Source: Verrucomicrobiia bacterium
Lineage (GTDB): Bacteria > Verrucomicrobiota > Verrucomicrobiia > Limisphaerales > DSYF01
Assembly: GCA_035765895.1 (NCBI GenBank)
Contig: DASTWL010000075.1
Location: forward strand, 1-57,410
DNA: 57,410 nucleotides
Direction of reading: 5' to 3'
Below the pieces are notes generated by a model. The model saw only the letters and a list, made by a program, of their open reading frames with translations, was not told the DNA's origin and did not search any database. Below, piece after piece: positions 1 to 57,410 of the stretch (its first letter is position 1; every line of letters starts with the position of its first letter). Position numbers and translations under genes: made by a program.

Positions 1-1
1 G

Positions 2-55
2 CTTCAACTTGCCCGCGCCGGGGTGACGCCCTACGATGCGCGGCACAACGCATGA
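2..55 (+). CDS. C-terminal tail of an upstream gene (partial)
   Basis: A reading frame open from the window edge ends at TGA 53-55 and would encode 17 residues ending TPYDARHNA. It sits 38 bp upstream of a plus-strand glycosyltransferase start, which fits the last codons of a preceding gene. There is too little sequence to recognise a family, and chance openness over 17 codons is quite possible. Confidence 0.3.
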   Translation, partial: LQLARAGVTPYDARHNA

Positions 56-93
56 CTGCATTCGACGCACCCGCCCGGCGCGGCCCTTGAGCC

Positions 94-1155
94 ATGGACA
101 ACTCCTTGCCCCGCGTCGCCATCGTCATTCTGTCGTGGAACGGTAAACATTTCCTCGCGGAATTCCTGCCTTCGGTCGTGACGTCCACCTATCCGAATCT
201 GGAAATCTGGGTGGCGGACAACCATTCCACAGATGATTCCGCCGCTTATCTGCGCCAGCACTGGCCACAGGTCAAACTGCTGGTGCTCGGGCGCAATGAA
301 GGTTTCGCCGCCGGCTACAACGCGGCGCTCCAGCAGATCCGCGCCAATTACTATGTGTTGTTGAATCAGGACGTGGAAATCACGCCCGGCTGGATCGAGC
401 CGATCATTGACCGGATGCAGCGCGATCCGCACATCGCCGCAGCGCAGCCCAAGTTGAAGGCGCAAAAGCGCAGGGACGAATTCGAGTATGCCGGCGGGGC
501 GGGCGGGTTCATGGATCGCTGGGGCTATCCGTTTTGCCGCGGCCGCATTTTTGACGCGACGGAAAAGGACGCGGGTCAATATGACGACACGCGCGAAGTC
601 TTCTGGGCCACGGGCGCGGCGCTGTTTGTGCGCGGAGAATTATTCCACCGCTTTGGCGGCTTCGACGGCGACCTGTTCGCGCACATGGAGGAAATTGACC
701 TGTGCTGGCGGATGAAAAACGCGGGCTACAAAATTTTCTGCGTCTGCGAATCCGTGGCCTTCCATGTCGGCGGCGGGAGCCTGCCGATGGGCAATCCCCG
801 CAAAACGTTTCTCAACTTCCGCAACAACCTGGTGATGATTTTGAAAAATCTACCCGGCGCAGAATTGTGGTGGCGCTTTCCGGCGCGGCTGGTGCTGGAC
901 CAGTTGGCGGCGCTGCGGGCGTTGACGCGGGGCAACGCGGCCGACTTTCGCGCGATCTGGCGGGCGCAGTGGCACGTGCTGACGCGGCTGGGCTCCTGGT
1001 GGCGGCACCGCCGGGCGGCCCAGCGAGCGGTGAGCGCGAACCGCATCGGGCCGCGCAATCACAAAGGCATGTTCCACGGCAGCATCGTGCGGCAATTCTT
1101 CCAGCGCGGCGTCCGGCGGTTCAGCGATTTGCCGGCGCAGCGCATCGAGCACTGA
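94..1155 (+). CDS. Family 2 glycosyltransferase
   Basis: A 353-residue GT-A glycosyltransferase that probably moves a sugar from a nucleotide donor onto a cell-surface glycan at the inner face of the membrane. The N-terminal VILSWNG (11-17) is the nucleotide-binding strand. NQDVE (91-95) occupies the DxD metal/donor position, and EEIDLCWR (199-206) is the rhamnosyl/GT2 catalytic signature. The C-terminal 100 residues are basic and helical without clear membrane segments, so membrane association would be peripheral. Donor and acceptor cannot be told from sequence. ATG 94 is the first in-frame start and lies before the family's first strand. Confidence 0.9.
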   Translation: MDNSLPRVAIVILSWNGKHFLAEFLPSVVTSTYPNLEIWVADNHSTDDSAAYLRQHWPQVKLLVLGRNEGFAAGYNAALQQIRANYYVLLNQDVEITPGWIEPIIDRMQRDPHIAAAQPKLKAQKRRDEFEYAGGAGGFMDRWGYPFCRGRIFDATEKDAGQYDDTREVFWATGAALFVRGELFHRFGGFDGDLFAHMEEIDLCWRMKNAGYKIFCVCESVAFHVGGGSLPMGNPRKTFLNFRNNLVMILKNLPGAELWWRFPARLVLDQLAALRALTRGNAADFRAIWRAQWHVLTRLGSWWRHRRAAQRAVSANRIGPRNHKGMFHGSIVRQFFQRGVRRFSDLPAQRIEH

Positions 1156-1207
1156 ACGCGTTTTTTTGCGTTTTGCAATTCCGCCGCGCCGGGAACTAAC
1201 ATGCGGC

Positions 1208-4200
1208 GTGCTCTCCCAGCTTTGGATAAAGGTCGCCCGGGCCTCGGCGGATCCTGCGCGGGTTACGGAAGGTTTGAATCAGCTGGCTGCTGCCGGACCC
1301 GAGGCCGCGGATTTTTTGGCGCACGCCTCGGCAACTCAGGCGGAACTTCTGGCCGCGGCGCTTGCGGGCTCCATGCATCTGGCCCAGACCTTTCTTGCGC
1401 ATCCCGAGTGGCTGGGCTTCCTGATTGATGCCGGGCATCTGCAATATCCGCGCAAGGAGCAGGGGTTGCGCCGCGAACTGTCCGACCGCCTGCAGCCGTT
1501 GCTGGCGAGCCGCGATTATGCCGGGGCGTTCTCAACCTTGCGCGAGTTCAAATTGCGTGAGCATTGTCGCATCGCCGTGCGCGATCTGGCGCGACTGGGC
1601 AATCTGCCCGAAACGATCGGCGAACTGTCCAGCCTGGCGGATGTGTGCCTGAGCGGTGCGTTGCAGGTCTGCGCGTTGCAGTTCCAGGAACGGCACGGGC
1701 AGCCGTTTCATCAAGACGTGGACGGCCGCTGGCAGGCGACTCCGTTTTGTGTTCTCGGCATGGGCAAACTCGGCGGGCAGGAGCTGAATTACAGTTCCGA
1801 TGTGGACTTGTTGTTCGTTTACGGCGACGAAGGCCAGGTGTTCAAGGAGCCGCCGACGAAGGGCAAATCGCCATCGCCGGTTATGGCGAGCCATGCCTAC
1901 TTCAACCGGCTGGCGGCTGCGTTCATCGGCGAAGTCACGCGGCTGGGGCCCGAAGGATTTCTCTTTCGCGTGGACATGCGTTTGCGGCCGGAGGGCGACG
2001 CGGGACCGCTGTGCCGTTCCCTCGGCAGCTACGAGAATTACTACAGCCAGTGGGGCCAGACGTGGGAGCGCATGATGTTGATCAAGGCCCGCTGCGTGGC
2101 GGGCGACGCCAGCCTGGCGGGCGAATTCCTCGAAATGATCCAGCCGTTTCGCTACCCGCGCTTTGTGGGCGAAGGCACCTTGCGCGAAATCGCTGCGATG
2201 AAGCAGCGCATCGAAAACGAAGTGGTCCGCGCCGGTGAACTTGACCGCAACGTGAAGCTCGGTCGCGGCGGGATTCGGGAAATCGAATTTGTGGTGCAGG
2301 CGCAGCAGGTCCTGCACGCCGGGCGGAATCCGTTCCTGCAAGGCGCGCAAACGCTGCCGTTGCTGCAAAAGCTCGCGCAATATGACCTGCTGCCGGAAGC
2401 GACGACGCAGCAATTGGCCGGGGCTTATTGCTTCCTGCGGGACGTGGAACATCGTTTGCAAATGGAGGGCAACCTGCAAACGCACACGATTCCCACCGGT
2501 CGCTTGGCGCAGGAGCGTCTCGCGCGTTTGATGGGATTTGGAGATGCGAAGTCATCACTGACCAAACCCGTTCGGAGGCGCAGCCGGGACGCGGTGGTGG
2601 CTCCGGACGATCCGTCTCCGAGCGGCGCCCTGACGGCGTTCAATACGGCATTGCAGCAACACATGCGCGTCGTGCGCGCCGCTTACGAAGCGTTGTTGCA
2701 GACCGACGGCGGAGCGGGGGAGTTTCCATTTCCGCTGCATTTCGTCGGAGTCGAAACAGAATGGCGGGCGCTGTTGGAAGCGCGGCGTTTCCGCGAGCCG
2801 GCCAAGGCGTTCAAATTGTTGCGCGAATTCGTGGAAGGGCCCGGGCACGTTCACATTTCGAGCCGCACCACGGAATGCGCGCGCCAGATGCTCGCACGCT
2901 TGCTGGCCATGTGTCCCGCCGCGAACGAGGAGGCTGCTCCCGCGCGCGTTTTATCGGATCCGGACCGCGTGGTGGCGCGGATGGACAGCTTCATCGCAGC
3001 CTACGGCGCGCGGGCCACGTTGTTCGAGACGTGGCACAGCAATCCGGCCTTTTTCGATTTGCTGGTCTGGTTGTTTGACCGCTCGGAGTTTCTGGCCGAA
3101 CTCGCGATTCGCACGCCGGATCTGGTGGATGAGCTGGTCGCGGGCGACCGCTTGCGCCAGCGCAAAGTGGCCGCGGACATTCTCGCCGATTTGCGGCACG
3201 GCCTGAACGATGCCGATCAACACCAGTGGCTGCGGCGCTATCACGAGGCGGAGTTCATGCGCATTGGTTGCCGCGAAATCCTCGGGCTCGCCGACCTTGC
3301 GCAGCACACGGTGGAACTGACCGCGCTGGCGGATGCGTGTTTGCAGTATGCCTTGGAAGTGGTCGCCCGCCGGCGCCGATTGAAGCGCGCGCCGTTTGCC
3401 ATCATCGGTTTGGGGAAATTGGGCGGGGGTGAAATCACCTACGGCTCCGATCTCGACATCGTGTTCGTGGCGCCGGATGACACGAAGGAGCTGCCCAAAC
3501 TACAGCGGCTCGCCGTGGATCTGATGGATTTGCTGTCGGCCCGCTCGGAGCTGGGCTGCGTGTTTGCCACGGACGCGCGCTTGCGGCCGGATGGGGAGAA
3601 GGGGCTGCTGGTAAACACGCTGCGCGCCCATGCGGATTACTACCGGCAGCGCGCGCAGTTGTGGGAATTGCAGGCCATTTCCCGCGCACGCTTCGTTGCC
3701 GGCGACGCCAAAACGGGCACGCGGTATTTGGCGTGCGTGGCCACGCTCACGGATTTTCGTCCGGCCCGGAATGGTGATCCAAAACTGCCCGCCTGCTTCA
3801 CGCCGGATTGGAAAGGGGAGATGCACCGCATGCGCCTGCGGATTGAGAAGGAGCGCACGCCGGCGGGGCAGGATGAGCTGGCGATCAAGACGGGTCGGGG
3901 CGGTCTGATGGATGTGGAATTCATGGCGCAATGCTTTTGCCTCGCGCACGGCTGGCAGGAGCCGAACACCTTGCGTGCACTGGAGCGGGCGCAGGCGGCC
4001 GGCCTGCTGCCCGAGGCCGAAACGTTTTTGGAGAGCTACCGGGAATTGCGGCGGGTCGAGGGCATTCTGCGGCGGTGGAGTTACGAGGGGGAAACGGGGC
4101 TTCCAGATGCTCCCGCACCGTTTCATCGCGTGTCGGTGCGTTGTGGATTCGCCTCGCCTGAAGAATTCCTGAAAGCGCTGAAAGGCTGGCGCAAACTGAT

Positions 4201-4237
4201 TCGCGAGGTCTATTGTCAGGTTTTCAAACCGGGATGA
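1208..4237 (+). CDS. glnE: Glutamine synthetase adenylyltransferase/adenylyl-removase
   Basis: Bifunctional enzyme that adenylylates glutamine synthetase to shut it down and removes the AMP again, under PII control. Two nucleotidyltransferase folds are visible: GMGKLGGQELNYSSDVD in the N-terminal deadenylylase half and GLGKLGGGEITYGSDLD in the C-terminal adenylylase half, both with the paired Asp metal ligands. I prefer GTG 1208 (1009 residues) over an in-frame TTG at 1166, because homologous sequence begins only after it. About 25 extra residues follow the conserved GFGD near residue 445, and DNA 2568-2625 within that stretch has inverted-repeat ends (listed separately). The downstream gene is convergent. 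Confidence 0.95.
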   Translation: MLSQLWIKVARASADPARVTEGLNQLAAAGPEAADFLAHASATQAELLAAALAGSMHLAQTFLAHPEWLGFLIDAGHLQYPRKEQGLRRELSDRLQPLLASRDYAGAFSTLREFKLREHCRIAVRDLARLGNLPETIGELSSLADVCLSGALQVCALQFQERHGQPFHQDVDGRWQATPFCVLGMGKLGGQELNYSSDVDLLFVYGDEGQVFKEPPTKGKSPSPVMASHAYFNRLAAAFIGEVTRLGPEGFLFRVDMRLRPEGDAGPLCRSLGSYENYYSQWGQTWERMMLIKARCVAGDASLAGEFLEMIQPFRYPRFVGEGTLREIAAMKQRIENEVVRAGELDRNVKLGRGGIREIEFVVQAQQVLHAGRNPFLQGAQTLPLLQKLAQYDLLPEATTQQLAGAYCFLRDVEHRLQMEGNLQTHTIPTGRLAQERLARLMGFGDAKSSLTKPVRRRSRDAVVAPDDPSPSGALTAFNTALQQHMRVVRAAYEALLQTDGGAGEFPFPLHFVGVETEWRALLEARRFREPAKAFKLLREFVEGPGHVHISSRTTECARQMLARLLAMCPAANEEAAPARVLSDPDRVVARMDSFIAAYGARATLFETWHSNPAFFDLLVWLFDRSEFLAELAIRTPDLVDELVAGDRLRQRKVAADILADLRHGLNDADQHQWLRRYHEAEFMRIGCREILGLADLAQHTVELTALADACLQYALEVVARRRRLKRAPFAIIGLGKLGGGEITYGSDLDIVFVAPDDTKELPKLQRLAVDLMDLLSARSELGCVFATDARLRPDGEKGLLVNTLRAHADYYRQRAQLWELQAISRARFVAGDAKTGTRYLACVATLTDFRPARNGDPKLPACFTPDWKGEMHRMRLRIEKERTPAGQDELAIKTGRGGLMDVEFMAQCFCLAHGWQEPNTLRALERAQAAGLLPEAETFLESYRELRRVEGILRRWSYEGETGLPDAPAPFHRVSVRCGFASPEEFLKALKGWRKLIREVYCQVFKPG
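2568..2625. repeat. Palindromic element inside glnE coding sequence
   Basis: A 58-bp GC-rich stretch bounded by imperfect inverted repeats, left 2568-2580 and right 2613-2625, identical at 11 of 13 positions. It encodes about residues 454-473 of GlnE, an Arg/Ser/Pro-rich segment between the conserved GFGD and the helix that normally follows it closely. An in-frame insertion of a small mobile repeat is an inference. I saw no second copy in this window. Confidence 0.45.
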
Positions 4238-4401
4238 TGGGGGGAGCCGCCGAGGCGGGGAACTGAAGAGCTTTTCCAGTCTCCTCAAATCCGTCCGCGT
4301 TGCCGGTGGCGAATGTTGAGACCGTTCGCTGGCTTGCCGAGCAATGGACCGGCGGCAACGCGTTCGGTGCGGGCATCTTTTTTACGAACGTTTCGTTCGA
4401 A

Positions 4402-5220
4402 CTACATCCGGCCGCGCTGGCGGTTGGCTTCGTAAAGAAAGACCGACGTTGCGCTCGTGACATTCAACGAATCCACGGCGGCCGGCATGCGAATGGCCAC
4501 CACCTCATCACACACCGCCAGCACTTCCGGACTGATGCCGGTGCCTTCGCTGCCCATGACGAGACAGCAGTCGTTCGTCATGTTTGCCTGCGTCAACGTG
4601 CGGCCGTCCGTGTGTGGATGCGCCGCAATCATGCGGACGCCCGCGTTCCGCAAGCCGCGCAGCGTCAGGACCAGGCTGGCCGTTTCGATGATTGGGAGCT
4701 GGAAGATGTTGCCCATCGAGGAACGCACGGCGCGCCGCAACCAGGGCGAGGCACAGGTTTCGCCGACGATGATGCCATGGACGTGGAAGGCCGCGCAGTT
4801 GCGCACCAGCGCGCCGACATTCTCCGCGTTCGTCAGCCCGTCCACGGCGACAAGCAGCAACGGTCTCGGGGCGGCGGCCAGAACCGTTGGCAAATCGGGC
4901 TGGGGCGGAATCCGGCCAATGGCGAGCACGCCTTGATACAAGGCAAAGCCGATGAGCTGTTCGAGGACGTGTTTCCCGGCGACGAACAAATCCAAATGTT
5001 CGGCACGGGCGTCGAGGAGCGGTGTAAATTCCGCGACCCGTTCGGGCGGCAGCAGAACGGAGACGACGCCACAACGTTGATCGGCCAGCAGCCGCTTGAC
5101 CACCTTGTCGCCCTCGGCCACGAAGATGCCGTGCTGCCGGTGCTCGGCCGAACGACGCATGGAACGGTAGGGCGCCAGGGCCGGATCGTCGAACGACGCA
5201 ATCTGGCGGATTTGAAACAT
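4402..5220 (-). CDS. SpoU/TrmH-family RNA 2'-O-methyltransferase
   Basis: A 272-residue SAM-dependent 2'-O-ribose methyltransferase of the SPOUT class, acting on tRNA or 23S rRNA. All three family motifs are present: NAENVGALVRN (131-141), GSEGTGIS (223-230) and a RMPAAVDSLNVTSAT knot segment (244-258) that binds SAM. The N-terminal 110 residues match the RNA-binding substrate domain seen in RlmB/TsnR-type proteins. Whether the target is tRNA G18, 23S G2251 or another site cannot be decided here. It follows the MBL hydrolase by 7 bp, so the two are probably co-transcribed. It ends convergently with glnE. Confidence 0.93.
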   Translation of the reverse strand: MFQIRQIASFDDPALAPYRSMRRSAEHRQHGIFVAEGDKVVKRLLADQRCGVVSVLLPPERVAEFTPLLDARAEHLDLFVAGKHVLEQLIGFALYQGVLAIGRIPPQPDLPTVLAAAPRPLLLVAVDGLTNAENVGALVRNCAAFHVHGIIVGETCASPWLRRAVRSSMGNIFQLPIIETASLVLTLRGLRNAGVRMIAAHPHTDGRTLTQANMTNDCCLVMGSEGTGISPEVLAVCDEVVAIRMPAAVDSLNVTSATSVFLYEANRQRGRM

Positions 5221-5227
5221 GCCCGGG

Positions 5228-6010
5228 TCAGAGCGTGAGCGTGGCGGTGGCCTGGCTTTGGGAAGTCACCTCCGTGTGAACGTGGCTGGCGCCAAGCTCC
5301 GCCAGGCGTCGGGTCACGGTGTGCAAGGCCAGTTCGGGCCGGTTGCAATCCTGACTGAGGTGGCCGAGGAAAAGATGTTTCAGGTCGGCCGAGATGATTT
5401 CCTGCACGGCGCCGGCCGCCGCGTCGTTGGAGAGATGGCCGTGCCGGCCGGCAATGCGCTGTTTGATGCTCCACGGTCGCCGGGTGTCTTCCTGCAACAG
5501 CTTCACGTCATAGTTGGCCTCCAACACCAGCGCGTGGGCGGGTTTCACCCGGTTCAACACGAGGGTTGTGGCATGTCCAAGGTCGGTCAGAAAACCGATG
5601 TTGGCCGTGGCGGTGCGGATGAGGAAGCCCACGGGATCCTGCGCATCATGGGGGATGCTGAAGGATTCCACCGCAACATCGCCGATCTCAAAGGACGCCC
5701 CGGTCTCGAACAGCCGGCTTTCCAGCCGCACGCCCAGTTGAAACTCGATGGCGTCGCGCGTAAGCCGGTTGCAATAGACCGGGATGCGGAGTTTGTCGCC
5801 GAAACCGGTCAACCCCTGGATGTGGTCGCTGTGCTCGTGCGTAATCAGGATGGCGGTCAGGCTTTCGGGAGAACGGCCGATGGTCGCCAGCCGCTGGCGG
5901 ATTTGACGGGCGCTGAAGCCGGCGTCAATCAGCAGCCGTGCCTCATCGGTTTCCAGATAAGCGCAATTGCCTTTGGAACCGCTGCCCAGGATGGTGAACC
6001 GACACGCCAT
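5228..6010 (-). CDS. MBL-fold metallohydrolase, WalJ/YycJ-like
   Basis: A 260-residue metallo-beta-lactamase-fold protein of the YycJ type, a family with 5'-3' exonuclease activity proposed to act in DNA maintenance. The N-terminal GSGSKGNC (9-16) is diagnostic for this subfamily, and THEHSDH (57-63) is the zinc-binding HxHxDH loop. A later GHLSxD segment supplies another metal ligand. It is the first gene of a two-gene minus-strand unit with the SpoU methyltransferase and diverges from rpoN across 158 bp. It is not a beta-lactamase. The exact substrate is unknown. Confidence 0.88.
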   Translation of the reverse strand: MACRFTILGSGSKGNCAYLETDEARLLIDAGFSARQIRQRLATIGRSPESLTAILITHEHSDHIQGLTGFGDKLRIPVYCNRLTRDAIEFQLGVRLESRLFETGASFEIGDVAVESFSIPHDAQDPVGFLIRTATANIGFLTDLGHATTLVLNRVKPAHALVLEANYDVKLLQEDTRRPWSIKQRIAGRHGHLSNDAAAGAVQEIISADLKHLFLGHLSQDCNRPELALHTVTRRLAELGASHVHTEVTSQSQATATLTL

Positions 6011-6168
6011 GCGGCGACGTTAGGAAGCCGCGGGGAAGGGGGCAACGGTATTTTCTGAAGGTGGTGTGTTGCCTTGCAGGTGACGTGCTTGAAGGGGATT
6101 ACCGCAACGAAGCGAAAGTCATGCCAGCTTTTGCTTGTGCGTTCGGAGCGGCTTCTTAGAATCGGCGC

Positions 6169-7671
6169 ATGTCGCAAGGACTGACATTACAAGCTCGGCT
6201 GACGCAGTCGTTGGTGCTCGCCCCGCAATTGCAGCAGTCCTTGGCGCTGCTTCAGGCGCCCACGCTTGAGTTGAAGGCATTGGTCGAGCAGGAACTCCAG
6301 CAAAACCCCGTTCTCGAAGAAGTGGCCAGCGCCGAACCCGAACTGGCGGATCGGCGGGATGCCGACGGCGAAAGCATCAGTGAGGCAGCCGACCCGGCCG
6401 AACCACCGGCTGATTTGACGTTCGACCCGGCCACGGAAAAACCGGCGCCGGAACCGGCGGACGATTTCCAGGCCGAATTCGAGCATCTCTCCCAACTGGA
6501 TCAGGAGTGGCGCGATCACTACTCGCAGTCCAACGCGCCGCTGCGCCCGTCCGCCGAGGACGAGGAGCGGCGGCAGTTCATGTTTGATTCGCTCGTGGCC
6601 AGCACCTCGTTGCAGGAAAAACTGCTGGAGCAGGTGCGCGACTCCGATTTGAAGCCGGAACTCTGGCCTGTGGCCGAACTCATCATCGGCAACATTGATG
6701 ATTACGGCTATCTGAAGGCGACCGTGGATGAAATGGCCTCCTCCACGGGCATTGCGCCCGAGGCAATCATGGAGGCCTTGAAGGCCGTGCAATCATTCGA
6801 CCCCGCGGGCATTGGCGCGCGCGACCTGCGCGAGTGCCTCATGCTGCAACTCGAACGCCTCGGGGAACAGAACTCGCTCGAATACCAGATCATTCGCGAT
6901 CACATGGATGCCTTGGGCCGGCGGCGCATCCCGGAAATTTCCCGCGCCACAGGCCAGGACGTTGACGAAGTGCAGGACGCGATTGCGCGCATCGCCCGGC
7001 TCGAGCCGCGGCCCGGGCGCGCGTTCCTGCCGGACAACGACCTTTTTGTGGTGCCCGAAGTCTTTGTCACGCGCTCGGGTGATGACTATGTCATTTCCAC
7101 CAACAACGACCACATCCCGCACCTGCGCATCAGCAACACCTACAAGGACCTGATGTCCGGCGGGGACAAGAATCCCGAGGTCCGCAATTACATCCGCGAA
7201 AAAATTCGGGCCGGCAAATTTTTGATCAAGAGCCTGCACCAACGCCAGCAGACCATCACCAACATCGCCCGGGAAATTGTGAACCGGCAGCGCGAATTCA
7301 TGGACAAGGGCGTGGCCTTTCTGAAGCCGATGACCATGGTGCAAATCGCGGAGGTGGTGGGGGTGCATGAAACGACTGTGAGCCGCGCAGTTTCCGGCAA
7401 ATACATGGAGACCCCGCAGGGCGTCTTCGAAATGAAATACTTCTTTACCGCCGGCATTTCGACCTCGACCGGTGAAGGGGCGATGTCCAACACGAGCGTG
7501 AAAGACATGATTGCAGACATCTTCAAGAACGAAGATTCCAGCAAGCCGCTGTCAGATCAGGAAGTGGTCAAAATGCTCGGCGAGAAGGGCATCGTCATCG
7601 CCCGCCGCACGGTGGCCAAATACCGGACGGAGCTGAACATTTTGCCGTCGAACCTTAGAAAGGTTTACTGA
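6169..7671 (+). CDS. rpoN: RNA polymerase sigma-54 factor
   Basis: A 500-residue sigma-54 that directs polymerase to -24/-12 promoters and needs AAA+ activators. The N-terminal Gln/Leu-rich region I (LVLAPQLQQSLALLQ) is followed by an acidic region II (about 55-130), the core-binding domain, and a C-terminal RpoN box ARRTVAKYR (478-486) that reads the -24 element. The length matches the family. ATG 6169 is the only start that preserves region I. Its regulon is not visible, since I found no convincing -24/-12 site in the window. It stands alone, with the MBL gene divergent upstream. Confidence 0.97.
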   Translation: MSQGLTLQARLTQSLVLAPQLQQSLALLQAPTLELKALVEQELQQNPVLEEVASAEPELADRRDADGESISEAADPAEPPADLTFDPATEKPAPEPADDFQAEFEHLSQLDQEWRDHYSQSNAPLRPSAEDEERRQFMFDSLVASTSLQEKLLEQVRDSDLKPELWPVAELIIGNIDDYGYLKATVDEMASSTGIAPEAIMEALKAVQSFDPAGIGARDLRECLMLQLERLGEQNSLEYQIIRDHMDALGRRRIPEISRATGQDVDEVQDAIARIARLEPRPGRAFLPDNDLFVVPEVFVTRSGDDYVISTNNDHIPHLRISNTYKDLMSGGDKNPEVRNYIREKIRAGKFLIKSLHQRQQTITNIAREIVNRQREFMDKGVAFLKPMTMVQIAEVVGVHETTVSRAVSGKYMETPQGVFEMKYFFTAGISTSTGEGAMSNTSVKDMIADIFKNEDSSKPLSDQEVVKMLGEKGIVIARRTVAKYRTELNILPSNLRKVY

Positions 7672-7867
7672 CTGGCGTTTTCAACGGCGGCTCAAATTTC
7701 CCCCTGCGCGTGCAGGTCCGGCATCACAGTCCTTCGTTGGGCGGATTTGTTTAGAAACCTGAAAGCCTTCTGTTCCCCTCCGGATATCTTCATTGATCAG
7801 GTCGTTCTTAGTCGATGCTCATTCCCTGAACGGACTTGATTGGACGAGACTTCAATAAATAAACGAA

Positions 7868-7923
7868 ACCGTCCTTTGCGAGGATTTGTGGCCCTTGGCC
7901 GAACCAGCCCCGCAAAGGACGGT
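7868..7923 (-). terminator. Long inverted repeat, likely terminator of the VPDGG-CTERM gene
   Basis: Perfect 13-bp arms (7868-7880 and 7911-7923) enclose a 30-nt loop that itself contains a GGCC/GGCC mini-hairpin. Read on the minus strand, the hairpin starts 26 bp after the stop of the VPDGG-CTERM gene and is followed by a U-rich run (TTTCGTTTATTTATT). That fits rho-independent termination, though the loop is unusually large. The rest of 7672-7949, between rpoN and this gene, shows no ORF or RNA gene. Confidence 0.6.
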
Positions 7924-7949
7924 GACATCTGCGAAACAGCTGAACTGGC

Positions 7950-8513
7950 CTAGTGCGCCACCAATTTTGTGCGAACGAATGCGAGGGCGGTCAAGCCCAG
8001 CCCAAGCAGCGCCACGGAAGTGCCACCATCGGGCACGTCGGTCGTGGGGATGGACTGGAAATTACTGGCTTCGGCAGTGAGGTTTGCATTCAGCAGCCAG
8101 AATGACCCTCTGGTGGTTGAAACCGTGTAGTTCAAAATGCCGTCGGCGTTGAGATCCGCCAGCAGCGATCCGGTTATATCACTCCCCAAATTGATCAAAC
8201 CGGTGAAGCTGCCGCCAGAGAACAACGAGTCGCTCTCGATGCTGATGTTGTAAGTTTCGCTGCCCAAGAGATCGCCCAAGGTGAACGTGACAACGGCGTG
8301 GTCAATTTGCTGCAACGTTGGATTGAACCCGTAGCCGGTCAGGTTGAATTGGCCATCATAGGAAGGGTTATAGAACGGATTCAGTCCCCCCAGATAATCG
8401 GCATCCAACCGGACGTTCGCCGGGTTATTATCGACGTAAAGAATCGCGGACGCGAACTGTGAACTGGCCAACAAAGCGCCCCCAACTGCTGCGGTGAGAA
8501 TAAGTCTGTTCAT
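7950..8513 (-). CDS. Secreted protein with VPDSG-CTERM-type sorting signal
   Basis: A 187-residue exported protein. The first 23 residues after ATG 8513 (MNRLILTAAVGGALLASSQF then ASA) form a signal peptide. The C-terminus has VPDGG followed by a Leu/Ala-rich membrane segment and a short Arg/Lys tail, the layout of the VPDSG/PEP-CTERM sorting signal common in Verrucomicrobiota and processed by an exosortase. The middle is Asn/Asp/Gly/Ser-rich with no known domain and is probably beta-rich. An upstream in-frame ATG would add 28 residues before the signal peptide and is unlikely. The protein probably ends up in the outer envelope or matrix. No exosortase gene is in the window. Confidence 0.8.
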   Translation of the reverse strand: MNRLILTAAVGGALLASSQFASAILYVDNNPANVRLDADYLGGLNPFYNPSYDGQFNLTGYGFNPTLQQIDHAVVTFTLGDLLGSETYNISIESDSLFSGGSFTGLINLGSDITGSLLADLNADGILNYTVSTTRGSFWLLNANLTAEASNFQSIPTTDVPDGGTSVALLGLGLTALAFVRTKLVAH

Positions 8514-9001
8514 ATGTGGCGAACTTTTTGTGAACTCCCCAATCTGATTATCTCTGCCAAGCTCCTTACTATCCAAGCCGGCAAAAGCCTTTGGCAAATA
8601 CTAGCAGTGTCAGTGCCAATGTTCGGCCTGGCTTTTGCGGTGTATCTATAACATGTTGGATTTCAATATATTGAAATCATAATTCCCATTTAACGTGGAG
8701 GGGCTTGAATCCGACGTGTCGCGCTGTTTTGTAAGAAGTTCCGACGCTTTTAAAGAGGGGTAGCGGTGGACGTGAAGACCGGCCCGTTAACTTGGAGGGA
8801 GTATGGAATCGCAGCCATCGTCGCTGCGTGAAGGGCAGTCAAAACTTGGATTGGGTCTGGTGAGCCGCGTTCGCCGGGGTCAAATTGCAGCGGGCAATTT
8901 CCTTGCGAGAACATTCCGCCGTTTCCGGTGGGAGAAACGCCTTGAGCCCATGTTCAGCGTCCGCGGATGGCCAAGTTGGTCGGAAGCGCGCGCAGGCCGG
9001 T
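8514..9001. other. Intergenic region with AT-rich palindrome
   Basis: 488 bp between the VPDGG-CTERM gene and def. Its first part is AT-rich against the local background and carries a 20-bp perfect palindrome (8659-8678). A plus-strand 99-codon frame from ATG 8803 has a good GGAGGG upstream, but its Arg/Trp/Ser-rich product resembles nothing and it runs 101 bp into def antisense, so I do not call it a gene. No tRNA or terminator was recognised. Confidence 0.6.
8659..8678. promoter_or_regulatory. 20-bp perfect palindrome (candidate operator)
   Basis: Two 10-bp half-sites, GATTTCAATA and its exact complement, meet with no spacer in an AT-rich island. It lies 146 bp upstream of the start of the VPDGG-CTERM gene. 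A dimeric regulator binding site is the simplest reading. No regulator gene lies next to it. Confidence 0.45.
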
Positions 9002-9577
9002 TTAACGGTTCTTCCGGGTCAGGGCTTTCTTGGTGGCGGTGTGCAGGTCGTCGATTTCCGCGCGCAGCTCAGCCTTGTCCTCCGGTGTCATGCGGTCGAT
9101 GAACAGCACGCCATTCAGGTGATCCACTTCGTGCTGGATGGCGCGTCCGAGCAGCCCGCCGGCCCGGAACGCCAGCGGCTCGCCCTTGGCGTTGAGCGCC
9201 TTGACGTCCACTTGTTCGGAGCGCGTGATGTCCGCGTAAATTTCCGGAAAGCTGAGGCAACCCTCGGGTCCAGCCACAGGTGCGCCCACCGGAATGATCT
9301 TCGGGTTGATCAACACCAGCGGCATGAAGGTGTCCACATCGGCGGGTGCGCCGTTGACTTCCAAGGTTGAGGGCCGGTCGGTGATGCCGCGCACGTCAAT
9401 GACGGTCAGTTGCAGCGCCACGCCCACCTGTTGCGCCGCCAGGCCGATGCCCTTGGCATCATACATGGTTTCGAACATGTCGCCAACGAGCCGCGTGACT
9501 TCCGGCGTGATTTCTTTGACCCGCGAACCGCGTTCCCGCAGGACGGGATGGCCGTATTTGACTACCTCAAGAATCAT
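9002..9577 (-). CDS. def: Peptide deformylase
   Basis: A 191-residue metalloenzyme that removes the N-formyl group from nascent proteins at the ribosome exit. All three motifs are intact: GIGLAAQQVG (43-52), EGCLS (105-109, metal ligand Cys107) and HEVDH (149-153, metal ligands and the catalytic Glu). The C-terminal helix is basic, as expected for ribosome binding. It lies 31 bp after the PfkB kinase on the minus strand and is probably the last gene of parB-pfkB-def. No methionyl-tRNA formyltransferase gene is in the window. Confidence 0.97.
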   Translation of the reverse strand: MILEVVKYGHPVLRERGSRVKEITPEVTRLVGDMFETMYDAKGIGLAAQQVGVALQLTVIDVRGITDRPSTLEVNGAPADVDTFMPLVLINPKIIPVGAPVAGPEGCLSFPEIYADITRSEQVDVKALNAKGEPLAFRAGGLLGRAIQHEVDHLNGVLFIDRMTPEDKAELRAEIDDLHTATKKALTRKNR

Positions 9578-9608
9578 TCGAACGTTGTTCCTTGCCGGGC
9601 TTCGACGG

Positions 9609-10736
9609 CTACTTGCCGCCTTCCGGCCAGTGGTGCATGAAACTCACCAGGTCGGCGATGCTCGGACTTTTGGCAGTGCGCACGTAATGTCCGCTGGTGG
9701 TGACGCCGCAAAGGAGGCTGGCTTCGTTGTCGAAGCCCAGCAGCCGTCCGAGGCAGAAGCCGGAATTGAAGTGGTCGCCCGCGCCGGTGGTGATCTTCGG
9801 TTTTGCCACAAACGGTCCATCCACAATGGCCGTTTTGCCTTTGCTCGCCGTCAGCGCGAAGGCGACGGGGTGGACGACCAGGGTGTTGGTCGGAACCCGT
9901 TCGTTGATGGCCAGCGCGAGCTGGCACAGGCCTTCGCGGGAGCTGTCGCCGGTGTTGAGCCCCAAGACGCGGCCAATCTCGCCCGCCTCCTTTTCGTTCA
10001 GCCCCAGGATCACGTCAAACCATTCTTCGAACTTCACAATCAGATCGAGCGCGCGGCGGATGTCCTCCGTGGTTCGCTTCTCCGGGTCGGCGAGGTCGAA
10101 GAAGATTTTGCGACGCGGGCCGGACAACGTGGGGCAAATCTCCTTTTGCACCGTTTCCCAGATCGCGCTCATGTTGGTGATCATCGTCCAGTTCACGAAA
10201 CCGACGAGCGAGGCGCTGGTGAACTTGGCCGTGAAGCGGTCGGCGCCGAACCGCTCGACAATGTTCGGCCAGTGGATTTCGCCGAGACTTTCAATTTTCC
10301 CCATCATGATTTTGCCGTCGTCAAATTCGAGCGCGTCAGTGAACGCAGGCTGCGCGATGGAATGGACCTCGGCGGTCTGGGTGAAGTCGTGAAAGATGGG
10401 GTGGATGTTGGGATGGCCAAGGTTGCCGAGGTAGGTCACCTGCAAGCCGAAGGCCGCGAGTGCGTTGGCCATGATGGGGCCGTTGCCGCCGAGCTTGGTC
10501 AGGTTGGTGACCAGTTCGACGTTCGTGCTGCGCCCAGCCGCGGCGGCCAGCCGTTCCGCAAACTTGGCAATCGTCGGGAGGCGCGTGAATTTCTCGGCGC
10601 TTTCGCGCTTGTCCACCACGTGCAGAATTTGATCAACAAATCCATCCAGCCCCACAAAGGCGGTGAGCGTGGAGGTCTGCTGGGCGGCGGCGTCCAATTG
10701 CCGGGCGGTTTGCTGGCGTAGTTCCGTATGGTTCAT
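9609..10736 (-). CDS. PfkB-family carbohydrate/nucleoside kinase
   Basis: A 375-residue ribokinase-fold sugar or nucleoside kinase. GLDGFVD near the N-terminus, GGNGPIMANALAAFG (the first PfkB signature region) and TTGAGDHFNSG near the C-terminus (second signature, with the GAGD anion hole and catalytic Asp) define the family. I chose ATG 10736 (MNHTEL), because the longer frame to 10856 would overlap parB with a Ser-rich, non-homologous extension. Substrate specificity cannot be read from sequence; the divergence from ribokinase and fructokinase is considerable. It lies between parB and def on the minus strand, with 46 and 31 bp gaps. Confidence 0.85.
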   Translation of the reverse strand: MNHTELRQQTARQLDAAAQQTSTLTAFVGLDGFVDQILHVVDKRESAEKFTRLPTIAKFAERLAAAAGRSTNVELVTNLTKLGGNGPIMANALAAFGLQVTYLGNLGHPNIHPIFHDFTQTAEVHSIAQPAFTDALEFDDGKIMMGKIESLGEIHWPNIVERFGADRFTAKFTSASLVGFVNWTMITNMSAIWETVQKEICPTLSGPRRKIFFDLADPEKRTTEDIRRALDLIVKFEEWFDVILGLNEKEAGEIGRVLGLNTGDSSREGLCQLALAINERVPTNTLVVHPVAFALTASKGKTAIVDGPFVAKPKITTGAGDHFNSGFCLGRLLGFDNEASLLCGVTTSGHYVRTAKSPSIADLVSFMHHWPEGGK

Positions 10737-10782
10737 GATTTGAAAGTGTTCCGCAATGCAACGCAACCGGCTCGTGGCCGGT

Positions 10783-11745
10783 TCACTCGGGCTTGACGCC
10801 CAGAATCTGGAGGATTCGGTCGAGCTCGTCATCGCTAAAAAAGGCGATTTCGACACGCCCTTTGCCCCTCGCGTAACGCAGATTCACCTTGGTGCCCACC
10901 CGCTCGCGGATGCGGTTTTCGAGGCTAGCGACATGTGTGTCCTTGCCGATGGCATGACTGCGGGCGTGCCGGGCGGCACCGGCGGGATGACTTTGCAACT
11001 GGACCAGCAATTCCTCGGTTTGCCGGACGTTCAGATTTTCCTTGATGACACGTTCCGCGGCGAGTTTTTGCAATTCTTCACCGGCCAGTCCGAGAATCAC
11101 TTTGGCGTGGCCGACGGAGAGCCGTCCATCCCGCACGTAGGCCTGCAGGTCTGTCGGTAGCTTCAACAAGCGGAGGGCGTTGGCCACCACGGCGCGGCTC
11201 TTTCCGACCTTGGTGGCGACCTGTTCCTGCGTCAGTTGAAACTGGCTCATCAACTGCGAGTAACCCTGCGCCTCCTCGATGGGATTCAGGTTTTCGCGCT
11301 GCAAATTTTCGATGAGCGCCAGCTCCAGCACGGCCGCGTCATCCGCCTTGCGCAGGATGACGGGCACTTCGGTCAGACCGACCAGTTGAGCGGCGCGCCA
11401 GCGTCGTTCGCCGGCGATGAGTTCCAAGTGATCCGCCAGTTCGCGGACAATCAACGGCTGCACGATGCCTTGCTCGCGGATGGAATCGGCCAGTTCCTTG
11501 AGCGCCTCGGCGGAGAAGTCCTTGCGCGGTTGAAATGGGCAGGGGCGAATGCGCGTCAGCGGCACGCGCAACACCTGCTCGCCCGCGGCGGGCGCGGGGG
11601 CTACCAGCGACGCTGGCGCATGGGCCGTGGCGTCGGGCGGGCTGGAAGCAGTGGATGCGGTGGGCGTGGTCGTCGCGGGCTTGGCAGCGGCCGGATTACC
11701 GCTCAGCAAAGCCCCCAAACCACGACCCAATGCAGGTTTTGACAT
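10783..11745 (-). CDS. parB: Chromosome-partitioning protein ParB
   Basis: A 320-residue CTP-dependent DNA clamp that loads at parS sites and spreads to organise the origin region. After an Ala/Pro/Thr-rich N-terminal segment (MSKPALGRGLGALLSG) comes the ParB/Srx CTPase domain with GERRWRAAQLVG, then a helix-turn-helix (TQEQVATKVGKSRAVVANAL) and a C-terminal dimerisation domain. ATG 11745 precedes the typical MSKPALGRGLGALL start. ParA usually lies directly upstream, but here the upstream neighbour is a divergent DUF309 gene, so ParA must be encoded elsewhere. It is the first gene of the parB-pfkB-def unit. Confidence 0.95.
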   Translation of the reverse strand: MSKPALGRGLGALLSGNPAAAKPATTTPTASTASSPPDATAHAPASLVAPAPAAGEQVLRVPLTRIRPCPFQPRKDFSAEALKELADSIREQGIVQPLIVRELADHLELIAGERRWRAAQLVGLTEVPVILRKADDAAVLELALIENLQRENLNPIEEAQGYSQLMSQFQLTQEQVATKVGKSRAVVANALRLLKLPTDLQAYVRDGRLSVGHAKVILGLAGEELQKLAAERVIKENLNVRQTEELLVQLQSHPAGAARHARSHAIGKDTHVASLENRIRERVGTKVNLRYARGKGRVEIAFFSDDELDRILQILGVKPE

Positions 11746-11834
11746 GCGCCCAGAGTGCGAACTGGCAGCCGGATTGTCAAACGTGCGCCGCTGCGCGGAC
11801 GGGCTTGAGCTTCGACAAATTGGCGGCGGCAATT

Positions 11835-12266
11835 ATGCTGGGCCGCGTGACACACAAGAGCGGCAAAGTGGCGGAAATGGTGGCGCAGTTCGCCGGTCAA
11901 CGGCTGGACGCGCGCTATCTGGGTTACTTCGACTGTTTCAACCAGCAGCAGTATTACGAGGCGCACGATGTGCTGGAGGATTTATGGCTGTTGGACCGCC
12001 ATGGCCCGAACGGGGATTTTTTCAAGGGGCTCATCCAGCTCGCGGGCGCCTTTGTGCATTTGCAAAAGGAACGGCTGCGCCCGGCCGATGCGTTGTTTCA
12101 ACTCGCCGAGCGCAATCTCTCCAAATACCCGGCCCGGCATGAAGCCCTCTCCGTCACTGAGCTGCTCGGACTGATCCAGGCTTGGCGCGCGGCGCTGGTG
12201 CAGGGCAGATTTCAAGCGAATCCGTTGCGGACCCGGCCGCAGCCGCAGCTGACTTTGCCCGTTTGA
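11835..12266 (+). CDS. DUF309 family protein
   Basis: A small helical protein of 143 residues from ATG 11835, or 139 from GTG 11847. The conserved DUF309 core is clear: YFDCFNQQQYYEAHDVLEDL followed by GDFFKGLIQLAGAFVH. The paired His/Glu of EAHDVLE are characteristic of the family, whose function is unknown. A longer in-frame extension back to 11535 runs antisense to parB and is discarded. It is divergent from parB, with 89 bp between starts, so the gap probably holds both promoters. Confidence 0.8.
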   Translation: MLGRVTHKSGKVAEMVAQFAGQRLDARYLGYFDCFNQQQYYEAHDVLEDLWLLDRHGPNGDFFKGLIQLAGAFVHLQKERLRPADALFQLAERNLSKYPARHEALSVTELLGLIQAWRAALVQGRFQANPLRTRPQPQLTLPV

Positions 12267-12323
12267 AACGGCCGCAAATTTCCGTGAAACCTTTGGCCTG
12301 TAATCGACGTCATTAGAGGACGT

Positions 12324-13793
12324 ATGCTCACGCCAATTGCTGCCGATCAATGGGACTTCAGCCGGGCGGCGCACCTGCTCAACCGGGCGGGCTTCGGCGG
12401 AACGCCTGCGGAAATCGAGCAACTGGTCAATCTCGGGCCGGAACGGGCGGTGGCTTCGCTCGTTGATTACGAAAAAATTCCCGACCCGACCAAGGATCCG
12501 GATTGGGCCCGGCCGGATCCGACCCGCGCCGAGCGGATTGCCGCGCTACGTAAAATGACGCCTGAAGAGCGGCGCATGGCCCAGAAGGAGGAGCAGCGCA
12601 AGGAGCGGGAGCGCCTGCTTGAATTGCGCGGCTGGTGGCTGAACCGCATGGTGCATGGGCCGCGGCCGTTGCAGGAAAAAATGACCCTGTTCTGGCACGG
12701 TCATTTCGCCACCAGCGTCGAAAAGGTGCGCGATGCGTATTACATGTGGCGTCAGAACGAACTGTTCCGGCGGCTGGCCACCGGCAACTGGCAGCAACTG
12801 TTGACCGAAGTCGCCCGTGATCCCGCCATGTTGGTCTGGCTCGATCAGGCCCAGAGCCGCAAGGACCATCCGAACGAGAATTTCGCGCGCGAGGTGATGG
12901 AGTTGTTTTCCCTCGGCGAAGGTCACTACACCGAGAAGGACATTACGGAAGGTGCCCGCGCGCTGACAGGCTGGTCGTTGGATCGCACATCGCAGCGTTT
13001 CGTGGACCGGCCCCGCGTCCATGACGAGGGCATCAAAACCTTCCTGGGTCAGACGGGCAACTTTGATGGCGGTGATGTCATCCGCATCATTGTCGAACAA
13101 CCACAGGCGGCAAAGTTCATCACCGCCAAACTGTGGGACTATTTTGCCGGCGCGCCACTGGCGCCCGAACTGAACGACGCCCTGGCGGCGGAGTTCCGCC
13201 GCGCGGGCAACAACTTCAAGCCCATTTTGCGCACCCTGTTCCGCAGCGATGAGTTTTACGCACCCGAGGTGGTGCGGGCGCAGGTCAAGAGCCCGGTGCA
13301 ATGGCTGGTCATGGGCATCCGACAGTTGGAGCGCAATCTGCCGCCGGCCGCCGTGTGCAGCGCCCTGACCCGCTCCTTGGGACAGGAACTGTTCCAGCCG
13401 CCCAACGTGAAGGGTTGGGATGGTGGCCTGGCGTGGATCAACACCAACAACCTGCTCACGCGCTACAACGAATCGGCCACGCTGGTGTTCGGCGACGCCA
13501 AGCCGCTGATGAACGCGGCGCAGGCCAAGAAACAACCCAAGTTGCGCGAACGCTTCCTCGCCCGGTTGCGGCTGGGCGGAGTGGACCCGGAAAAGCTGTT
13601 CACGATTGAAGAGCGGCACATCAAGGACAAGTTCATCGCCGCGGTCGAAAAGCGTTTTTTGCAGGCGGAACTGCGGCCGGCACAAAAGCAGGCACTGCGC
13701 GATTTTCTCGATGAACGCGGGCCGCTGGATACCGAGGATATTTTGGGCGCCATCCGGCTGGTCATGTGCACGCCCGACTACCAACTGACGTAA
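12324..13793 (+). CDS. DUF1800 family protein
   Basis: A 489-residue protein of the DUF1800 family, widespread in Planctomycetes and Verrucomicrobiota and nearly always next to a DUF1501 gene. Visible hallmarks are [12 protein letters not shown] near the N-terminus, [12 protein letters not shown], the [15 protein letters not shown] segment, [12 protein letters not shown] and a late [11 protein letters not shown]. There is no obvious signal peptide. Its biochemical role is unknown; co-occurrence with Tat-exported DUF1501 proteins suggests cell-surface or polysaccharide-related work. It is followed after 4 bp by the DUF1501 gene. Confidence 0.9.
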
Positions 13794-13797
13794 ACTT

Positions 13798-15132
13798 ATG
13801 AGCAATCAACTTTCCCTCAAAACCCGGCGCGAATTTCTCCGCACCACCGTGCTGGGCAGCGCGTTGTCCTGGACGTTGCCGACGTTTCTCGCAAACACCT
13901 TTTCGGCATTGCATGCTGAAGCCGCCGACAAGGCGACGCAGATTGTGACCGGCCGCGACGCGCAAATCCTCGTCGTGCTCCAAATGGCGGGTGGCAATGA
14001 CGGGCTGAACACGGTCGTGCCCTACGCGAACGATTTTTATCACAAGGCCCGCCCGCGCATTGGACTCAAGCCGGACGACGTCCTCAAGTTGAGCGACAGT
14101 ATTGGCCTGCACCCGGCGCTAACAGGGTTCAAGGCGTTGTTTGATGCCGGCCAACTTGGTGTCGTGCAGGGCGTGGGTTATCCGAATCCCAATCGATCCC
14201 ATTTCCGATCCACTGACATCTGGATGACGGCCAGCGATTCCAACAAATATGAGAAGCACGGCTGGCTGGGACGTTACTTCGACGCCAATTGTGCCGGATG
14301 CGATCCGACCGTGGGCGTCGCGGTGGGCCGCCAGATGCCGCTGGCGTTTGCCGGGGAAAAGGCCAAGGGCATCGCGGTGGACAATCCCGCGAACTACCGC
14401 TTCATGAGCGACACCCCGGCCATGGCCGGCGAGAAGGATACGACGGAGGAGTCTTATCGGAAGCTGAACATGATTGAAACCGCCGGTGCGGATGACAATT
14501 CGGGCGGCACCATCGGCGCCATTTCGGGCGCGGCGCGGTCCACGGGATCGCCGCTGGATTTTATCGAACGCACTGCGCTCGACGCGCAGGTCAGTTCGGA
14601 TGAAGTGCGCGCCATTGCCAGCAAGGTGGAGAATCACGTCAGCTACCCGGCCTCCCAGCTCGGCAACTCGCTGAAGCTCGTCGCCAAGTTGATTGGCGGC
14701 GGCCTGCCGACGCGGGTGTTTTACGTCTCCCAGGGCGGCTACGACACGCACACCAATCAAACCGGCACGCAGGAGCGGCTGTTCAAGGATCTGGGGGATT
14801 CGGTCAAGGCGTTCACCGACGATTTGAAAGCGCAGGGCAACATGGAACGCGTGCTGGTCATGACATTCAGTGAATTTGGCCGGCGCGTGGCGGAGAATGC
14901 CAACCAAGGCACCGACCACGGCGCGGCGTCGTCCATGTTCATCGTCGGTCACAAGGTGAAGGCGGGATTGCTCGGCGAGTATCCCAGCCTCGACCCAAGC
15001 GACCTCTTCCAAGGCGACCTCAAATTCAAGGTCGATTTTCGCAGCGTTTACGCCGGGGTTCTGGAAGAGTGGCTCAAGACGCGGAGCGAACCGGTGCTTG
15101 GCCGGAAGTTTCAACCGCTGCCCATCGTTTAA
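13798..15132 (+). CDS. DUF1501 family protein, Tat-exported
   Basis: A 444-residue partner of the preceding DUF1800 protein. The start SNQLSLKTRREFLRTTVLG contains a twin-arginine motif (TRREFLR, 9-15) followed by a hydrophobic stretch and an AEAAD cleavage region, so it is probably exported folded through Tat. VVLQMAGGNDGLNTVVPY and NRSHFRSTDIW, then TFSEFGRRVAENANQGTDHG, are the conserved DUF1501 blocks; the fold resembles alkaline phosphatase/sulfatase-like hydrolases, but no activity is established. The 4-bp spacing makes a two-gene operon with DUF1800 almost certain. Confidence 0.92.
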   Translation: MSNQLSLKTRREFLRTTVLGSALSWTLPTFLANTFSALHAEAADKATQIVTGRDAQILVVLQMAGGNDGLNTVVPYANDFYHKARPRIGLKPDDVLKLSDSIGLHPALTGFKALFDAGQLGVVQGVGYPNPNRSHFRSTDIWMTASDSNKYEKHGWLGRYFDANCAGCDPTVGVAVGRQMPLAFAGEKAKGIAVDNPANYRFMSDTPAMAGEKDTTEESYRKLNMIETAGADDNSGGTIGAISGAARSTGSPLDFIERTALDAQVSSDEVRAIASKVENHVSYPASQLGNSLKLVAKLIGGGLPTRVFYVSQGGYDTHTNQTGTQERLFKDLGDSVKAFTDDLKAQGNMERVLVMTFSEFGRRVAENANQGTDHGAASSMFIVGHKVKAGLLGEYPSLDPSDLFQGDLKFKVDFRSVYAGVLEEWLKTRSEPVLGRKFQPLPIV

Positions 15133-15185
15133 GCGTTCGACTGCTTCACTTGCGCCCGTTCCCGCCTCCTCACTAGGATGGCGCC

Positions 15186-16607
15186 GTGAGCGACCTTTTC
15201 ACCCGGCTGCAATGCCACGTGGCGGACCAACATCTCCTCAAACGTGGCACACGGCTCGTTGTGGCCGTTTCGGGCGGCGTGGATTCCATGGTGCTGCTGC
15301 GCCTGCTGCATGCCCTGGCGCCTAGGTTCCACTGGCAACTTTCAGTCGCCCACTTCAACCATCGGTTGCGCGGCCGCGCGAGCGCGGCGGACCAACAGCT
15401 TGTTCAGAAAATCGCCCGGCGATTGCGGCTTCCCTGCGATGTGGGGGCGGTCAATGTCCGTCAGGCGGCGAGGGTTGCCGGTGTTTCTCTCGAAATGGCC
15501 GCCCGCCAGGCACGGCACGCATTTTTGGCGGAGTGCGCCCGTCGCCGCCGCGCGCGAATTGTTGCCCTGGCGCATCACGCCGATGATCAAGTGGAATTGT
15601 TTCTGATGCGGCTCCTGCGCGGGGCGGGCAGCGCCGGTTTGGCGGGCATGAAGCCGCAAAGCCCGTCGCCCGCGGACCACCGTCTTCGGCTGATTCGGCC
15701 GCTGCTGCAATTGACCAAGACCGAATTGATCGCCTGCGCCGAAGCCATGCGCTGGCCGTTTCGCGAAGATGCCAGCAACGCCTCGGCGGAGTTCGAGCGA
15801 AACTGGGTTCGTCAGGAATTGCTTCCCTGCCTGCGCCGGCGTCAACCTGCGGCGGCGCAAGCCATTTTGCGCTCCATGGAAATCCTCGGCGCCGAAGCCG
15901 ACTTTGTTTCCCGTGCAGCCGAAGCCCACCGCGCCGGTCTCGCGTCCCCGTCGAAGCCCACCGTGCCGCCATTCACCCAACTGCATCCAGCGGTGCAACG
16001 GCGGATTCTGCAGCAGGAGCTCCGGGATTTGGGGGTGGAGCCAACGTGGACGGTGGTTGAATTGCTGCGGGAACGGGCCGGGCAACGGGTGAACGTTGGG
16101 CCGCAACTGGGCGTGGTGCGGGACACAGATGGCGAAGTATCGACCATCCAGGACGCGCCGCTTGAATTTGAGCCGAAAGCGCAGGTGATCTGTCTCAACT
16201 TAAGATTGACGCACGGTTGCCAGCAGCTTGGCAAAGTCCGGGTCGAGTGGCGCGTGAGGCGATGTTCACCGCGCGGCGTTCTGACCCGACGGGCGGCTCG
16301 CGAGGTCTTTGATGCCGAGCGGGTAGGAGCACGGATGGTGCTGCGGCACTGGCGCCCTGGCGACCGTTATCAGCCGATTGGGATGCCGCGAGCGGTCAAA
16401 TTGCAGGATTGGTTCACCAACCGGAAAATCCCGGCGGCCCGGCGGCGTCAGCTGGTTTTGGCGGAAAGTGAACATGGCGAGGTGTTCTGGGTCGAAGGCG
16501 AGCGTATCAGCGAGGCGTGCAAGGTTACCGCCGCCACGCGCAAAGTGGTGGAAATCCGCTGGAAACGGAACGATAGCGCGGTTGCGGTGCCGCGGGGCTC
16601 ATGCTAG
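15186..16607 (+). CDS. tilS: tRNA(Ile)-lysidine synthetase
   Basis: A 473-residue ATP-pyrophosphatase that converts C34 of the tRNA-Ile CAU anticodon to lysidine, giving AUA decoding. The P-loop SGGVDS (29-34) lies in [25 protein letters not shown] and [20 protein letters not shown] are typical TilS active-site segments. The C-terminal region (about 360-460) matches the TilS C-terminal domain, with [12 protein letters not shown]. The start is GTG 15186. The stop is 20 bp before ftsH, and the tilS-ftsH order is common in bacteria. Confidence 0.94.
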
Positions 16608-16627
16608 CTTCGCCCAACTGGATTGAC

Positions 16628-18679
16628 ATGGCAGACGACAAAAAAATGAACAACGCGGAAAAAGAACCCAGAAAGCCCGGCGAATTCCGGGTGCCCCCCC
16701 GCACTTGGATTGTGTGGATTGCCATCCTGGGGGGCATCGTGGCGTTGATGGCCTTCCGCGATTACAACAGCACGCAGCGCGAGGAACTGAAGCCGCATTC
16801 GCTCCTGCAGATGGTCGATTCCAACCTCATAGCGGAGGCGTCCGTCATGAACAGTCCGCAATCGTCCTCCTACGACATCACCGGCTCCTATTACAAGACC
16901 GACAGCGAGGGCAAAAAGGTCGTCGGGGACAACGGCAAGCCCGTGGAAGTTCCGTTTCACACCAAGTTGTATCTGACCGATCAACTGATGAATCGGCTTT
17001 ACGACAAGGTCCAATCCGTGCAGGTGCGTGAATCGAACACGATGTTGATGAACGTTTTCTGGAGTCTGCTGCCCATCATCGTGATTGCATCGCTGATCTG
17101 GTTCTTTTTTATCCGGCAAATCAAAATGGCCGGAAAAGGTGCGTTGAGCTTTGGCAAAAGCCGGGCGCGATTGCTCGCCAAGGAACGCAACAAGACCACG
17201 TTTAAGGATGTCGCCGGCATTGACGAGGCGATCGAGGAAACCAAGGAACTGGTGGAATTCCTTAAGGATCCGCGCAAGTTCCAGCGCCTCGGCGGGCGCA
17301 TTCCCAAGGGCGTGTTGATGGTCGGACCGCCCGGCACCGGCAAGACGCTGCTCGCCAAGGCCATTGCTGGCGAGGCGGACGCGGCATTCTTCAGCATCAG
17401 CGGCTCGGATTTCGTGGAAATGTTCGTTGGCGTCGGTGCCAGCCGCGTGCGTGACATGTTTGAACAGGCGCGGAAGAACACGCCCTGCCTGATTTTCATC
17501 GACGAAATTGACGCTGTCGGCCGGAGCCGTGGCCATGGGCTCGGCGGTGGCAACGATGAGCGCGAACAGACCTTGAACGCGTTGCTCGTCGAGATGGATG
17601 GTTTTGATACGACGGACGGCATCATCATCATCGCGGCCACCAACCGGCCTGACGTGCTGGATCCGGCCTTGTTGCGGCCTGGACGGTTCGATCGTCAAGT
17701 CACGGTCAATCTGCCGGACGTGCGGGGACGGGAGGGCATTCTCAAGGTCCACGCCAAGAACATCAAACTGGCGCCGGATGTGGATTTGTCGGTTATTGCG
17801 CGCGGCACGCCGGGCTATTCCGGCGCCGAACTCGCCAACCTGCTGAACGAATCGGCTTTGCTGGCCGCGGGCTTGAACAAAAAAGCCGTGGGCATGCGCG
17901 AACTCGAAGAGGCGCGTGACAAGGTTCGTTGGGGCCGCGAGCGGCGCAGCATGGCCATGACCGAGGAGGAAAAGCGCAACACCGCCTGGCACGAGGCCGG
18001 CCACGCATTGGTGAGCGTGCTGCTCGAGCACACACATCCGCTTCACAAGGTTACCATCATTCCGCGGGGACAGGCTTTGGGCATGGCGATGTATTTGCCC
18101 GAGCACGATATTTTGTCGCAGCGGCGCAAGGAAATGGAAGATGCCATCGCTGTGGCCGTGGCGGGGCGCATCGCCGAGGAAATCATCACGGGCGACGTTT
18201 CCACCGGCGCGGGCAGCGACATTCAGCAGGCCACGAACCTGGCACGAGCCATGGTGACGCAATATGGCATGAGCGACAAACTCGGCATGGTGCGTTACGG
18301 TAATGACGATGAGTATGTGTTTCTCGGGCGTGAACTGGCCCGGCCGAAATCTTACAGCGAGGCCACGGCGCGGGAAATCGATGACGAGGTGCGCCGTCTG
18401 GTGGATGTCGCCTACAAGCGGGCGCACGATTTGATTTACACCCATCGGGACAAGCTTGAGCTGATTGCCAATTCCCTCCTCGAATACGAAACCTTGGACG
18501 GGGCTCAAGTTGAGGAAATTGTCCGCACGGGCAAGCTGACCACGCCGCCGCCAAAACCGGGTTCGGACATGGGACCGCTGCGTGGCGCGCCGGCCGGCAC
18601 GCCGATGCCGGAGCCACCGCCGAAGCCCGCTCCGCCGGCCATGCCGGGATTGGGATCACCCGCGCCGGCCACGGCGTAG
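16628..18679 (+). CDS. ftsH: ATP-dependent zinc metalloprotease FtsH
   Basis: A 683-residue membrane-anchored AAA+ protease that degrades misfolded membrane proteins and short-lived regulators. Two transmembrane segments (about residues 24-42 and a Leu/Ile-rich one near 140) flank a periplasmic domain. The AAA domain has [10 protein letters not shown] (Walker A), [11 protein letters not shown] (Walker B) and a second region of homology with RPGRFDR. The zinc site is HEAGH. The C-terminus is a Pro/Gly/Ala tail longer than usual. ATG 16628 (MADDKK) is preferred over ATG 16601, which overlaps the tilS stop. Confidence 0.97.
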
Positions 18680-18729
18680 GGCGCAGGCGTTGGATTGACG
18701 GCGCTGCTTGGGATTCATAGCGTTAGCGC

Positions 18730-19434
18730 ATGATTATTGCGCCCTCCTTGCTGGCCGCGGATTTTGGCCGTTTTGCCAGGGAGGCGGAGCGCATTTCCGG
18801 GTCCGGCGCGGACTGGCTTCATCTCGACATCATGGACGGGCACTTTGTGCCCAACATCTCCTTCGGCCCGCAAGTGGTGAAGACCGTTCGGGCGGTGACC
18901 CGGATGTTTTTCGACGTGCATCTAATGTGCTCCAAACCGGAGATCCTCGTGGATGCCTTTGCGGAGGCTGGCGCGAATCAGATGACGGTGCACGTCGAGC
19001 TGGGCGACGCCGCGGTCACCCGTTTGCTCTGGAAAATCAAGTCATTGGGCATTAAGGCCGGCCTTGCGGTGAATCCACCGACTTCCATTGCGCAGGCGTT
19101 GCCCCACCTCGAACAAATCGACACCTTGCTCGTTATGACGGTGAATCCGGGGTTTGGCGGCCAATCATTCATTTACGAAACCTTGCCCAAAATTCAGCAG
19201 GCGGCGGCGTGGCGACAGACCCGTGGCCTGACGTATCGCATCGAGGTGGACGGCGGAGTGAACTTTTCGACCGCTGGTGAATGCGCCCGTGTGGGCGCTG
19301 ATACGTTTGTCAGCGGAACGACCCTGTTGTCCCGGCGCAATTTGGGGGCGGCCGTGAAGCGGCTGCGCAAGGTGGTGGAGCAGGCGCAGATGGACAAAGC
19401 CAGCGCGCCTCCGCAGACAGTTCAACTCCTGTGA
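18730..19434 (+). CDS. rpe: Ribulose-phosphate 3-epimerase
   Basis: A 234-residue TIM-barrel enzyme that interconverts ribulose 5-phosphate and xylulose 5-phosphate in the pentose phosphate pathway. The first strand reads IAPSLLAADF, WLHLDIMDGHFVPN carries metal ligands and a catalytic Asp, VMTVNPGFGGQSF is the conserved mid-barrel loop, and EVDGGV supplies the second catalytic Asp. Length is near the usual 220-230. The stop TGA overlaps the GTG start of the next gene (GTGA, 19431-19434), so the two are translationally coupled. Confidence 0.96.
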   Translation: MIIAPSLLAADFGRFAREAERISGSGADWLHLDIMDGHFVPNISFGPQVVKTVRAVTRMFFDVHLMCSKPEILVDAFAEAGANQMTVHVELGDAAVTRLLWKIKSLGIKAGLAVNPPTSIAQALPHLEQIDTLLVMTVNPGFGGQSFIYETLPKIQQAAAWRQTRGLTYRIEVDGGVNFSTAGECARVGADTFVSGTTLLSRRNLGAAVKRLRKVVEQAQMDKASAPPQTVQLL

Positions 19435-20852
19435 GTCAAACAATCCAATTCGGCACCGACGGCTGGCGTGCCGTCATCGCGGACTCCTTCACGTTTGAAA
19501 ACGTGGCCCGGGTCGCCCAGGCTTCCGCCGATTTCTGGAGCGCGAATCCGGTCCCGGAAACCGATCGGCGCGTGGTGATCGGCTACGACCGGCGATTCCT
19601 CTCCGAAAAATTCGCCGCGGTTGCTGCGGAGGTGTTCGCCGGCAATGATTTTGAAGTCATACTCACGCCCGAGCCCACACCGACGCCGGCCGTGTCGTAT
19701 GCGGTCAAACAATCGGCTTCTGTGGGCGGCGTGGTCATCACGGCAAGCCACAATCCGCCGCACTTCAACGGCTTCAAATTGAAATCTTATTACGGGGGGC
19801 CGGCGATGCCGGAAACCTGCGCGGCCGTCGAAAAGCAGCTGGGGGCCAGCGCTGTTCGCCGTCTGGCCTTGGACGAGGCGATTCGCGCGCACCGGGTGCG
19901 CCTGCGTGACATCCGCCCGGCGCATTATGCGGCCCTCAAGCGGCTGGTGGATTTTCCGCGCATCAAACGCTCGCGGCTGCGTTTTGCCCACGAGGCACTT
20001 TTCGGCGTTGGTGCGGGCTGTTTTGAGGCGCTGCTGGCGGGAACCAGTTGCCGGGTCACGACGCTGAACGGACAGCGCGATCCGTTGTTTGGCGGCATCA
20101 ATCCCGAACCGATCCGGCAGAACTACCGCCTGAGTGCCGGCTGGTTGCGGCGGCATCCGCATGACCTCTGCCTGGTTACCGATGGCGACGCGGATCGCGT
20201 GGGGGGCATGGACGGTCGCGGCGGCTATCTTTCGACCCACCAAATCATCGCGCTGTTGCTGCATCATTACATCAAGAACCGCGGCGAAACCGGCCGGGTC
20301 GTGAAGGCGCTGACCACCACCTCGTTGATCGACAAGATGTGCGCGGCGCACAATCTTCCGCTGCTGGAAGTGCCCGTTGGTTTCAAGCACATCTGCGGCG
20401 AGATGGTCAAAGGCGGCGTGATGCTGGGCGGGGAGGAGAGCGGCGGGATTGGTTTTGCCCGGCACATTCCCGAGCGGGACGGGCTCGCCGCGGGCTTGGT
20501 GCTGCTGGAATTGCTGGCCGTGGAGCGACAGCCGATAACCCGCGTGCTCGCGGCAATCCATCGCGAATACGGCCGCCATTGTTACGACCGCAACGATCTG
20601 CACTATCCGCTGGCAGAGAGGCCGCGGTTGCTGGCCAGGCTGGCGGCCAATCCGCCCGTTAAGCTGCTTTCGTCGCCGGTGGTGGCTGTGCAGTCCTACG
20701 ATGGGGTCAAACTGGTCGCGGCAGACAGTTCCTGGCTCATGTGGCGCGGTTCAGGGACGGAGCCGGTGTTGCGGATTTATGCCGAAGCGGCCACCGACGA
20801 ACGGGTTCAGGCCTTGTTGCGGTTGGGACGAAAACTGACGCGGCGGCTTTGA
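19431..20852 (+). CDS. Phosphoglucomutase/phosphomannomutase family protein
   Basis: A 473-residue alpha-D-phosphohexomutase. The four active-site loops are visible: phosphoserine loop TASHNPPHFNG (Ser106), metal loop DGDADRVGG, sugar-binding loop GGEESGGIG and phosphate-binding loop RGSGTEPVLRIYAEA. It could act on glucose, mannose or glucosamine phosphates; GEESG favours Glc/Man mutases but does not settle it. It starts at GTG 19431, overlapping the rpe stop. The pairing links the pentose phosphate pathway with sugar-nucleotide supply. Confidence 0.92.
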   Translation: MSQTIQFGTDGWRAVIADSFTFENVARVAQASADFWSANPVPETDRRVVIGYDRRFLSEKFAAVAAEVFAGNDFEVILTPEPTPTPAVSYAVKQSASVGGVVITASHNPPHFNGFKLKSYYGGPAMPETCAAVEKQLGASAVRRLALDEAIRAHRVRLRDIRPAHYAALKRLVDFPRIKRSRLRFAHEALFGVGAGCFEALLAGTSCRVTTLNGQRDPLFGGINPEPIRQNYRLSAGWLRRHPHDLCLVTDGDADRVGGMDGRGGYLSTHQIIALLLHHYIKNRGETGRVVKALTTTSLIDKMCAAHNLPLLEVPVGFKHICGEMVKGGVMLGGEESGGIGFARHIPERDGLAAGLVLLELLAVERQPITRVLAAIHREYGRHCYDRNDLHYPLAERPRLLARLAANPPVKLLSSPVVAVQSYDGVKLVAADSSWLMWRGSGTEPVLRIYAEAATDERVQALLRLGRKLTRRL

Positions 20853-20931
20853 CGTCCAAGGCTGTGCGCGGGCTTGCGGATTTGAGGTTGGAATTCAACA
20901 TGCTGCCGCATACTGTTCTCAGGGACCTTTC

Positions 20932-21327
20932 ATGGAGCGATCGAACATTCCTGCCAAACGAATCCTCGTCGTGGACGACGAACCGTATGTCTGTGACGCG
21001 CTTCGCATGATGTTGAGCATTGACGGGCACGAAGTCACCACGGCTTCCAGCGCACGCCAGGGGCTGGACCTGCTGGCGCAGCAACCCTTCGATCTGGTGA
21101 TTACCGATTACTCGATGCCGGCGATGAAAGGGGACGAGTTCGCGAGCCTTGTCAAAGCCCGCAATCCCGCCCAGCCGGTGGTCATGATCACCGCCTACGC
21201 GGAAATGCTGTCGGGTTCCAAAACCGGCGGGCTCCCGTGCATTGATGTCCTGATCAGCAAACCCTTCCGGCTTGAGCAACTGCGGCAGGCGGTCGCCCGG
21301 GTGCTCGGTCTGGAGAAAACGCCGTAA
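20932..21327 (+). CDS. Stand-alone response-regulator receiver protein
   Basis: A 131-residue single REC domain. The acidic pair is at D15-D16 (VVDDE), the phospho-acceptor is D59 in ITDYSMP, T87 is the conserved Ser/Thr and K110 lies in SKPF. There is no output domain, so it acts through protein partners or as a phosphorelay intermediate. It stands alone, 79 bp after the phosphohexomutase, without a kinase next door. A long inverted repeat lies just downstream (21359-21384). Confidence 0.9.
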   Translation: MERSNIPAKRILVVDDEPYVCDALRMMLSIDGHEVTTASSARQGLDLLAQQPFDLVITDYSMPAMKGDEFASLVKARNPAQPVVMITAYAEMLSGSKTGGLPCIDVLISKPFRLEQLRQAVARVLGLEKTP

Positions 21328-21358
21328 ACTCCGTTGCCTTCCAGTGAATTCCCCCGGG

Positions 21359-21384
21359 ACAATTCAGGTGTTCACCTGAATTGT
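21359..21384. promoter_or_regulatory. 26-bp inverted repeat between receiver gene and lepB
   Basis: Perfect 12-bp arms (ACAATTCAGGTG and its complement) flank a 2-bp centre. It lies 31 bp after the receiver stop and 54 bp before the lepB start. No T-run follows, which argues against a rho-independent terminator, and the 2-nt loop is too tight for a full RNA hairpin. A protein-binding operator is therefore at least as likely. Confidence 0.45.
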
Positions 21385-21426
21385 TGATGGCACGGCCTTG
21401 ATGCATCTTGAACTCGGAAACCAAAC

Positions 21427-21431
21427 GGGAG
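21427..21431 (+). promoter_or_regulatory. Ribosome binding site for lepB
   Basis: GGGAG lies 7 nt before ATG 21439. It is one of the clearer Shine-Dalgarno sites in this window and supports that start. Confidence 0.6.
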
Positions 21432-21438
21432 CTGTAAG

Positions 21439-22026
21439 ATGAACGAGGAAAAGATTGGATCTCCGGAAATGGCATCGACCCAACCGCGTGGCTGGCGGCG
21501 GTTCTTCTCGCGCAAACCCCGGTCCGTTCCGCCGCCCTCGCTGTGGCAGCAACTGACCCAATGCGGCTGCGCTTTGGCGGTCGCGCTTTCCAGCTACTGG
21601 GTCGCCACGCATTTCATGTTTCAAACGGTCATTGTGGACGGTGACAGCATGAAGCCGACCCTCCATAACGCGGACCAATACTTGTTGAATCGGGCGGAGT
21701 ATCTGTTCCGCGATCCCAAGCCGGGGGACATCGTGGTCATTCACGATCCGGAAGATGGCGGGTTGTCGGTGAAACGGATTGTGGCGACGGGCGGGGAAAC
21801 GGTTGAACTCGATGGAGGCAGCGTTTACGTGAATGGCCGGAAACTCGTCGAGAATTACCTGCCCAAAGGCACGCTGACGTTCAGCTACCATGTTTATGGC
21901 CACGAAAAATTTGCGTGCAGCAAGGATCAGGTGTTTGTCCTGGGCGACAACCGCGGCAAATCCGCGGACAGCCGGATTTATGGGCCCGTGCCGCGACGAA
22001 ACATTCTGGGCGTGGTCATGCCCTGA
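21439..22026 (+). CDS. lepB: Signal peptidase I
   Basis: A 195-residue membrane serine protease that removes signal peptides of Sec and Tat substrates at the outer face of the inner membrane. One N-terminal transmembrane helix (about 41-58) precedes the catalytic Ser70 in VDGDSMKPTL. The general base Lys112 lies in LSVKRIVATGGE. LGDNRGKSADSRIYGPV is the conserved C-terminal box. A strong terminator follows at 22056-22089. Confidence 0.94.
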   Translation: MNEEKIGSPEMASTQPRGWRRFFSRKPRSVPPPSLWQQLTQCGCALAVALSSYWVATHFMFQTVIVDGDSMKPTLHNADQYLLNRAEYLFRDPKPGDIVVIHDPEDGGLSVKRIVATGGETVELDGGSVYVNGRKLVENYLPKGTLTFSYHVYGHEKFACSKDQVFVLGDNRGKSADSRIYGPVPRRNILGVVMP

Positions 22027-22055
22027 CGGTCGTTTATTCAGATTTTCCCCAGGCC

Positions 22056-22089
22056 AAGGCGGCGCAGCATCGTTGCGCCGCCTTTTTTT
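22056..22089 (+). terminator. Rho-independent terminator after lepB
   Basis: A GGCGGCGCA/TGCGCCGCC stem (22058-22066 and 22074-22082) has a 7-nt loop and is followed by seven T residues (22083-22089). Two flanking A-T pairs can extend the stem. It lies 29 bp after the lepB stop and closes that transcription unit before the M14-like gene. This is the best canonical terminator in the window. Confidence 0.9.
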
Positions 22090-22098
22090 CATGGAATA

Positions 22099-22911
22099 AT
22101 GCGCCGTGTGAAACGGCTGCATCTCAATCACGGTGCCTATCACGGCGAAACCGTCCGTCTGCGCCCGATATTGGAGGCGTGCGAGGGGTTGGCGCGGCGG
22201 GCTGGTTTGCGGGTGGAACATCTGCCTGTGGAAGGCGGTGAGGATTTGCTGGCGCTGACGCACGGGGCGAATTCAGCCGCCGGCCGATCCCGCATCTACC
22301 TTTCCGCCGGCATTCACGGCGATGAACCGGCAGGCGTGCTGGCGATGGAGGCTCTGCTTCAGGACTTGCGGTGGTGCGGCGATGCTGCGTTGTGGTTCTG
22401 CCCTTGCTTGAATCCGCTGGGCTTTGGCTTGAACCAGCGGACGGACCGGCTGGGCAATGATTTGAACCGCGATTATCGGCATTTGAAATCCGCCGAGGTC
22501 CAGGCACATGTCCGCTGGCTGGAGCGCCAGCCGTCATTCGACGTCTGTCTCTGTTTGCATGAAGACTGGGAAGCTGCCGGCTTCTATCTTTACGAGGTCA
22601 ATCCCGACGGCCGGACAGCCCAAGCGGAGTCGGTGATTGACGCCGTTCGTGCGGTGTTTCCCATCGATGAATCCGACATCATCGACGGCCGGCCGGCGCG
22701 GGGCGGAATCATCCGTCCCAACCTCGTTCCGGCGTTGCGTCCGGACTGGCCGGAGGCGCTCTACCTCATTCAACACAAAACCCGGTTGTCCTACACCTTG
22801 GAAGCTGCGTCTGATTACCCACTGGCCGCCCGTGTCAAAGCGTTGGTGTGCGCGGTCAAAACCCTCGTCCGGCGGCATTGCAATGCTTCCGAGGAAACGA
22901 CGCGGCGCTAG
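22099..22911 (+). CDS. M14-family zinc amidohydrolase/carboxypeptidase (MpaA/AstE-like)
   Basis: A 270-residue zinc hydrolase of the M14/succinylglutamate-desuccinylase group. Zinc ligands are H73 and E76 in GIHGDEPAG and H154 in CLHEDWEA. NDLNRDY supplies the substrate-binding Arg, and E235 in TLEAAS sits at the catalytic Glu position. Its size and HEDWEA resemble murein tripeptide amidases (MpaA), so peptidoglycan recycling is a reasonable guess; aspartoacylase-type activity is the alternative. ATG 22099 lies 10 nt after the terminator T-run, so its promoter is probably near the terminator. It overlaps the convergent hemerythrin gene by 4 bp at the stop codons (CTAG). Confidence 0.82.
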   Translation: MRRVKRLHLNHGAYHGETVRLRPILEACEGLARRAGLRVEHLPVEGGEDLLALTHGANSAAGRSRIYLSAGIHGDEPAGVLAMEALLQDLRWCGDAALWFCPCLNPLGFGLNQRTDRLGNDLNRDYRHLKSAEVQAHVRWLERQPSFDVCLCLHEDWEAAGFYLYEVNPDGRTAQAESVIDAVRAVFPIDESDIIDGRPARGGIIRPNLVPALRPDWPEALYLIQHKTRLSYTLEAASDYPLAARVKALVCAVKTLVRRHCNASEETTRR

Positions 22912-23351
22912 ACCGGCATTGATTCCCGGCGCCGCGCCCAGGCTCCGCCGAGCTTGTTCAACGTCTGGTCGCTCAGTGAACGTTCCGCGAGCGGGAAGAC
23001 GATGCGCTCTTCCTTGTCAAAATGCACCCGCGACGCCTGCACCGCCTGCAGCAGCAGCCGGCGTGCGGTGCTGATCTGCCGGGCGCCTTGAATCGCCAGC
23101 AGCGCATTGTCGATTTCATCGTGTTCCTTGTGAAAGGTGTCGGCCTGACCCAGTTGTTCGATGCAATGATCCATCGGCGTCAGCAGGAGGTCGTCTTCGG
23201 TGGCCGAATGCGCCTTCAAAGCGGTTGCGAGCAGTTCGGCCAGCAGGCGGGCTTCCGCCAATGTCTTCAGTTTTGGAACCACGGCTTCGACGTGGTCGAA
23301 GAGATTATGGAAGACTTGATGCTCGGCGAGCAGGGCTTCAGTGATTTTCAT
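22908..23351 (-). CDS. Hemerythrin-like HHE domain protein
   Basis: A 147-residue four-helix bundle expected to bind a di-iron centre. The ligand pattern is complete: H11, H48 with E52, H74/H77, and H110 with E114 (HFDKEE). Such proteins bind O2 or NO or protect iron-sulfur clusters; the precise role here is unknown. It reads convergent to the M14-like gene, sharing a CTAG overlap of the two stops. It lies 109 bp downstream of gcvP on the same strand and could be co-transcribed. Confidence 0.88.
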   Translation of the reverse strand: MKITEALLAEHQVFHNLFDHVEAVVPKLKTLAEARLLAELLATALKAHSATEDDLLLTPMDHCIEQLGQADTFHKEHDEIDNALLAIQGARQISTARRLLLQAVQASRVHFDKEERIVFPLAERSLSDQTLNKLGGAWARRRESMPV

Positions 23352-23460
23352 GGCCGGAAAAAGTTGAGCCGTTGTCCAAAGCTCAAATAGCCCAGCCGGG
23401 CGGTTTCAACCACCCATTTCTTGGCATTTTCTTGTCCGGAATCGACCGGCTTCGTGGAGG

Positions 23461-26289
23461 CTATGCGGTTGCGGCATACGCCTCCATGCCGGCACATGAG
23501 CAGACGAGGTTGCGGTCGCCGAAGACGTTGTCCACCCGGCCGCACGCGGGCCAGAATTTGAACTCCTTGAGGCTGGTCACCGGGAAGGCTGCCTGTTCGC
23601 GCGTGTAGGGCCGCGCCCAGTTTTCCGTGGCTATCATGTCCGCCGTATGCGGAGCCTGCTTCAATGGATTGTTGGTCTTGTCCAGGGCACCGGACTCGAC
23701 GGCGCGCATTTCCGCGTGGATGGCCATCATGGCTTCGCAGAAGCGATCCAATTCCGCCTTGGGTTCACTTTCGGTTGGCTCGACCATCAACGTGCCGGCG
23801 ACCGGCCAGCTCAACGTCGGCGCGTGAAAACCGAAATCCATCAGCCGCTTGGCGACATCTTCCGCCGTGGTGGCCTTGAAGGCGCGCAGGTCGAGAATGC
23901 ACTCGTGCGCCACCAGCCCGTTCGCCCGGTAAAGCGTGGGGAAGTGCTGCTCCAGCCGCCCGGCAATGTAGTTCGCGTTCAGAATCGCAACCTTGGTCGC
24001 CTCGGTGAGGCCCGGTTCACCCATGGTGCGGATATACATCCACGAAATCGGCAGGATGCTGGCGCTGCCCCACGGCGCCGCCGAAACGGGTCCCGTGGCG
24101 CCACGACCGGGGAGCAGGCTGGCGAGGTGTTTTGCCACGCCAATGGGGCCCATGCCCGGACCGCCGCCGCCGTGCGGGATGCAAAATGTTTTGTGCAGGT
24201 TCAGATGGCAGACGTCGGCGCCAATGAAGCCCGGTGACGTCAGGCCAACCTGTGCATTCATGTTGGCGCCATCCATGTAAACCTGACCGCCGGCCTCATG
24301 GACAATGGTGCAGATTTCCCGGATGCCGGCCTCGAACACGCCGTGCGTGCTGGGATAAGTCACCATCAGGCACGCGAGTTCATTCCGGTGGGCGGCGGCC
24401 TTGGCGCGCAAGTCCGCCACGTCGATGTTTCCGTCCTTGTCGCAGGCCACGGCCACGACCCGCATCCCGGCCATCACCGCGCTGGCCGGGTTGGTTCCGT
24501 GCGCGCTGGTGGGGATGAGGCAGACGTTGCGTTGAGCGTCGCCGCGTGATTCGTGATAGGCGCGGATGACGAGCAGCCCTGTGTATTCGCCTTGCGAGCC
24601 GGCGTTCGGTTGCAGCGACACGGCGGCAAAGCCGGTGATTTCCGCAAGCCACGTTTCGAGCTGGCGAAACATTTCCTGATAGCCCGTTGTTTGGTTCGCG
24701 GGCGCAAACGGGTGCAACCTGCTGAATTCCGGCCAGCTCACCGGAAACATCTGGCTCGCCGCGTTCAGTTTCATGGTGCACGAGCCCAGCGGGATCATCG
24801 CGTGGCACAGCGACAGGTCCTTGCTCTCCAGGCGCCGCAGGTAACGCTGCATCTCCGTCTCGGAGTGGTAACGGTTGAATACGGGGTGCGTGAGGAACGC
24901 GGACGTGCGGGCCGGCAGTTGCGCGGGTGAAGGCTTCAAGTCGCCAGGTTCGAAGCCTGGTGCGCGGTCGCCATTGAACACTTGCAGGAGCAGCTTGAGG
25001 TCCGCGGCACCGATGGTTTCGTCCAACGAAACGCCCACGGTCGTGCTGTCGATGACGCGGAGGTTGAGCCGGTGCTTGGCGGCAATTTGCGCGATGTCTG
25101 CGCTGGAGACGGCGGCGAGGTTGACACGCAACGTGTCGAACGCCGCGTCACGATTGGTTTGATAACCGAGCCTTTCCAGTCCGGCGGCCAGTGTCTGGGT
25201 ATGCTCGTGGATGTGCCGGGCAATGACCTTCAACCCTTCGGGTCCGTGATAAATCGCGTAGGCGGCGGCCATGTTCGCGAGCAAGGCCTGGGCGGTGCAG
25301 ATGTTGGACGTGGCCTTCTCGCGCCGGATGTGTTGTTCCCGCGTGCCGAGCGAGAGACGGAAGGCGGGTTTGCCGCGGGAATCCTTCGAGACGCCAACCA
25401 GCCGGCCGGGCATCTGGCGCTTGAACGCATCGCGGGTGGCAAAAAACGCCGCGTGTGGTCCGCCAAAGCCGAGCGGCACACCCAGGCGTTGCGCGCTGCC
25501 GACCGCGATGTCCGCGCCAAATTCTCCCGGCGGTTTGATCAGGGTGAGGGCCAGCAGGTCGGTGGCGACCACGAACAGGGCGCCGGCGGTGTGGGCTTTT
25601 TCGGCAATGCCGGTGACGTCTTCAACCGTGCCGAAGGTGTCCGGATACTGCACCAGGGCGCCACACACCTGCGCGTCGAAGGCAAACGCCGCGGGCGGGC
25701 CGACTTTGAGTTCGATGCCCAGCGCCCGGGCGCGCGTGCGCACCACTTCGATGTTCTGAGGATGACACGTGTCCGCGACGAGAAACACATTGCGCCCATC
25801 GGCTTCCTTGACGCGATGGCACATCATCATGGCTTCAGCGCAGGCCGTGGCCTCGTCGAGCAACGAGGCGTTGGCGATGTCGAGCGCGGTGAGGTCGCAC
25901 ACCATCGTCTGGAAATTGAGCAGCATTTCGAGCCGGCCCTGCGAAATCTCGGATTGATAGGGCGTGTATTGCGTATACCACCCCGGATTTTCCAAAATAT
26001 TCCGCTGAATCACGGGCGGCGTGATGGTGTCGTAGTAGCCCAAGCCGATGAAGGAGCGGAACACCTGGTTCTTTTGGGCGATCGCGCGAAGTTCGGCCAA
26101 TGCCTCAAATTCCGACGCGGGCGCGGGCAGGTTGAGCGGTTTGGGCAGGCGGATTGCCGCCGGCACCGCGGCCCCGGCCAGCGCATCGAGCGAAGGCTGG
26201 CCAAGCGTGTGCAGCATTTCCTGCTGGTCGGACGGACGGGGACCGATGTGGCGGCGGACAAATGATTCGGAGTGGGCGGACAGGCTCAT
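23461..26289 (-). CDS. gcvP: Glycine dehydrogenase (decarboxylating), P-protein
   Basis: A 942-residue PLP enzyme of the glycine cleavage system, decarboxylating glycine and passing the aminomethyl group to the H-protein lipoamide. It is the single-chain type with both halves fused. The PLP lysine lies in [19 protein letters not shown], and [11 protein letters not shown] and [14 protein letters not shown] are hallmark segments. ATG 26289 ([10 protein letters not shown]) matches the usual P-protein start; an upstream ATG at 26322 adds 11 residues. gcvT, gcvH and lpd are not adjacent, and I see no glycine-riboswitch-like leader upstream. Confidence 0.97.
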
Positions 26290-26461
26290 GTTCTGGTTTT
26301 GCGCAATGACACGGAACGGCATCCGGTGGGCGCCACCGGAAACGGGAAGGTAGAAAGTGGCCGGGTCAAATCAAGTTGCTTTTGGCAGTCCGGGTGCGGG
26401 CCGGGGCGCGCTGGAATATTCCCGGTGCAAGTCGCGCCCGGTCTGGCTATGTTGTATCGGC

Positions 26462-27088
26462 ATGTCACCGCGCTACAAAATGCTGCTTTGGGCCGGCGCC
26501 GGTTTGGTGGTGGCCTGGATACTGGTCTTCGCGGGTTACAAGATTGCGGCGGGCTTGAAAGTCACCCCGGAAAAAATACGCGCCTATTCGGCGGCCGTGG
26601 ATTTGAGCTCCCTTTCGGCGGCCGACCGGGCCCGGGCCATTCACCGGCTGGCGGACATGCTCAACGCCTTGTCCTACGATGAACGGCGCGAAGCCCGCCT
26701 GGGGCGCATCTGGGAAAAATGGTTTGCGCAAATGACGGAGGAGGAAAAATCGCAGTTCCTTGAAGCGACCATGCCCACCGGCTTCAAGCAAATGATCAAC
26801 GCGTTTGAGGAACTGCCCGAGGAACGGCGGCAGCGGGCCATCAGCGACGCCTTGCGGCGGCTGCGGGAGGCTCAGGCCACTGCGCAGACCGGGCAGGGCC
26901 TGCCCGTGTCCACCAACGCCCCGCTGCTCAGTGCCGATTTGCAAAAGCAGATGGCTGCCATCGGCCTCAAGTCTTTTTACAGCCAGAGTTCCGCGCAAAC
27001 CAAGGCCGAGGTCGCGCCGGTGTTGGAGGAATTGCAGCGCATGATGGAAAGCGGACGGTTCATTTTCGGGGGGCCGCGGGAGCGTTGA
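26462..27088 (+). CDS. Hypothetical single-pass membrane protein
   Basis: A 208-residue protein of unknown family. After MSPRYKM comes one hydrophobic helix (about residues 7-29), then a helical, charged domain with Glu/Arg-rich stretches such as [19 protein letters not shown]. This suggests a membrane-anchored coiled or helical bundle facing the periplasm or cytoplasm. The longer frame from 26357 lacks homologous character, and ATG 26462 directly precedes the anchor. It is followed 7 bp later by a prepilin-like gene, so it is the first gene of a probable operon. Confidence 0.6.
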
Positions 27089-27095
27089 AGGACCC

Positions 27096-27644
27096 ATGCT
27101 GAAGCTGCGCCAGTTGGCCTTTACGTTGATCGAGCTGCTGGTGGTGATTGCCATCATCAGCACCCTGGCGGCGTTGCTGGTCGTGGGGCTGGGCCGCGCG
27201 AAGGAGCTGGCCCGCGGCACCGCCTGTTTGAGCAACCTGCGCCAGATCGGTCTCGGCCTGCAAATTTACGTCCAGGAAAACAACAACCGCATGCCGTCTC
27301 TGCGCGACCGCGCGCCAGGCACGAATGCGCCGGTCACCAACGCATTGCCCACCGTGGACGTAGCACTTTCCAACCAGGTCGGCAACGTGCTGGTGTTCCG
27401 ATGTCCTTCGGACCGCCAGCAGCTCTTCGAGCAAACGGGCAGCAGTTACGCGTGGAACAGCCTGCTGAATGGCCAGGATGCCGATCATTTGCGCGTGCTC
27501 ACCTTGAATCTTGGTTCAAGCCGGACGCCGGTGCTCTTCGACAAGGAGGCGTTTCATGCGGCGCGCGGCGAGAAGAAGGGGGTCAACTACCTTTACGCGG
27601 ACGGTCACATCAAAAACCTGCTCGCCATTGAAGGCTCCAAATGA
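27096..27644 (+). CDS. Type II secretion/pilin-like prepilin protein (DUF1559-like)
   Basis: A 182-residue protein with a class III prepilin leader: [12 protein letters not shown] (9-20) begins the hydrophobic helix, with the conserved Glu five residues after the expected cut. [13 protein letters not shown] follows the helix, and the C-terminus has [10 protein letters not shown], a variant of the DG motif typical of Planctomycetes and Verrucomicrobiota prepilin-like proteins. The residue before Phe is Ala rather than the usual Gly, which may slow processing. The product is probably a minor pseudopilin or surface protein. No secretion-machinery genes are adjacent. Confidence 0.85.
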
Positions 27645-27669
27645 GCGAACCAGCCAGAAGGCGAGCAAG

Positions 27670-28728
27670 ATGCGGCGGATGTTGAAGCCGGCTGCCCTTA
27701 TCCTGCTGGTCTTTGCCGCAGGTTTGAGTCTGCTGGTGCTCTGGTTTGCGGGCGTCACGATTGGTGGCAGTGATCCTCTCTTTCGTGACAAGCATGAGAG
27801 TGAATGGATCAAGAATCTGAAATACAGTGACGACGAACAGGTCAAGGAGTGGCGCGGTTACGGCGAGGAAGGCGTCCAAGTGCTAATTCGTGGGTTGGAG
27901 CGTGCCAACCATCCGGGGCAGCGGGCTTACCGTCAACTCTATCGAAGTTTGCCGGGCTTTTTGATGCGATGGGTGCCGTCTCCCAAATCCGACTCGACGC
28001 GTTCTACCCGGATGTGCCTGGCTTCGCTGCTTTCGAGCCTTGGGAATGACGCCAGCAACGCCATGCCGGTCTTGATTCGAACCGTCGTCCACGACGAGGC
28101 CGCCGATGTGCGGCAGTGTGCAATCAACTTCTTCACAGCGAGCGAGGACGACCAATGTTTGCTCAATCACATGCCCGTGGATGAAAAGATGAAGTTGCTG
28201 CCGGGGCTGCTTCGGGCGCTGCAGGACCGGAGCAATTGGGGATTGCGCAACAATGCGGCAAATGCCCTGCAGTGGTTCCCTGAACAGCGGGGAATTGTTG
28301 CTCCGGCATTGGTGGCCGCACTTCGCGATCCGCAGCCTCAAGTGCGCGTTCTAACTGCCCAGGCGTTGATCCGCGTTGACCCGGGTATGGCGAAAAAGAT
28401 GGGCGCGGCGGGCGTGTTGACGGCCATCTCAAAAGACCCGGATGATCAGGTCGCGTTCCGGGCTGTTGCGGCGATGAAATACTTTGGCAGCGACCCGCAA
28501 TCGGTTGTGCCCGCGCTGATCGAATCCTTGAAGAATACGAATACGTTGGTCGCGTGCGAGGCAGTGTGGGTGCTCGAATGGGCGCCGCCTGAATTCAAGT
28601 CCTGCAGGGATGCGGTCGTTCCGGCACTTCACAAGGCGGCGCAGCGAACGGATAATGTTGGGGGCTACGCAAGAGCGGCCCTAAAACGCTGGGAATCCGC
28701 TGCTGATCCGGCAAAGGGAGGCAGATGA
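27670..28728 (+). CDS. HEAT-repeat membrane-anchored protein
   Basis: A 352-residue protein beginning with a membrane anchor (LILLVFAAGLSLLVLWFAG) and followed by helical repeats of about 35 residues. The repeats are visible as ALVAALRDPQPQVRVLTAQAL, a GVLTAISKDPDDQVAF unit and ALIESLKNTNTLVACEAVWVL, the HEAT/PBS-lyase-like pattern used for protein-protein contacts. No enzyme motif is present. ATG 27670 is chosen because the long frame from 27511 overlaps the prepilin gene with an Arg-rich non-homologous stretch. Its stop is 1 bp before the ABC ATPase start. Confidence 0.8.
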   Translation: MRRMLKPAALILLVFAAGLSLLVLWFAGVTIGGSDPLFRDKHESEWIKNLKYSDDEQVKEWRGYGEEGVQVLIRGLERANHPGQRAYRQLYRSLPGFLMRWVPSPKSDSTRSTRMCLASLLSSLGNDASNAMPVLIRTVVHDEAADVRQCAINFFTASEDDQCLLNHMPVDEKMKLLPGLLRALQDRSNWGLRNNAANALQWFPEQRGIVAPALVAALRDPQPQVRVLTAQALIRVDPGMAKKMGAAGVLTAISKDPDDQVAFRAVAAMKYFGSDPQSVVPALIESLKNTNTLVACEAVWVLEWAPPEFKSCRDAVVPALHKAAQRTDNVGGYARAALKRWESAADPAKGGR

Positions 28729-28729
28729 A

Positions 28730-29653
28730 ATGATTGAACTTTCTGAAGTGACGAAGATTTTTGGCCGGCGGCCCGCCGTGGATGGATTGTCGTTGCGGGT
28801 GTCGCGCGGCGAAATCTTCGGCCTGCTTGGCCACAATGGTGCGGGCAAGAGCACGGCCATCGGGATGATGCTTGGCCAGGTCTGGCCAACCGCCGGCGAG
28901 GTGCGCGTTTGTGGTCATGATCTCACACGTCACCGGGAGCAGGCGCTCGCGAAGGTTGGTGCCATTTTTGAAGCGCCGGTGTTTTACGATTATCTCAGCG
29001 GCTGGCGCAACCTGGAGCTGCTGAGTTACTACTCCGGGCCGACGGAGCCGGCGCGGATTCGCGAGGTCGTCGAATGGGTGGGATTGACCGGGCGCGAACA
29101 GGCGAAGGTCCGCACCTATTCGCACGGCATGCGCGCCCGGCTGGCGATTGCACAGGCACTGCTGCCCGCGCCCGAATTGTTGATTCTCGATGAGCCCAGC
29201 GACGGCCTTGACCCCGAAGGCATTCACGAGATGCGTCAGACGATTCAACGCCTGCGCCGCGAACTGGGGCTGACGATTCTGCTTTCATCGCATTTGTTGA
29301 ATGAAGTGGAACAGCTCTGCACCCGTATCGCGGTGATGAACCAGGGGCGCAAAGTGTTTGAAGGCACGCTGGCGGACGCCACCCGCCAGACCAACCGGGT
29401 CCGTCTGGAGGTGGATGATTTTGCCGCGGCCGTGGCCGGCCTGCGAGCGGCGGAACTCATCGTGGCGGAGCAGGGGAGTGAGCATGTGATTCTGCGGGCG
29501 GGCGTGGCGACGGCGCAGGTGACGCGCTGGCTGGTGCAGCATGACTTCGCGGTTCACGCCATCGCGGGCGAGGAGCAAACCCTGGAGGATTTTTACCTGT
29601 CGCTCATGGGCGACGCGCGCGACGCGGCGGTGCGGAAAGGCGGGCCCCCATGA
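28730..29653 (+). CDS. ABC transporter ATP-binding protein (ABC-2 type)
   Basis: A 307-residue ATPase powering the adjacent permease. Walker A is GHNGAGKST (34-42), the signature is YSHGMRARL, Walker B is LLILDEPSDGLDP, and the switch His lies in LLSSHLLNEVEQLC. A C-terminal accessory domain of about 80 residues follows, as in CcmA/NatA-type exporters. The stop overlaps the permease start by 4 bp (ATGA), so expression is coupled. Substrate unknown; such pairs export lipids, polysaccharides, antibiotics or sodium. Confidence 0.94.
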   Translation: MIELSEVTKIFGRRPAVDGLSLRVSRGEIFGLLGHNGAGKSTAIGMMLGQVWPTAGEVRVCGHDLTRHREQALAKVGAIFEAPVFYDYLSGWRNLELLSYYSGPTEPARIREVVEWVGLTGREQAKVRTYSHGMRARLAIAQALLPAPELLILDEPSDGLDPEGIHEMRQTIQRLRRELGLTILLSSHLLNEVEQLCTRIAVMNQGRKVFEGTLADATRQTNRVRLEVDDFAAAVAGLRAAELIVAEQGSEHVILRAGVATAQVTRWLVQHDFAVHAIAGEEQTLEDFYLSLMGDARDAAVRKGGPP

Positions 29654-30495
29654 TGTTTTTCCGACAACTGCGCAGCGAACTGTGGAAGCTGTTTGGCAAG
29701 AAGCGAACCTACATCGGCTTTGGCGCCTTTCTGGTGGCCCAGAATGCCATGCTGCTCGCGTTTCATTATTCGCACTGGCAGCAAAACACCACGCGCCTTC
29801 TCGAAGGCAATGGTTACCTGGCGGCGCAATACATCTCGGCCCTGACGGTGGCCGTGATCATGTTGATTCCGCAAATCCTGCTGCTCATGCCACTGTATGC
29901 CTGCCTGGTCGGCGGGGACATGGTGGCCAAAGAGGCGGAGGACGGAACGCTGCGCATGATTTTATGCCGGCCGATTTCCCGGTTGCGCCTGCTGATGGTC
30001 AAATGGGTGGCCGGGCTGCTGTTTTGCCTTGTGCTGGTGCTTGCGCTGGGCGTGATGGCGCTGGCATTCGCGCGACTGTGGTTTCCGTGGCAGGATATGT
30101 TTGTGTTCGTGCCCGGGCCCGTGCGGGTGTTTGCGGTGCAGCCGGCGTGGGCCGGGCTGGGTTACTTTGCACTCGCGCACGTGGTGCTGGCCATCAACGC
30201 CGCCACCATGTTCGCGCTCGCGTTCATGTTCTCATGCTTCAACATGAAGCCCGCGGCGGCGACCATTCTCGCCCTGACCTTTCTGCTGGCGAATCTCGTG
30301 ATGGAGAACATGCCGTTCTTCGAGGAATACAAGGACTTTTTCCTGACCAATCACTTCCGCTGCTGGTTGCTGGTCTTCAATCAACCCATCGCGTGGCCGG
30401 AAATGGCCAAAAGCCTGTGCGTGCTGGCGGGATTTAACGCCACGGCGCTGGTCATCGGCCTTTGCGCCTTCCACGTGCGTGACATCAAATCGTAG
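29650..30495 (+). CDS. ABC-2 type transporter permease
   Basis: A 281-residue membrane protein with about six hydrophobic segments; LWKLFGKKRTYIG at the start is a typical cytosolic entry helix of ABC-2 permeases. The AEDGTLRMILCRPISR loop, with its EDGTLR motif, contacts the ATPase. It overlaps the ATPase stop by 4 bp and is the last gene of the operon that begins with the helical membrane protein at 26462. Substrate cannot be inferred. Confidence 0.88.
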   Translation: MMFFRQLRSELWKLFGKKRTYIGFGAFLVAQNAMLLAFHYSHWQQNTTRLLEGNGYLAAQYISALTVAVIMLIPQILLLMPLYACLVGGDMVAKEAEDGTLRMILCRPISRLRLLMVKWVAGLLFCLVLVLALGVMALAFARLWFPWQDMFVFVPGPVRVFAVQPAWAGLGYFALAHVVLAINAATMFALAFMFSCFNMKPAAATILALTFLLANLVMENMPFFEEYKDFFLTNHFRCWLLVFNQPIAWPEMAKSLCVLAGFNATALVIGLCAFHVRDIKS

Positions 30496-30641
30496 TGCGG
30501 TTTTGGGCCCGGCCCGGCGGCGGTTAATCACCGTGGTCGGGGCACCCGGATTCACCATGCCGGTCCGGCCGGGGAACCACAATCCGTTTGGCGTCGGGTG
30601 GCCGTGAGCCACAAAGAATAGTGGTTTTTTAGGGAGATTGA

Positions 30642-33239
<2,598 letters not shown>

Positions 33240-33251
33240 TGAAGGTGAGGT

Positions 33252-33281
33252 TTGACAAATGTGGTCACGCGTGACTACATT
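33252..33281 (+). promoter_or_regulatory. TA promoter with embedded palindromic operator
   Basis: TTGACA (33252-33257, consensus -35) and TACATT (33276-33281) are 18 bp apart. Between and touching them lies a perfect 12-bp palindrome GTCACGCGTGAC (33264-33275), flanked by TGT and ACA in matching positions (33260-33262 and 33277-33279). The arrangement fits autorepression of a toxin-antitoxin operon by the antitoxin complex. It also argues against the TTG at 33252 as start codon. Confidence 0.6.
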
Positions 33282-33287
33282 GGTGCT

Positions 33288-33620
33288 GTGAAAGCGAAAC
33301 GAACCATAAAATACCCGGGGCAGAGGTCGGAGGCGACGGTTCTAAACGATGCGGTGGCGGTGCCCGGCATCGGGTTAACCATTCCGGTTCGAGCCGCCAA
33401 AGCCAAATTGTCGGCGTTGCTGGAACTGGTCGCCGGTGGGCAGGAAGTGACCATCACCTCAGATGGCGTGCCGAAGGCGGTCCTGTCGCCCGTGACGCCG
33501 CACAAGCCCCGCAAGGTGTTCACGGGAACTTGGGAGCAGCTCAAGACCATGCCGATGCAAACCGAGGGGCCGTTCGCTGACGAGATCGTCCGCGCTGACC
33601 GGGATGGGAGAGGTTGGTAA
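33288..33620 (+). CDS. Phd/YefM-type antitoxin
   Basis: A 110-residue antitoxin that neutralises the downstream PIN toxin and probably represses its own promoter. IPVRAAKAKLSALLELVAGG followed by EVTITSDGVPKAVLSPV is the Phd/YefM DNA-binding fold (the antitoxin class paired with many VapC toxins). The C-terminal 40 residues are the likely toxin-binding tail. GTG 33288 is chosen because a consensus promoter with operator covers the frame upstream, which would make the mRNA nearly leaderless. The 3' end overlaps the alternative toxin start at 33604. Confidence 0.8.
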   Translation: MKAKRTIKYPGQRSEATVLNDAVAVPGIGLTIPVRAAKAKLSALLELVAGGQEVTITSDGVPKAVLSPVTPHKPRKVFTGTWEQLKTMPMQTEGPFADEIVRADRDGRGW

Positions 33621-33624
33621 GCTG

Positions 33625-34062
33625 ATGTATCTCGACTCCTGCGTCATCGTCAAGCTGGTCAGCCACGAACCCGACAGCGCGGCGTATCACGCCGTCGTCG
33701 CCGGACAACCCGTCGTCACGTCAGAGCTTGCCGTGGTGGAAGTGCGATCCGCCCTGCTCACCAAAGAACGGGCAGGGCGGATTTCGCGCCCGGACCGGCT
33801 CAAGGGCTGGCGGCTGTTTCAGGACAAGGTCCGGGATCAGGAATTCGTCCTGCTTACTCTGGACCGCCGCGTGATCGAGCGGGCGGGTGCGGTCATTGAC
33901 CAATGCCATCCCCACGTTGCCCTGCGGACGCTGGACGCTATCCATGTGGCCACGGCGGAATTGCTCGGCGGCGAACAGATGTGCAGCAGCGACCAGCGCG
34001 TGTGCGACGCGTCCGAATTGATTGGCTTGTCGCTGGTGCCGCCGCCGGGAGCCCCAAACTAG
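33625..34062 (+). CDS. PIN-domain toxin (VapC-like ribonuclease)
   Basis: A 145-residue PIN-fold RNase that would cleave tRNA or rRNA when released from the antitoxin. Acidic metal ligands appear in MYLDSCVIVKL, SELAVVEVRSAL and RTLDAIHVATA, with CSSDQRVCDAS at the fourth position. ATG 33625 (MYLDS) matches the conserved VapC start; ATG 33604 would add seven residues and overlap the antitoxin stop. The pair sits between gyrB and gyrA; its stop is 8 bp before the gyrA ATG, so gyrA may be read from the TA transcript. Confidence 0.85.
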   Translation: MYLDSCVIVKLVSHEPDSAAYHAVVAGQPVVTSELAVVEVRSALLTKERAGRISRPDRLKGWRLFQDKVRDQEFVLLTLDRRVIERAGAVIDQCHPHVALRTLDAIHVATAELLGGEQMCSSDQRVCDASELIGLSLVPPPGAPN

Positions 34063-34070
34063 ATTTAATC

Positions 34071-36761
34071 ATGCCAGACGAAACTGAATCCAATCCGCCG
34101 CAGGACTCGACCCCATCGCAGCCGGGCGGCGCCTATTCGCAGGGCGAGAAAATCACCAAGATCAACGTTGCCGAGGAAATCAAGGCGTCGTTCCTGGACT
34201 ACTCGATGTCCGTGATCATCTCCCGTGCGCTGCCCGATGTGCGGGACGGTTTGAAGCCCTCACAGCGACGCATTCTGTATGCGATGGAGCAGCTCTCGCT
34301 GTTCCCGGGGCGCAAGCACTACAAGTGCGCCAAGATTTGCGGTGACACCTCCGGTAACTACCACCCGCACGGCGAGGCGGTGATTTACCCCACGCTGGTC
34401 CATATGGCACAGTCGTGGGCGATGCGCGAGCGGCTGGTGGACGGCAAGGGCAACTTTGGCTCCATCGAAGACGATCCGCCGGCGGCGATGCGTTATACCG
34501 AGGCCCGGCTGACGCACCTCGGCGCGGCGTTGATGACGGACATGGACAAGGACACGGTGGACTTTGTCCCGAACTACGACGAGCGCATGACGGAGCCGAC
34601 GGTGTTCCCGGCGGCGTTCCCGAACCTGCTGGTCAATGGCGGCACCGGCATTGCGGTCGGCATGGCCACCAACATGCCCCCGCACAACCTCGGCGAAGTC
34701 ATTGACGGCATCTGCGCGCAAATTGACAAGCCCGCCATCACGCCGATGGAGTTGATGAAACTCATCAAGGGGCCGGACTTTCCGACGGGCGGCGTCATCT
34801 GCGGCATCGAGGGCATCAAGAATTACTTCGAGACGGGCAAGGGCAGTGTGAAGCTGCGCGGGCGCGTGGGTTCCGAGGAAATCCGCAACGGCCGCGAGCA
34901 GCTCGTCATCACGGAGATTCCCTTCAACGTCAACCGGGCCGCGCTGGAACAGGCCATCGCCAATCTCGTCAACGAAAAGGTCATCACGGAAATCTCCGCG
35001 ATGCGCAACGAGTCCGACGAGCACACGCGGCTCGTGATGGAGCTCAAGCGCGAGGCGTTGCCCAAGGTTGTCATCAACAATCTCTACAAGCACACGCAAC
35101 TGGAAGTCAGCTTCAGTGTGAACTGCCTGGCGATTGATCATGGCCGGCCGAAGACGCTCAATCTCAAGGCGCTTATCCAGTGTTACATCGAGCACCGCCG
35201 TGAGGTCGTGCTGCGTCGGACGCGCTACGAACTGCGCAAAGCCGAGGAACGCGCCGAATTGCTGGAGGGCTACCTCATCGCGCTCGCGAATCTCGACGAG
35301 TTTATCCACATCATCCGGTCCAGCCGCAACCGTGATGAGGCGCGCATCAAGCTGCTCGCCTTCGAGTGGTCGCGGGCGCAGGTGGAGCAGTGGGGCATCT
35401 TGATTCGCAGCGAAGAACGCATGCAGAACGGACGTTACACGCTGACGGAGCGGCAGGTGGACGCGATTCTCGATCTGCGTCTCTACCAGTTGACTGGGCT
35501 CGAAATCGACAAGGTCGAGTCGGAATACAAGGCATTGCTCGAAACGATCAAGGATCTGCTCGACATCCTGGCAAAGGAATCGCGCGTGATGGCGATCATC
35601 AAGGCTGAATTGCAGGCCATCAAGGAAAAGCACGCCACGCCGCGCCGGACCGAGATCGTGCCGGACGAGGGCGAAATCGCCATCGAAGACCTGATTGCCA
35701 ACGAAGGCGTCATCATTACGCTGACTCACGCTGGTTTGATCAAACGCACCGCTGTGAGCGCCTATCGCGCGCAGCGGCGTGGCGGCAAAGGCGTCATCGG
35801 CATGGCAACACGCGAGGGCGAAACCGCCGAGGACAAGGACTTCGTCGAGCATCTCTTCACGGCCAGCACGCATGACTACCTGATGTTCTTCACGAACACG
35901 GGGCGCGTTTATGTCGAGCGGGTGCATGAGATTCCCGACATGGGCCGGGCGTCGAAGGGGCGGAGCATCGCCAATCTGCTCGAACTCAAGGCGGACGAGA
36001 AGATTGCCGCGATGATCCGCATTCTCTCGAAGACCGGTGAAAACCGTGAAGACATCACCTGGCAACAGCCCGGGGAATTGTTCTTTGCCACCCAGCACGG
36101 CACGGTCAAGAAGACGGCGCTCAGCGATTTCGCCAACGTCCGCAAGGGCGGTATCATTGCCATCACTATTGAGGCGGGAGACACGCTGATTGATGTGAAA
36201 CAAACCCGTGGAAGCACCGAAGGTGGGGACGAAGGGGATGATGTCGTGCTGATTACCCGCAATGGCATGAGCATCCGGTTTGGTGAATCCGATGTCCGGT
36301 CCATGGGGCGTTCCGCGGCGGGCGTGAAGGGCATTACGCTGGCGGAAGGGGATGCTGTGGTGGCGCTGGCCGTGGTGGTGCCGGACGCTGCACTGCTGGT
36401 GGCAGGTGAGAATGGCATTGGCAAACGAACCTCCTTCGATGAATACCTTGTGCAATCCGAAAGTGGCACGCGGAAGCAGTCGCGGGGGGGCAAGGGACGC
36501 ATCACGATGAAGGTTGGCGACAAGACGGGCGGGGTGATTGGTGCTCTGCCGGTCTGCGACACGGATGAGATCATGCTGATTACGGTGGGCGGCCAGATGG
36601 TCCGCACCTTTGTGAAGGACATTCGGGAGGCGGGCCGGAACACCATGGGAGTAAAGCTCATAAATCTGGACACGGGCGACAAGTTGCAGGCCATTGCGCC
36701 GGTCATCAGTGAATCGCAGGAAGACGGCACGGAGGGCGTGGGTGAAGTGCCCGGCAAGTGA
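34071..36761 (+). CDS. gyrA: DNA gyrase subunit A
   Basis: An 896-residue breakage-rejoining subunit. Catalytic Tyr142 lies in AAMRYTEARL. The gyrase-specific GyrA box QRRGGKG is present in the C-terminal wrapping domain, which rules out ParC. The residues equivalent to E. coli Ser83 and Asp87 are Ala103 and Pro107 (HGEAVIYPT), so the quinolone water-metal-ion bridge residues are absent. ATG 34071 starts MPDETESN; the frame upstream overlaps the PIN gene antisense to nothing known and is discarded. An acidic ESQEDGTEGVGE tail ends the protein. Confidence 0.97.
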   Translation: MPDETESNPPQDSTPSQPGGAYSQGEKITKINVAEEIKASFLDYSMSVIISRALPDVRDGLKPSQRRILYAMEQLSLFPGRKHYKCAKICGDTSGNYHPHGEAVIYPTLVHMAQSWAMRERLVDGKGNFGSIEDDPPAAMRYTEARLTHLGAALMTDMDKDTVDFVPNYDERMTEPTVFPAAFPNLLVNGGTGIAVGMATNMPPHNLGEVIDGICAQIDKPAITPMELMKLIKGPDFPTGGVICGIEGIKNYFETGKGSVKLRGRVGSEEIRNGREQLVITEIPFNVNRAALEQAIANLVNEKVITEISAMRNESDEHTRLVMELKREALPKVVINNLYKHTQLEVSFSVNCLAIDHGRPKTLNLKALIQCYIEHRREVVLRRTRYELRKAEERAELLEGYLIALANLDEFIHIIRSSRNRDEARIKLLAFEWSRAQVEQWGILIRSEERMQNGRYTLTERQVDAILDLRLYQLTGLEIDKVESEYKALLETIKDLLDILAKESRVMAIIKAELQAIKEKHATPRRTEIVPDEGEIAIEDLIANEGVIITLTHAGLIKRTAVSAYRAQRRGGKGVIGMATREGETAEDKDFVEHLFTASTHDYLMFFTNTGRVYVERVHEIPDMGRASKGRSIANLLELKADEKIAAMIRILSKTGENREDITWQQPGELFFATQHGTVKKTALSDFANVRKGGIIAITIEAGDTLIDVKQTRGSTEGGDEGDDVVLITRNGMSIRFGESDVRSMGRSAAGVKGITLAEGDAVVALAVVVPDAALLVAGENGIGKRTSFDEYLVQSESGTRKQSRGGKGRITMKVGDKTGGVIGALPVCDTDEIMLITVGGQMVRTFVKDIREAGRNTMGVKLINLDTGDKLQAIAPVISESQEDGTEGVGEVPGK

Positions 36762-36839
36762 TTGTGGGCACCGTGGATAGCCTGGTTTGCGAAAGGCTGA
36801 GGCGTGGCAGAAAACCTGCTATTTCCGGGGCACGCACGC

Positions 36840-38114
36840 ATGGCCAAACTGGTCGTCATTTCCAAATCGCTGACAGGTTTAACCCATGAGTTGGGCCGCC
36901 AATGGGTTACCGTAGGAAGATCTCCGGGAAACGCACTCCAACTGCCGGAGCCATCAGTTTCCGGACAGCATGCGGAGTTTCGGTGGAATGGCGAGGAACT
37001 CCTGGTTCGGGACATGCATTCCACCAATGGGACATTCATAGAAGGCAACCGTGTCAGCGAGGGGGTGCTCAAGCCGGGCAACACCATTCGGGTTGGCGAA
37101 GTCGAGTTGCGCCTGGAGTTGACCGCGGAAAAGCCCGTCCCGCCCGTGGTTCGGGTGGCTCCCGTGGCAGCGGCCAGTTCCACCACGAGGACGACAGCTT
37201 CGGATGGCGTGGCGGCGAGGCACAAGGTGCTGTTGGTGGATGACAGCATGGCATTCCTCGAAACCATCAGCGAATTGTTCGAGGCGCTGAGTGAAGGAAC
37301 GTGGGAAATCCACAAGGCCGTGGCTGCCGATCAGGCGCTCGCCGTTTTGCAGCAACACCCGATTGAACTGGCGGTTCTGGACATCAACATGCCGTTGTTG
37401 GATGGCGTGCAGCTTTTGGGCATCGCGCATCGCCGGCATCCCGAGGTGAAGATGGTGGTGCTTACCGGCAACGCCAGTGAGAGCCGCCGGACAACCTGTC
37501 TGGCCACCGGTGCCGAATTGTTTCTGGAAAAGTCCGCCACGCCGGACGGGGCACGGTTCCTTTTCAATGTGCTCAATGATTTGCTGCTGTGGAAGCAACG
37601 CGAGGGGTTTTCCGGCACGTTGCGGCAGGTGGGACTGGCCGATGTGGTGCAAATCCAGTGTCTGGGCCGCAATTCATGCGTGCTGGAGGTTCGCACCGCG
37701 CAAGGCGGCGGGGAAATTTACATTCACGAGGGGGTGATTACGCATGCGCGAACCGGCGAGCTGACGGGGGTGCCGGCGTTGAACCGGCTGCTGGGGCTCA
37801 GTGCGGGCGAGTTTCACGTGAAGCCCTATCAGAGCCCGGTGGAAGTTACGATCAGCGGATCGTGGGAGATGCTGGTCATGGAAGCCGCGCGGCTGAGAGA
37901 TGAGGAGAGGATTCAGCCGGCTGGCGACGACACGGTCCACCTGACCACCCTGCCTGCGCCAGCAGCTGACGGTGACTCTCAGCCGGAAACGGAGGACGTA
38001 ACGGCGCCGGCAACTGAGCGTGAGAAGGAAGTGATCGATGAAATCACCGGCGATGGTTTTGTGGTGGTTTCAACTTACGACGGGGAATGGCACCTGACGA
38101 ACGATCAAAAATAG
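36840..38114 (+). CDS. FHA-receiver-PATAN (DUF4388) signalling protein
   Basis: A 424-residue three-part regulator. An FHA phosphothreonine-binding domain comes first (VGRSPGN, SVSGQHAEF, STNGTFIEG, about 22-95). A receiver domain follows with VLLVDDS, phospho-acceptor in VLDINMPLLDG and TG/K positions VVLTGNA and FLEKSAT. Then comes a DUF4388/PATAN domain (GFSGTLRQVGLADVVQ, GEIYIHEGVITHA), a module linked to gliding and gene control. An acidic tail ends it. ATG 36840 is preferred; GTG 36804 in frame adds 12 residues. It lies 78 bp after gyrA. Confidence 0.85.
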   Translation: MAKLVVISKSLTGLTHELGRQWVTVGRSPGNALQLPEPSVSGQHAEFRWNGEELLVRDMHSTNGTFIEGNRVSEGVLKPGNTIRVGEVELRLELTAEKPVPPVVRVAPVAAASSTTRTTASDGVAARHKVLLVDDSMAFLETISELFEALSEGTWEIHKAVAADQALAVLQQHPIELAVLDINMPLLDGVQLLGIAHRRHPEVKMVVLTGNASESRRTTCLATGAELFLEKSATPDGARFLFNVLNDLLLWKQREGFSGTLRQVGLADVVQIQCLGRNSCVLEVRTAQGGGEIYIHEGVITHARTGELTGVPALNRLLGLSAGEFHVKPYQSPVEVTISGSWEMLVMEAARLRDEERIQPAGDDTVHLTTLPAPAADGDSQPETEDVTAPATEREKEVIDEITGDGFVVVSTYDGEWHLTNDQK

Positions 38115-38169
38115 AAACCCAGCCTTCGCCCTTTTCTCAAGCCGCTGCCTGCCCTTATCGATTTGCTCG

Positions 38170-38721
38170 CTACACCACCGGGCGGCTTGAGCGTTGCAGT
38201 ATATCTCCCAGCACTGACCCCATCTCGCCGCAACGCGATTCCAGCCATTTGGCGTCATCCGGAATGGGGGCGGGGGCGCACTCGGGTTCATGCGTCAAAT
38301 AATCGAGCCCGGCAAGATGCGCGGCGGTTCGCAACTGGGTCTGCACCAGATAATAGGCATCGCTCTCTCGCGGCCCTTCAATCAGTCCGATCAAGGCCCC
38401 CTCGCGGCCCCGGCGTTGACGGCTCCAGCCTTCCATCCACTCCGCGACATGTCGTTTCAGTCCAGGATCGGCTTCGGCCGCCACGATGATCATCTGGGCG
38501 GAGCACGCATGCTCGGCCGCCACGGAAGCCGCCTGCGGTTCGGCCAGTTGATCGAATGTGCACCAATGGATTTGAAAATCGATCCCCGGCCAGAAGCGGG
38601 CCACCATGTTCTCACACACTCGCATTGCGCGTCGGCGGGCTTCCGCGCTGTCAAACGTCACCAAGACCGACCAGCGTCCTTCACTTTCGGTCCCGGTCAA
38701 AGCTGAAGTTACGGGCAACAT
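38170..38721 (-). CDS. Hypothetical protein, unknown family
   Basis: A 183-residue soluble protein I cannot assign. From ATG 38721 it reads as an alpha/beta domain: WSVLVTFDSAEARRRA, an aromatic-rich FWPGIDFQIHWCTF, then SAQMIIVAAEAD and REGALIGLIEGP. The pattern could be a Rossmann-like or receiver-like fold without catalytic residues. The longer frame from 38934 overlaps pdxH with non-homologous sequence. It is the last gene in the leuD-RCC1-GH20-pdxH run on the minus strand, 88 bp after pdxH. Confidence 0.6.
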   Translation of the reverse strand: MLPVTSALTGTESEGRWSVLVTFDSAEARRRAMRVCENMVARFWPGIDFQIHWCTFDQLAEPQAASVAAEHACSAQMIIVAAEADPGLKRHVAEWMEGWSRQRRGREGALIGLIEGPRESDAYYLVQTQLRTAAHLAGLDYLTHEPECAPAPIPDDAKWLESRCGEMGSVLGDILQRSSRPVV

Positions 38722-38809
38722 AGACGGACCTCCCGCAGTCAATGACTGCACTCTGGGTTCAACACAACATCGTCCGCGTTCGGGGAAATGCAACCAGTGG
38801 CAGCTCCGG

Positions 38810-39520
38810 TCAGGGCGAAAGCCGCGCGTGCTGCCAGTGGCCACCGGCATCGCGCGTGTAGCTGAAGCGGTCGTGCAGCCGGCTGGCCCGGCCCTGCCAG
38901 AATTCGATCCGTTCGGGAACCAGCACATAACCACCCCAATGCTCCGGCATCGGCACCGTGGTTTGGGCGAACTGGGCCTCCAGTTCGCGCATGCGGGTTT
39001 CGAGAAACTCGCGGTTTGGCACCGGGCTGCTTTGGTCGGATGCTACTGCGGCCAGCTGACTGCCCCGGGGCCGGCTGTGAAAGTAGGTTTCCGACTCTGC
39101 CCGTGGCAACTTGGAGACCCGGCCGGCAATGCAAACCTGCCGTTCCAGTTCCGGCCAGTAGAATGCGAGGGAAGCATTCGGGTTGTCTGCCAGTTCCCGG
39201 CCTTTGCGGCTGTGGTAGTTGGTAAAGAAGATGAACCCGCGTTCATCAGCCCCCTTCAGCAGAACCGTGCGCACGGAAGTTTTGCCCTCGGCGTTGACCG
39301 TGGCCAGCGCCATGGCGTTGGCCTCCAGGTTTGGGGCGCCGAACAACGCGGCGAAGCTTTTGTAAATCCCGATGGCAAACCGCCGCCACCGGCCGCCGGT
39401 GGATTTGGCGTGCAGCGCCTCGGCGAACCAGCGGTCGAACTGCCGCAGCGGATCGGCATCCAGCCCGCTGCGTTCGAGGTGGCCGGCGGTGTAGTCCCGG
39501 CGAATGTCGGCAATGGCCAT
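38810..39520 (-). CDS. pdxH: Pyridoxine/pyridoxamine 5'-phosphate oxidase
   Basis: A 236-residue FMN enzyme making pyridoxal 5'-phosphate. RRDYTAGHLERSGLDADPL and RTVLLKGADERGF are substrate and FMN contacts, FYWPELERQV and YFHSRPRGSQ are conserved, and IEFWQGRASRLHDRF is the C-terminal signature. About 20 residues are inserted after HAKSTGGRW, where most PdxH proteins pass directly into the first strand. The matching DNA contains a CCACCGG/CCGGTGG hairpin (39386-39402). ATG 39520 follows the GH20 stop... read on the minus strand it lies 11 bp beyond the GH20 stop. Confidence 0.92.
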   Translation of the reverse strand: MAIADIRRDYTAGHLERSGLDADPLRQFDRWFAEALHAKSTGGRWRRFAIGIYKSFAALFGAPNLEANAMALATVNAEGKTSVRTVLLKGADERGFIFFTNYHSRKGRELADNPNASLAFYWPELERQVCIAGRVSKLPRAESETYFHSRPRGSQLAAVASDQSSPVPNREFLETRMRELEAQFAQTTVPMPEHWGGYVLVPERIEFWQGRASRLHDRFSYTRDAGGHWQHARLSP

Positions 39521-39531
39521 GGCGGCTGACT

Positions 39532-41517
39532 TTAAACGCCCGGCGCCGGGCGGGCAATCTCGGGTGCGAAATGCAGCCGGCCGCACAAGTAATCCGCGAT
39601 GCGCCACTGCAGAAAGGGGATGCACTTTGCCGGCGTGGCTTTGTTGCGGCGGGGCCACAGCGCGGTGAAATCGCGATCCAGTTGCTGAAGCTCGCGAATT
39701 GCCCGGGTGGCCAGTTGTTTGGCCGTGCCACGGGACCCACGCGCGAGCGCCTGTTGCCAGAGCATGAGATGGCAGGATTGGGCGGCCATGCGGGCGGCGA
39801 GATCCAGTTCCGCAACCAGCAGCATGCCGGAGGCGGTGTCGGGCCGGGCCCGCGCGAGCCGGCGGCGTTCGGTTTCGAGGCATGCCAAAGCGGCACGAAG
39901 GCCGGATGGCCGAACACGGGCGTAATACTTCAAACCGTCGCGGCAGAACAGCTCATGGGACTCCGGCAACGGAGCGGCCAGTGCGGCTCCGAGCGGTGTC
40001 GCGTTGGGTGTGTCATACCCCAGCCGGCGATGCGCCAATCCGAGTTCCAAGGCAGCCCGCGCCGTGTGGCCGCTCCGGTCGTTGAAAACCTCGCGGCTGG
40101 CCACCGCAAGCAGCGTGTCGTCATCGAGCGAACGGCTGTTCCAGCTCAGCGCGGCTCCGGCGAGCATCGGCAACCAGCTTACAGCGAGCGGCTGCGGGTG
40201 ACCGCCATCTCCCCAGTCCGTGGTGAGGTAACCGATGGCGCCGCGCGCACGACCGGTCCGGGCGGCGGCCTTCAGGTTGGCGAAGGCGTTGTCGTGTTTG
40301 CCCACGAGCGTTGCCCACGTCGAAGTGCCGGGGCAAACGTAGAAGGGAATGCCGGCTTTGGCGAACTGCGCCGTTTCGCGGGCGAAGGGATGGTTGGCCT
40401 CGTAGCCCCAGTTCAACGCGATTACGTCCCGCGGCAATTTGCGGATGAGTTCCGGGTGATGCAGGATGATGTCGCCCCAGAACATCATGCGTCGGCCGCG
40501 CCGCGTCACTTCGCGGTGGATTTTTCTTACAAAATCGAGATAGACGCGCCCCTTGCCCCGCTTGGCGCAAAGCCTCTTGCTCTGGCCGCGCCCCAGATCC
40601 CAGGTCTCATCGCAGCCGACGTTGAAACAGGTGCTGCGAAAATGCGGGAGCAGTTCGTCGTAAAGCCGGCGCAGGAAGCGGAGTGAGCCCGGGTGGTTTG
40701 GCGCGAGCGTGGACGGATAACGCCAGAACGTGCCGCCGCCATCCGGCCACGGTGCCGCCATTTCGGCGAGTGGCTTCAACCGGGGATCGGCAAGAAATTC
40801 GCGCAAATGGCCGAAGGAATTTTGGTTGGGCACCAGGTCAATGCCGAGCCGGCGGCAATGGGCGTCAAGCCGGCGGATTTCCGCGCCGGTCAGCGCGCCC
40901 CAGTCACGCCAGACGGACTTGAAATCGCGATAGGCAAAAGTGTGTTCGGTGTAGAGCTGCAGTTCGTTGATTTTGAAATCGGCCAGCTTGTCGGCCAGAT
41001 CGAGCAACGTTGCCAGCGTGGGCACGCGGCCCCGCGAAATGTCGAGCATCACGCCGCGACGCGGGAAATCTGGCCAGTCGCGGATGCGAAGAAACGGCAA
41101 GTGGCGTCCGTGTTCACGGAGCAACTGCCGCAGCGTGGCGATCGCTGCGCGCAAGCCGGGGAGTTCGTTGAACTCGATGAGCACGCCGCGATGGTCAATC
41201 GTGAGCGTGTAGAACTCCGTTTGTAGTTCCGACTTTAGCCGGTCCGTTTTTGCCGGAGCAGGAGACCGCCTAAAGGCGGGACTACGAACGGCGCGGATGT
41301 TCGCCGGGCGGGCGGTTGTTGCCCGCACTGTGTCAGCGGGAATGATGCTGATGCGGGGCTGGAGCCCGGCGCTCCAATGTTGTAGGCGTTCCCTGATGGT
41401 TCGCGCTTCGTCCGGATTCAGCGACTCGTCCAGTTCCAAGGTCGCGCGCCGAGGCAGGACAAGAATCCCCGCCAGCCGTTTGAGCGATCGGGGATAAGGC
41501 AGCAGGCGAAAGCGCAT
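39532..41517 (-). CDS. Family 20 glycoside hydrolase (beta-N-acetylhexosaminidase)
   Basis: A 661-residue GH20 enzyme hydrolysing terminal N-acetylhexosamines from chitin, glycans or peptidoglycan fragments. An N-terminal GH20b-like domain leads into the TIM barrel; the catalytic pair D303-E304 lies in FNVGCDETWDLG, and RRGVMLDISRGR opens the barrel. There is no signal peptide, so it may be cytoplasmic. Residues 77-100 come from a palindromic repeat inserted in the gene (41219-41289) and lie in the N-terminal domain, away from the active site. It starts 7 bp after the RCC1 stop. Confidence 0.88.
   Translation of the reverse strand: MRFRLLPYPRSLKRLAGILVLPRRATLELDESLNPDEARTIRERLQHWSAGLQPRISIIPADTVRATTARPANIRAVRSPAFRRSPAPAKTDRLKSELQTEFYTLTIDHRGVLIEFNELPGLRAAIATLRQLLREHGRHLPFLRIRDWPDFPRRGVMLDISRGRVPTLATLLDLADKLADFKINELQLYTEHTFAYRDFKSVWRDWGALTGAEIRRLDAHCRRLGIDLVPNQNSFGHLREFLADPRLKPLAEMAAPWPDGGGTFWRYPSTLAPNHPGSLRFLRRLYDELLPHFRSTCFNVGCDETWDLGRGQSKRLCAKRGKGRVYLDFVRKIHREVTRRGRRMMFWGDIILHHPELIRKLPRDVIALNWGYEANHPFARETAQFAKAGIPFYVCPGTSTWATLVGKHDNAFANLKAAARTGRARGAIGYLTTDWGDGGHPQPLAVSWLPMLAGAALSWNSRSLDDDTLLAVASREVFNDRSGHTARAALELGLAHRRLGYDTPNATPLGAALAAPLPESHELFCRDGLKYYARVRPSGLRAALACLETERRRLARARPDTASGMLLVAELDLAARMAAQSCHLMLWQQALARGSRGTAKQLATRAIRELQQLDRDFTALWPRRNKATPAKCIPFLQWRIADYLCGRLHFAPEIARPAPGV
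41219..41289. repeat. REPIN-like palindromic element inside the GH20 gene
   Basis: Two 24-nt arms (41219-41242 and 41266-41289) are inverted and identical at 20 of 24 positions, with a 23-nt spacer. The right arm holds a perfect CCGCC-TAAA-GGCGG hairpin; the left arm holds the same hairpin with one mismatch. The layout of two inverted REP-type units matches REPINs. It is read through in frame as about residues 77-100 of the hydrolase, an Arg/Ser/Pro/Lys-rich stretch. Confidence 0.65.
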
Positions 41518-41524
41518 AAGACTG

Positions 41525-42883
41525 TCATCGAAGCCGAAGTATGTAGAACTTTGGGGTGTTGTCAGGTATGGTGGCCTGATTCAGCGTCGCCGAGAAAATA
41601 TTATTGGAGCGATTGAATATGAAATTGGTGGCCACCGTGGACCATTGACTGCGAGGTAGTGCGAGGTTGGTGGTCTCCAAAAGATAATAGGTTCCGCCAA
41701 AGTTGCAGGCGGCGGTGAAGATCAGGTCGCCGCCCGGCGCAAGATTGTTGGTTAGACGGGGTGGAATCGGGGGATAAACTTGTTCAGGAAGCGCGGGATC
41801 GGTTGAAGTAAACCCATCGCCAAGTTGTTCCATGGAATTGCGGCCCATGGCCCAGACTGTGCCGTTCTCTTTTGTGAAGAGGCTATGTTCCTCCCCGGCG
41901 GCAATGGCGACCACGTTGCTTGCACAAATCAATTGCGGAACATTGGTGAAGCCGCCAACGCCAGTTCCCAATTCACCGTAAGAGTTGTCTCCCGTGCCCC
42001 AGAGGCTGCCATCAGCTTTCAGGAAAAGGCTATGGTATCGCCCGGCGGCTATCGCAATCACACCATTGGAAAGGATCAACTGCGGTCGGTTGGTGTTGCT
42101 GTAGGTGCCAATACCGAGTTGACCTGAGGTGTTGTTTCCCATGCCCCAGAGGCCCCCGTCGGTCGTAAGGAACAGGCTGTGATTATAGCCGCCGGCAATG
42201 GAGATAACGTTGCTGGTGACCACTTGCACTGGTCTATTGGTGAAGCCGATACTGCCATATCCCAACTGGCCGTAGTAGTTATCACCGAACGCCCACAGGC
42301 TCCCGTCGGATTTCACGAACAGACTATGGTTCCCTCCGGCAGAGATGGCCGTCACATCACTCGACACGATCTGCTTCGGTGAGCTGGTTGGGCTCGCTGT
42401 GCCATCGCCCAATTGCCGATAGCTGTTGTCCCCCATCACCCAGAGGCTGCCGTCAGTCTTCAGAACCATTGTGTGGAGATTGCCCCCGCTCACGGTCTTG
42501 ACGCCTGAGGCTAGAATCATCTTCGGGCGATTTGTGTTATTCTGCGTGCCGTCACCCAACTGGCCCGATTGGTTGCATCCACATGCCCAAAGGCTGCTGT
42601 CGGATTTCAAGAACAGCGAATGCAACGCTCCCGCGAAGAGGCTCACTACTCCGTTGGTGGCGATGAGTCGCGGGCGGTAGATGCCGTCAAATGTCACCGT
42701 CGTCCCGTCCCCGAGTTGACCGTAGGAGTTGGCGCCCATGCTCCACACACTCCCATCGGAACTCAGGAACAGGGAGTGGAATTCGCCAGCGGCGAGGTTC
42801 GTTGAAGTCGTGGAGGCTGGGGCTGAAGCCTCGAGAAAAACTGCCATCAAAATCGCCAAGCCGGATGCGAATGCCAGTTTCAC
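41525..42883 (-). CDS. Secreted RCC1-repeat protein
   Basis: A 452-residue exported protein: signal peptide (LAFASGLAILMAVFLEASA) then about seven RCC1 repeats of 50 residues, each with the core WxxGxNxxGQLGDGT and AGxxHSLFL. These form a beta-propeller. A C-terminal segment with YLLETTNL and FYILRLR resembles a module found at the end of many verrucomicrobial secreted proteins. The gene is visibly lower in GC than leuD and GH20 around it. It lies 9 bp after leuD but has no obvious metabolic link to it. Function is probably binding at the cell surface. Confidence 0.87.
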   Translation of the reverse strand: MKLAFASGLAILMAVFLEASAPASTTSTNLAAGEFHSLFLSSDGSVWSMGANSYGQLGDGTTVTFDGIYRPRLIATNGVVSLFAGALHSLFLKSDSSLWACGCNQSGQLGDGTQNNTNRPKMILASGVKTVSGGNLHTMVLKTDGSLWVMGDNSYRQLGDGTASPTSSPKQIVSSDVTAISAGGNHSLFVKSDGSLWAFGDNYYGQLGYGSIGFTNRPVQVVTSNVISIAGGYNHSLFLTTDGGLWGMGNNTSGQLGIGTYSNTNRPQLILSNGVIAIAAGRYHSLFLKADGSLWGTGDNSYGELGTGVGGFTNVPQLICASNVVAIAAGEEHSLFTKENGTVWAMGRNSMEQLGDGFTSTDPALPEQVYPPIPPRLTNNLAPGGDLIFTAACNFGGTYYLLETTNLALPRSQWSTVATNFIFNRSNNIFSATLNQATIPDNTPKFYILRLR

Positions 42884-42892
42884 ATCTTCCGC

Positions 42893-43441
42893 CTATTTCG
42901 AAATCATTCCCGAATTGCGGGCGTAGTTGAAAATCCCGCCGGCATCCACCACGGGGCGCACGTCGCCCAAGGGTTTGAAGTGATACACCTTGCCGGTGGC
43001 CTTCACCGTCACCGTGGTTTGATCGAGATCCACCGTCACCACGTCGCCGGTCTTGAGCACGTCGCAAAGACGTTCGGTCATTTCGCAGGGGTAAAGCTCG
43101 CCAGTGGCGACGCAGTTGCGGAAGAAAATGCGCGCGAAACTCTCCGCCAGCACGATCCGGCAGCTTGCCGAGCCCAATGCGATGGGTGCGTGTTCGCGGG
43201 AACTGCCGCAGCCAAAGTTTTTCCCCGCCACGACGATGGGATATTCGCTGTCCAACTGGCCGTCCTTCACATAGCGCGTCGCGTAGAGCGACTCCGGCAG
43301 CCCGCACAGCGCGTAACTGCCGAGTTTTTCATACTCTTCGGCGATGGTCGGCACGAGGTTCAAATACTGCGCGGGGATGATCTGGTCGGTGTCGATGTTG
43401 TCGCGCACCACATAGACCGGGCCTGTAAATACCGATTGCAT
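42893..43441 (-). CDS. leuD: 3-isopropylmalate dehydratase small subunit
   Basis: A 182-residue small subunit of isopropylmalate isomerase in leucine synthesis. NIDTDQIIPAQYL, NFGCGSSREHAP and SFARIFFRN are the canonical LeuD motifs. It carries no Fe-S ligands itself, as expected; the cluster is in LeuC. leuC is not adjacent. It is the first gene of a minus-strand run and is divergent from the Tat aldo/keto reductase (114 bp gap). Confidence 0.95.
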   Translation of the reverse strand: MQSVFTGPVYVVRDNIDTDQIIPAQYLNLVPTIAEEYEKLGSYALCGLPESLYATRYVKDGQLDSEYPIVVAGKNFGCGSSREHAPIALGSASCRIVLAESFARIFFRNCVATGELYPCEMTERLCDVLKTGDVVTVDLDQTTVTVKATGKVYHFKPLGDVRPVVDAGGIFNYARNSGMISK

Positions 43442-43555
43442 TGGGCCAATTTGGGATGCGGGACGCGGCTTTTCAATCAGATTTGCGCGCGGGCCGAATT
43501 TGCCTCGCCCAGTCCGCGTCTGTGGTTTAGGTTCGCCGCGTCACCTGAACCCCGA

Positions 43556-44464
43556 ATGCCTATGAAATTGAACCGCCGTCAGTTTCTGGAATCAACCGGA
43601 CTTGCCGCCGGTTCGCTGTTGTTGGGCGCCGGCGCACTCGCCGCTGCGGAGCCAGGCAAACCGAAGGCCTTTGATGCCGCCGATAAAGTGGCGCTCGGCC
43701 AGTCGGGTCTCAAGGTAACCCGGCTCAGCCTGGGCACCGGTATGCACGGCGGCCAGCGGCAGTCGAATCAGACGCGCCTCGGGCAGGCGAAGTTCACCGA
43801 ACTGGTGCGGGGGGCGCATGACCGGGGCTCGCGTTTCTTCGATCTGGCTGACCTTTATGGCTCGCACCCGTTTTTTGCCAGGGCCATGAGCGGTGTGCGG
43901 CGCGATGAGTATGCCATCACCACCAAGATCTGGTGGAATCGCGGTGGCATTCCCGAAGCGGAGCGCCCCGACGCGGACGTGGTGGTCGGCCGTTTTCTCA
44001 AGGAACTCAAAACCAACTATCTTGATCTAGTCTTGCTGCACTGCGTCACTTCCGGGCAGTGGCCCGACGAATTGCGCAAACAGATGGATCTGCTCGCGGG
44101 ACTCAAAAAGAAGGGCGTCATCCGCGCGCATGGCGTTTCCTGTCATTCCCTGCCGGCCTTGCAGGCGGCGGCGAAGGAGCCTTGGGTGGACTCGATTCAC
44201 GCGCGCATCAACCCCTATCACGCCCGCATGGACGGTTCCCCGGATGAGATTCTCACCGTGCTGCGCACCGCCAAGAACAACGGCAAAGGCGTCGTGGGCA
44301 TGAAGATCATCGGTGAAGGCACGTTCCGCAACGACATGGACAAGAAAAAGGAATCCGTGCGCTTTGCCCTGCAAAGCGGCTGCGTTGATGTGCTGCTGGT
44401 TGGCTGTGAGAACCTGACGGAACTCGACGAGATTCGACAGTTCATTGCGGCGGTCCCGGCATGA
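43556..44464 (+). CDS. Tat-exported aldo/keto reductase
   Basis: A 302-residue NADPH-type oxidoreductase. A twin-arginine leader NRRQFLESTG with a hydrophobic stretch and ALAAA region implies Tat export. The aldo/keto reductase tetrad is recognisable: Asp and Tyr in DLADLYG, Lys in ITTKIWW, His in LLHCVTS. ATG 43556 and ATG 43562 are both possible. Tat-exported AKRs of this kind are frequent in Verrucomicrobiota and Planctomycetes; the substrate is unknown. Confidence 0.88.
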   Translation: MPMKLNRRQFLESTGLAAGSLLLGAGALAAAEPGKPKAFDAADKVALGQSGLKVTRLSLGTGMHGGQRQSNQTRLGQAKFTELVRGAHDRGSRFFDLADLYGSHPFFARAMSGVRRDEYAITTKIWWNRGGIPEAERPDADVVVGRFLKELKTNYLDLVLLHCVTSGQWPDELRKQMDLLAGLKKKGVIRAHGVSCHSLPALQAAAKEPWVDSIHARINPYHARMDGSPDEILTVLRTAKNNGKGVVGMKIIGEGTFRNDMDKKKESVRFALQSGCVDVLLVGCENLTELDEIRQFIAAVPA

Positions 44465-44489
44465 CGCGCGGCGCGGGGAATTCGGTGCT

Positions 44490-46100
44490 TCAGGAGGCCG
44501 CGACGAGCCGGCGTAATCCCGCCTGCAACGCGCGCTGGCAGGAGGATGTCAGGAGTTCGTTGTAAAGGAGACACGCGGCAACCCAGGCCGAAAAAATCAA
44601 CGCGACCATCGTTTCGTGGTTGGTGCCCATCGCGAACAGCCAGGCCACGGCGAACGCCGTCCACGGGACGAGCATCGTCAGCACGAAAGCCCGCCCGGCT
44701 GCCTTCAACTGTGACGATTGGCGAAGTGCCTCGCGCAGGCCAACCCAGCGGAGCGTCTTGAAATCGCTCAGCGTAATGAGCGCTCCGCCGAGGAAGAAAG
44801 CCGAAAAGATCATGCCTGCGTCGGCGTCCATGTGGAGCTGCTTGCTGCCCACCAGCATGGCCAGTTCGAGCACGACGTTGGTGCTCAGGATGGTCAGCAA
44901 GGTTGCCCAATGCTGTCGTTTGAAGGCTTCATGATGCGCCTGCAGCATTTCCGCGTCGGTCACGGGCGTGACGAGAATCGCCTCCAGCGCCCCGCATTCC
45001 CGGTCCTTGTGCACGCGTTGCGTGGCGGCAAAAAGCAGTTGGACGCGCGTGAACAAGTGCAGCCCGTAGGCCGTGCAAAACGCGGCGATGAATCCCACCT
45101 CCCAGTTGTTCGTGGTGACAGATGTCAGCACCATCATCAGGAAAAAGGCCAGTGCGCCGCCGCGCACAAGTTTCACCCAGACCGGGTCAAATGCGTCGCG
45201 CGCCGCGAGCCAGAGCAGGGGAGCGGCGTGCATCGGCAAGGCCCACCACGGCAACGCCCGTGTGCGATGACGGTTCGGGCACGGGGTTTCTTCGGTGTCA
45301 TGGGCCTCCGTTCCCGTGTCCGCCCACACCTGTGACAGTCGTCCACTGGCGATTGCCACCAAGCCAATCAGACCTGTCGCGAGGCAGAGGATGGAACCCC
45401 AAAAGATGCTGGCGCCTGCTCCCGTTACCGACGCCCGGCTTAGGCGGAAATTGGCGTCGAACGCGAAGATCAGGGCGGTCATGGGCGAGAGTTGCGCCAC
45501 GCCGTAAAGGTTGCTGTGCCGGTGTGCCAGTCCCCGGAGCAATGGCGGCAGCCACGGCAGCAGGGCCAGCAAGAGCATCGTGATCATCGTGGCGAGAACG
45601 GCAGTCCGCGCGTCCCGCAGGTGTGTTGAATAGAACATCCCGCAGGCAAGGGAGAGGACCAGGGTCAGGGCGAGCACGAGCAGAAGGCGCAGCACTTCGC
45701 CCCAGAGCACGCTCCCGAGCAGCAGCGGCAGAAAAAACACCGGGAAAGCGCCCAGCAACGCGTAGCCCACCTGCAACGAATGCGTGACCATTTTGCCAAG
45801 GATGATTTCCCATGGGCGCAGTGGCGTCAGGAACAGCAGCCCCAGTGTTCCTTCGCGCTTCTCCCGTGTAATGGCGTCCGCCGTGAGATACGCGCCCGTG
45901 AACAGGCTCAGGCCAAATCCCGCGACGGCCAGACAAATCAGCACGGTCAGGCCCCGTTCGCGGGGGCTGATTTGTGGCAACAACATCCCAAAGGTGAACG
46001 CCAGGGTGGCGGCGATCCCGAATACCAGCCGCAAACGCCATGTTTCGCGGCGCCGCGCCGCGGCGCGCAATTCGCGGTAGATGATGGTTTGCAGGTTCAC
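44490..46100 (-). CDS. ABC-2 type permease, orphan
   Basis: A 536-residue membrane protein with about 12 hydrophobic segments, apparently two ABC-2-like halves. REKREGTLGLLFLTPLRPWEIILGK and a second ECGALEAILVTPVTDAEM are the cytosolic loops contacting an ATPase in each half. GTG 46100 (VNLQTIIYREL) is preferred because the preceding 25 residues to 46175 look non-homologous. No ATPase gene is adjacent. It diverges from the DUF4337 gene across 141 bp. Confidence 0.75.
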   Translation of the reverse strand: MNLQTIIYRELRAAARRRETWRLRLVFGIAATLAFTFGMLLPQISPRERGLTVLICLAVAGFGLSLFTGAYLTADAITREKREGTLGLLFLTPLRPWEIILGKMVTHSLQVGYALLGAFPVFFLPLLLGSVLWGEVLRLLLVLALTLVLSLACGMFYSTHLRDARTAVLATMITMLLLALLPWLPPLLRGLAHRHSNLYGVAQLSPMTALIFAFDANFRLSRASVTGAGASIFWGSILCLATGLIGLVAIASGRLSQVWADTGTEAHDTEETPCPNRHRTRALPWWALPMHAAPLLWLAARDAFDPVWVKLVRGGALAFFLMMVLTSVTTNNWEVGFIAAFCTAYGLHLFTRVQLLFAATQRVHKDRECGALEAILVTPVTDAEMLQAHHEAFKRQHWATLLTILSTNVVLELAMLVGSKQLHMDADAGMIFSAFFLGGALITLSDFKTLRWVGLREALRQSSQLKAAGRAFVLTMLVPWTAFAVAWLFAMGTNHETMVALIFSAWVAACLLYNELLTSSCQRALQAGLRRLVAAS

Positions 46101-46241
46101 GGGGATGCCGCGCCAGCATGCGAAAACGTGCTGACCAATGCAAATATGTTGCCGCCACTTCGCTGCGAGTTCCATTCAGAGCTGGAGCCACCGTTCGGTT
46201 TCCGTAAGCTTGCTCGCGCAGGCGGAAATTTATTGCAAGCC

Positions 46242-47135
46242 ATGAAGACGCAGATTCCCGAGCAGCTCAAGGCCGACGTGCCGCAAACCACCTGGGGCAA
46301 GATTCTCACCGCGACTCCGGTCATCATGACCGTGGTCGCCACCATGCTGGCCGGGCTGGCCTCCAGCGAAATGACCCGGGCGCAATACGACCGTTCGCTG
46401 GCCGCGCAGCAGCAGTCCAAGGCGGGCGACCAGTGGAATTTCTTTCAGGCCAAGCGTCTCCGGGCGTCCCTTCAACGCAGCACACTCGACACGGTGGAAG
46501 CCGTCGCTGCGGTGCATCCGCTCGACCTTGCGGCGCTTTCCGGGGTGGATCGTGTGCCAGGGGCGAAGGCGGCGTTGCAAACGGGCGAACTGCCGCCGCT
46601 CCCTGCGGCGCCCGCCGTGGAAACCAATTTGCAGGCGGCACTGACGGCGCTTGAAGGCGAACGCTCGGAGAGCGAAATCATGCCGCTCTTGCTGAAGGTC
46701 AGGCCGGAGACATTGGAGACCGCCTTGCGCGCCGCGCGGGACCGGGCGCTGGCCTACGATGCGGTGATCACGCCCATCAGTCGCGCCATCGACCAGATCG
46801 AAGCGGCTTTGGCCGGGAACGGTTCCGTGGAGCAGCGACGCGATTTTGCTGCGGCGCGGTTGCGTTACGCGGCGGCGCGCTACGATGCGGAAGCGCGGTT
46901 GAATCAGGCGATTGCCAGCCTTTACGAACTGCAGGTGCGGCAGGGCAATCACTCGGCGGAACGTCATCACAAGCGCAGCCAGCGTTTTTTCTTTGGCATG
47001 CTGGCGGCCCAGGCGGCAGTCATCATTTCGACATTCTCGCTCGCGGCCCGGCAACGCAGCATGCTGTGGTCGCTGGCGGCGGGCGCGGGCCTCGCGGCCA
47101 TAGCCTTCGCCATCTACGTTTATCTCTACGTGTGA
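46242..47135 (+). CDS. DUF4337 family membrane protein
   Basis: A 297-residue protein with an N-terminal transmembrane helix (LTATPVIMTVVATMLAGLA), a helical soluble middle containing the DUF4337 signature DQWNFFQAKRLR, and two C-terminal transmembrane helices (MLAAQAAVIISTFSLA and a final LAAIAFAIYVYLYV). The family has no assigned function. It is a single gene between a divergent permease and a convergent protease. Confidence 0.8.
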   Translation: MKTQIPEQLKADVPQTTWGKILTATPVIMTVVATMLAGLASSEMTRAQYDRSLAAQQQSKAGDQWNFFQAKRLRASLQRSTLDTVEAVAAVHPLDLAALSGVDRVPGAKAALQTGELPPLPAAPAVETNLQAALTALEGERSESEIMPLLLKVRPETLETALRAARDRALAYDAVITPISRAIDQIEAALAGNGSVEQRRDFAAARLRYAAARYDAEARLNQAIASLYELQVRQGNHSAERHHKRSQRFFFGMLAAQAAVIISTFSLAARQRSMLWSLAAGAGLAAIAFAIYVYLYV

Positions 47136-47145
47136 CGCAGCGGCA

Positions 47146-48507
47146 TCAGAAGCTGCTCTTGAACGGGAAGGTGTTTTTCACCGTGCTGGCGGCGTCGGCC
47201 GTTGGAACGCCGCGCGTGTCAGCCACCCCGGCGGCCAGCCCGGCGGCATATGCCGACGCGGCGGAGGTGCCGGTGATCAGCCACGGCTGGCCGTTGTAAT
47301 ACACCACGCTCGTGCCGGGGGCCACCATGTCCACAAAGCTCCCGTAGTTGGCGTAGCTGGCCTTGGCCGTGACGGCGATGGATTCCGGATAAGCCGCGGG
47401 AAAAAACGGCGTGGTGACCGGATCGTTGCCCGCCGCCGCGAAGACGGGGATCTGCTCGCCGGCAACCTGCGTGATGACACTGTGCAGAAACGTGCTGTCC
47501 GTGTAGCTGCCGAGGCTGAGGTTGATGATGGTGGCGCCGCCGTTCACCGCGCGGATGATGCCGCCGGCCACGTCGAAGGTCGTGGTGGTCGGGTTGGGAC
47601 CGTAAACGTCCACCGGAAGAATTTGCACGCGGGTTTGTCCGGCCGTGGTGCCTTGCAACGCGCGGAGAATCGTCTCCGCCATCGAGGTTCCGTGCGTGGG
47701 TTCGCTGGATGACCTGGCTTCGCCGGCCACGGAGATTTGCGGCAGCAGGAACTGCTGCAACTCGGGGCCCAGCGATTGGAGGGCGGTGTCAATCAGCCCG
47801 ACCACGACACGCCCATCGGCCGGCGGTGGATTCAACTTCAACTGGACCGGGCCCACGGAAGTCCCGGCCAGCCGCTGCGCGGAGGGCGGTTGATCCACGA
47901 AGTAATTGTAATCCGTGCTGTCCACGTCCGGGTTGCCGGCCAGTTCGGTGCGGGCGGTCTCCATGGCGGCAGCATCGTCAAACTCGAGCAGGTAGGCGTT
48001 CAAGTCGCCAATGCGCGCCTTGACCTTGGCGCCCAGCTTGCGGGCCAGCGCCTCGATGCTGGCGCCCGGCTTGAGGCGGACGATGAGCTGGGTGGGCGCA
48101 TACTTCGTGGCGTGGATCACCGGTTCGGCGGCGGCGGGCTGAATCTCCAACGTCGCGGCGTCGCGTGTGGTGCGGAACACGAAGAGCTTGGTGGCGGCGT
48201 CCGTTTGCGGCACAAACGCATAATTCAAATCCCCCAGCAGAATGCGCATGGCCTCACCGCGCGCGCGGCCATTGAAATGGGCGGTGAACGTCTTGCCGGG
48301 AGTCGGCTCCAGGTAGATGTGCCAGCCGGTTTGTTTCGCAATTTGCCCGAGCGTTTCAATCAGCGGCGCGCCGTCCAAATTCACATCGAGCGTCTCCTGA
48401 TCCGCGTGCCAGCGCACCCCGCCGTTCGCGCGCATCGCCCCGCCGGCCAGCAGCAGCGCCGCCAGCAGAACGCCAAGCCCCCGCGCAAAGTTCCAGGTGG
48501 TTTTCAT
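47146..48507 (-). CDS. Subtilisin-like serine protease with N-terminal STN-like domain
   Basis: A 453-residue exported protein. After a signal peptide (to about residue 28), residues 33-112 resemble the secretin/TonB short N-terminal (STN) domain: LDVNLDGAPLIETLGQIAKQ then the DLNYAFV end. A subtilisin prodomain-like part (135-205) follows, then an S8 catalytic domain with Asp240 (GLIDTA), His272 (THGTSMAE), Asn361 (AAAGND) and Ser415 (GTSAASAYAAG). All catalytic residues are present, though the usual DTG is DTA. The STN-S8 combination is uncommon. Confidence 0.85.
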   Translation of the reverse strand: MKTTWNFARGLGVLLAALLLAGGAMRANGGVRWHADQETLDVNLDGAPLIETLGQIAKQTGWHIYLEPTPGKTFTAHFNGRARGEAMRILLGDLNYAFVPQTDAATKLFVFRTTRDAATLEIQPAAAEPVIHATKYAPTQLIVRLKPGASIEALARKLGAKVKARIGDLNAYLLEFDDAAAMETARTELAGNPDVDSTDYNYFVDQPPSAQRLAGTSVGPVQLKLNPPPADGRVVVGLIDTALQSLGPELQQFLLPQISVAGEARSSSEPTHGTSMAETILRALQGTTAGQTRVQILPVDVYGPNPTTTTFDVAGGIIRAVNGGATIINLSLGSYTDSTFLHSVITQVAGEQIPVFAAAGNDPVTTPFFPAAYPESIAVTAKASYANYGSFVDMVAPGTSVVYYNGQPWLITGTSAASAYAAGLAAGVADTRGVPTADAASTVKNTFPFKSSF

Positions 48508-48651
48508 GGTGATTTACCCATCAGACGCACAGTGACCATGTTCAGTTCGAAATTGTTCCCGCGCAACCGAAACCTTGCGCGGGCGGCCGTCATTCGGGGT
48601 GGATTAGCCTTGCGACCGGGAATCGAGGGTTGGTAGGGTTTTCAGCAGCTT

Positions 48652-49407
48652 ATGGCAGCCATCGGCCGGTTTCAAAGGGGCGAGGAAACCTTCCACGCGA
48701 AAGTGGTGGATGGCGAATTGTTCAAGCTGCGCGGCGACGTCTTCGGTTCGCCTTCCTTCGACAAAAAACCTACCCCCTGGAAAGGCGTCCGCACACTGGT
48801 GCCCATTGTGCCCTCCAAGATCATCTCCGTGGGCGTCAATTACGCCGACCACGCCCGCGAAATGGGCCGCACCCCGCCGAAGGATCCCCTGATCTGGTTC
48901 AAGGCCACCACGTCGCTCATCCCCGATGGGGCGAAAATTGAGCTGCCGTTTCCCAAGCATCGCAACGATTACGAAGCCGAGCTGGCGGTGGTCATTGGCC
49001 GGAAGATCCGGAACGTGACGCCGGCGGCGGCCTCCCGTTACATCCTCGGCTACACGGCCGCGCAGGACATTACGGACCGCACCATCCAGGCGGCCGAAAG
49101 CCAGTGGGCCCGCGCGAAGTCGTTTGACACCTTCACGCCACTGGGACCTTACATCGAGACCAAGATCGACCCGCACGAATTGAGCATCCAACTGTTCCAG
49201 AACGGCCAGCTCCGGCAGAACTCAAACACCTGCCAGCTCATTTTCAACTGCTACCAGCTGGTCAGTTTCATCTCCACGAACATCACCCTCCTGCCGGGCG
49301 ACGTCATTCTCACCGGCACACCTGGCGGCATTGCTCCCATTCAAAGCGGCGACCGCCTCGAAGTGCGGATTCAGGGCCTCGCGCCGCTGGTCAACACGGT
49401 GAAGTAA
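48652..49407 (+). CDS. Fumarylacetoacetate hydrolase family protein
   Basis: A 251-residue FAH-fold hydrolase/decarboxylase. VGVNYADHAREMG, the metal-binding EAELAVVIGR, DITDRTIQ, RAKSFDTFTPLGPYI and GTPGGI are the family motifs. Its short length groups it with 2-hydroxyhepta-2,4-diene-1,7-dioate isomerase, acylpyruvate hydrolase and oxaloacetate tautomerase types rather than true FAH. ATG 48652 is the first start before the domain. It diverges from the protease gene. A hairpin array follows. Confidence 0.88.
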   Translation: MAAIGRFQRGEETFHAKVVDGELFKLRGDVFGSPSFDKKPTPWKGVRTLVPIVPSKIISVGVNYADHAREMGRTPPKDPLIWFKATTSLIPDGAKIELPFPKHRNDYEAELAVVIGRKIRNVTPAAASRYILGYTAAQDITDRTIQAAESQWARAKSFDTFTPLGPYIETKIDPHELSIQLFQNGQLRQNSNTCQLIFNCYQLVSFISTNITLLPGDVILTGTPGGIAPIQSGDRLEVRIQGLAPLVNTVK

Positions 49408-49590
49408 ACTGCGCCCGCTCGAATCTCACTGCGCCCCTTCAGATTGAAAGCGGTGGTATCCACCGCAGTCCAAAACGATGGCGCGTTGGTTGGGCCGCAT
49501 GAAAGTCGCCAAGTTGCAACGAGGCTTCATTCCACTGTTGATTTCGATTCCTCGCGGCTTTGCGTCTTTGTGTTTGGCCCCGACTTTGCC

Positions 49591-49710
49591 CGGAGCGCCG
49601 GCGTCCCCGCCGGCTTGTGCCGATCGATTCACGGCTCGCGTTCAATTCTGGTTTGATCGAACCGTCAATCTGCCCGTTTGTCCCAAGCCGCCGGGGACGG
49701 CGGCGCTCCC
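49591..49710. repeat. Inverted-repeat element A in the hairpin array
   Basis: 29-nt arms at 49591-49619 and 49682-49710 are inverted copies, identical at 25 of 29 positions. Each arm contains a hairpin of its own (49597-49614 and 49687-49704). Two of the four differences are compensatory, a G-C pair in one arm being C-G in the other, so both hairpins are kept. The spacer is 62 bp. Confidence 0.65.
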
Positions 49711-49731
49711 AAGGCCGTAAAGCGTCTTGGA

Positions 49732-49756
49732 GTGCGCCAGTCCTCTGGCGCTTTGG
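49732..49756 (+). repeat. Direct repeat, copy 1, with hairpin
   Basis: 25 nt (GTGCGCCAG, variable 4-nt loop, CTGGCGCTTTGG) repeated at 49973-49997 in the same orientation. Stems are identical and only the loop differs (TCCT here, CCCG there). The pair brackets element B. Confidence 0.65.
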
Positions 49757-49791
49757 CGGCAAGCAAGGACCGAACGTGCCGAAGGCACGAT

Positions 49792-49943
49792 GGAAATTAG
49801 CCAGCCACGTGAGTGGCTGGGTGGGGTGGAGTGATGATTCGTGCCGGAGGGCACGGTGGAGCAGGGCGTGATTCCCGGCGTCCCTTCAGGACGTGACGAT
49901 TTTGCGGGCGGCTGACCAGCCACGTTGTGGCTGGCTAATTTCC
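49792..49943. repeat. Inverted-repeat element B in the hairpin array
   Basis: GGAAATTAGCCAGCCAC at 49792-49808 recurs exactly inverted at 49927-49943, and each is followed inwards by a further 8 nt that pairs into an 8-bp hairpin (49801-49820, 49916-49934). Just outside each end lies another small hairpin (49775-49789, 49948-49960) whose stem bases differ between the ends but still pair. Confidence 0.65.
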
Positions 49944-49972
49944 GGTTGTCCCGTTGGGACGAAGCCGAGGCT

Positions 49973-49997
49973 GTGCGCCAGCCCGCTGGCGCTTTGG
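49973..49997 (+). repeat. Direct repeat, copy 2, with hairpin
   Basis: Second copy of the 25-nt unit at 49732-49756; same stem, loop CCCG. It ends 50 bp before the HNH-type gene stop. Confidence 0.65.
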
Positions 49998-50046
49998 AAT
50001 CAAATCACCGCTTTATTCGCCCCAACCCCAGACTAGATGATTTGAA

Positions 50047-50763
50047 TTATGGATAATTCATTCCCGAACCATTTGAATGAACAACGAAAAAACCAAAACA
50101 TTCGTAAAAGGCCAACATCCAAACGCCGGCATCCCGCGTTTCGTCAACATGACGCCAGCATTGAAAGGCGCGTTGGCCACATTCGAAATGCTCCGCTTGT
50201 TTTAGCGTCGCTATCAATCTCAACTGCCTATCGAACGGTTTTGGGTGAATATCAATCACGTCAAAATTTGATTGGTAGTAATCAAATCTTGGGTGAAGTG
50301 CAAACAGTAGCCCCTTCGTGATCCGAATCATGCCCTGATGGAATTCGTGTGCGGGGATGCGTGCTCGGGCGAGGCCGGGGTGATCTGCTAACGTTTGCAT
50401 CGAAGCGAGAAGGCTTTCGAAAAATCTCATTTGCCGACCCTTTGCCATCGTTCCCCCGAATACCTCTTGTTCTAGGATTTTCTGTCCTACCTCATTTCGG
50501 TCAAATGGAGTTGTAGCGGCAATCCGTAGCCGCTCATCGAATCCGGAATGTTGGTTGTTGCATCGGAAGCAGCAAGGAACGGCGATGAGGTTGGTCGGTT
50601 TCGGTGGCAGGAAAAGTCCAGATGGAGGAACGTGGTCGCGGGTTCTAAAATCCGCAGATGGTCGTTCGCCAGAGCGCAGCGCATAGCTCCGAACTGGTAT
50701 CCCACACAGATAGCACCGTTCATCGTGCTTACCGGACTTCTTTGATTTCACGACGCCAACCAT
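50047..50763 (-). CDS. HNH-type nuclease-like protein
   Basis: A 238-residue protein with an N-terminal HNH-type zinc/nuclease domain: CYLCG (17-21), RDHVPPSGLF (DH at 43-44 as metal and base residues), NLIAVPCC (Asn58) and CCFRCNNQHSG (65-68 zinc Cys pair). The C-terminal 150 residues match no family I know. It starts inside the 3' end of the kinase gene, with 35 bp overlap, so the two are translationally linked. GC is well below the neighbours. It could be a DNA or RNA nuclease or a degraded zinc-binding domain. Confidence 0.7.
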   Translation of the reverse strand: MVGVVKSKKSGKHDERCYLCGIPVRSYALRSGERPSADFRTRDHVPPSGLFLPPKPTNLIAVPCCFRCNNQHSGFDERLRIAATTPFDRNEVGQKILEQEVFGGTMAKGRQMRFFESLLASMQTLADHPGLARARIPAHEFHQGMIRITKGLLFALHPRFDYYQSNFDVIDIHPKPFDRQLRLIATLKQAEHFECGQRAFQCWRHVDETRDAGVWMLAFYECFGFFVVHSNGSGMNYP

Positions 50764-52204
50764 TTTCAGTCTTTATCCAAACTACCCTAGTCAGCGCTTT
50801 GTCCAACTCCTTCTTGATGCGTCCACGCGCGCGGTCAATCACGTCACCAATCAGTTCTAAAAACCCGGTGGCGTCTTGTGGTGTTGCCTGAACGAGGCAA
50901 TTTCGAACGAGTTGTTTGCGGAGTAATTCGTAGGTCCATTTCTCCTGCTGGCGATCAAGCAGGTAGGACGCTGCGTATTCTTCAAGACGCGCGCGCAAAG
51001 AGCTCTCTGACAGCATCCCGCGTGTCTTGTGAAAGTCCTTTCTCACGAATTCGTTTTCGCAGGCGCTGCGCAAATCTGCCCCAGCAAAGCTAAAAAGGCG
51101 TGCGAATGTGGCCTTGTCGGGGATTCCTTTGCCAAGCCTCCACGATAAATCAATCACTGGAAATACAACGAAAAAGGCGACAAGCTCGTCTCGCAGAAGT
51201 CCATCATTGGGCTTCGCTAAATTCAGAAAATGGGTCGTCATCTTTAGCGAAGTGTCCCGGATTACTCCTTTCAGGGTCAGATCATCCTGCGCTGCAAATG
51301 CAGTGAGGAATTCCTCGATGCTCTGAGGCCTTTCGGAATAGTCGAGGCTCAATGCGCTATCGATAAGATGAAGCAGTCTGCCGCTGATGCGGCCTTGCCC
51401 TACCTCGACTGCTGGACGAAGTGAGTCTTCGCGCAACCTGTTTGGGGCCGGGAGCGGAGGCTTTCCTGTGACGAGTTCGTAGAGAGTCGCACCGATTGCG
51501 TAAATGTCTGTCCACGGTCCTAATCGCCCGCCCGGCATGAGCTGTTCTGGCGGTGCGTAGGCGGGTGTAGCGATGACCTGATGTTCAGTGCTTGAATCCA
51601 CCTGAAACTGGACGGCGGCTCCAAGGTCTATCAACACGGGATTCCCATCGCCCCTGACGATTATGTTGTCAGGCTTGATGTCCCGGTGAACTAGTCCTGC
51701 CATATGCATTGCGAGAACCCCTTGGAAAAGCGGCTCTGCTATTCCAGCAATCTCCTCATCTGCAAAATTCGATCCCCTCTTCAGTATCAAATCACGCAGA
51801 GTAAGGCCGGTTTCGAAGCTCATCGCGAAATACGCCGTTGAATGAGCCTCGAAGAATCGCGTGACCCGAACGATGTTTGGGTGATTAAACTTCGCCAGTC
51901 GCCGGACTTCGGCCAAGAATTCGCGTTTTCCCTCCTGAAACCTTGGGGCTAGGACAGGACAAATCGGTTTCAAATCACCACCATTTCCCCTCGCGACAAG
52001 CCCACGGGGAGCAAATTCCTTGATGACGCAAAAATTTTGTAGGTTCCGATCTCGGCAAAGATACGTGATTCCGAACCCGCCCCTGCCGAGGACTTTTACG
52101 ACTTCATATTCAAGAAACCTGCTGCCGGGAGCGAACGGCGTCGTCGGCTGGAAGGTCGGCCCAGCAGGTTTGCCTTGCCCTAAAATCTTATCGAAAAGTC
52201 CCAT
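50729..52204 (-). CDS. Serine/threonine protein kinase with unknown C-terminal domain
   Basis: A 491-residue Hanks-type kinase. Motifs: glycine loop LGRGGFGITYLC (39-50), Lys62 in VIKEFAP, HRDIKPDN (catalytic Asp175), DLG (193-195) in place of DFG, and PAYAPPEQ. The kinase domain ends near 300. Residues 300-491 are a helical region with no recognised domain and no transmembrane helix, so the protein is cytosolic. GC is roughly 48-55% against about 63% in proS next door. It is the upstream gene of a two-gene cassette with the HNH-type protein and diverges from proS across 118 bp. Confidence 0.88.
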   Translation of the reverse strand: MGLFDKILGQGKPAGPTFQPTTPFAPGSRFLEYEVVKVLGRGGFGITYLCRDRNLQNFCVIKEFAPRGLVARGNGGDLKPICPVLAPRFQEGKREFLAEVRRLAKFNHPNIVRVTRFFEAHSTAYFAMSFETGLTLRDLILKRGSNFADEEIAGIAEPLFQGVLAMHMAGLVHRDIKPDNIIVRGDGNPVLIDLGAAVQFQVDSSTEHQVIATPAYAPPEQLMPGGRLGPWTDIYAIGATLYELVTGKPPLPAPNRLREDSLRPAVEVGQGRISGRLLHLIDSALSLDYSERPQSIEEFLTAFAAQDDLTLKGVIRDTSLKMTTHFLNLAKPNDGLLRDELVAFFVVFPVIDLSWRLGKGIPDKATFARLFSFAGADLRSACENEFVRKDFHKTRGMLSESSLRARLEEYAASYLLDRQQEKWTYELLRKQLVRNCLVQATPQDATGFLELIGDVIDRARGRIKKELDKALTRVVWIKTENGWRREIKEVR

Positions 52205-52322
52205 GCAATTTGGCGCGCCGAGTTTGGAGGAGGTGGGGTTGCCATTTCAACGCCAGAGACGGATTAATTGCCTTTCAATTTTTCCTAGTTCCCCCCGCCC
52301 GTGATTCGTAGTCTCTGCGCCC

Positions 52323-54047
52323 ATGCGTTGGACACAGACATTCATCCCGACACTGAAAGAATCGCCGGCGGACGCGGAGATCGCGTCGCACAAGCTGCTG
52401 CTGCGCGCGGGGCTCATCCGCAAGCTCGGTGCGGGCGTTTATACCTTCCTGCCTCTCGGCTTGCGCGCGTTGCGCAAGGTGGAGCAGATCGTCCGCGAGG
52501 AGATGGATCGCGCCGGGGCGATGGAGGTGCTCATGCCCGCCATCCAGCCGAAGGAAATCTGGGAGCAGAGCGGGCGTTACGAGACGGCGAGCGGCGTGCT
52601 CTTCAAGGTGAAGGACAGCGCGCAACGCGACTGGGTGCTCAGCCCGACGGCCGAGGAGGTCATCACGTCGCTGGCGGCGAACGAGATCAGTTCGTATCGC
52701 CAGTTGCCGAAGAATTTTTACCAGGTGAGCCTGAAATTCCGCGATGAGATCCGTCCGCGCTTCGGCCTGATGCGCGCGAAGGAGTTCATCATGAAAGACG
52801 CGTATTCGTTCGATACGACGGACGAGGGCGCGATGGCGAGCTATCACAAGATGTATGACGCCTACAAACGCATCTTTGCGCGGTGCGGCCTGAAGGCGTT
52901 CCCGGTCGAGGCGGACACGGGCGTGATCGGCGGCAATTACTCGCACGAGTTCATGGTGCCGGCCGAGACGGGCGAGAATGACGTGGTGTATTGCGAGGCG
53001 TGCGGTTACGCGGCGAACATTGAGAAGGCGACGAGCGGCCTGCCGAAGACGGCGCCCCGCGAGATCGGCGCGGCGGTGGAGAAATTCCCGACGCCCGGCG
53101 TGGTGACGATCGAGGCGCTGGCGAAGGAGCCTTACAAGGTCGCGGCGAACCGGCAGATCAAGACGCTGGTTTACATCCTGGACAGCAAGCCGGTGATCAT
53201 CCTCGTGCGCGGCGACGATCAGTTGAACGAGACGAAGCTCATGGCGCGCACGGGTGCCGTGGCGGCGCGGCCCGCGACGGTGGATGAGATTGTGGCGTTG
53301 CTCGGCGCGAAGCCGGGTTCGCTCGGCGCCGTGGTGAACGTGCCCGCAGAGGTTCCGGTTTACGCCGATGAACGCCTGCAAGGCGCGAACGACATGACGA
53401 CGGGCGCGAACGAGGACGGTTTCCATTTCCGCAACGTCTCGATGGAGCGCGACATCAAGGTGACGCAATGGTTCGACCTGCGCACCGTGAAGGTGGGAGA
53501 GCCGTGCGTGAAGTGCGGCAAGCCGGTGAAGATCCAGCGCGCCATCGAGGTGGGCCACGTCTTCAAGCTCGGCACGAAATACAGCGAGAAACTGAACGCG
53601 CTCTACCTCGACGAAGCGGGCAAGCAGCATCCGGCGGTGATGGGTTGCTACGGCATCGGCGTGACGCGCACGTTGCAGGCGGTCATCGAGCAGTCAAACG
53701 ACAAGGACGGCATCATCTGGCCCGTCGGCACGGCGCCTTACACGGTCTGCATCACGCCACTGAGCGTGAAGCCCGACAGCGACGTGATGAAGCTCGCGGA
53801 GAAATATTACGCCGAACTTACAGCGAAAGGTGTGGATGTCATCCTCGACGACCGCGATGAACGGCCCGGGTTCAAGTTCAAGGATTCAGAGCTGGTCGGA
53901 TTCCCCATCCGCATCGGCATCGGCGAGAAATCTCTGGCGAAGGGCGAGGTGGAGATCAAGCCGCGTGCCGGAGCGCTTGCTGCGGTGAAGAGTGAGGATG
54001 CCATCACGAAGGTGATGGAACTGATCGCCGCGGGTCAAACCGCCTAA
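52323..54047 (+). CDS. proS: Prolyl-tRNA synthetase
   Basis: A 574-residue class II synthetase of the bacterial type with an editing (INS) domain. SHKLLLRAGLIRKLGAGVYTFLPLG is motif 1; KFRDEIRPRFGLMRAKEFIMKDAYSF covers motif 2; motif 3 is GCYGIGVTR. The INS domain spans about 225-405 and includes CEACGY and a later CVKCGK. The C-terminal anticodon-binding domain holds the DDRDERPGFKFKDSEL segment. It is followed 12 bp later by a CPBP protease. Confidence 0.97.
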   Translation: MRWTQTFIPTLKESPADAEIASHKLLLRAGLIRKLGAGVYTFLPLGLRALRKVEQIVREEMDRAGAMEVLMPAIQPKEIWEQSGRYETASGVLFKVKDSAQRDWVLSPTAEEVITSLAANEISSYRQLPKNFYQVSLKFRDEIRPRFGLMRAKEFIMKDAYSFDTTDEGAMASYHKMYDAYKRIFARCGLKAFPVEADTGVIGGNYSHEFMVPAETGENDVVYCEACGYAANIEKATSGLPKTAPREIGAAVEKFPTPGVVTIEALAKEPYKVAANRQIKTLVYILDSKPVIILVRGDDQLNETKLMARTGAVAARPATVDEIVALLGAKPGSLGAVVNVPAEVPVYADERLQGANDMTTGANEDGFHFRNVSMERDIKVTQWFDLRTVKVGEPCVKCGKPVKIQRAIEVGHVFKLGTKYSEKLNALYLDEAGKQHPAVMGCYGIGVTRTLQAVIEQSNDKDGIIWPVGTAPYTVCITPLSVKPDSDVMKLAEKYYAELTAKGVDVILDDRDERPGFKFKDSELVGFPIRIGIGEKSLAKGEVEIKPRAGALAAVKSEDAITKVMELIAAGQTA

Positions 54048-54059
54048 CCGATCGCCGCC

Positions 54060-54956
54060 ATGCAACGCACGCTGCGCCAACCGGGCTTCTGGCTGGCGTG
54101 CGGGCTGATGGCGATTGGCATTGCGAGCCAGGGGATCCTGGCCGCAGTGCTGGCCCTGGTGGACATCGTGTGGCGGCAGGCGGGTTTCGGTGCCCTGCAG
54201 CTTGAGCGGGATCCGCTGGCGGAAGGCATCATCAATCTGCTGGCACTCGGGCTGGCGATCGGCGTCGGCCTGCTCGTCAACCGCCTCCCGCCGCGCCGCG
54301 CCTTTCCCTTCACCCCCATTCCACGTCCGGCGTGGGGCTGGTTCGTGTTGGTGGTCGTTGGGGCGGCCATCGTGCTGTCGGAGGTGGACAATCTATTCCG
54401 CTGGCTGCTGCCGCCGCCTCGCTGGGTGGTCGAGATGATGGCGGAGATTTTTCTGGTCCGGGGCCGGTTTGGCTCGATGTTTTTCACGATCGTCATCGTG
54501 GCGCCGGTGATGGAGGAGTTGCTGTTTCGCGGCCTCATTTTGCGGGGATTGCTTGGGCGGTTTCGTCCGTGGACGGCGGTGCTGATGAGCGCCATGCTGT
54601 TTGGTTTGATGCATGTGAACCCGTGGCAGATGGTGCCAACATTTTTTCTGGGATGGGTGTTCGGCTGGTTTTACCTGCGCACCGGTTCGCTGTGGCCCTG
54701 TGTAGCGGCTCACGCCCTCAACAATCTGCTGTTCCTGGTGGTGATCAGCGCGCCGTTTGGCTTGTGGCAGCCGACGCAGGCGGAGGAACTCGCAGCGGCG
54801 AGGTTTCAGCCGTGGTGGCTCGATGTCGTGGGCGGCGGCGTGCTGGCGCTGGGGCTCTGGCAGTTCCGGCGGGCCACGGCTGCGCTGGCGGACGAAGGGA
54901 GCGTTCATGACCGGCCAATGACTGCACCGGATTTGCCGCCCGTGTTGCCAACGTGA
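54060..54956 (+). CDS. CPBP-family intramembrane metalloprotease
   Basis: A 298-residue membrane protein with about eight hydrophobic segments. The CPBP/Abi active site is intact: E152-E153 in VMEELLFRG, H185 in GLMHVNPWQ and H218 in AAHALNN. Members process prenylated or other membrane proteins; some bacterial relatives give bacteriocin immunity. Substrate unknown. The 12-bp gap from proS suggests co-transcription. The hybrid kinase reads convergently with only 5 bp between stops. Confidence 0.9.
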   Translation: MQRTLRQPGFWLACGLMAIGIASQGILAAVLALVDIVWRQAGFGALQLERDPLAEGIINLLALGLAIGVGLLVNRLPPRRAFPFTPIPRPAWGWFVLVVVGAAIVLSEVDNLFRWLLPPPRWVVEMMAEIFLVRGRFGSMFFTIVIVAPVMEELLFRGLILRGLLGRFRPWTAVLMSAMLFGLMHVNPWQMVPTFFLGWVFGWFYLRTGSLWPCVAAHALNNLLFLVVISAPFGLWQPTQAEELAAARFQPWWLDVVGGGVLALGLWQFRRATAALADEGSVHDRPMTAPDLPPVLPT

Positions 54957-54961
54957 TTGGT

Positions 54962-57298
54962 CTACCGGCGGGAACGCGGCTGTGCGTCGAGGGCGTTGCG
55001 GATGGCGCGGGCGAGCACATCCAAATTGTAGGGCTTCTGCACGAAGGTGATGTTCTTGTTTCCGCTCAGTTCATCCGAGATGTCGTCCACGCTGTAGCCG
55101 CTGGCGATGACGACGGGGAGGCGCGGCCGCTCCCGGATGAGTTGCTTGGCAAGGTCGCGGCCGCTCATGCCGCCAGGCATCACCATGTCCGTGAGCACAA
55201 GGTTGATGGCCCCGGACTCACTTTTCCACAAGGCCAGCGCCTCGGCGGCCGAGGCGGCCTGCAGGTGTTTGTAACCGAAACTTTCGAGGATTTGCACGGC
55301 CATCTCGCGCAGCTCCGGCTCATCTTCGACCACCAGAATGGTCTCGTCGCCGCCCGGGGCGGGCGCGTTGATGGGCAGTTCCTGCTGGATGACTTCCGTG
55401 TCCGGCTGCCGGGCGGCCACCGGCAAATACACGCTGAACGTGGTGCCGGTGCCGACTTCGCTGGCCACTTCCACCCAGCCTTCGTGTTGTTTGACGATGC
55501 CGTAAACCGTGGCGAGACCGAGCCCCGTGCCTTTGCCCACTTCCTTGGTTGTGAAGAACGGCTCGAAGATCCGGTTGATGGTTGCCTGATCCATGCCGGT
55601 GCCGGTGTCCGACACATCGAGGCGAATGAAGGTGCCCGGACGACCCTGCGGATGCAGGTGGATGTCCTCCTCGTTCAGCTGGGTGACCTTGGTGTGAATG
55701 CACACCGAACCGCCGGCGGGCATGGCATCGCGGGCGTTGACGACCAGATTCATGATCACCTGTTCGATTTCGTTTTTGTCACCGTCCATGCGCGGCAGGC
55801 TGGCGGTGGGGGAGAATTCGAGAATGACCGTTTCCCCGAGCAGCCGGCGGAGCATGTCACTCATGCCCTGCACCACCTGCGTCAAATCCAGCGGCACAGT
55901 CTGCTTCACGTTCTTGCGGGAAAACATGAGCAACTGGCGCGTCAACCCCGCCGCCCGCTCGGCCGCGAAGTAAATGGCCTCCGCCGAATCCTGGGCGCTG
56001 GCCGTGAGGCCGGCCTTTTTCAACAGGATGCCGGCGTGTCCCTGGATGACGGTCAGCATGTTGTTGAAATCATGCGCCACGCCGGCGGCCAGTTGACCGA
56101 TGGCCAGCATCTTGTCCGCCTGCCGCAGACTGGCTTCGAGCTTCACCTGCTCCGTGGTGTCGGTGATGTAACAATGCACGAGGTGGTCCTGGGACACGGG
56201 ATGAATCAGCCACGACAGTGTGCGCCCGTTCAGCTGGGTGTCGAAACTGAGGTGGTTCTGGCCGGATTCGAGGGCGTGATCCACCAGTTCGAGGACGTTC
56301 TCGGGCAGCAGTTCGCGCGGATGGGTGCGGCCGGTTTCGTGCGCGAGCTTGAACGCGGCATCATTGGCATAAGTGATCTTGCCGGACTGGGTGATTTCCA
56401 CCGCGGGTGTCGGGTTCAACTGGGCGAACACCGCGCGCTTCTGGATTTCGGCCTCGGCCCGTTTGCGGTCGAAGGTCATGGCCAGCAGGTTTGCCACGGC
56501 GCGCAGAAACTGTTCGTCGTCGTCGGTGAATTCGTGCGGTTTCGCCAAATGCGCCCCCAGCACGCCGTAGGGGCGTTTGCGGTTTTGCCCGATGATGGGA
56601 ACCGTGACCCCGCTGACGGCGCCGTGGGAACGGGCGAGGGTGGAGGAGGGAAAGCGCTGATCGGTGTGATAATTTTGCACGCGGATGGCTTCGAGCAACT
56701 TGATGGCACAGCCGGGCAGCGAATCGGGTGTGGCCTCTTGAAGCACCTGTCCAACCAAACCTTCCTTCCATCCCGCACTGGCCCGCAGGGTGAATTCGTG
56801 ACGATGCGCGTCGAACTCAAGCACCTCGCAAAAATCCACCTCCAGCGTTTGTGACACCAGGTTGACGGACTGCCCCATCAGCGCATCCACGTCGTTCGTC
56901 GTAAGTGCAAACTGGCCGAGGGCCGCCACGGCTGTCTGTTGCTGGGCGCGGGTGCGCAAGGCCCGGTCCACCGCCTCCCGTTCCCGGGCCCGCTCCTCCA
57001 GGGTTTCGGCCATGCGGTCGATGCTGCGCGCCAGTTCGCCCAGTTCGCCCGTTTCGTGCGCGAAGCCGGTGCGCGCCGACAGATTCCCGCGGGCCAGGCG
57101 CGTGGTCGTTTCCAGCAGCACCCGCACCTGCCGGATGATGAACCGCTCCCCGCCGAACCACGCGGCCGCCAGCGCCAGCAGCCCCGCGGCAAAGCCGGCG
57201 ATCTCGATCCCCACGATGAACGCCACGAGCCAGCCGATCACCACCGCAATGAACACGGTTCCGACCAGACGGGCGCGCAAACTGGAAAATCGAATCAT
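54962..57298 (-). CDS. Hybrid sensor histidine kinase
   Basis: A 778-residue membrane sensor. Order: an N-terminal pair of hydrophobic segments, HAMP (RLARGNLSART), a GAF domain (about 120-290, GVTVPIIGQ), a PAS domain (ITQSGKITYANDAAF), HisKA with the phospho-His in AGVAHDFNNML, a HATPase domain (NLVVNARDAM, DTGTGMD, GKGTGLGLATVYG) and a C-terminal receiver (VVEDEPELRE, phospho-Asp in VLTDMVMPGGMSG, Lys in QKPYNL). The periplasmic loop is minimal, so sensing is probably cytosolic through GAF and PAS. ATG 57298 (MIRFSS) is preferred over 57349. Confidence 0.93.
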   Translation of the reverse strand: MIRFSSLRARLVGTVFIAVVIGWLVAFIVGIEIAGFAAGLLALAAAWFGGERFIIRQVRVLLETTTRLARGNLSARTGFAHETGELGELARSIDRMAETLEERAREREAVDRALRTRAQQQTAVAALGQFALTTNDVDALMGQSVNLVSQTLEVDFCEVLEFDAHRHEFTLRASAGWKEGLVGQVLQEATPDSLPGCAIKLLEAIRVQNYHTDQRFPSSTLARSHGAVSGVTVPIIGQNRKRPYGVLGAHLAKPHEFTDDDEQFLRAVANLLAMTFDRKRAEAEIQKRAVFAQLNPTPAVEITQSGKITYANDAAFKLAHETGRTHPRELLPENVLELVDHALESGQNHLSFDTQLNGRTLSWLIHPVSQDHLVHCYITDTTEQVKLEASLRQADKMLAIGQLAAGVAHDFNNMLTVIQGHAGILLKKAGLTASAQDSAEAIYFAAERAAGLTRQLLMFSRKNVKQTVPLDLTQVVQGMSDMLRRLLGETVILEFSPTASLPRMDGDKNEIEQVIMNLVVNARDAMPAGGSVCIHTKVTQLNEEDIHLHPQGRPGTFIRLDVSDTGTGMDQATINRIFEPFFTTKEVGKGTGLGLATVYGIVKQHEGWVEVASEVGTGTTFSVYLPVAARQPDTEVIQQELPINAPAPGGDETILVVEDEPELREMAVQILESFGYKHLQAASAAEALALWKSESGAINLVLTDMVMPGGMSGRDLAKQLIRERPRLPVVIASGYSVDDISDELSGNKNITFVQKPYNLDVLARAIRNALDAQPRSRR

Positions 57299-57366
57299 GC
57301 CGGCCAAGAATGTCGGGGCGACTGTATCGTCCGGTCGGAGGGGGCGCAAAGTGATTTGCAGCGCCG

Positions 57367-57410
57367 TTACGGCCGCGGTTGCAAACCGGCCAGGCGGCGC
57401 GAGATGCGCG
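57367..57410 (-). CDS. Possible C-terminal end of a downstream minus-strand gene (partial)
   Basis: Reading the minus strand from the window edge, a frame encodes RISRRLAGLQPRP and stops at TAA (57367-57369). It is upstream of the hybrid kinase in that orientation and could be the tail of the preceding gene. Thirteen codons are too few to be sure. Confidence 0.25.
   Translation of the reverse strand, partial: RISRRLAGLQPRP

Follow-up and report, generated by a model that had tools for sequence, protein, structure and literature searches.

A low-GC kinase and HNH gene pair upstream of proS in a Verrucomicrobiia bacterium: a putative accessory insert encoding a member of a widespread HNH_5-like nuclease family

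Several described systems resemble parts of the locus reported here. In Septu, the HNH protein PtuB depends on the H and N residues of the HNH motif (PMC13096335), and in retron-Eco7 PtuB acts with an ATPase partner to deplete tRNA-Tyr (PMC11555353). Protein kinases also occur in defence, for example in KKP and Stk2 (PMC11341870) and in the TerY-P triad, a described anti-phage system that combines a VWA protein, a PP2C protein and a kinase (PMC7699616). In addition, a candidate structured RNA, Acido-Lenti-1, has been described for Acidobacteria and Lentisphaerae (PMC2864571).

We analyzed a 57,410-nucleotide stretch of a Verrucomicrobiia contig (hereafter, the window), which carries two overlapping genes on the minus strand. 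The first gene of the pair (50729-52204) encodes a Ser/Thr protein kinase of 491 amino acids, and the second (50047-50763) a predicted HNH_5-like nuclease of 238 amino acids, which starts within the 3' end of the kinase gene. Both open reading frames are located exactly as the first-pass annotation had claimed, including the 35-bp overlap (50729-50763), which is compatible with translational coupling of the two genes. The pair had also been described as lower in GC than proS and the upstream genes, and this was borne out: its GC is 50-53% and its GC3 0.49-0.55 (GC/GC3 of 0.499/0.49 and 0.526/0.55 for the two genes), versus about 60-66% and mostly 0.70-0.85 elsewhere (mostly 0.60-0.65/0.70-0.85 for other window genes). 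In 500-bp steps, GC is 0.47-0.56 over the pair and about 0.60-0.66 on either side.

Comparison with a genome of the same genus (G475) located one edge of this segment. The proS genes are 94% identical in protein and 91.5% in DNA, and blastn homology (91.5% over 52275-54022) ends at 52275, i.e., 48 bp upstream of proS, in the proS leader (52275-52322, plus strand) and within the 118 bp that separate the start of the kinase gene from proS. This places the right boundary of the insert between 52204 and 52275. The pair is absent in G475, where the contig runs on into other genes upstream of proS. The left edge lies between 49407 and 50047 and could not be placed exactly because the gene on that side (48652-49407) is on a different contig in G475. 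No exact repeats of at least 9 bases common to both flanks of the insert were found. The homology break, the absence in G475 and the base composition support the view that the pair is a horizontally acquired accessory insert, and the earlier description of a low-GC two-gene cassette holds. The neighboring window genes, as read from the sequence, include proS, a fumarylacetoacetate-hydrolase-like gene and others; these surroundings are housekeeping, and no defence genes were found near the pair within the window. Elsewhere in the window, an open reading frame of 122 amino acids (33252-33620, plus strand) has a Phd-like antitoxin motif (VTITSDGVPKAVLSP).

The HNH gene is followed by an array of inverted and direct repeats (49560-50020), confirming the hairpin array noticed at one end of the pair. 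Its inverted repeats occupy 49592-49709 and 49792-49943, and it includes an Acido-Lenti-1 motif (Rfam RF01687; 49775-49820, minus strand) that scored 51.4 bits against a gathering score of 37. The genome contains 11 copies of this motif at E-values up to 0.001, 5 of them above the Rfam cut-off. Judging from the sequence, the other copies are mostly intergenic, and some lie beside transposase-like and low-GC open reading frames. For example, one pair of copies (contig C52) adjoins an open reading frame resembling a REP-type (Y1) transposase (L097:2989-3435), another copy (C11) is near open reading frames of IS3-type transposases (L098), and C7 and C8 carry two opposed copies about 4 kb apart. 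Acido-Lenti-1 may be more than an RNA gene, namely a mobile hairpin resembling REP elements; a mobile hairpin that marks an insertion-prone intergenic region is plausible. One sequence of the array, TGCGCCAGNCCNCTGGCGC, was considered as a genome-wide repeat and rejected, as its two copies are both within the array.

The HNH protein belongs to a conserved family, with which it aligns over its full length (alignments A1 and A2). It has the family core CxxC...H...CxxCN (zinc/HNH) in the form C17-x2-C20, TRDH44VPP, L59, C65, C68-N69 and D76-E77, and it keeps all invariant residues of the family (C17, C20, T41, R42, H44, P46, P47, F51, L59, C65, E77 and G196). The conserved C-terminal part of the family reads IRxTKGL...GxGVFxxW...W...FY. 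HNH_5 (PF14279) was matched by 20 of the 23 family members aligned over full length, and many members weakly match the PADLOC profiles PDC-M01B or PtuB (PtuB in 13). The window protein itself has no Pfam match up to an E-value of 10 and none in NCBIfam or PADLOC; about 14 residues that the other members lack are inserted behind its first CxxC, which may hide it from profiles. Its AF2 model is of good quality (pLDDT 82.5, pTM 0.82), and fold searches with it gave nothing significant among solved or viral structures: the best Foldseek match in PDB had an E-value of 0.02 and the best VIA match, to hot-dog thioesterases, a Z-score of 4.3. Such a lack of matches does not indicate a new fold. The gene is single-copy in its genome, and the protein had no match in phage and plasmid collections. 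On these motifs, the window protein is predicted to be an intact HNH_5-like, metal-dependent nuclease. The first-pass annotation had called it an HNH-type protein with an unassigned C-terminus, and both parts are upheld by the intact core and the searches of PDB and VIA.

Relatives of this protein were searched in 388 genomes of the phylum, in a genome-contig collection and in viral contigs. We detected 30 distinct relatives with a readable neighborhood from many phyla, the closer of which align over full length, and 29 of these loci extended 1 kb or more upstream. The family ranges over Verrucomicrobia, Patescibacteria, Chloroflexi, Planctomycetes and virus-derived contigs. Two relatives are in contigs of the latter type, and some members may therefore be phage genes with another role. 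In small Patescibacteria/WWE3 genomes (L061-L064), the family occurs mostly as solitary genes.

None of the 30 HNH loci had a PpkA-like kinase adjoining the HNH relative. The kinase profile used was built from the window kinase and its Verrucomicrobia relatives, and the window kinase, as a positive control, was recovered with an E-value of 1.7e-105. The sole match in the HNH loci was a weakly similar, non-adjacent kinase (30 bits) in L013 and L058, which are one MAG. In the reverse test, the HNH profile found nothing beside Verrucomicrobia kinases within short flanks. A conserved kinase-HNH pair was thus not borne out in the sampled genomes, and many HNH relatives stand alone among unrelated genes, which counts against the sensor-effector defence pairing proposed earlier and is an outcome that the first-pass annotation had itself named as speaking against it. 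Most likely, the pairing would be a lineage-specific assembly, local or recent, and not a conserved immune system. It is possible that rare co-occurrence exists outside the searched subset of known genomes.

Some HNH relatives were found in a defence context. Near-identical HNH genes occur in type I restriction-modification (RM) loci of an Akkermansiaceae MAG (L066:5983-6723) and a Prosthecobacter MAG (L073:5983-6723). The neighbors include, in the former, an AbiZ-like protein and a gene after the HNH gene that strongly matches PD-Lambda-3_B (E-value 1.6e-77), and in the latter, a type I specificity subunit and a methylase-domain protein; here, the HNH gene is a possible defence hitch-hiker. 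A distant relative (L023:10059-10760) directly adjoins a DISARM DrmD helicase, which in turn is next to a C5 methyltransferase, and another (L022:6859-7632) is accompanied by an ATPase, a Vsr-like protein and a C5 methyltransferase (read from the sequence); these two might possibly be an extra component of such systems. L013 (3039-9911) contains a TerY-P-like triad, composed of VWA (3039-3773), PP2C (3635-4867) and kinase (4905-6242) genes, followed by a Sel1-repeat gene, a small open reading frame and the HNH relative, which in L013/L058 comes about 2.9 kb after the triad (VWA, PP2C and Sel1 were read from the sequence). These few cases, for which we claim no enrichment, weakly suggest that defence loci are among the places where the HNH family can occur. 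The defence link drawn in the first-pass annotation is therefore retained in part, and weakly, at the level of the HNH family; around the pair itself, the window is housekeeping and contains no defence island.

The kinase domain (PF00069, residues 33-294, E-value 8e-39) keeps the glycine loop GRGGFG40, VIK, HRDIKPDN173, DLG193 (DLG in place of DFG) and PPEQ218, and with all catalytic motifs present, it looks catalytically competent. Its closest solved relative is PpkA (5hnv, E-value 1.2e-54 over residues 22-300). No kinase relatives were found in viral contigs. The only plasmid match spanning most of the protein, from Rhizobium (H3), was set aside: it is a PpkA-like kinase whose coiled-coil tail is unrelated, and no HNH gene lies next to it. 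Akkermansia kinases were likewise rejected, as their similarity is limited to the kinase domain and their short flanks contain no HNH gene.

Beyond this domain, about residues 305-491 (~185 residues) form an orphan tail (modelled region 50732-51358, minus strand). The tail was not matched by any Pfam, NCBIfam or PADLOC model, in agreement with the earlier remark that the 190 C-terminal residues are unassigned, and it had no match to PDB sequences or plasmids. We found no credible relative of it in about 1,190 genomes, which included 388 genomes of the phylum, 196 of the order, 299 and 294 from two further phyla and the records in which HNH relatives had been found; the query genome was present as a positive control only in the phylum and order searches. 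Weak matches in L055, L099 and L100 were rejected on inspection, being fortuitous similarities to unrelated proteins or reading frames. The AF2 single-sequence model of the tail is helical with a terminal beta-hairpin, and with a pLDDT of 42 it is unreliable and too poor for a fold search.

Taken together, we favor an accessory, unconserved, horizontally acquired operon with an active nuclease, situated between housekeeping genes, and give this reading about an even chance of being correct. The kinase and HNH genes would be co-transcribed, and co-translated through their overlap; the tail of the kinase might sense or bind something, and phosphorylation by the kinase would then hold back or trigger the HNH nuclease. 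The latter would cut nucleic acid (DNA or tRNA), for which PtuB-type HNH proteins are the best precedent, and cleavage might limit incoming elements or the infected cell. The step in which the kinase controls the nuclease, taken alone, is tentative, and we consider it somewhat doubtful. It is rather unlikely, however, that the two genes are unrelated passengers, i.e., an HNH_5-like nuclease gene of the solitary kind and an orphan kinase gene that, without any functional link, entered an insertion-prone intergenic region marked by Acido-Lenti-1. Such an origin would fit both the solitary HNH relatives and the intergenic location of other Acido-Lenti-1 copies, some of them by transposase-like or low-GC open reading frames, but the overlap would be unnecessary if the genes were unrelated passengers, and together with the similar composition it suggests joint travel and co-transcription. 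The first-pass annotation had also mentioned a degenerate island, which is disfavored because both proteins are intact.

The same intactness and the 35-bp overlap could be taken as signs of a true two-gene anti-phage module, in which infection is sensed by the tail and the HNH protein, once phosphorylated, is licensed to cleave DNA or tRNA, leading to abortive infection. The occurrence of HNH relatives close to a TerY-P triad and in loci with type I RM, AbiZ-like and PD-Lambda-3 genes, as well as the weak similarity of the family to the PtuB and PDC-M01B profiles, point in this direction. However, the lack of co-occurrence in 30 HNH loci, a tail without a credible relative in about 1,190 genomes, the absence of defence genes nearby in the window and the mostly solitary HNH relatives speak against it, and we consider it unlikely. 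A new immune module with an undescribed helical sensor domain on a PpkA-like kinase and a phosphorylation-switched PtuB-like HNH effector is, in our opinion, quite unlikely. It is very improbable that the kinase serves as a regulator in a PpkA-like (type VI secretion) pathway and that the gene downstream is unrelated to it: PpkA is indeed the closest solved kinase (E-value 1.2e-54), but the similarity is confined to the kinase domain and no secretion genes were recognized among the window open reading frames around it. Compared with the proposed link between kinase and nuclease, the more solid outcome of this study is the outline of an HNH_5-like family that is widespread, occurs mostly as solitary genes and shares a conserved C-terminal domain; this family is worth testing in its own right.

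With respect to known systems, the window kinase and PpkA (5hnv) are alike over residues 22-300 and differ in the C-terminus, the likeness being limited to the kinase domain; no type VI secretion genes were recognized among the open reading frames of the window, as read from the sequence. The kinase domain also matches the PD-T4-6 and MAD6 profiles, but these matches span only the generic kinase domain (about residues 27-308), and the equivalog score of MAD6 from MADS was not reached (105.8 bits for NCBIfam MAD6 versus a cut-off of 460). TerY-P is kinase-based too, but the window pair is without a VWA or PP2C partner, and the kinase of L013 is only distantly similar to that of the window (30 bits). 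KKP and Stk2 are further examples of kinase-based defence. In Septu, the partner of PtuB is the ATPase PtuA, whereas the partner of the window HNH protein is a kinase; the HNH gene is flanked by the kinase gene and the fumarylacetoacetate-hydrolase-like gene, and no PtuA adjoins it. The window protein alone gives no profile match to PtuB or HNH_5 and has an unassigned C-terminal fold; nevertheless, HNH_5 (PF14279) and PtuB of Septu and retron-Eco7 have the zinc/HNH core CxxC...TRDHxPP...CxxCN in common with it. In the literature searched, we found no description of a direct switch from a kinase to an HNH nuclease; if the two genes work together, such a switch is what this pair would represent.
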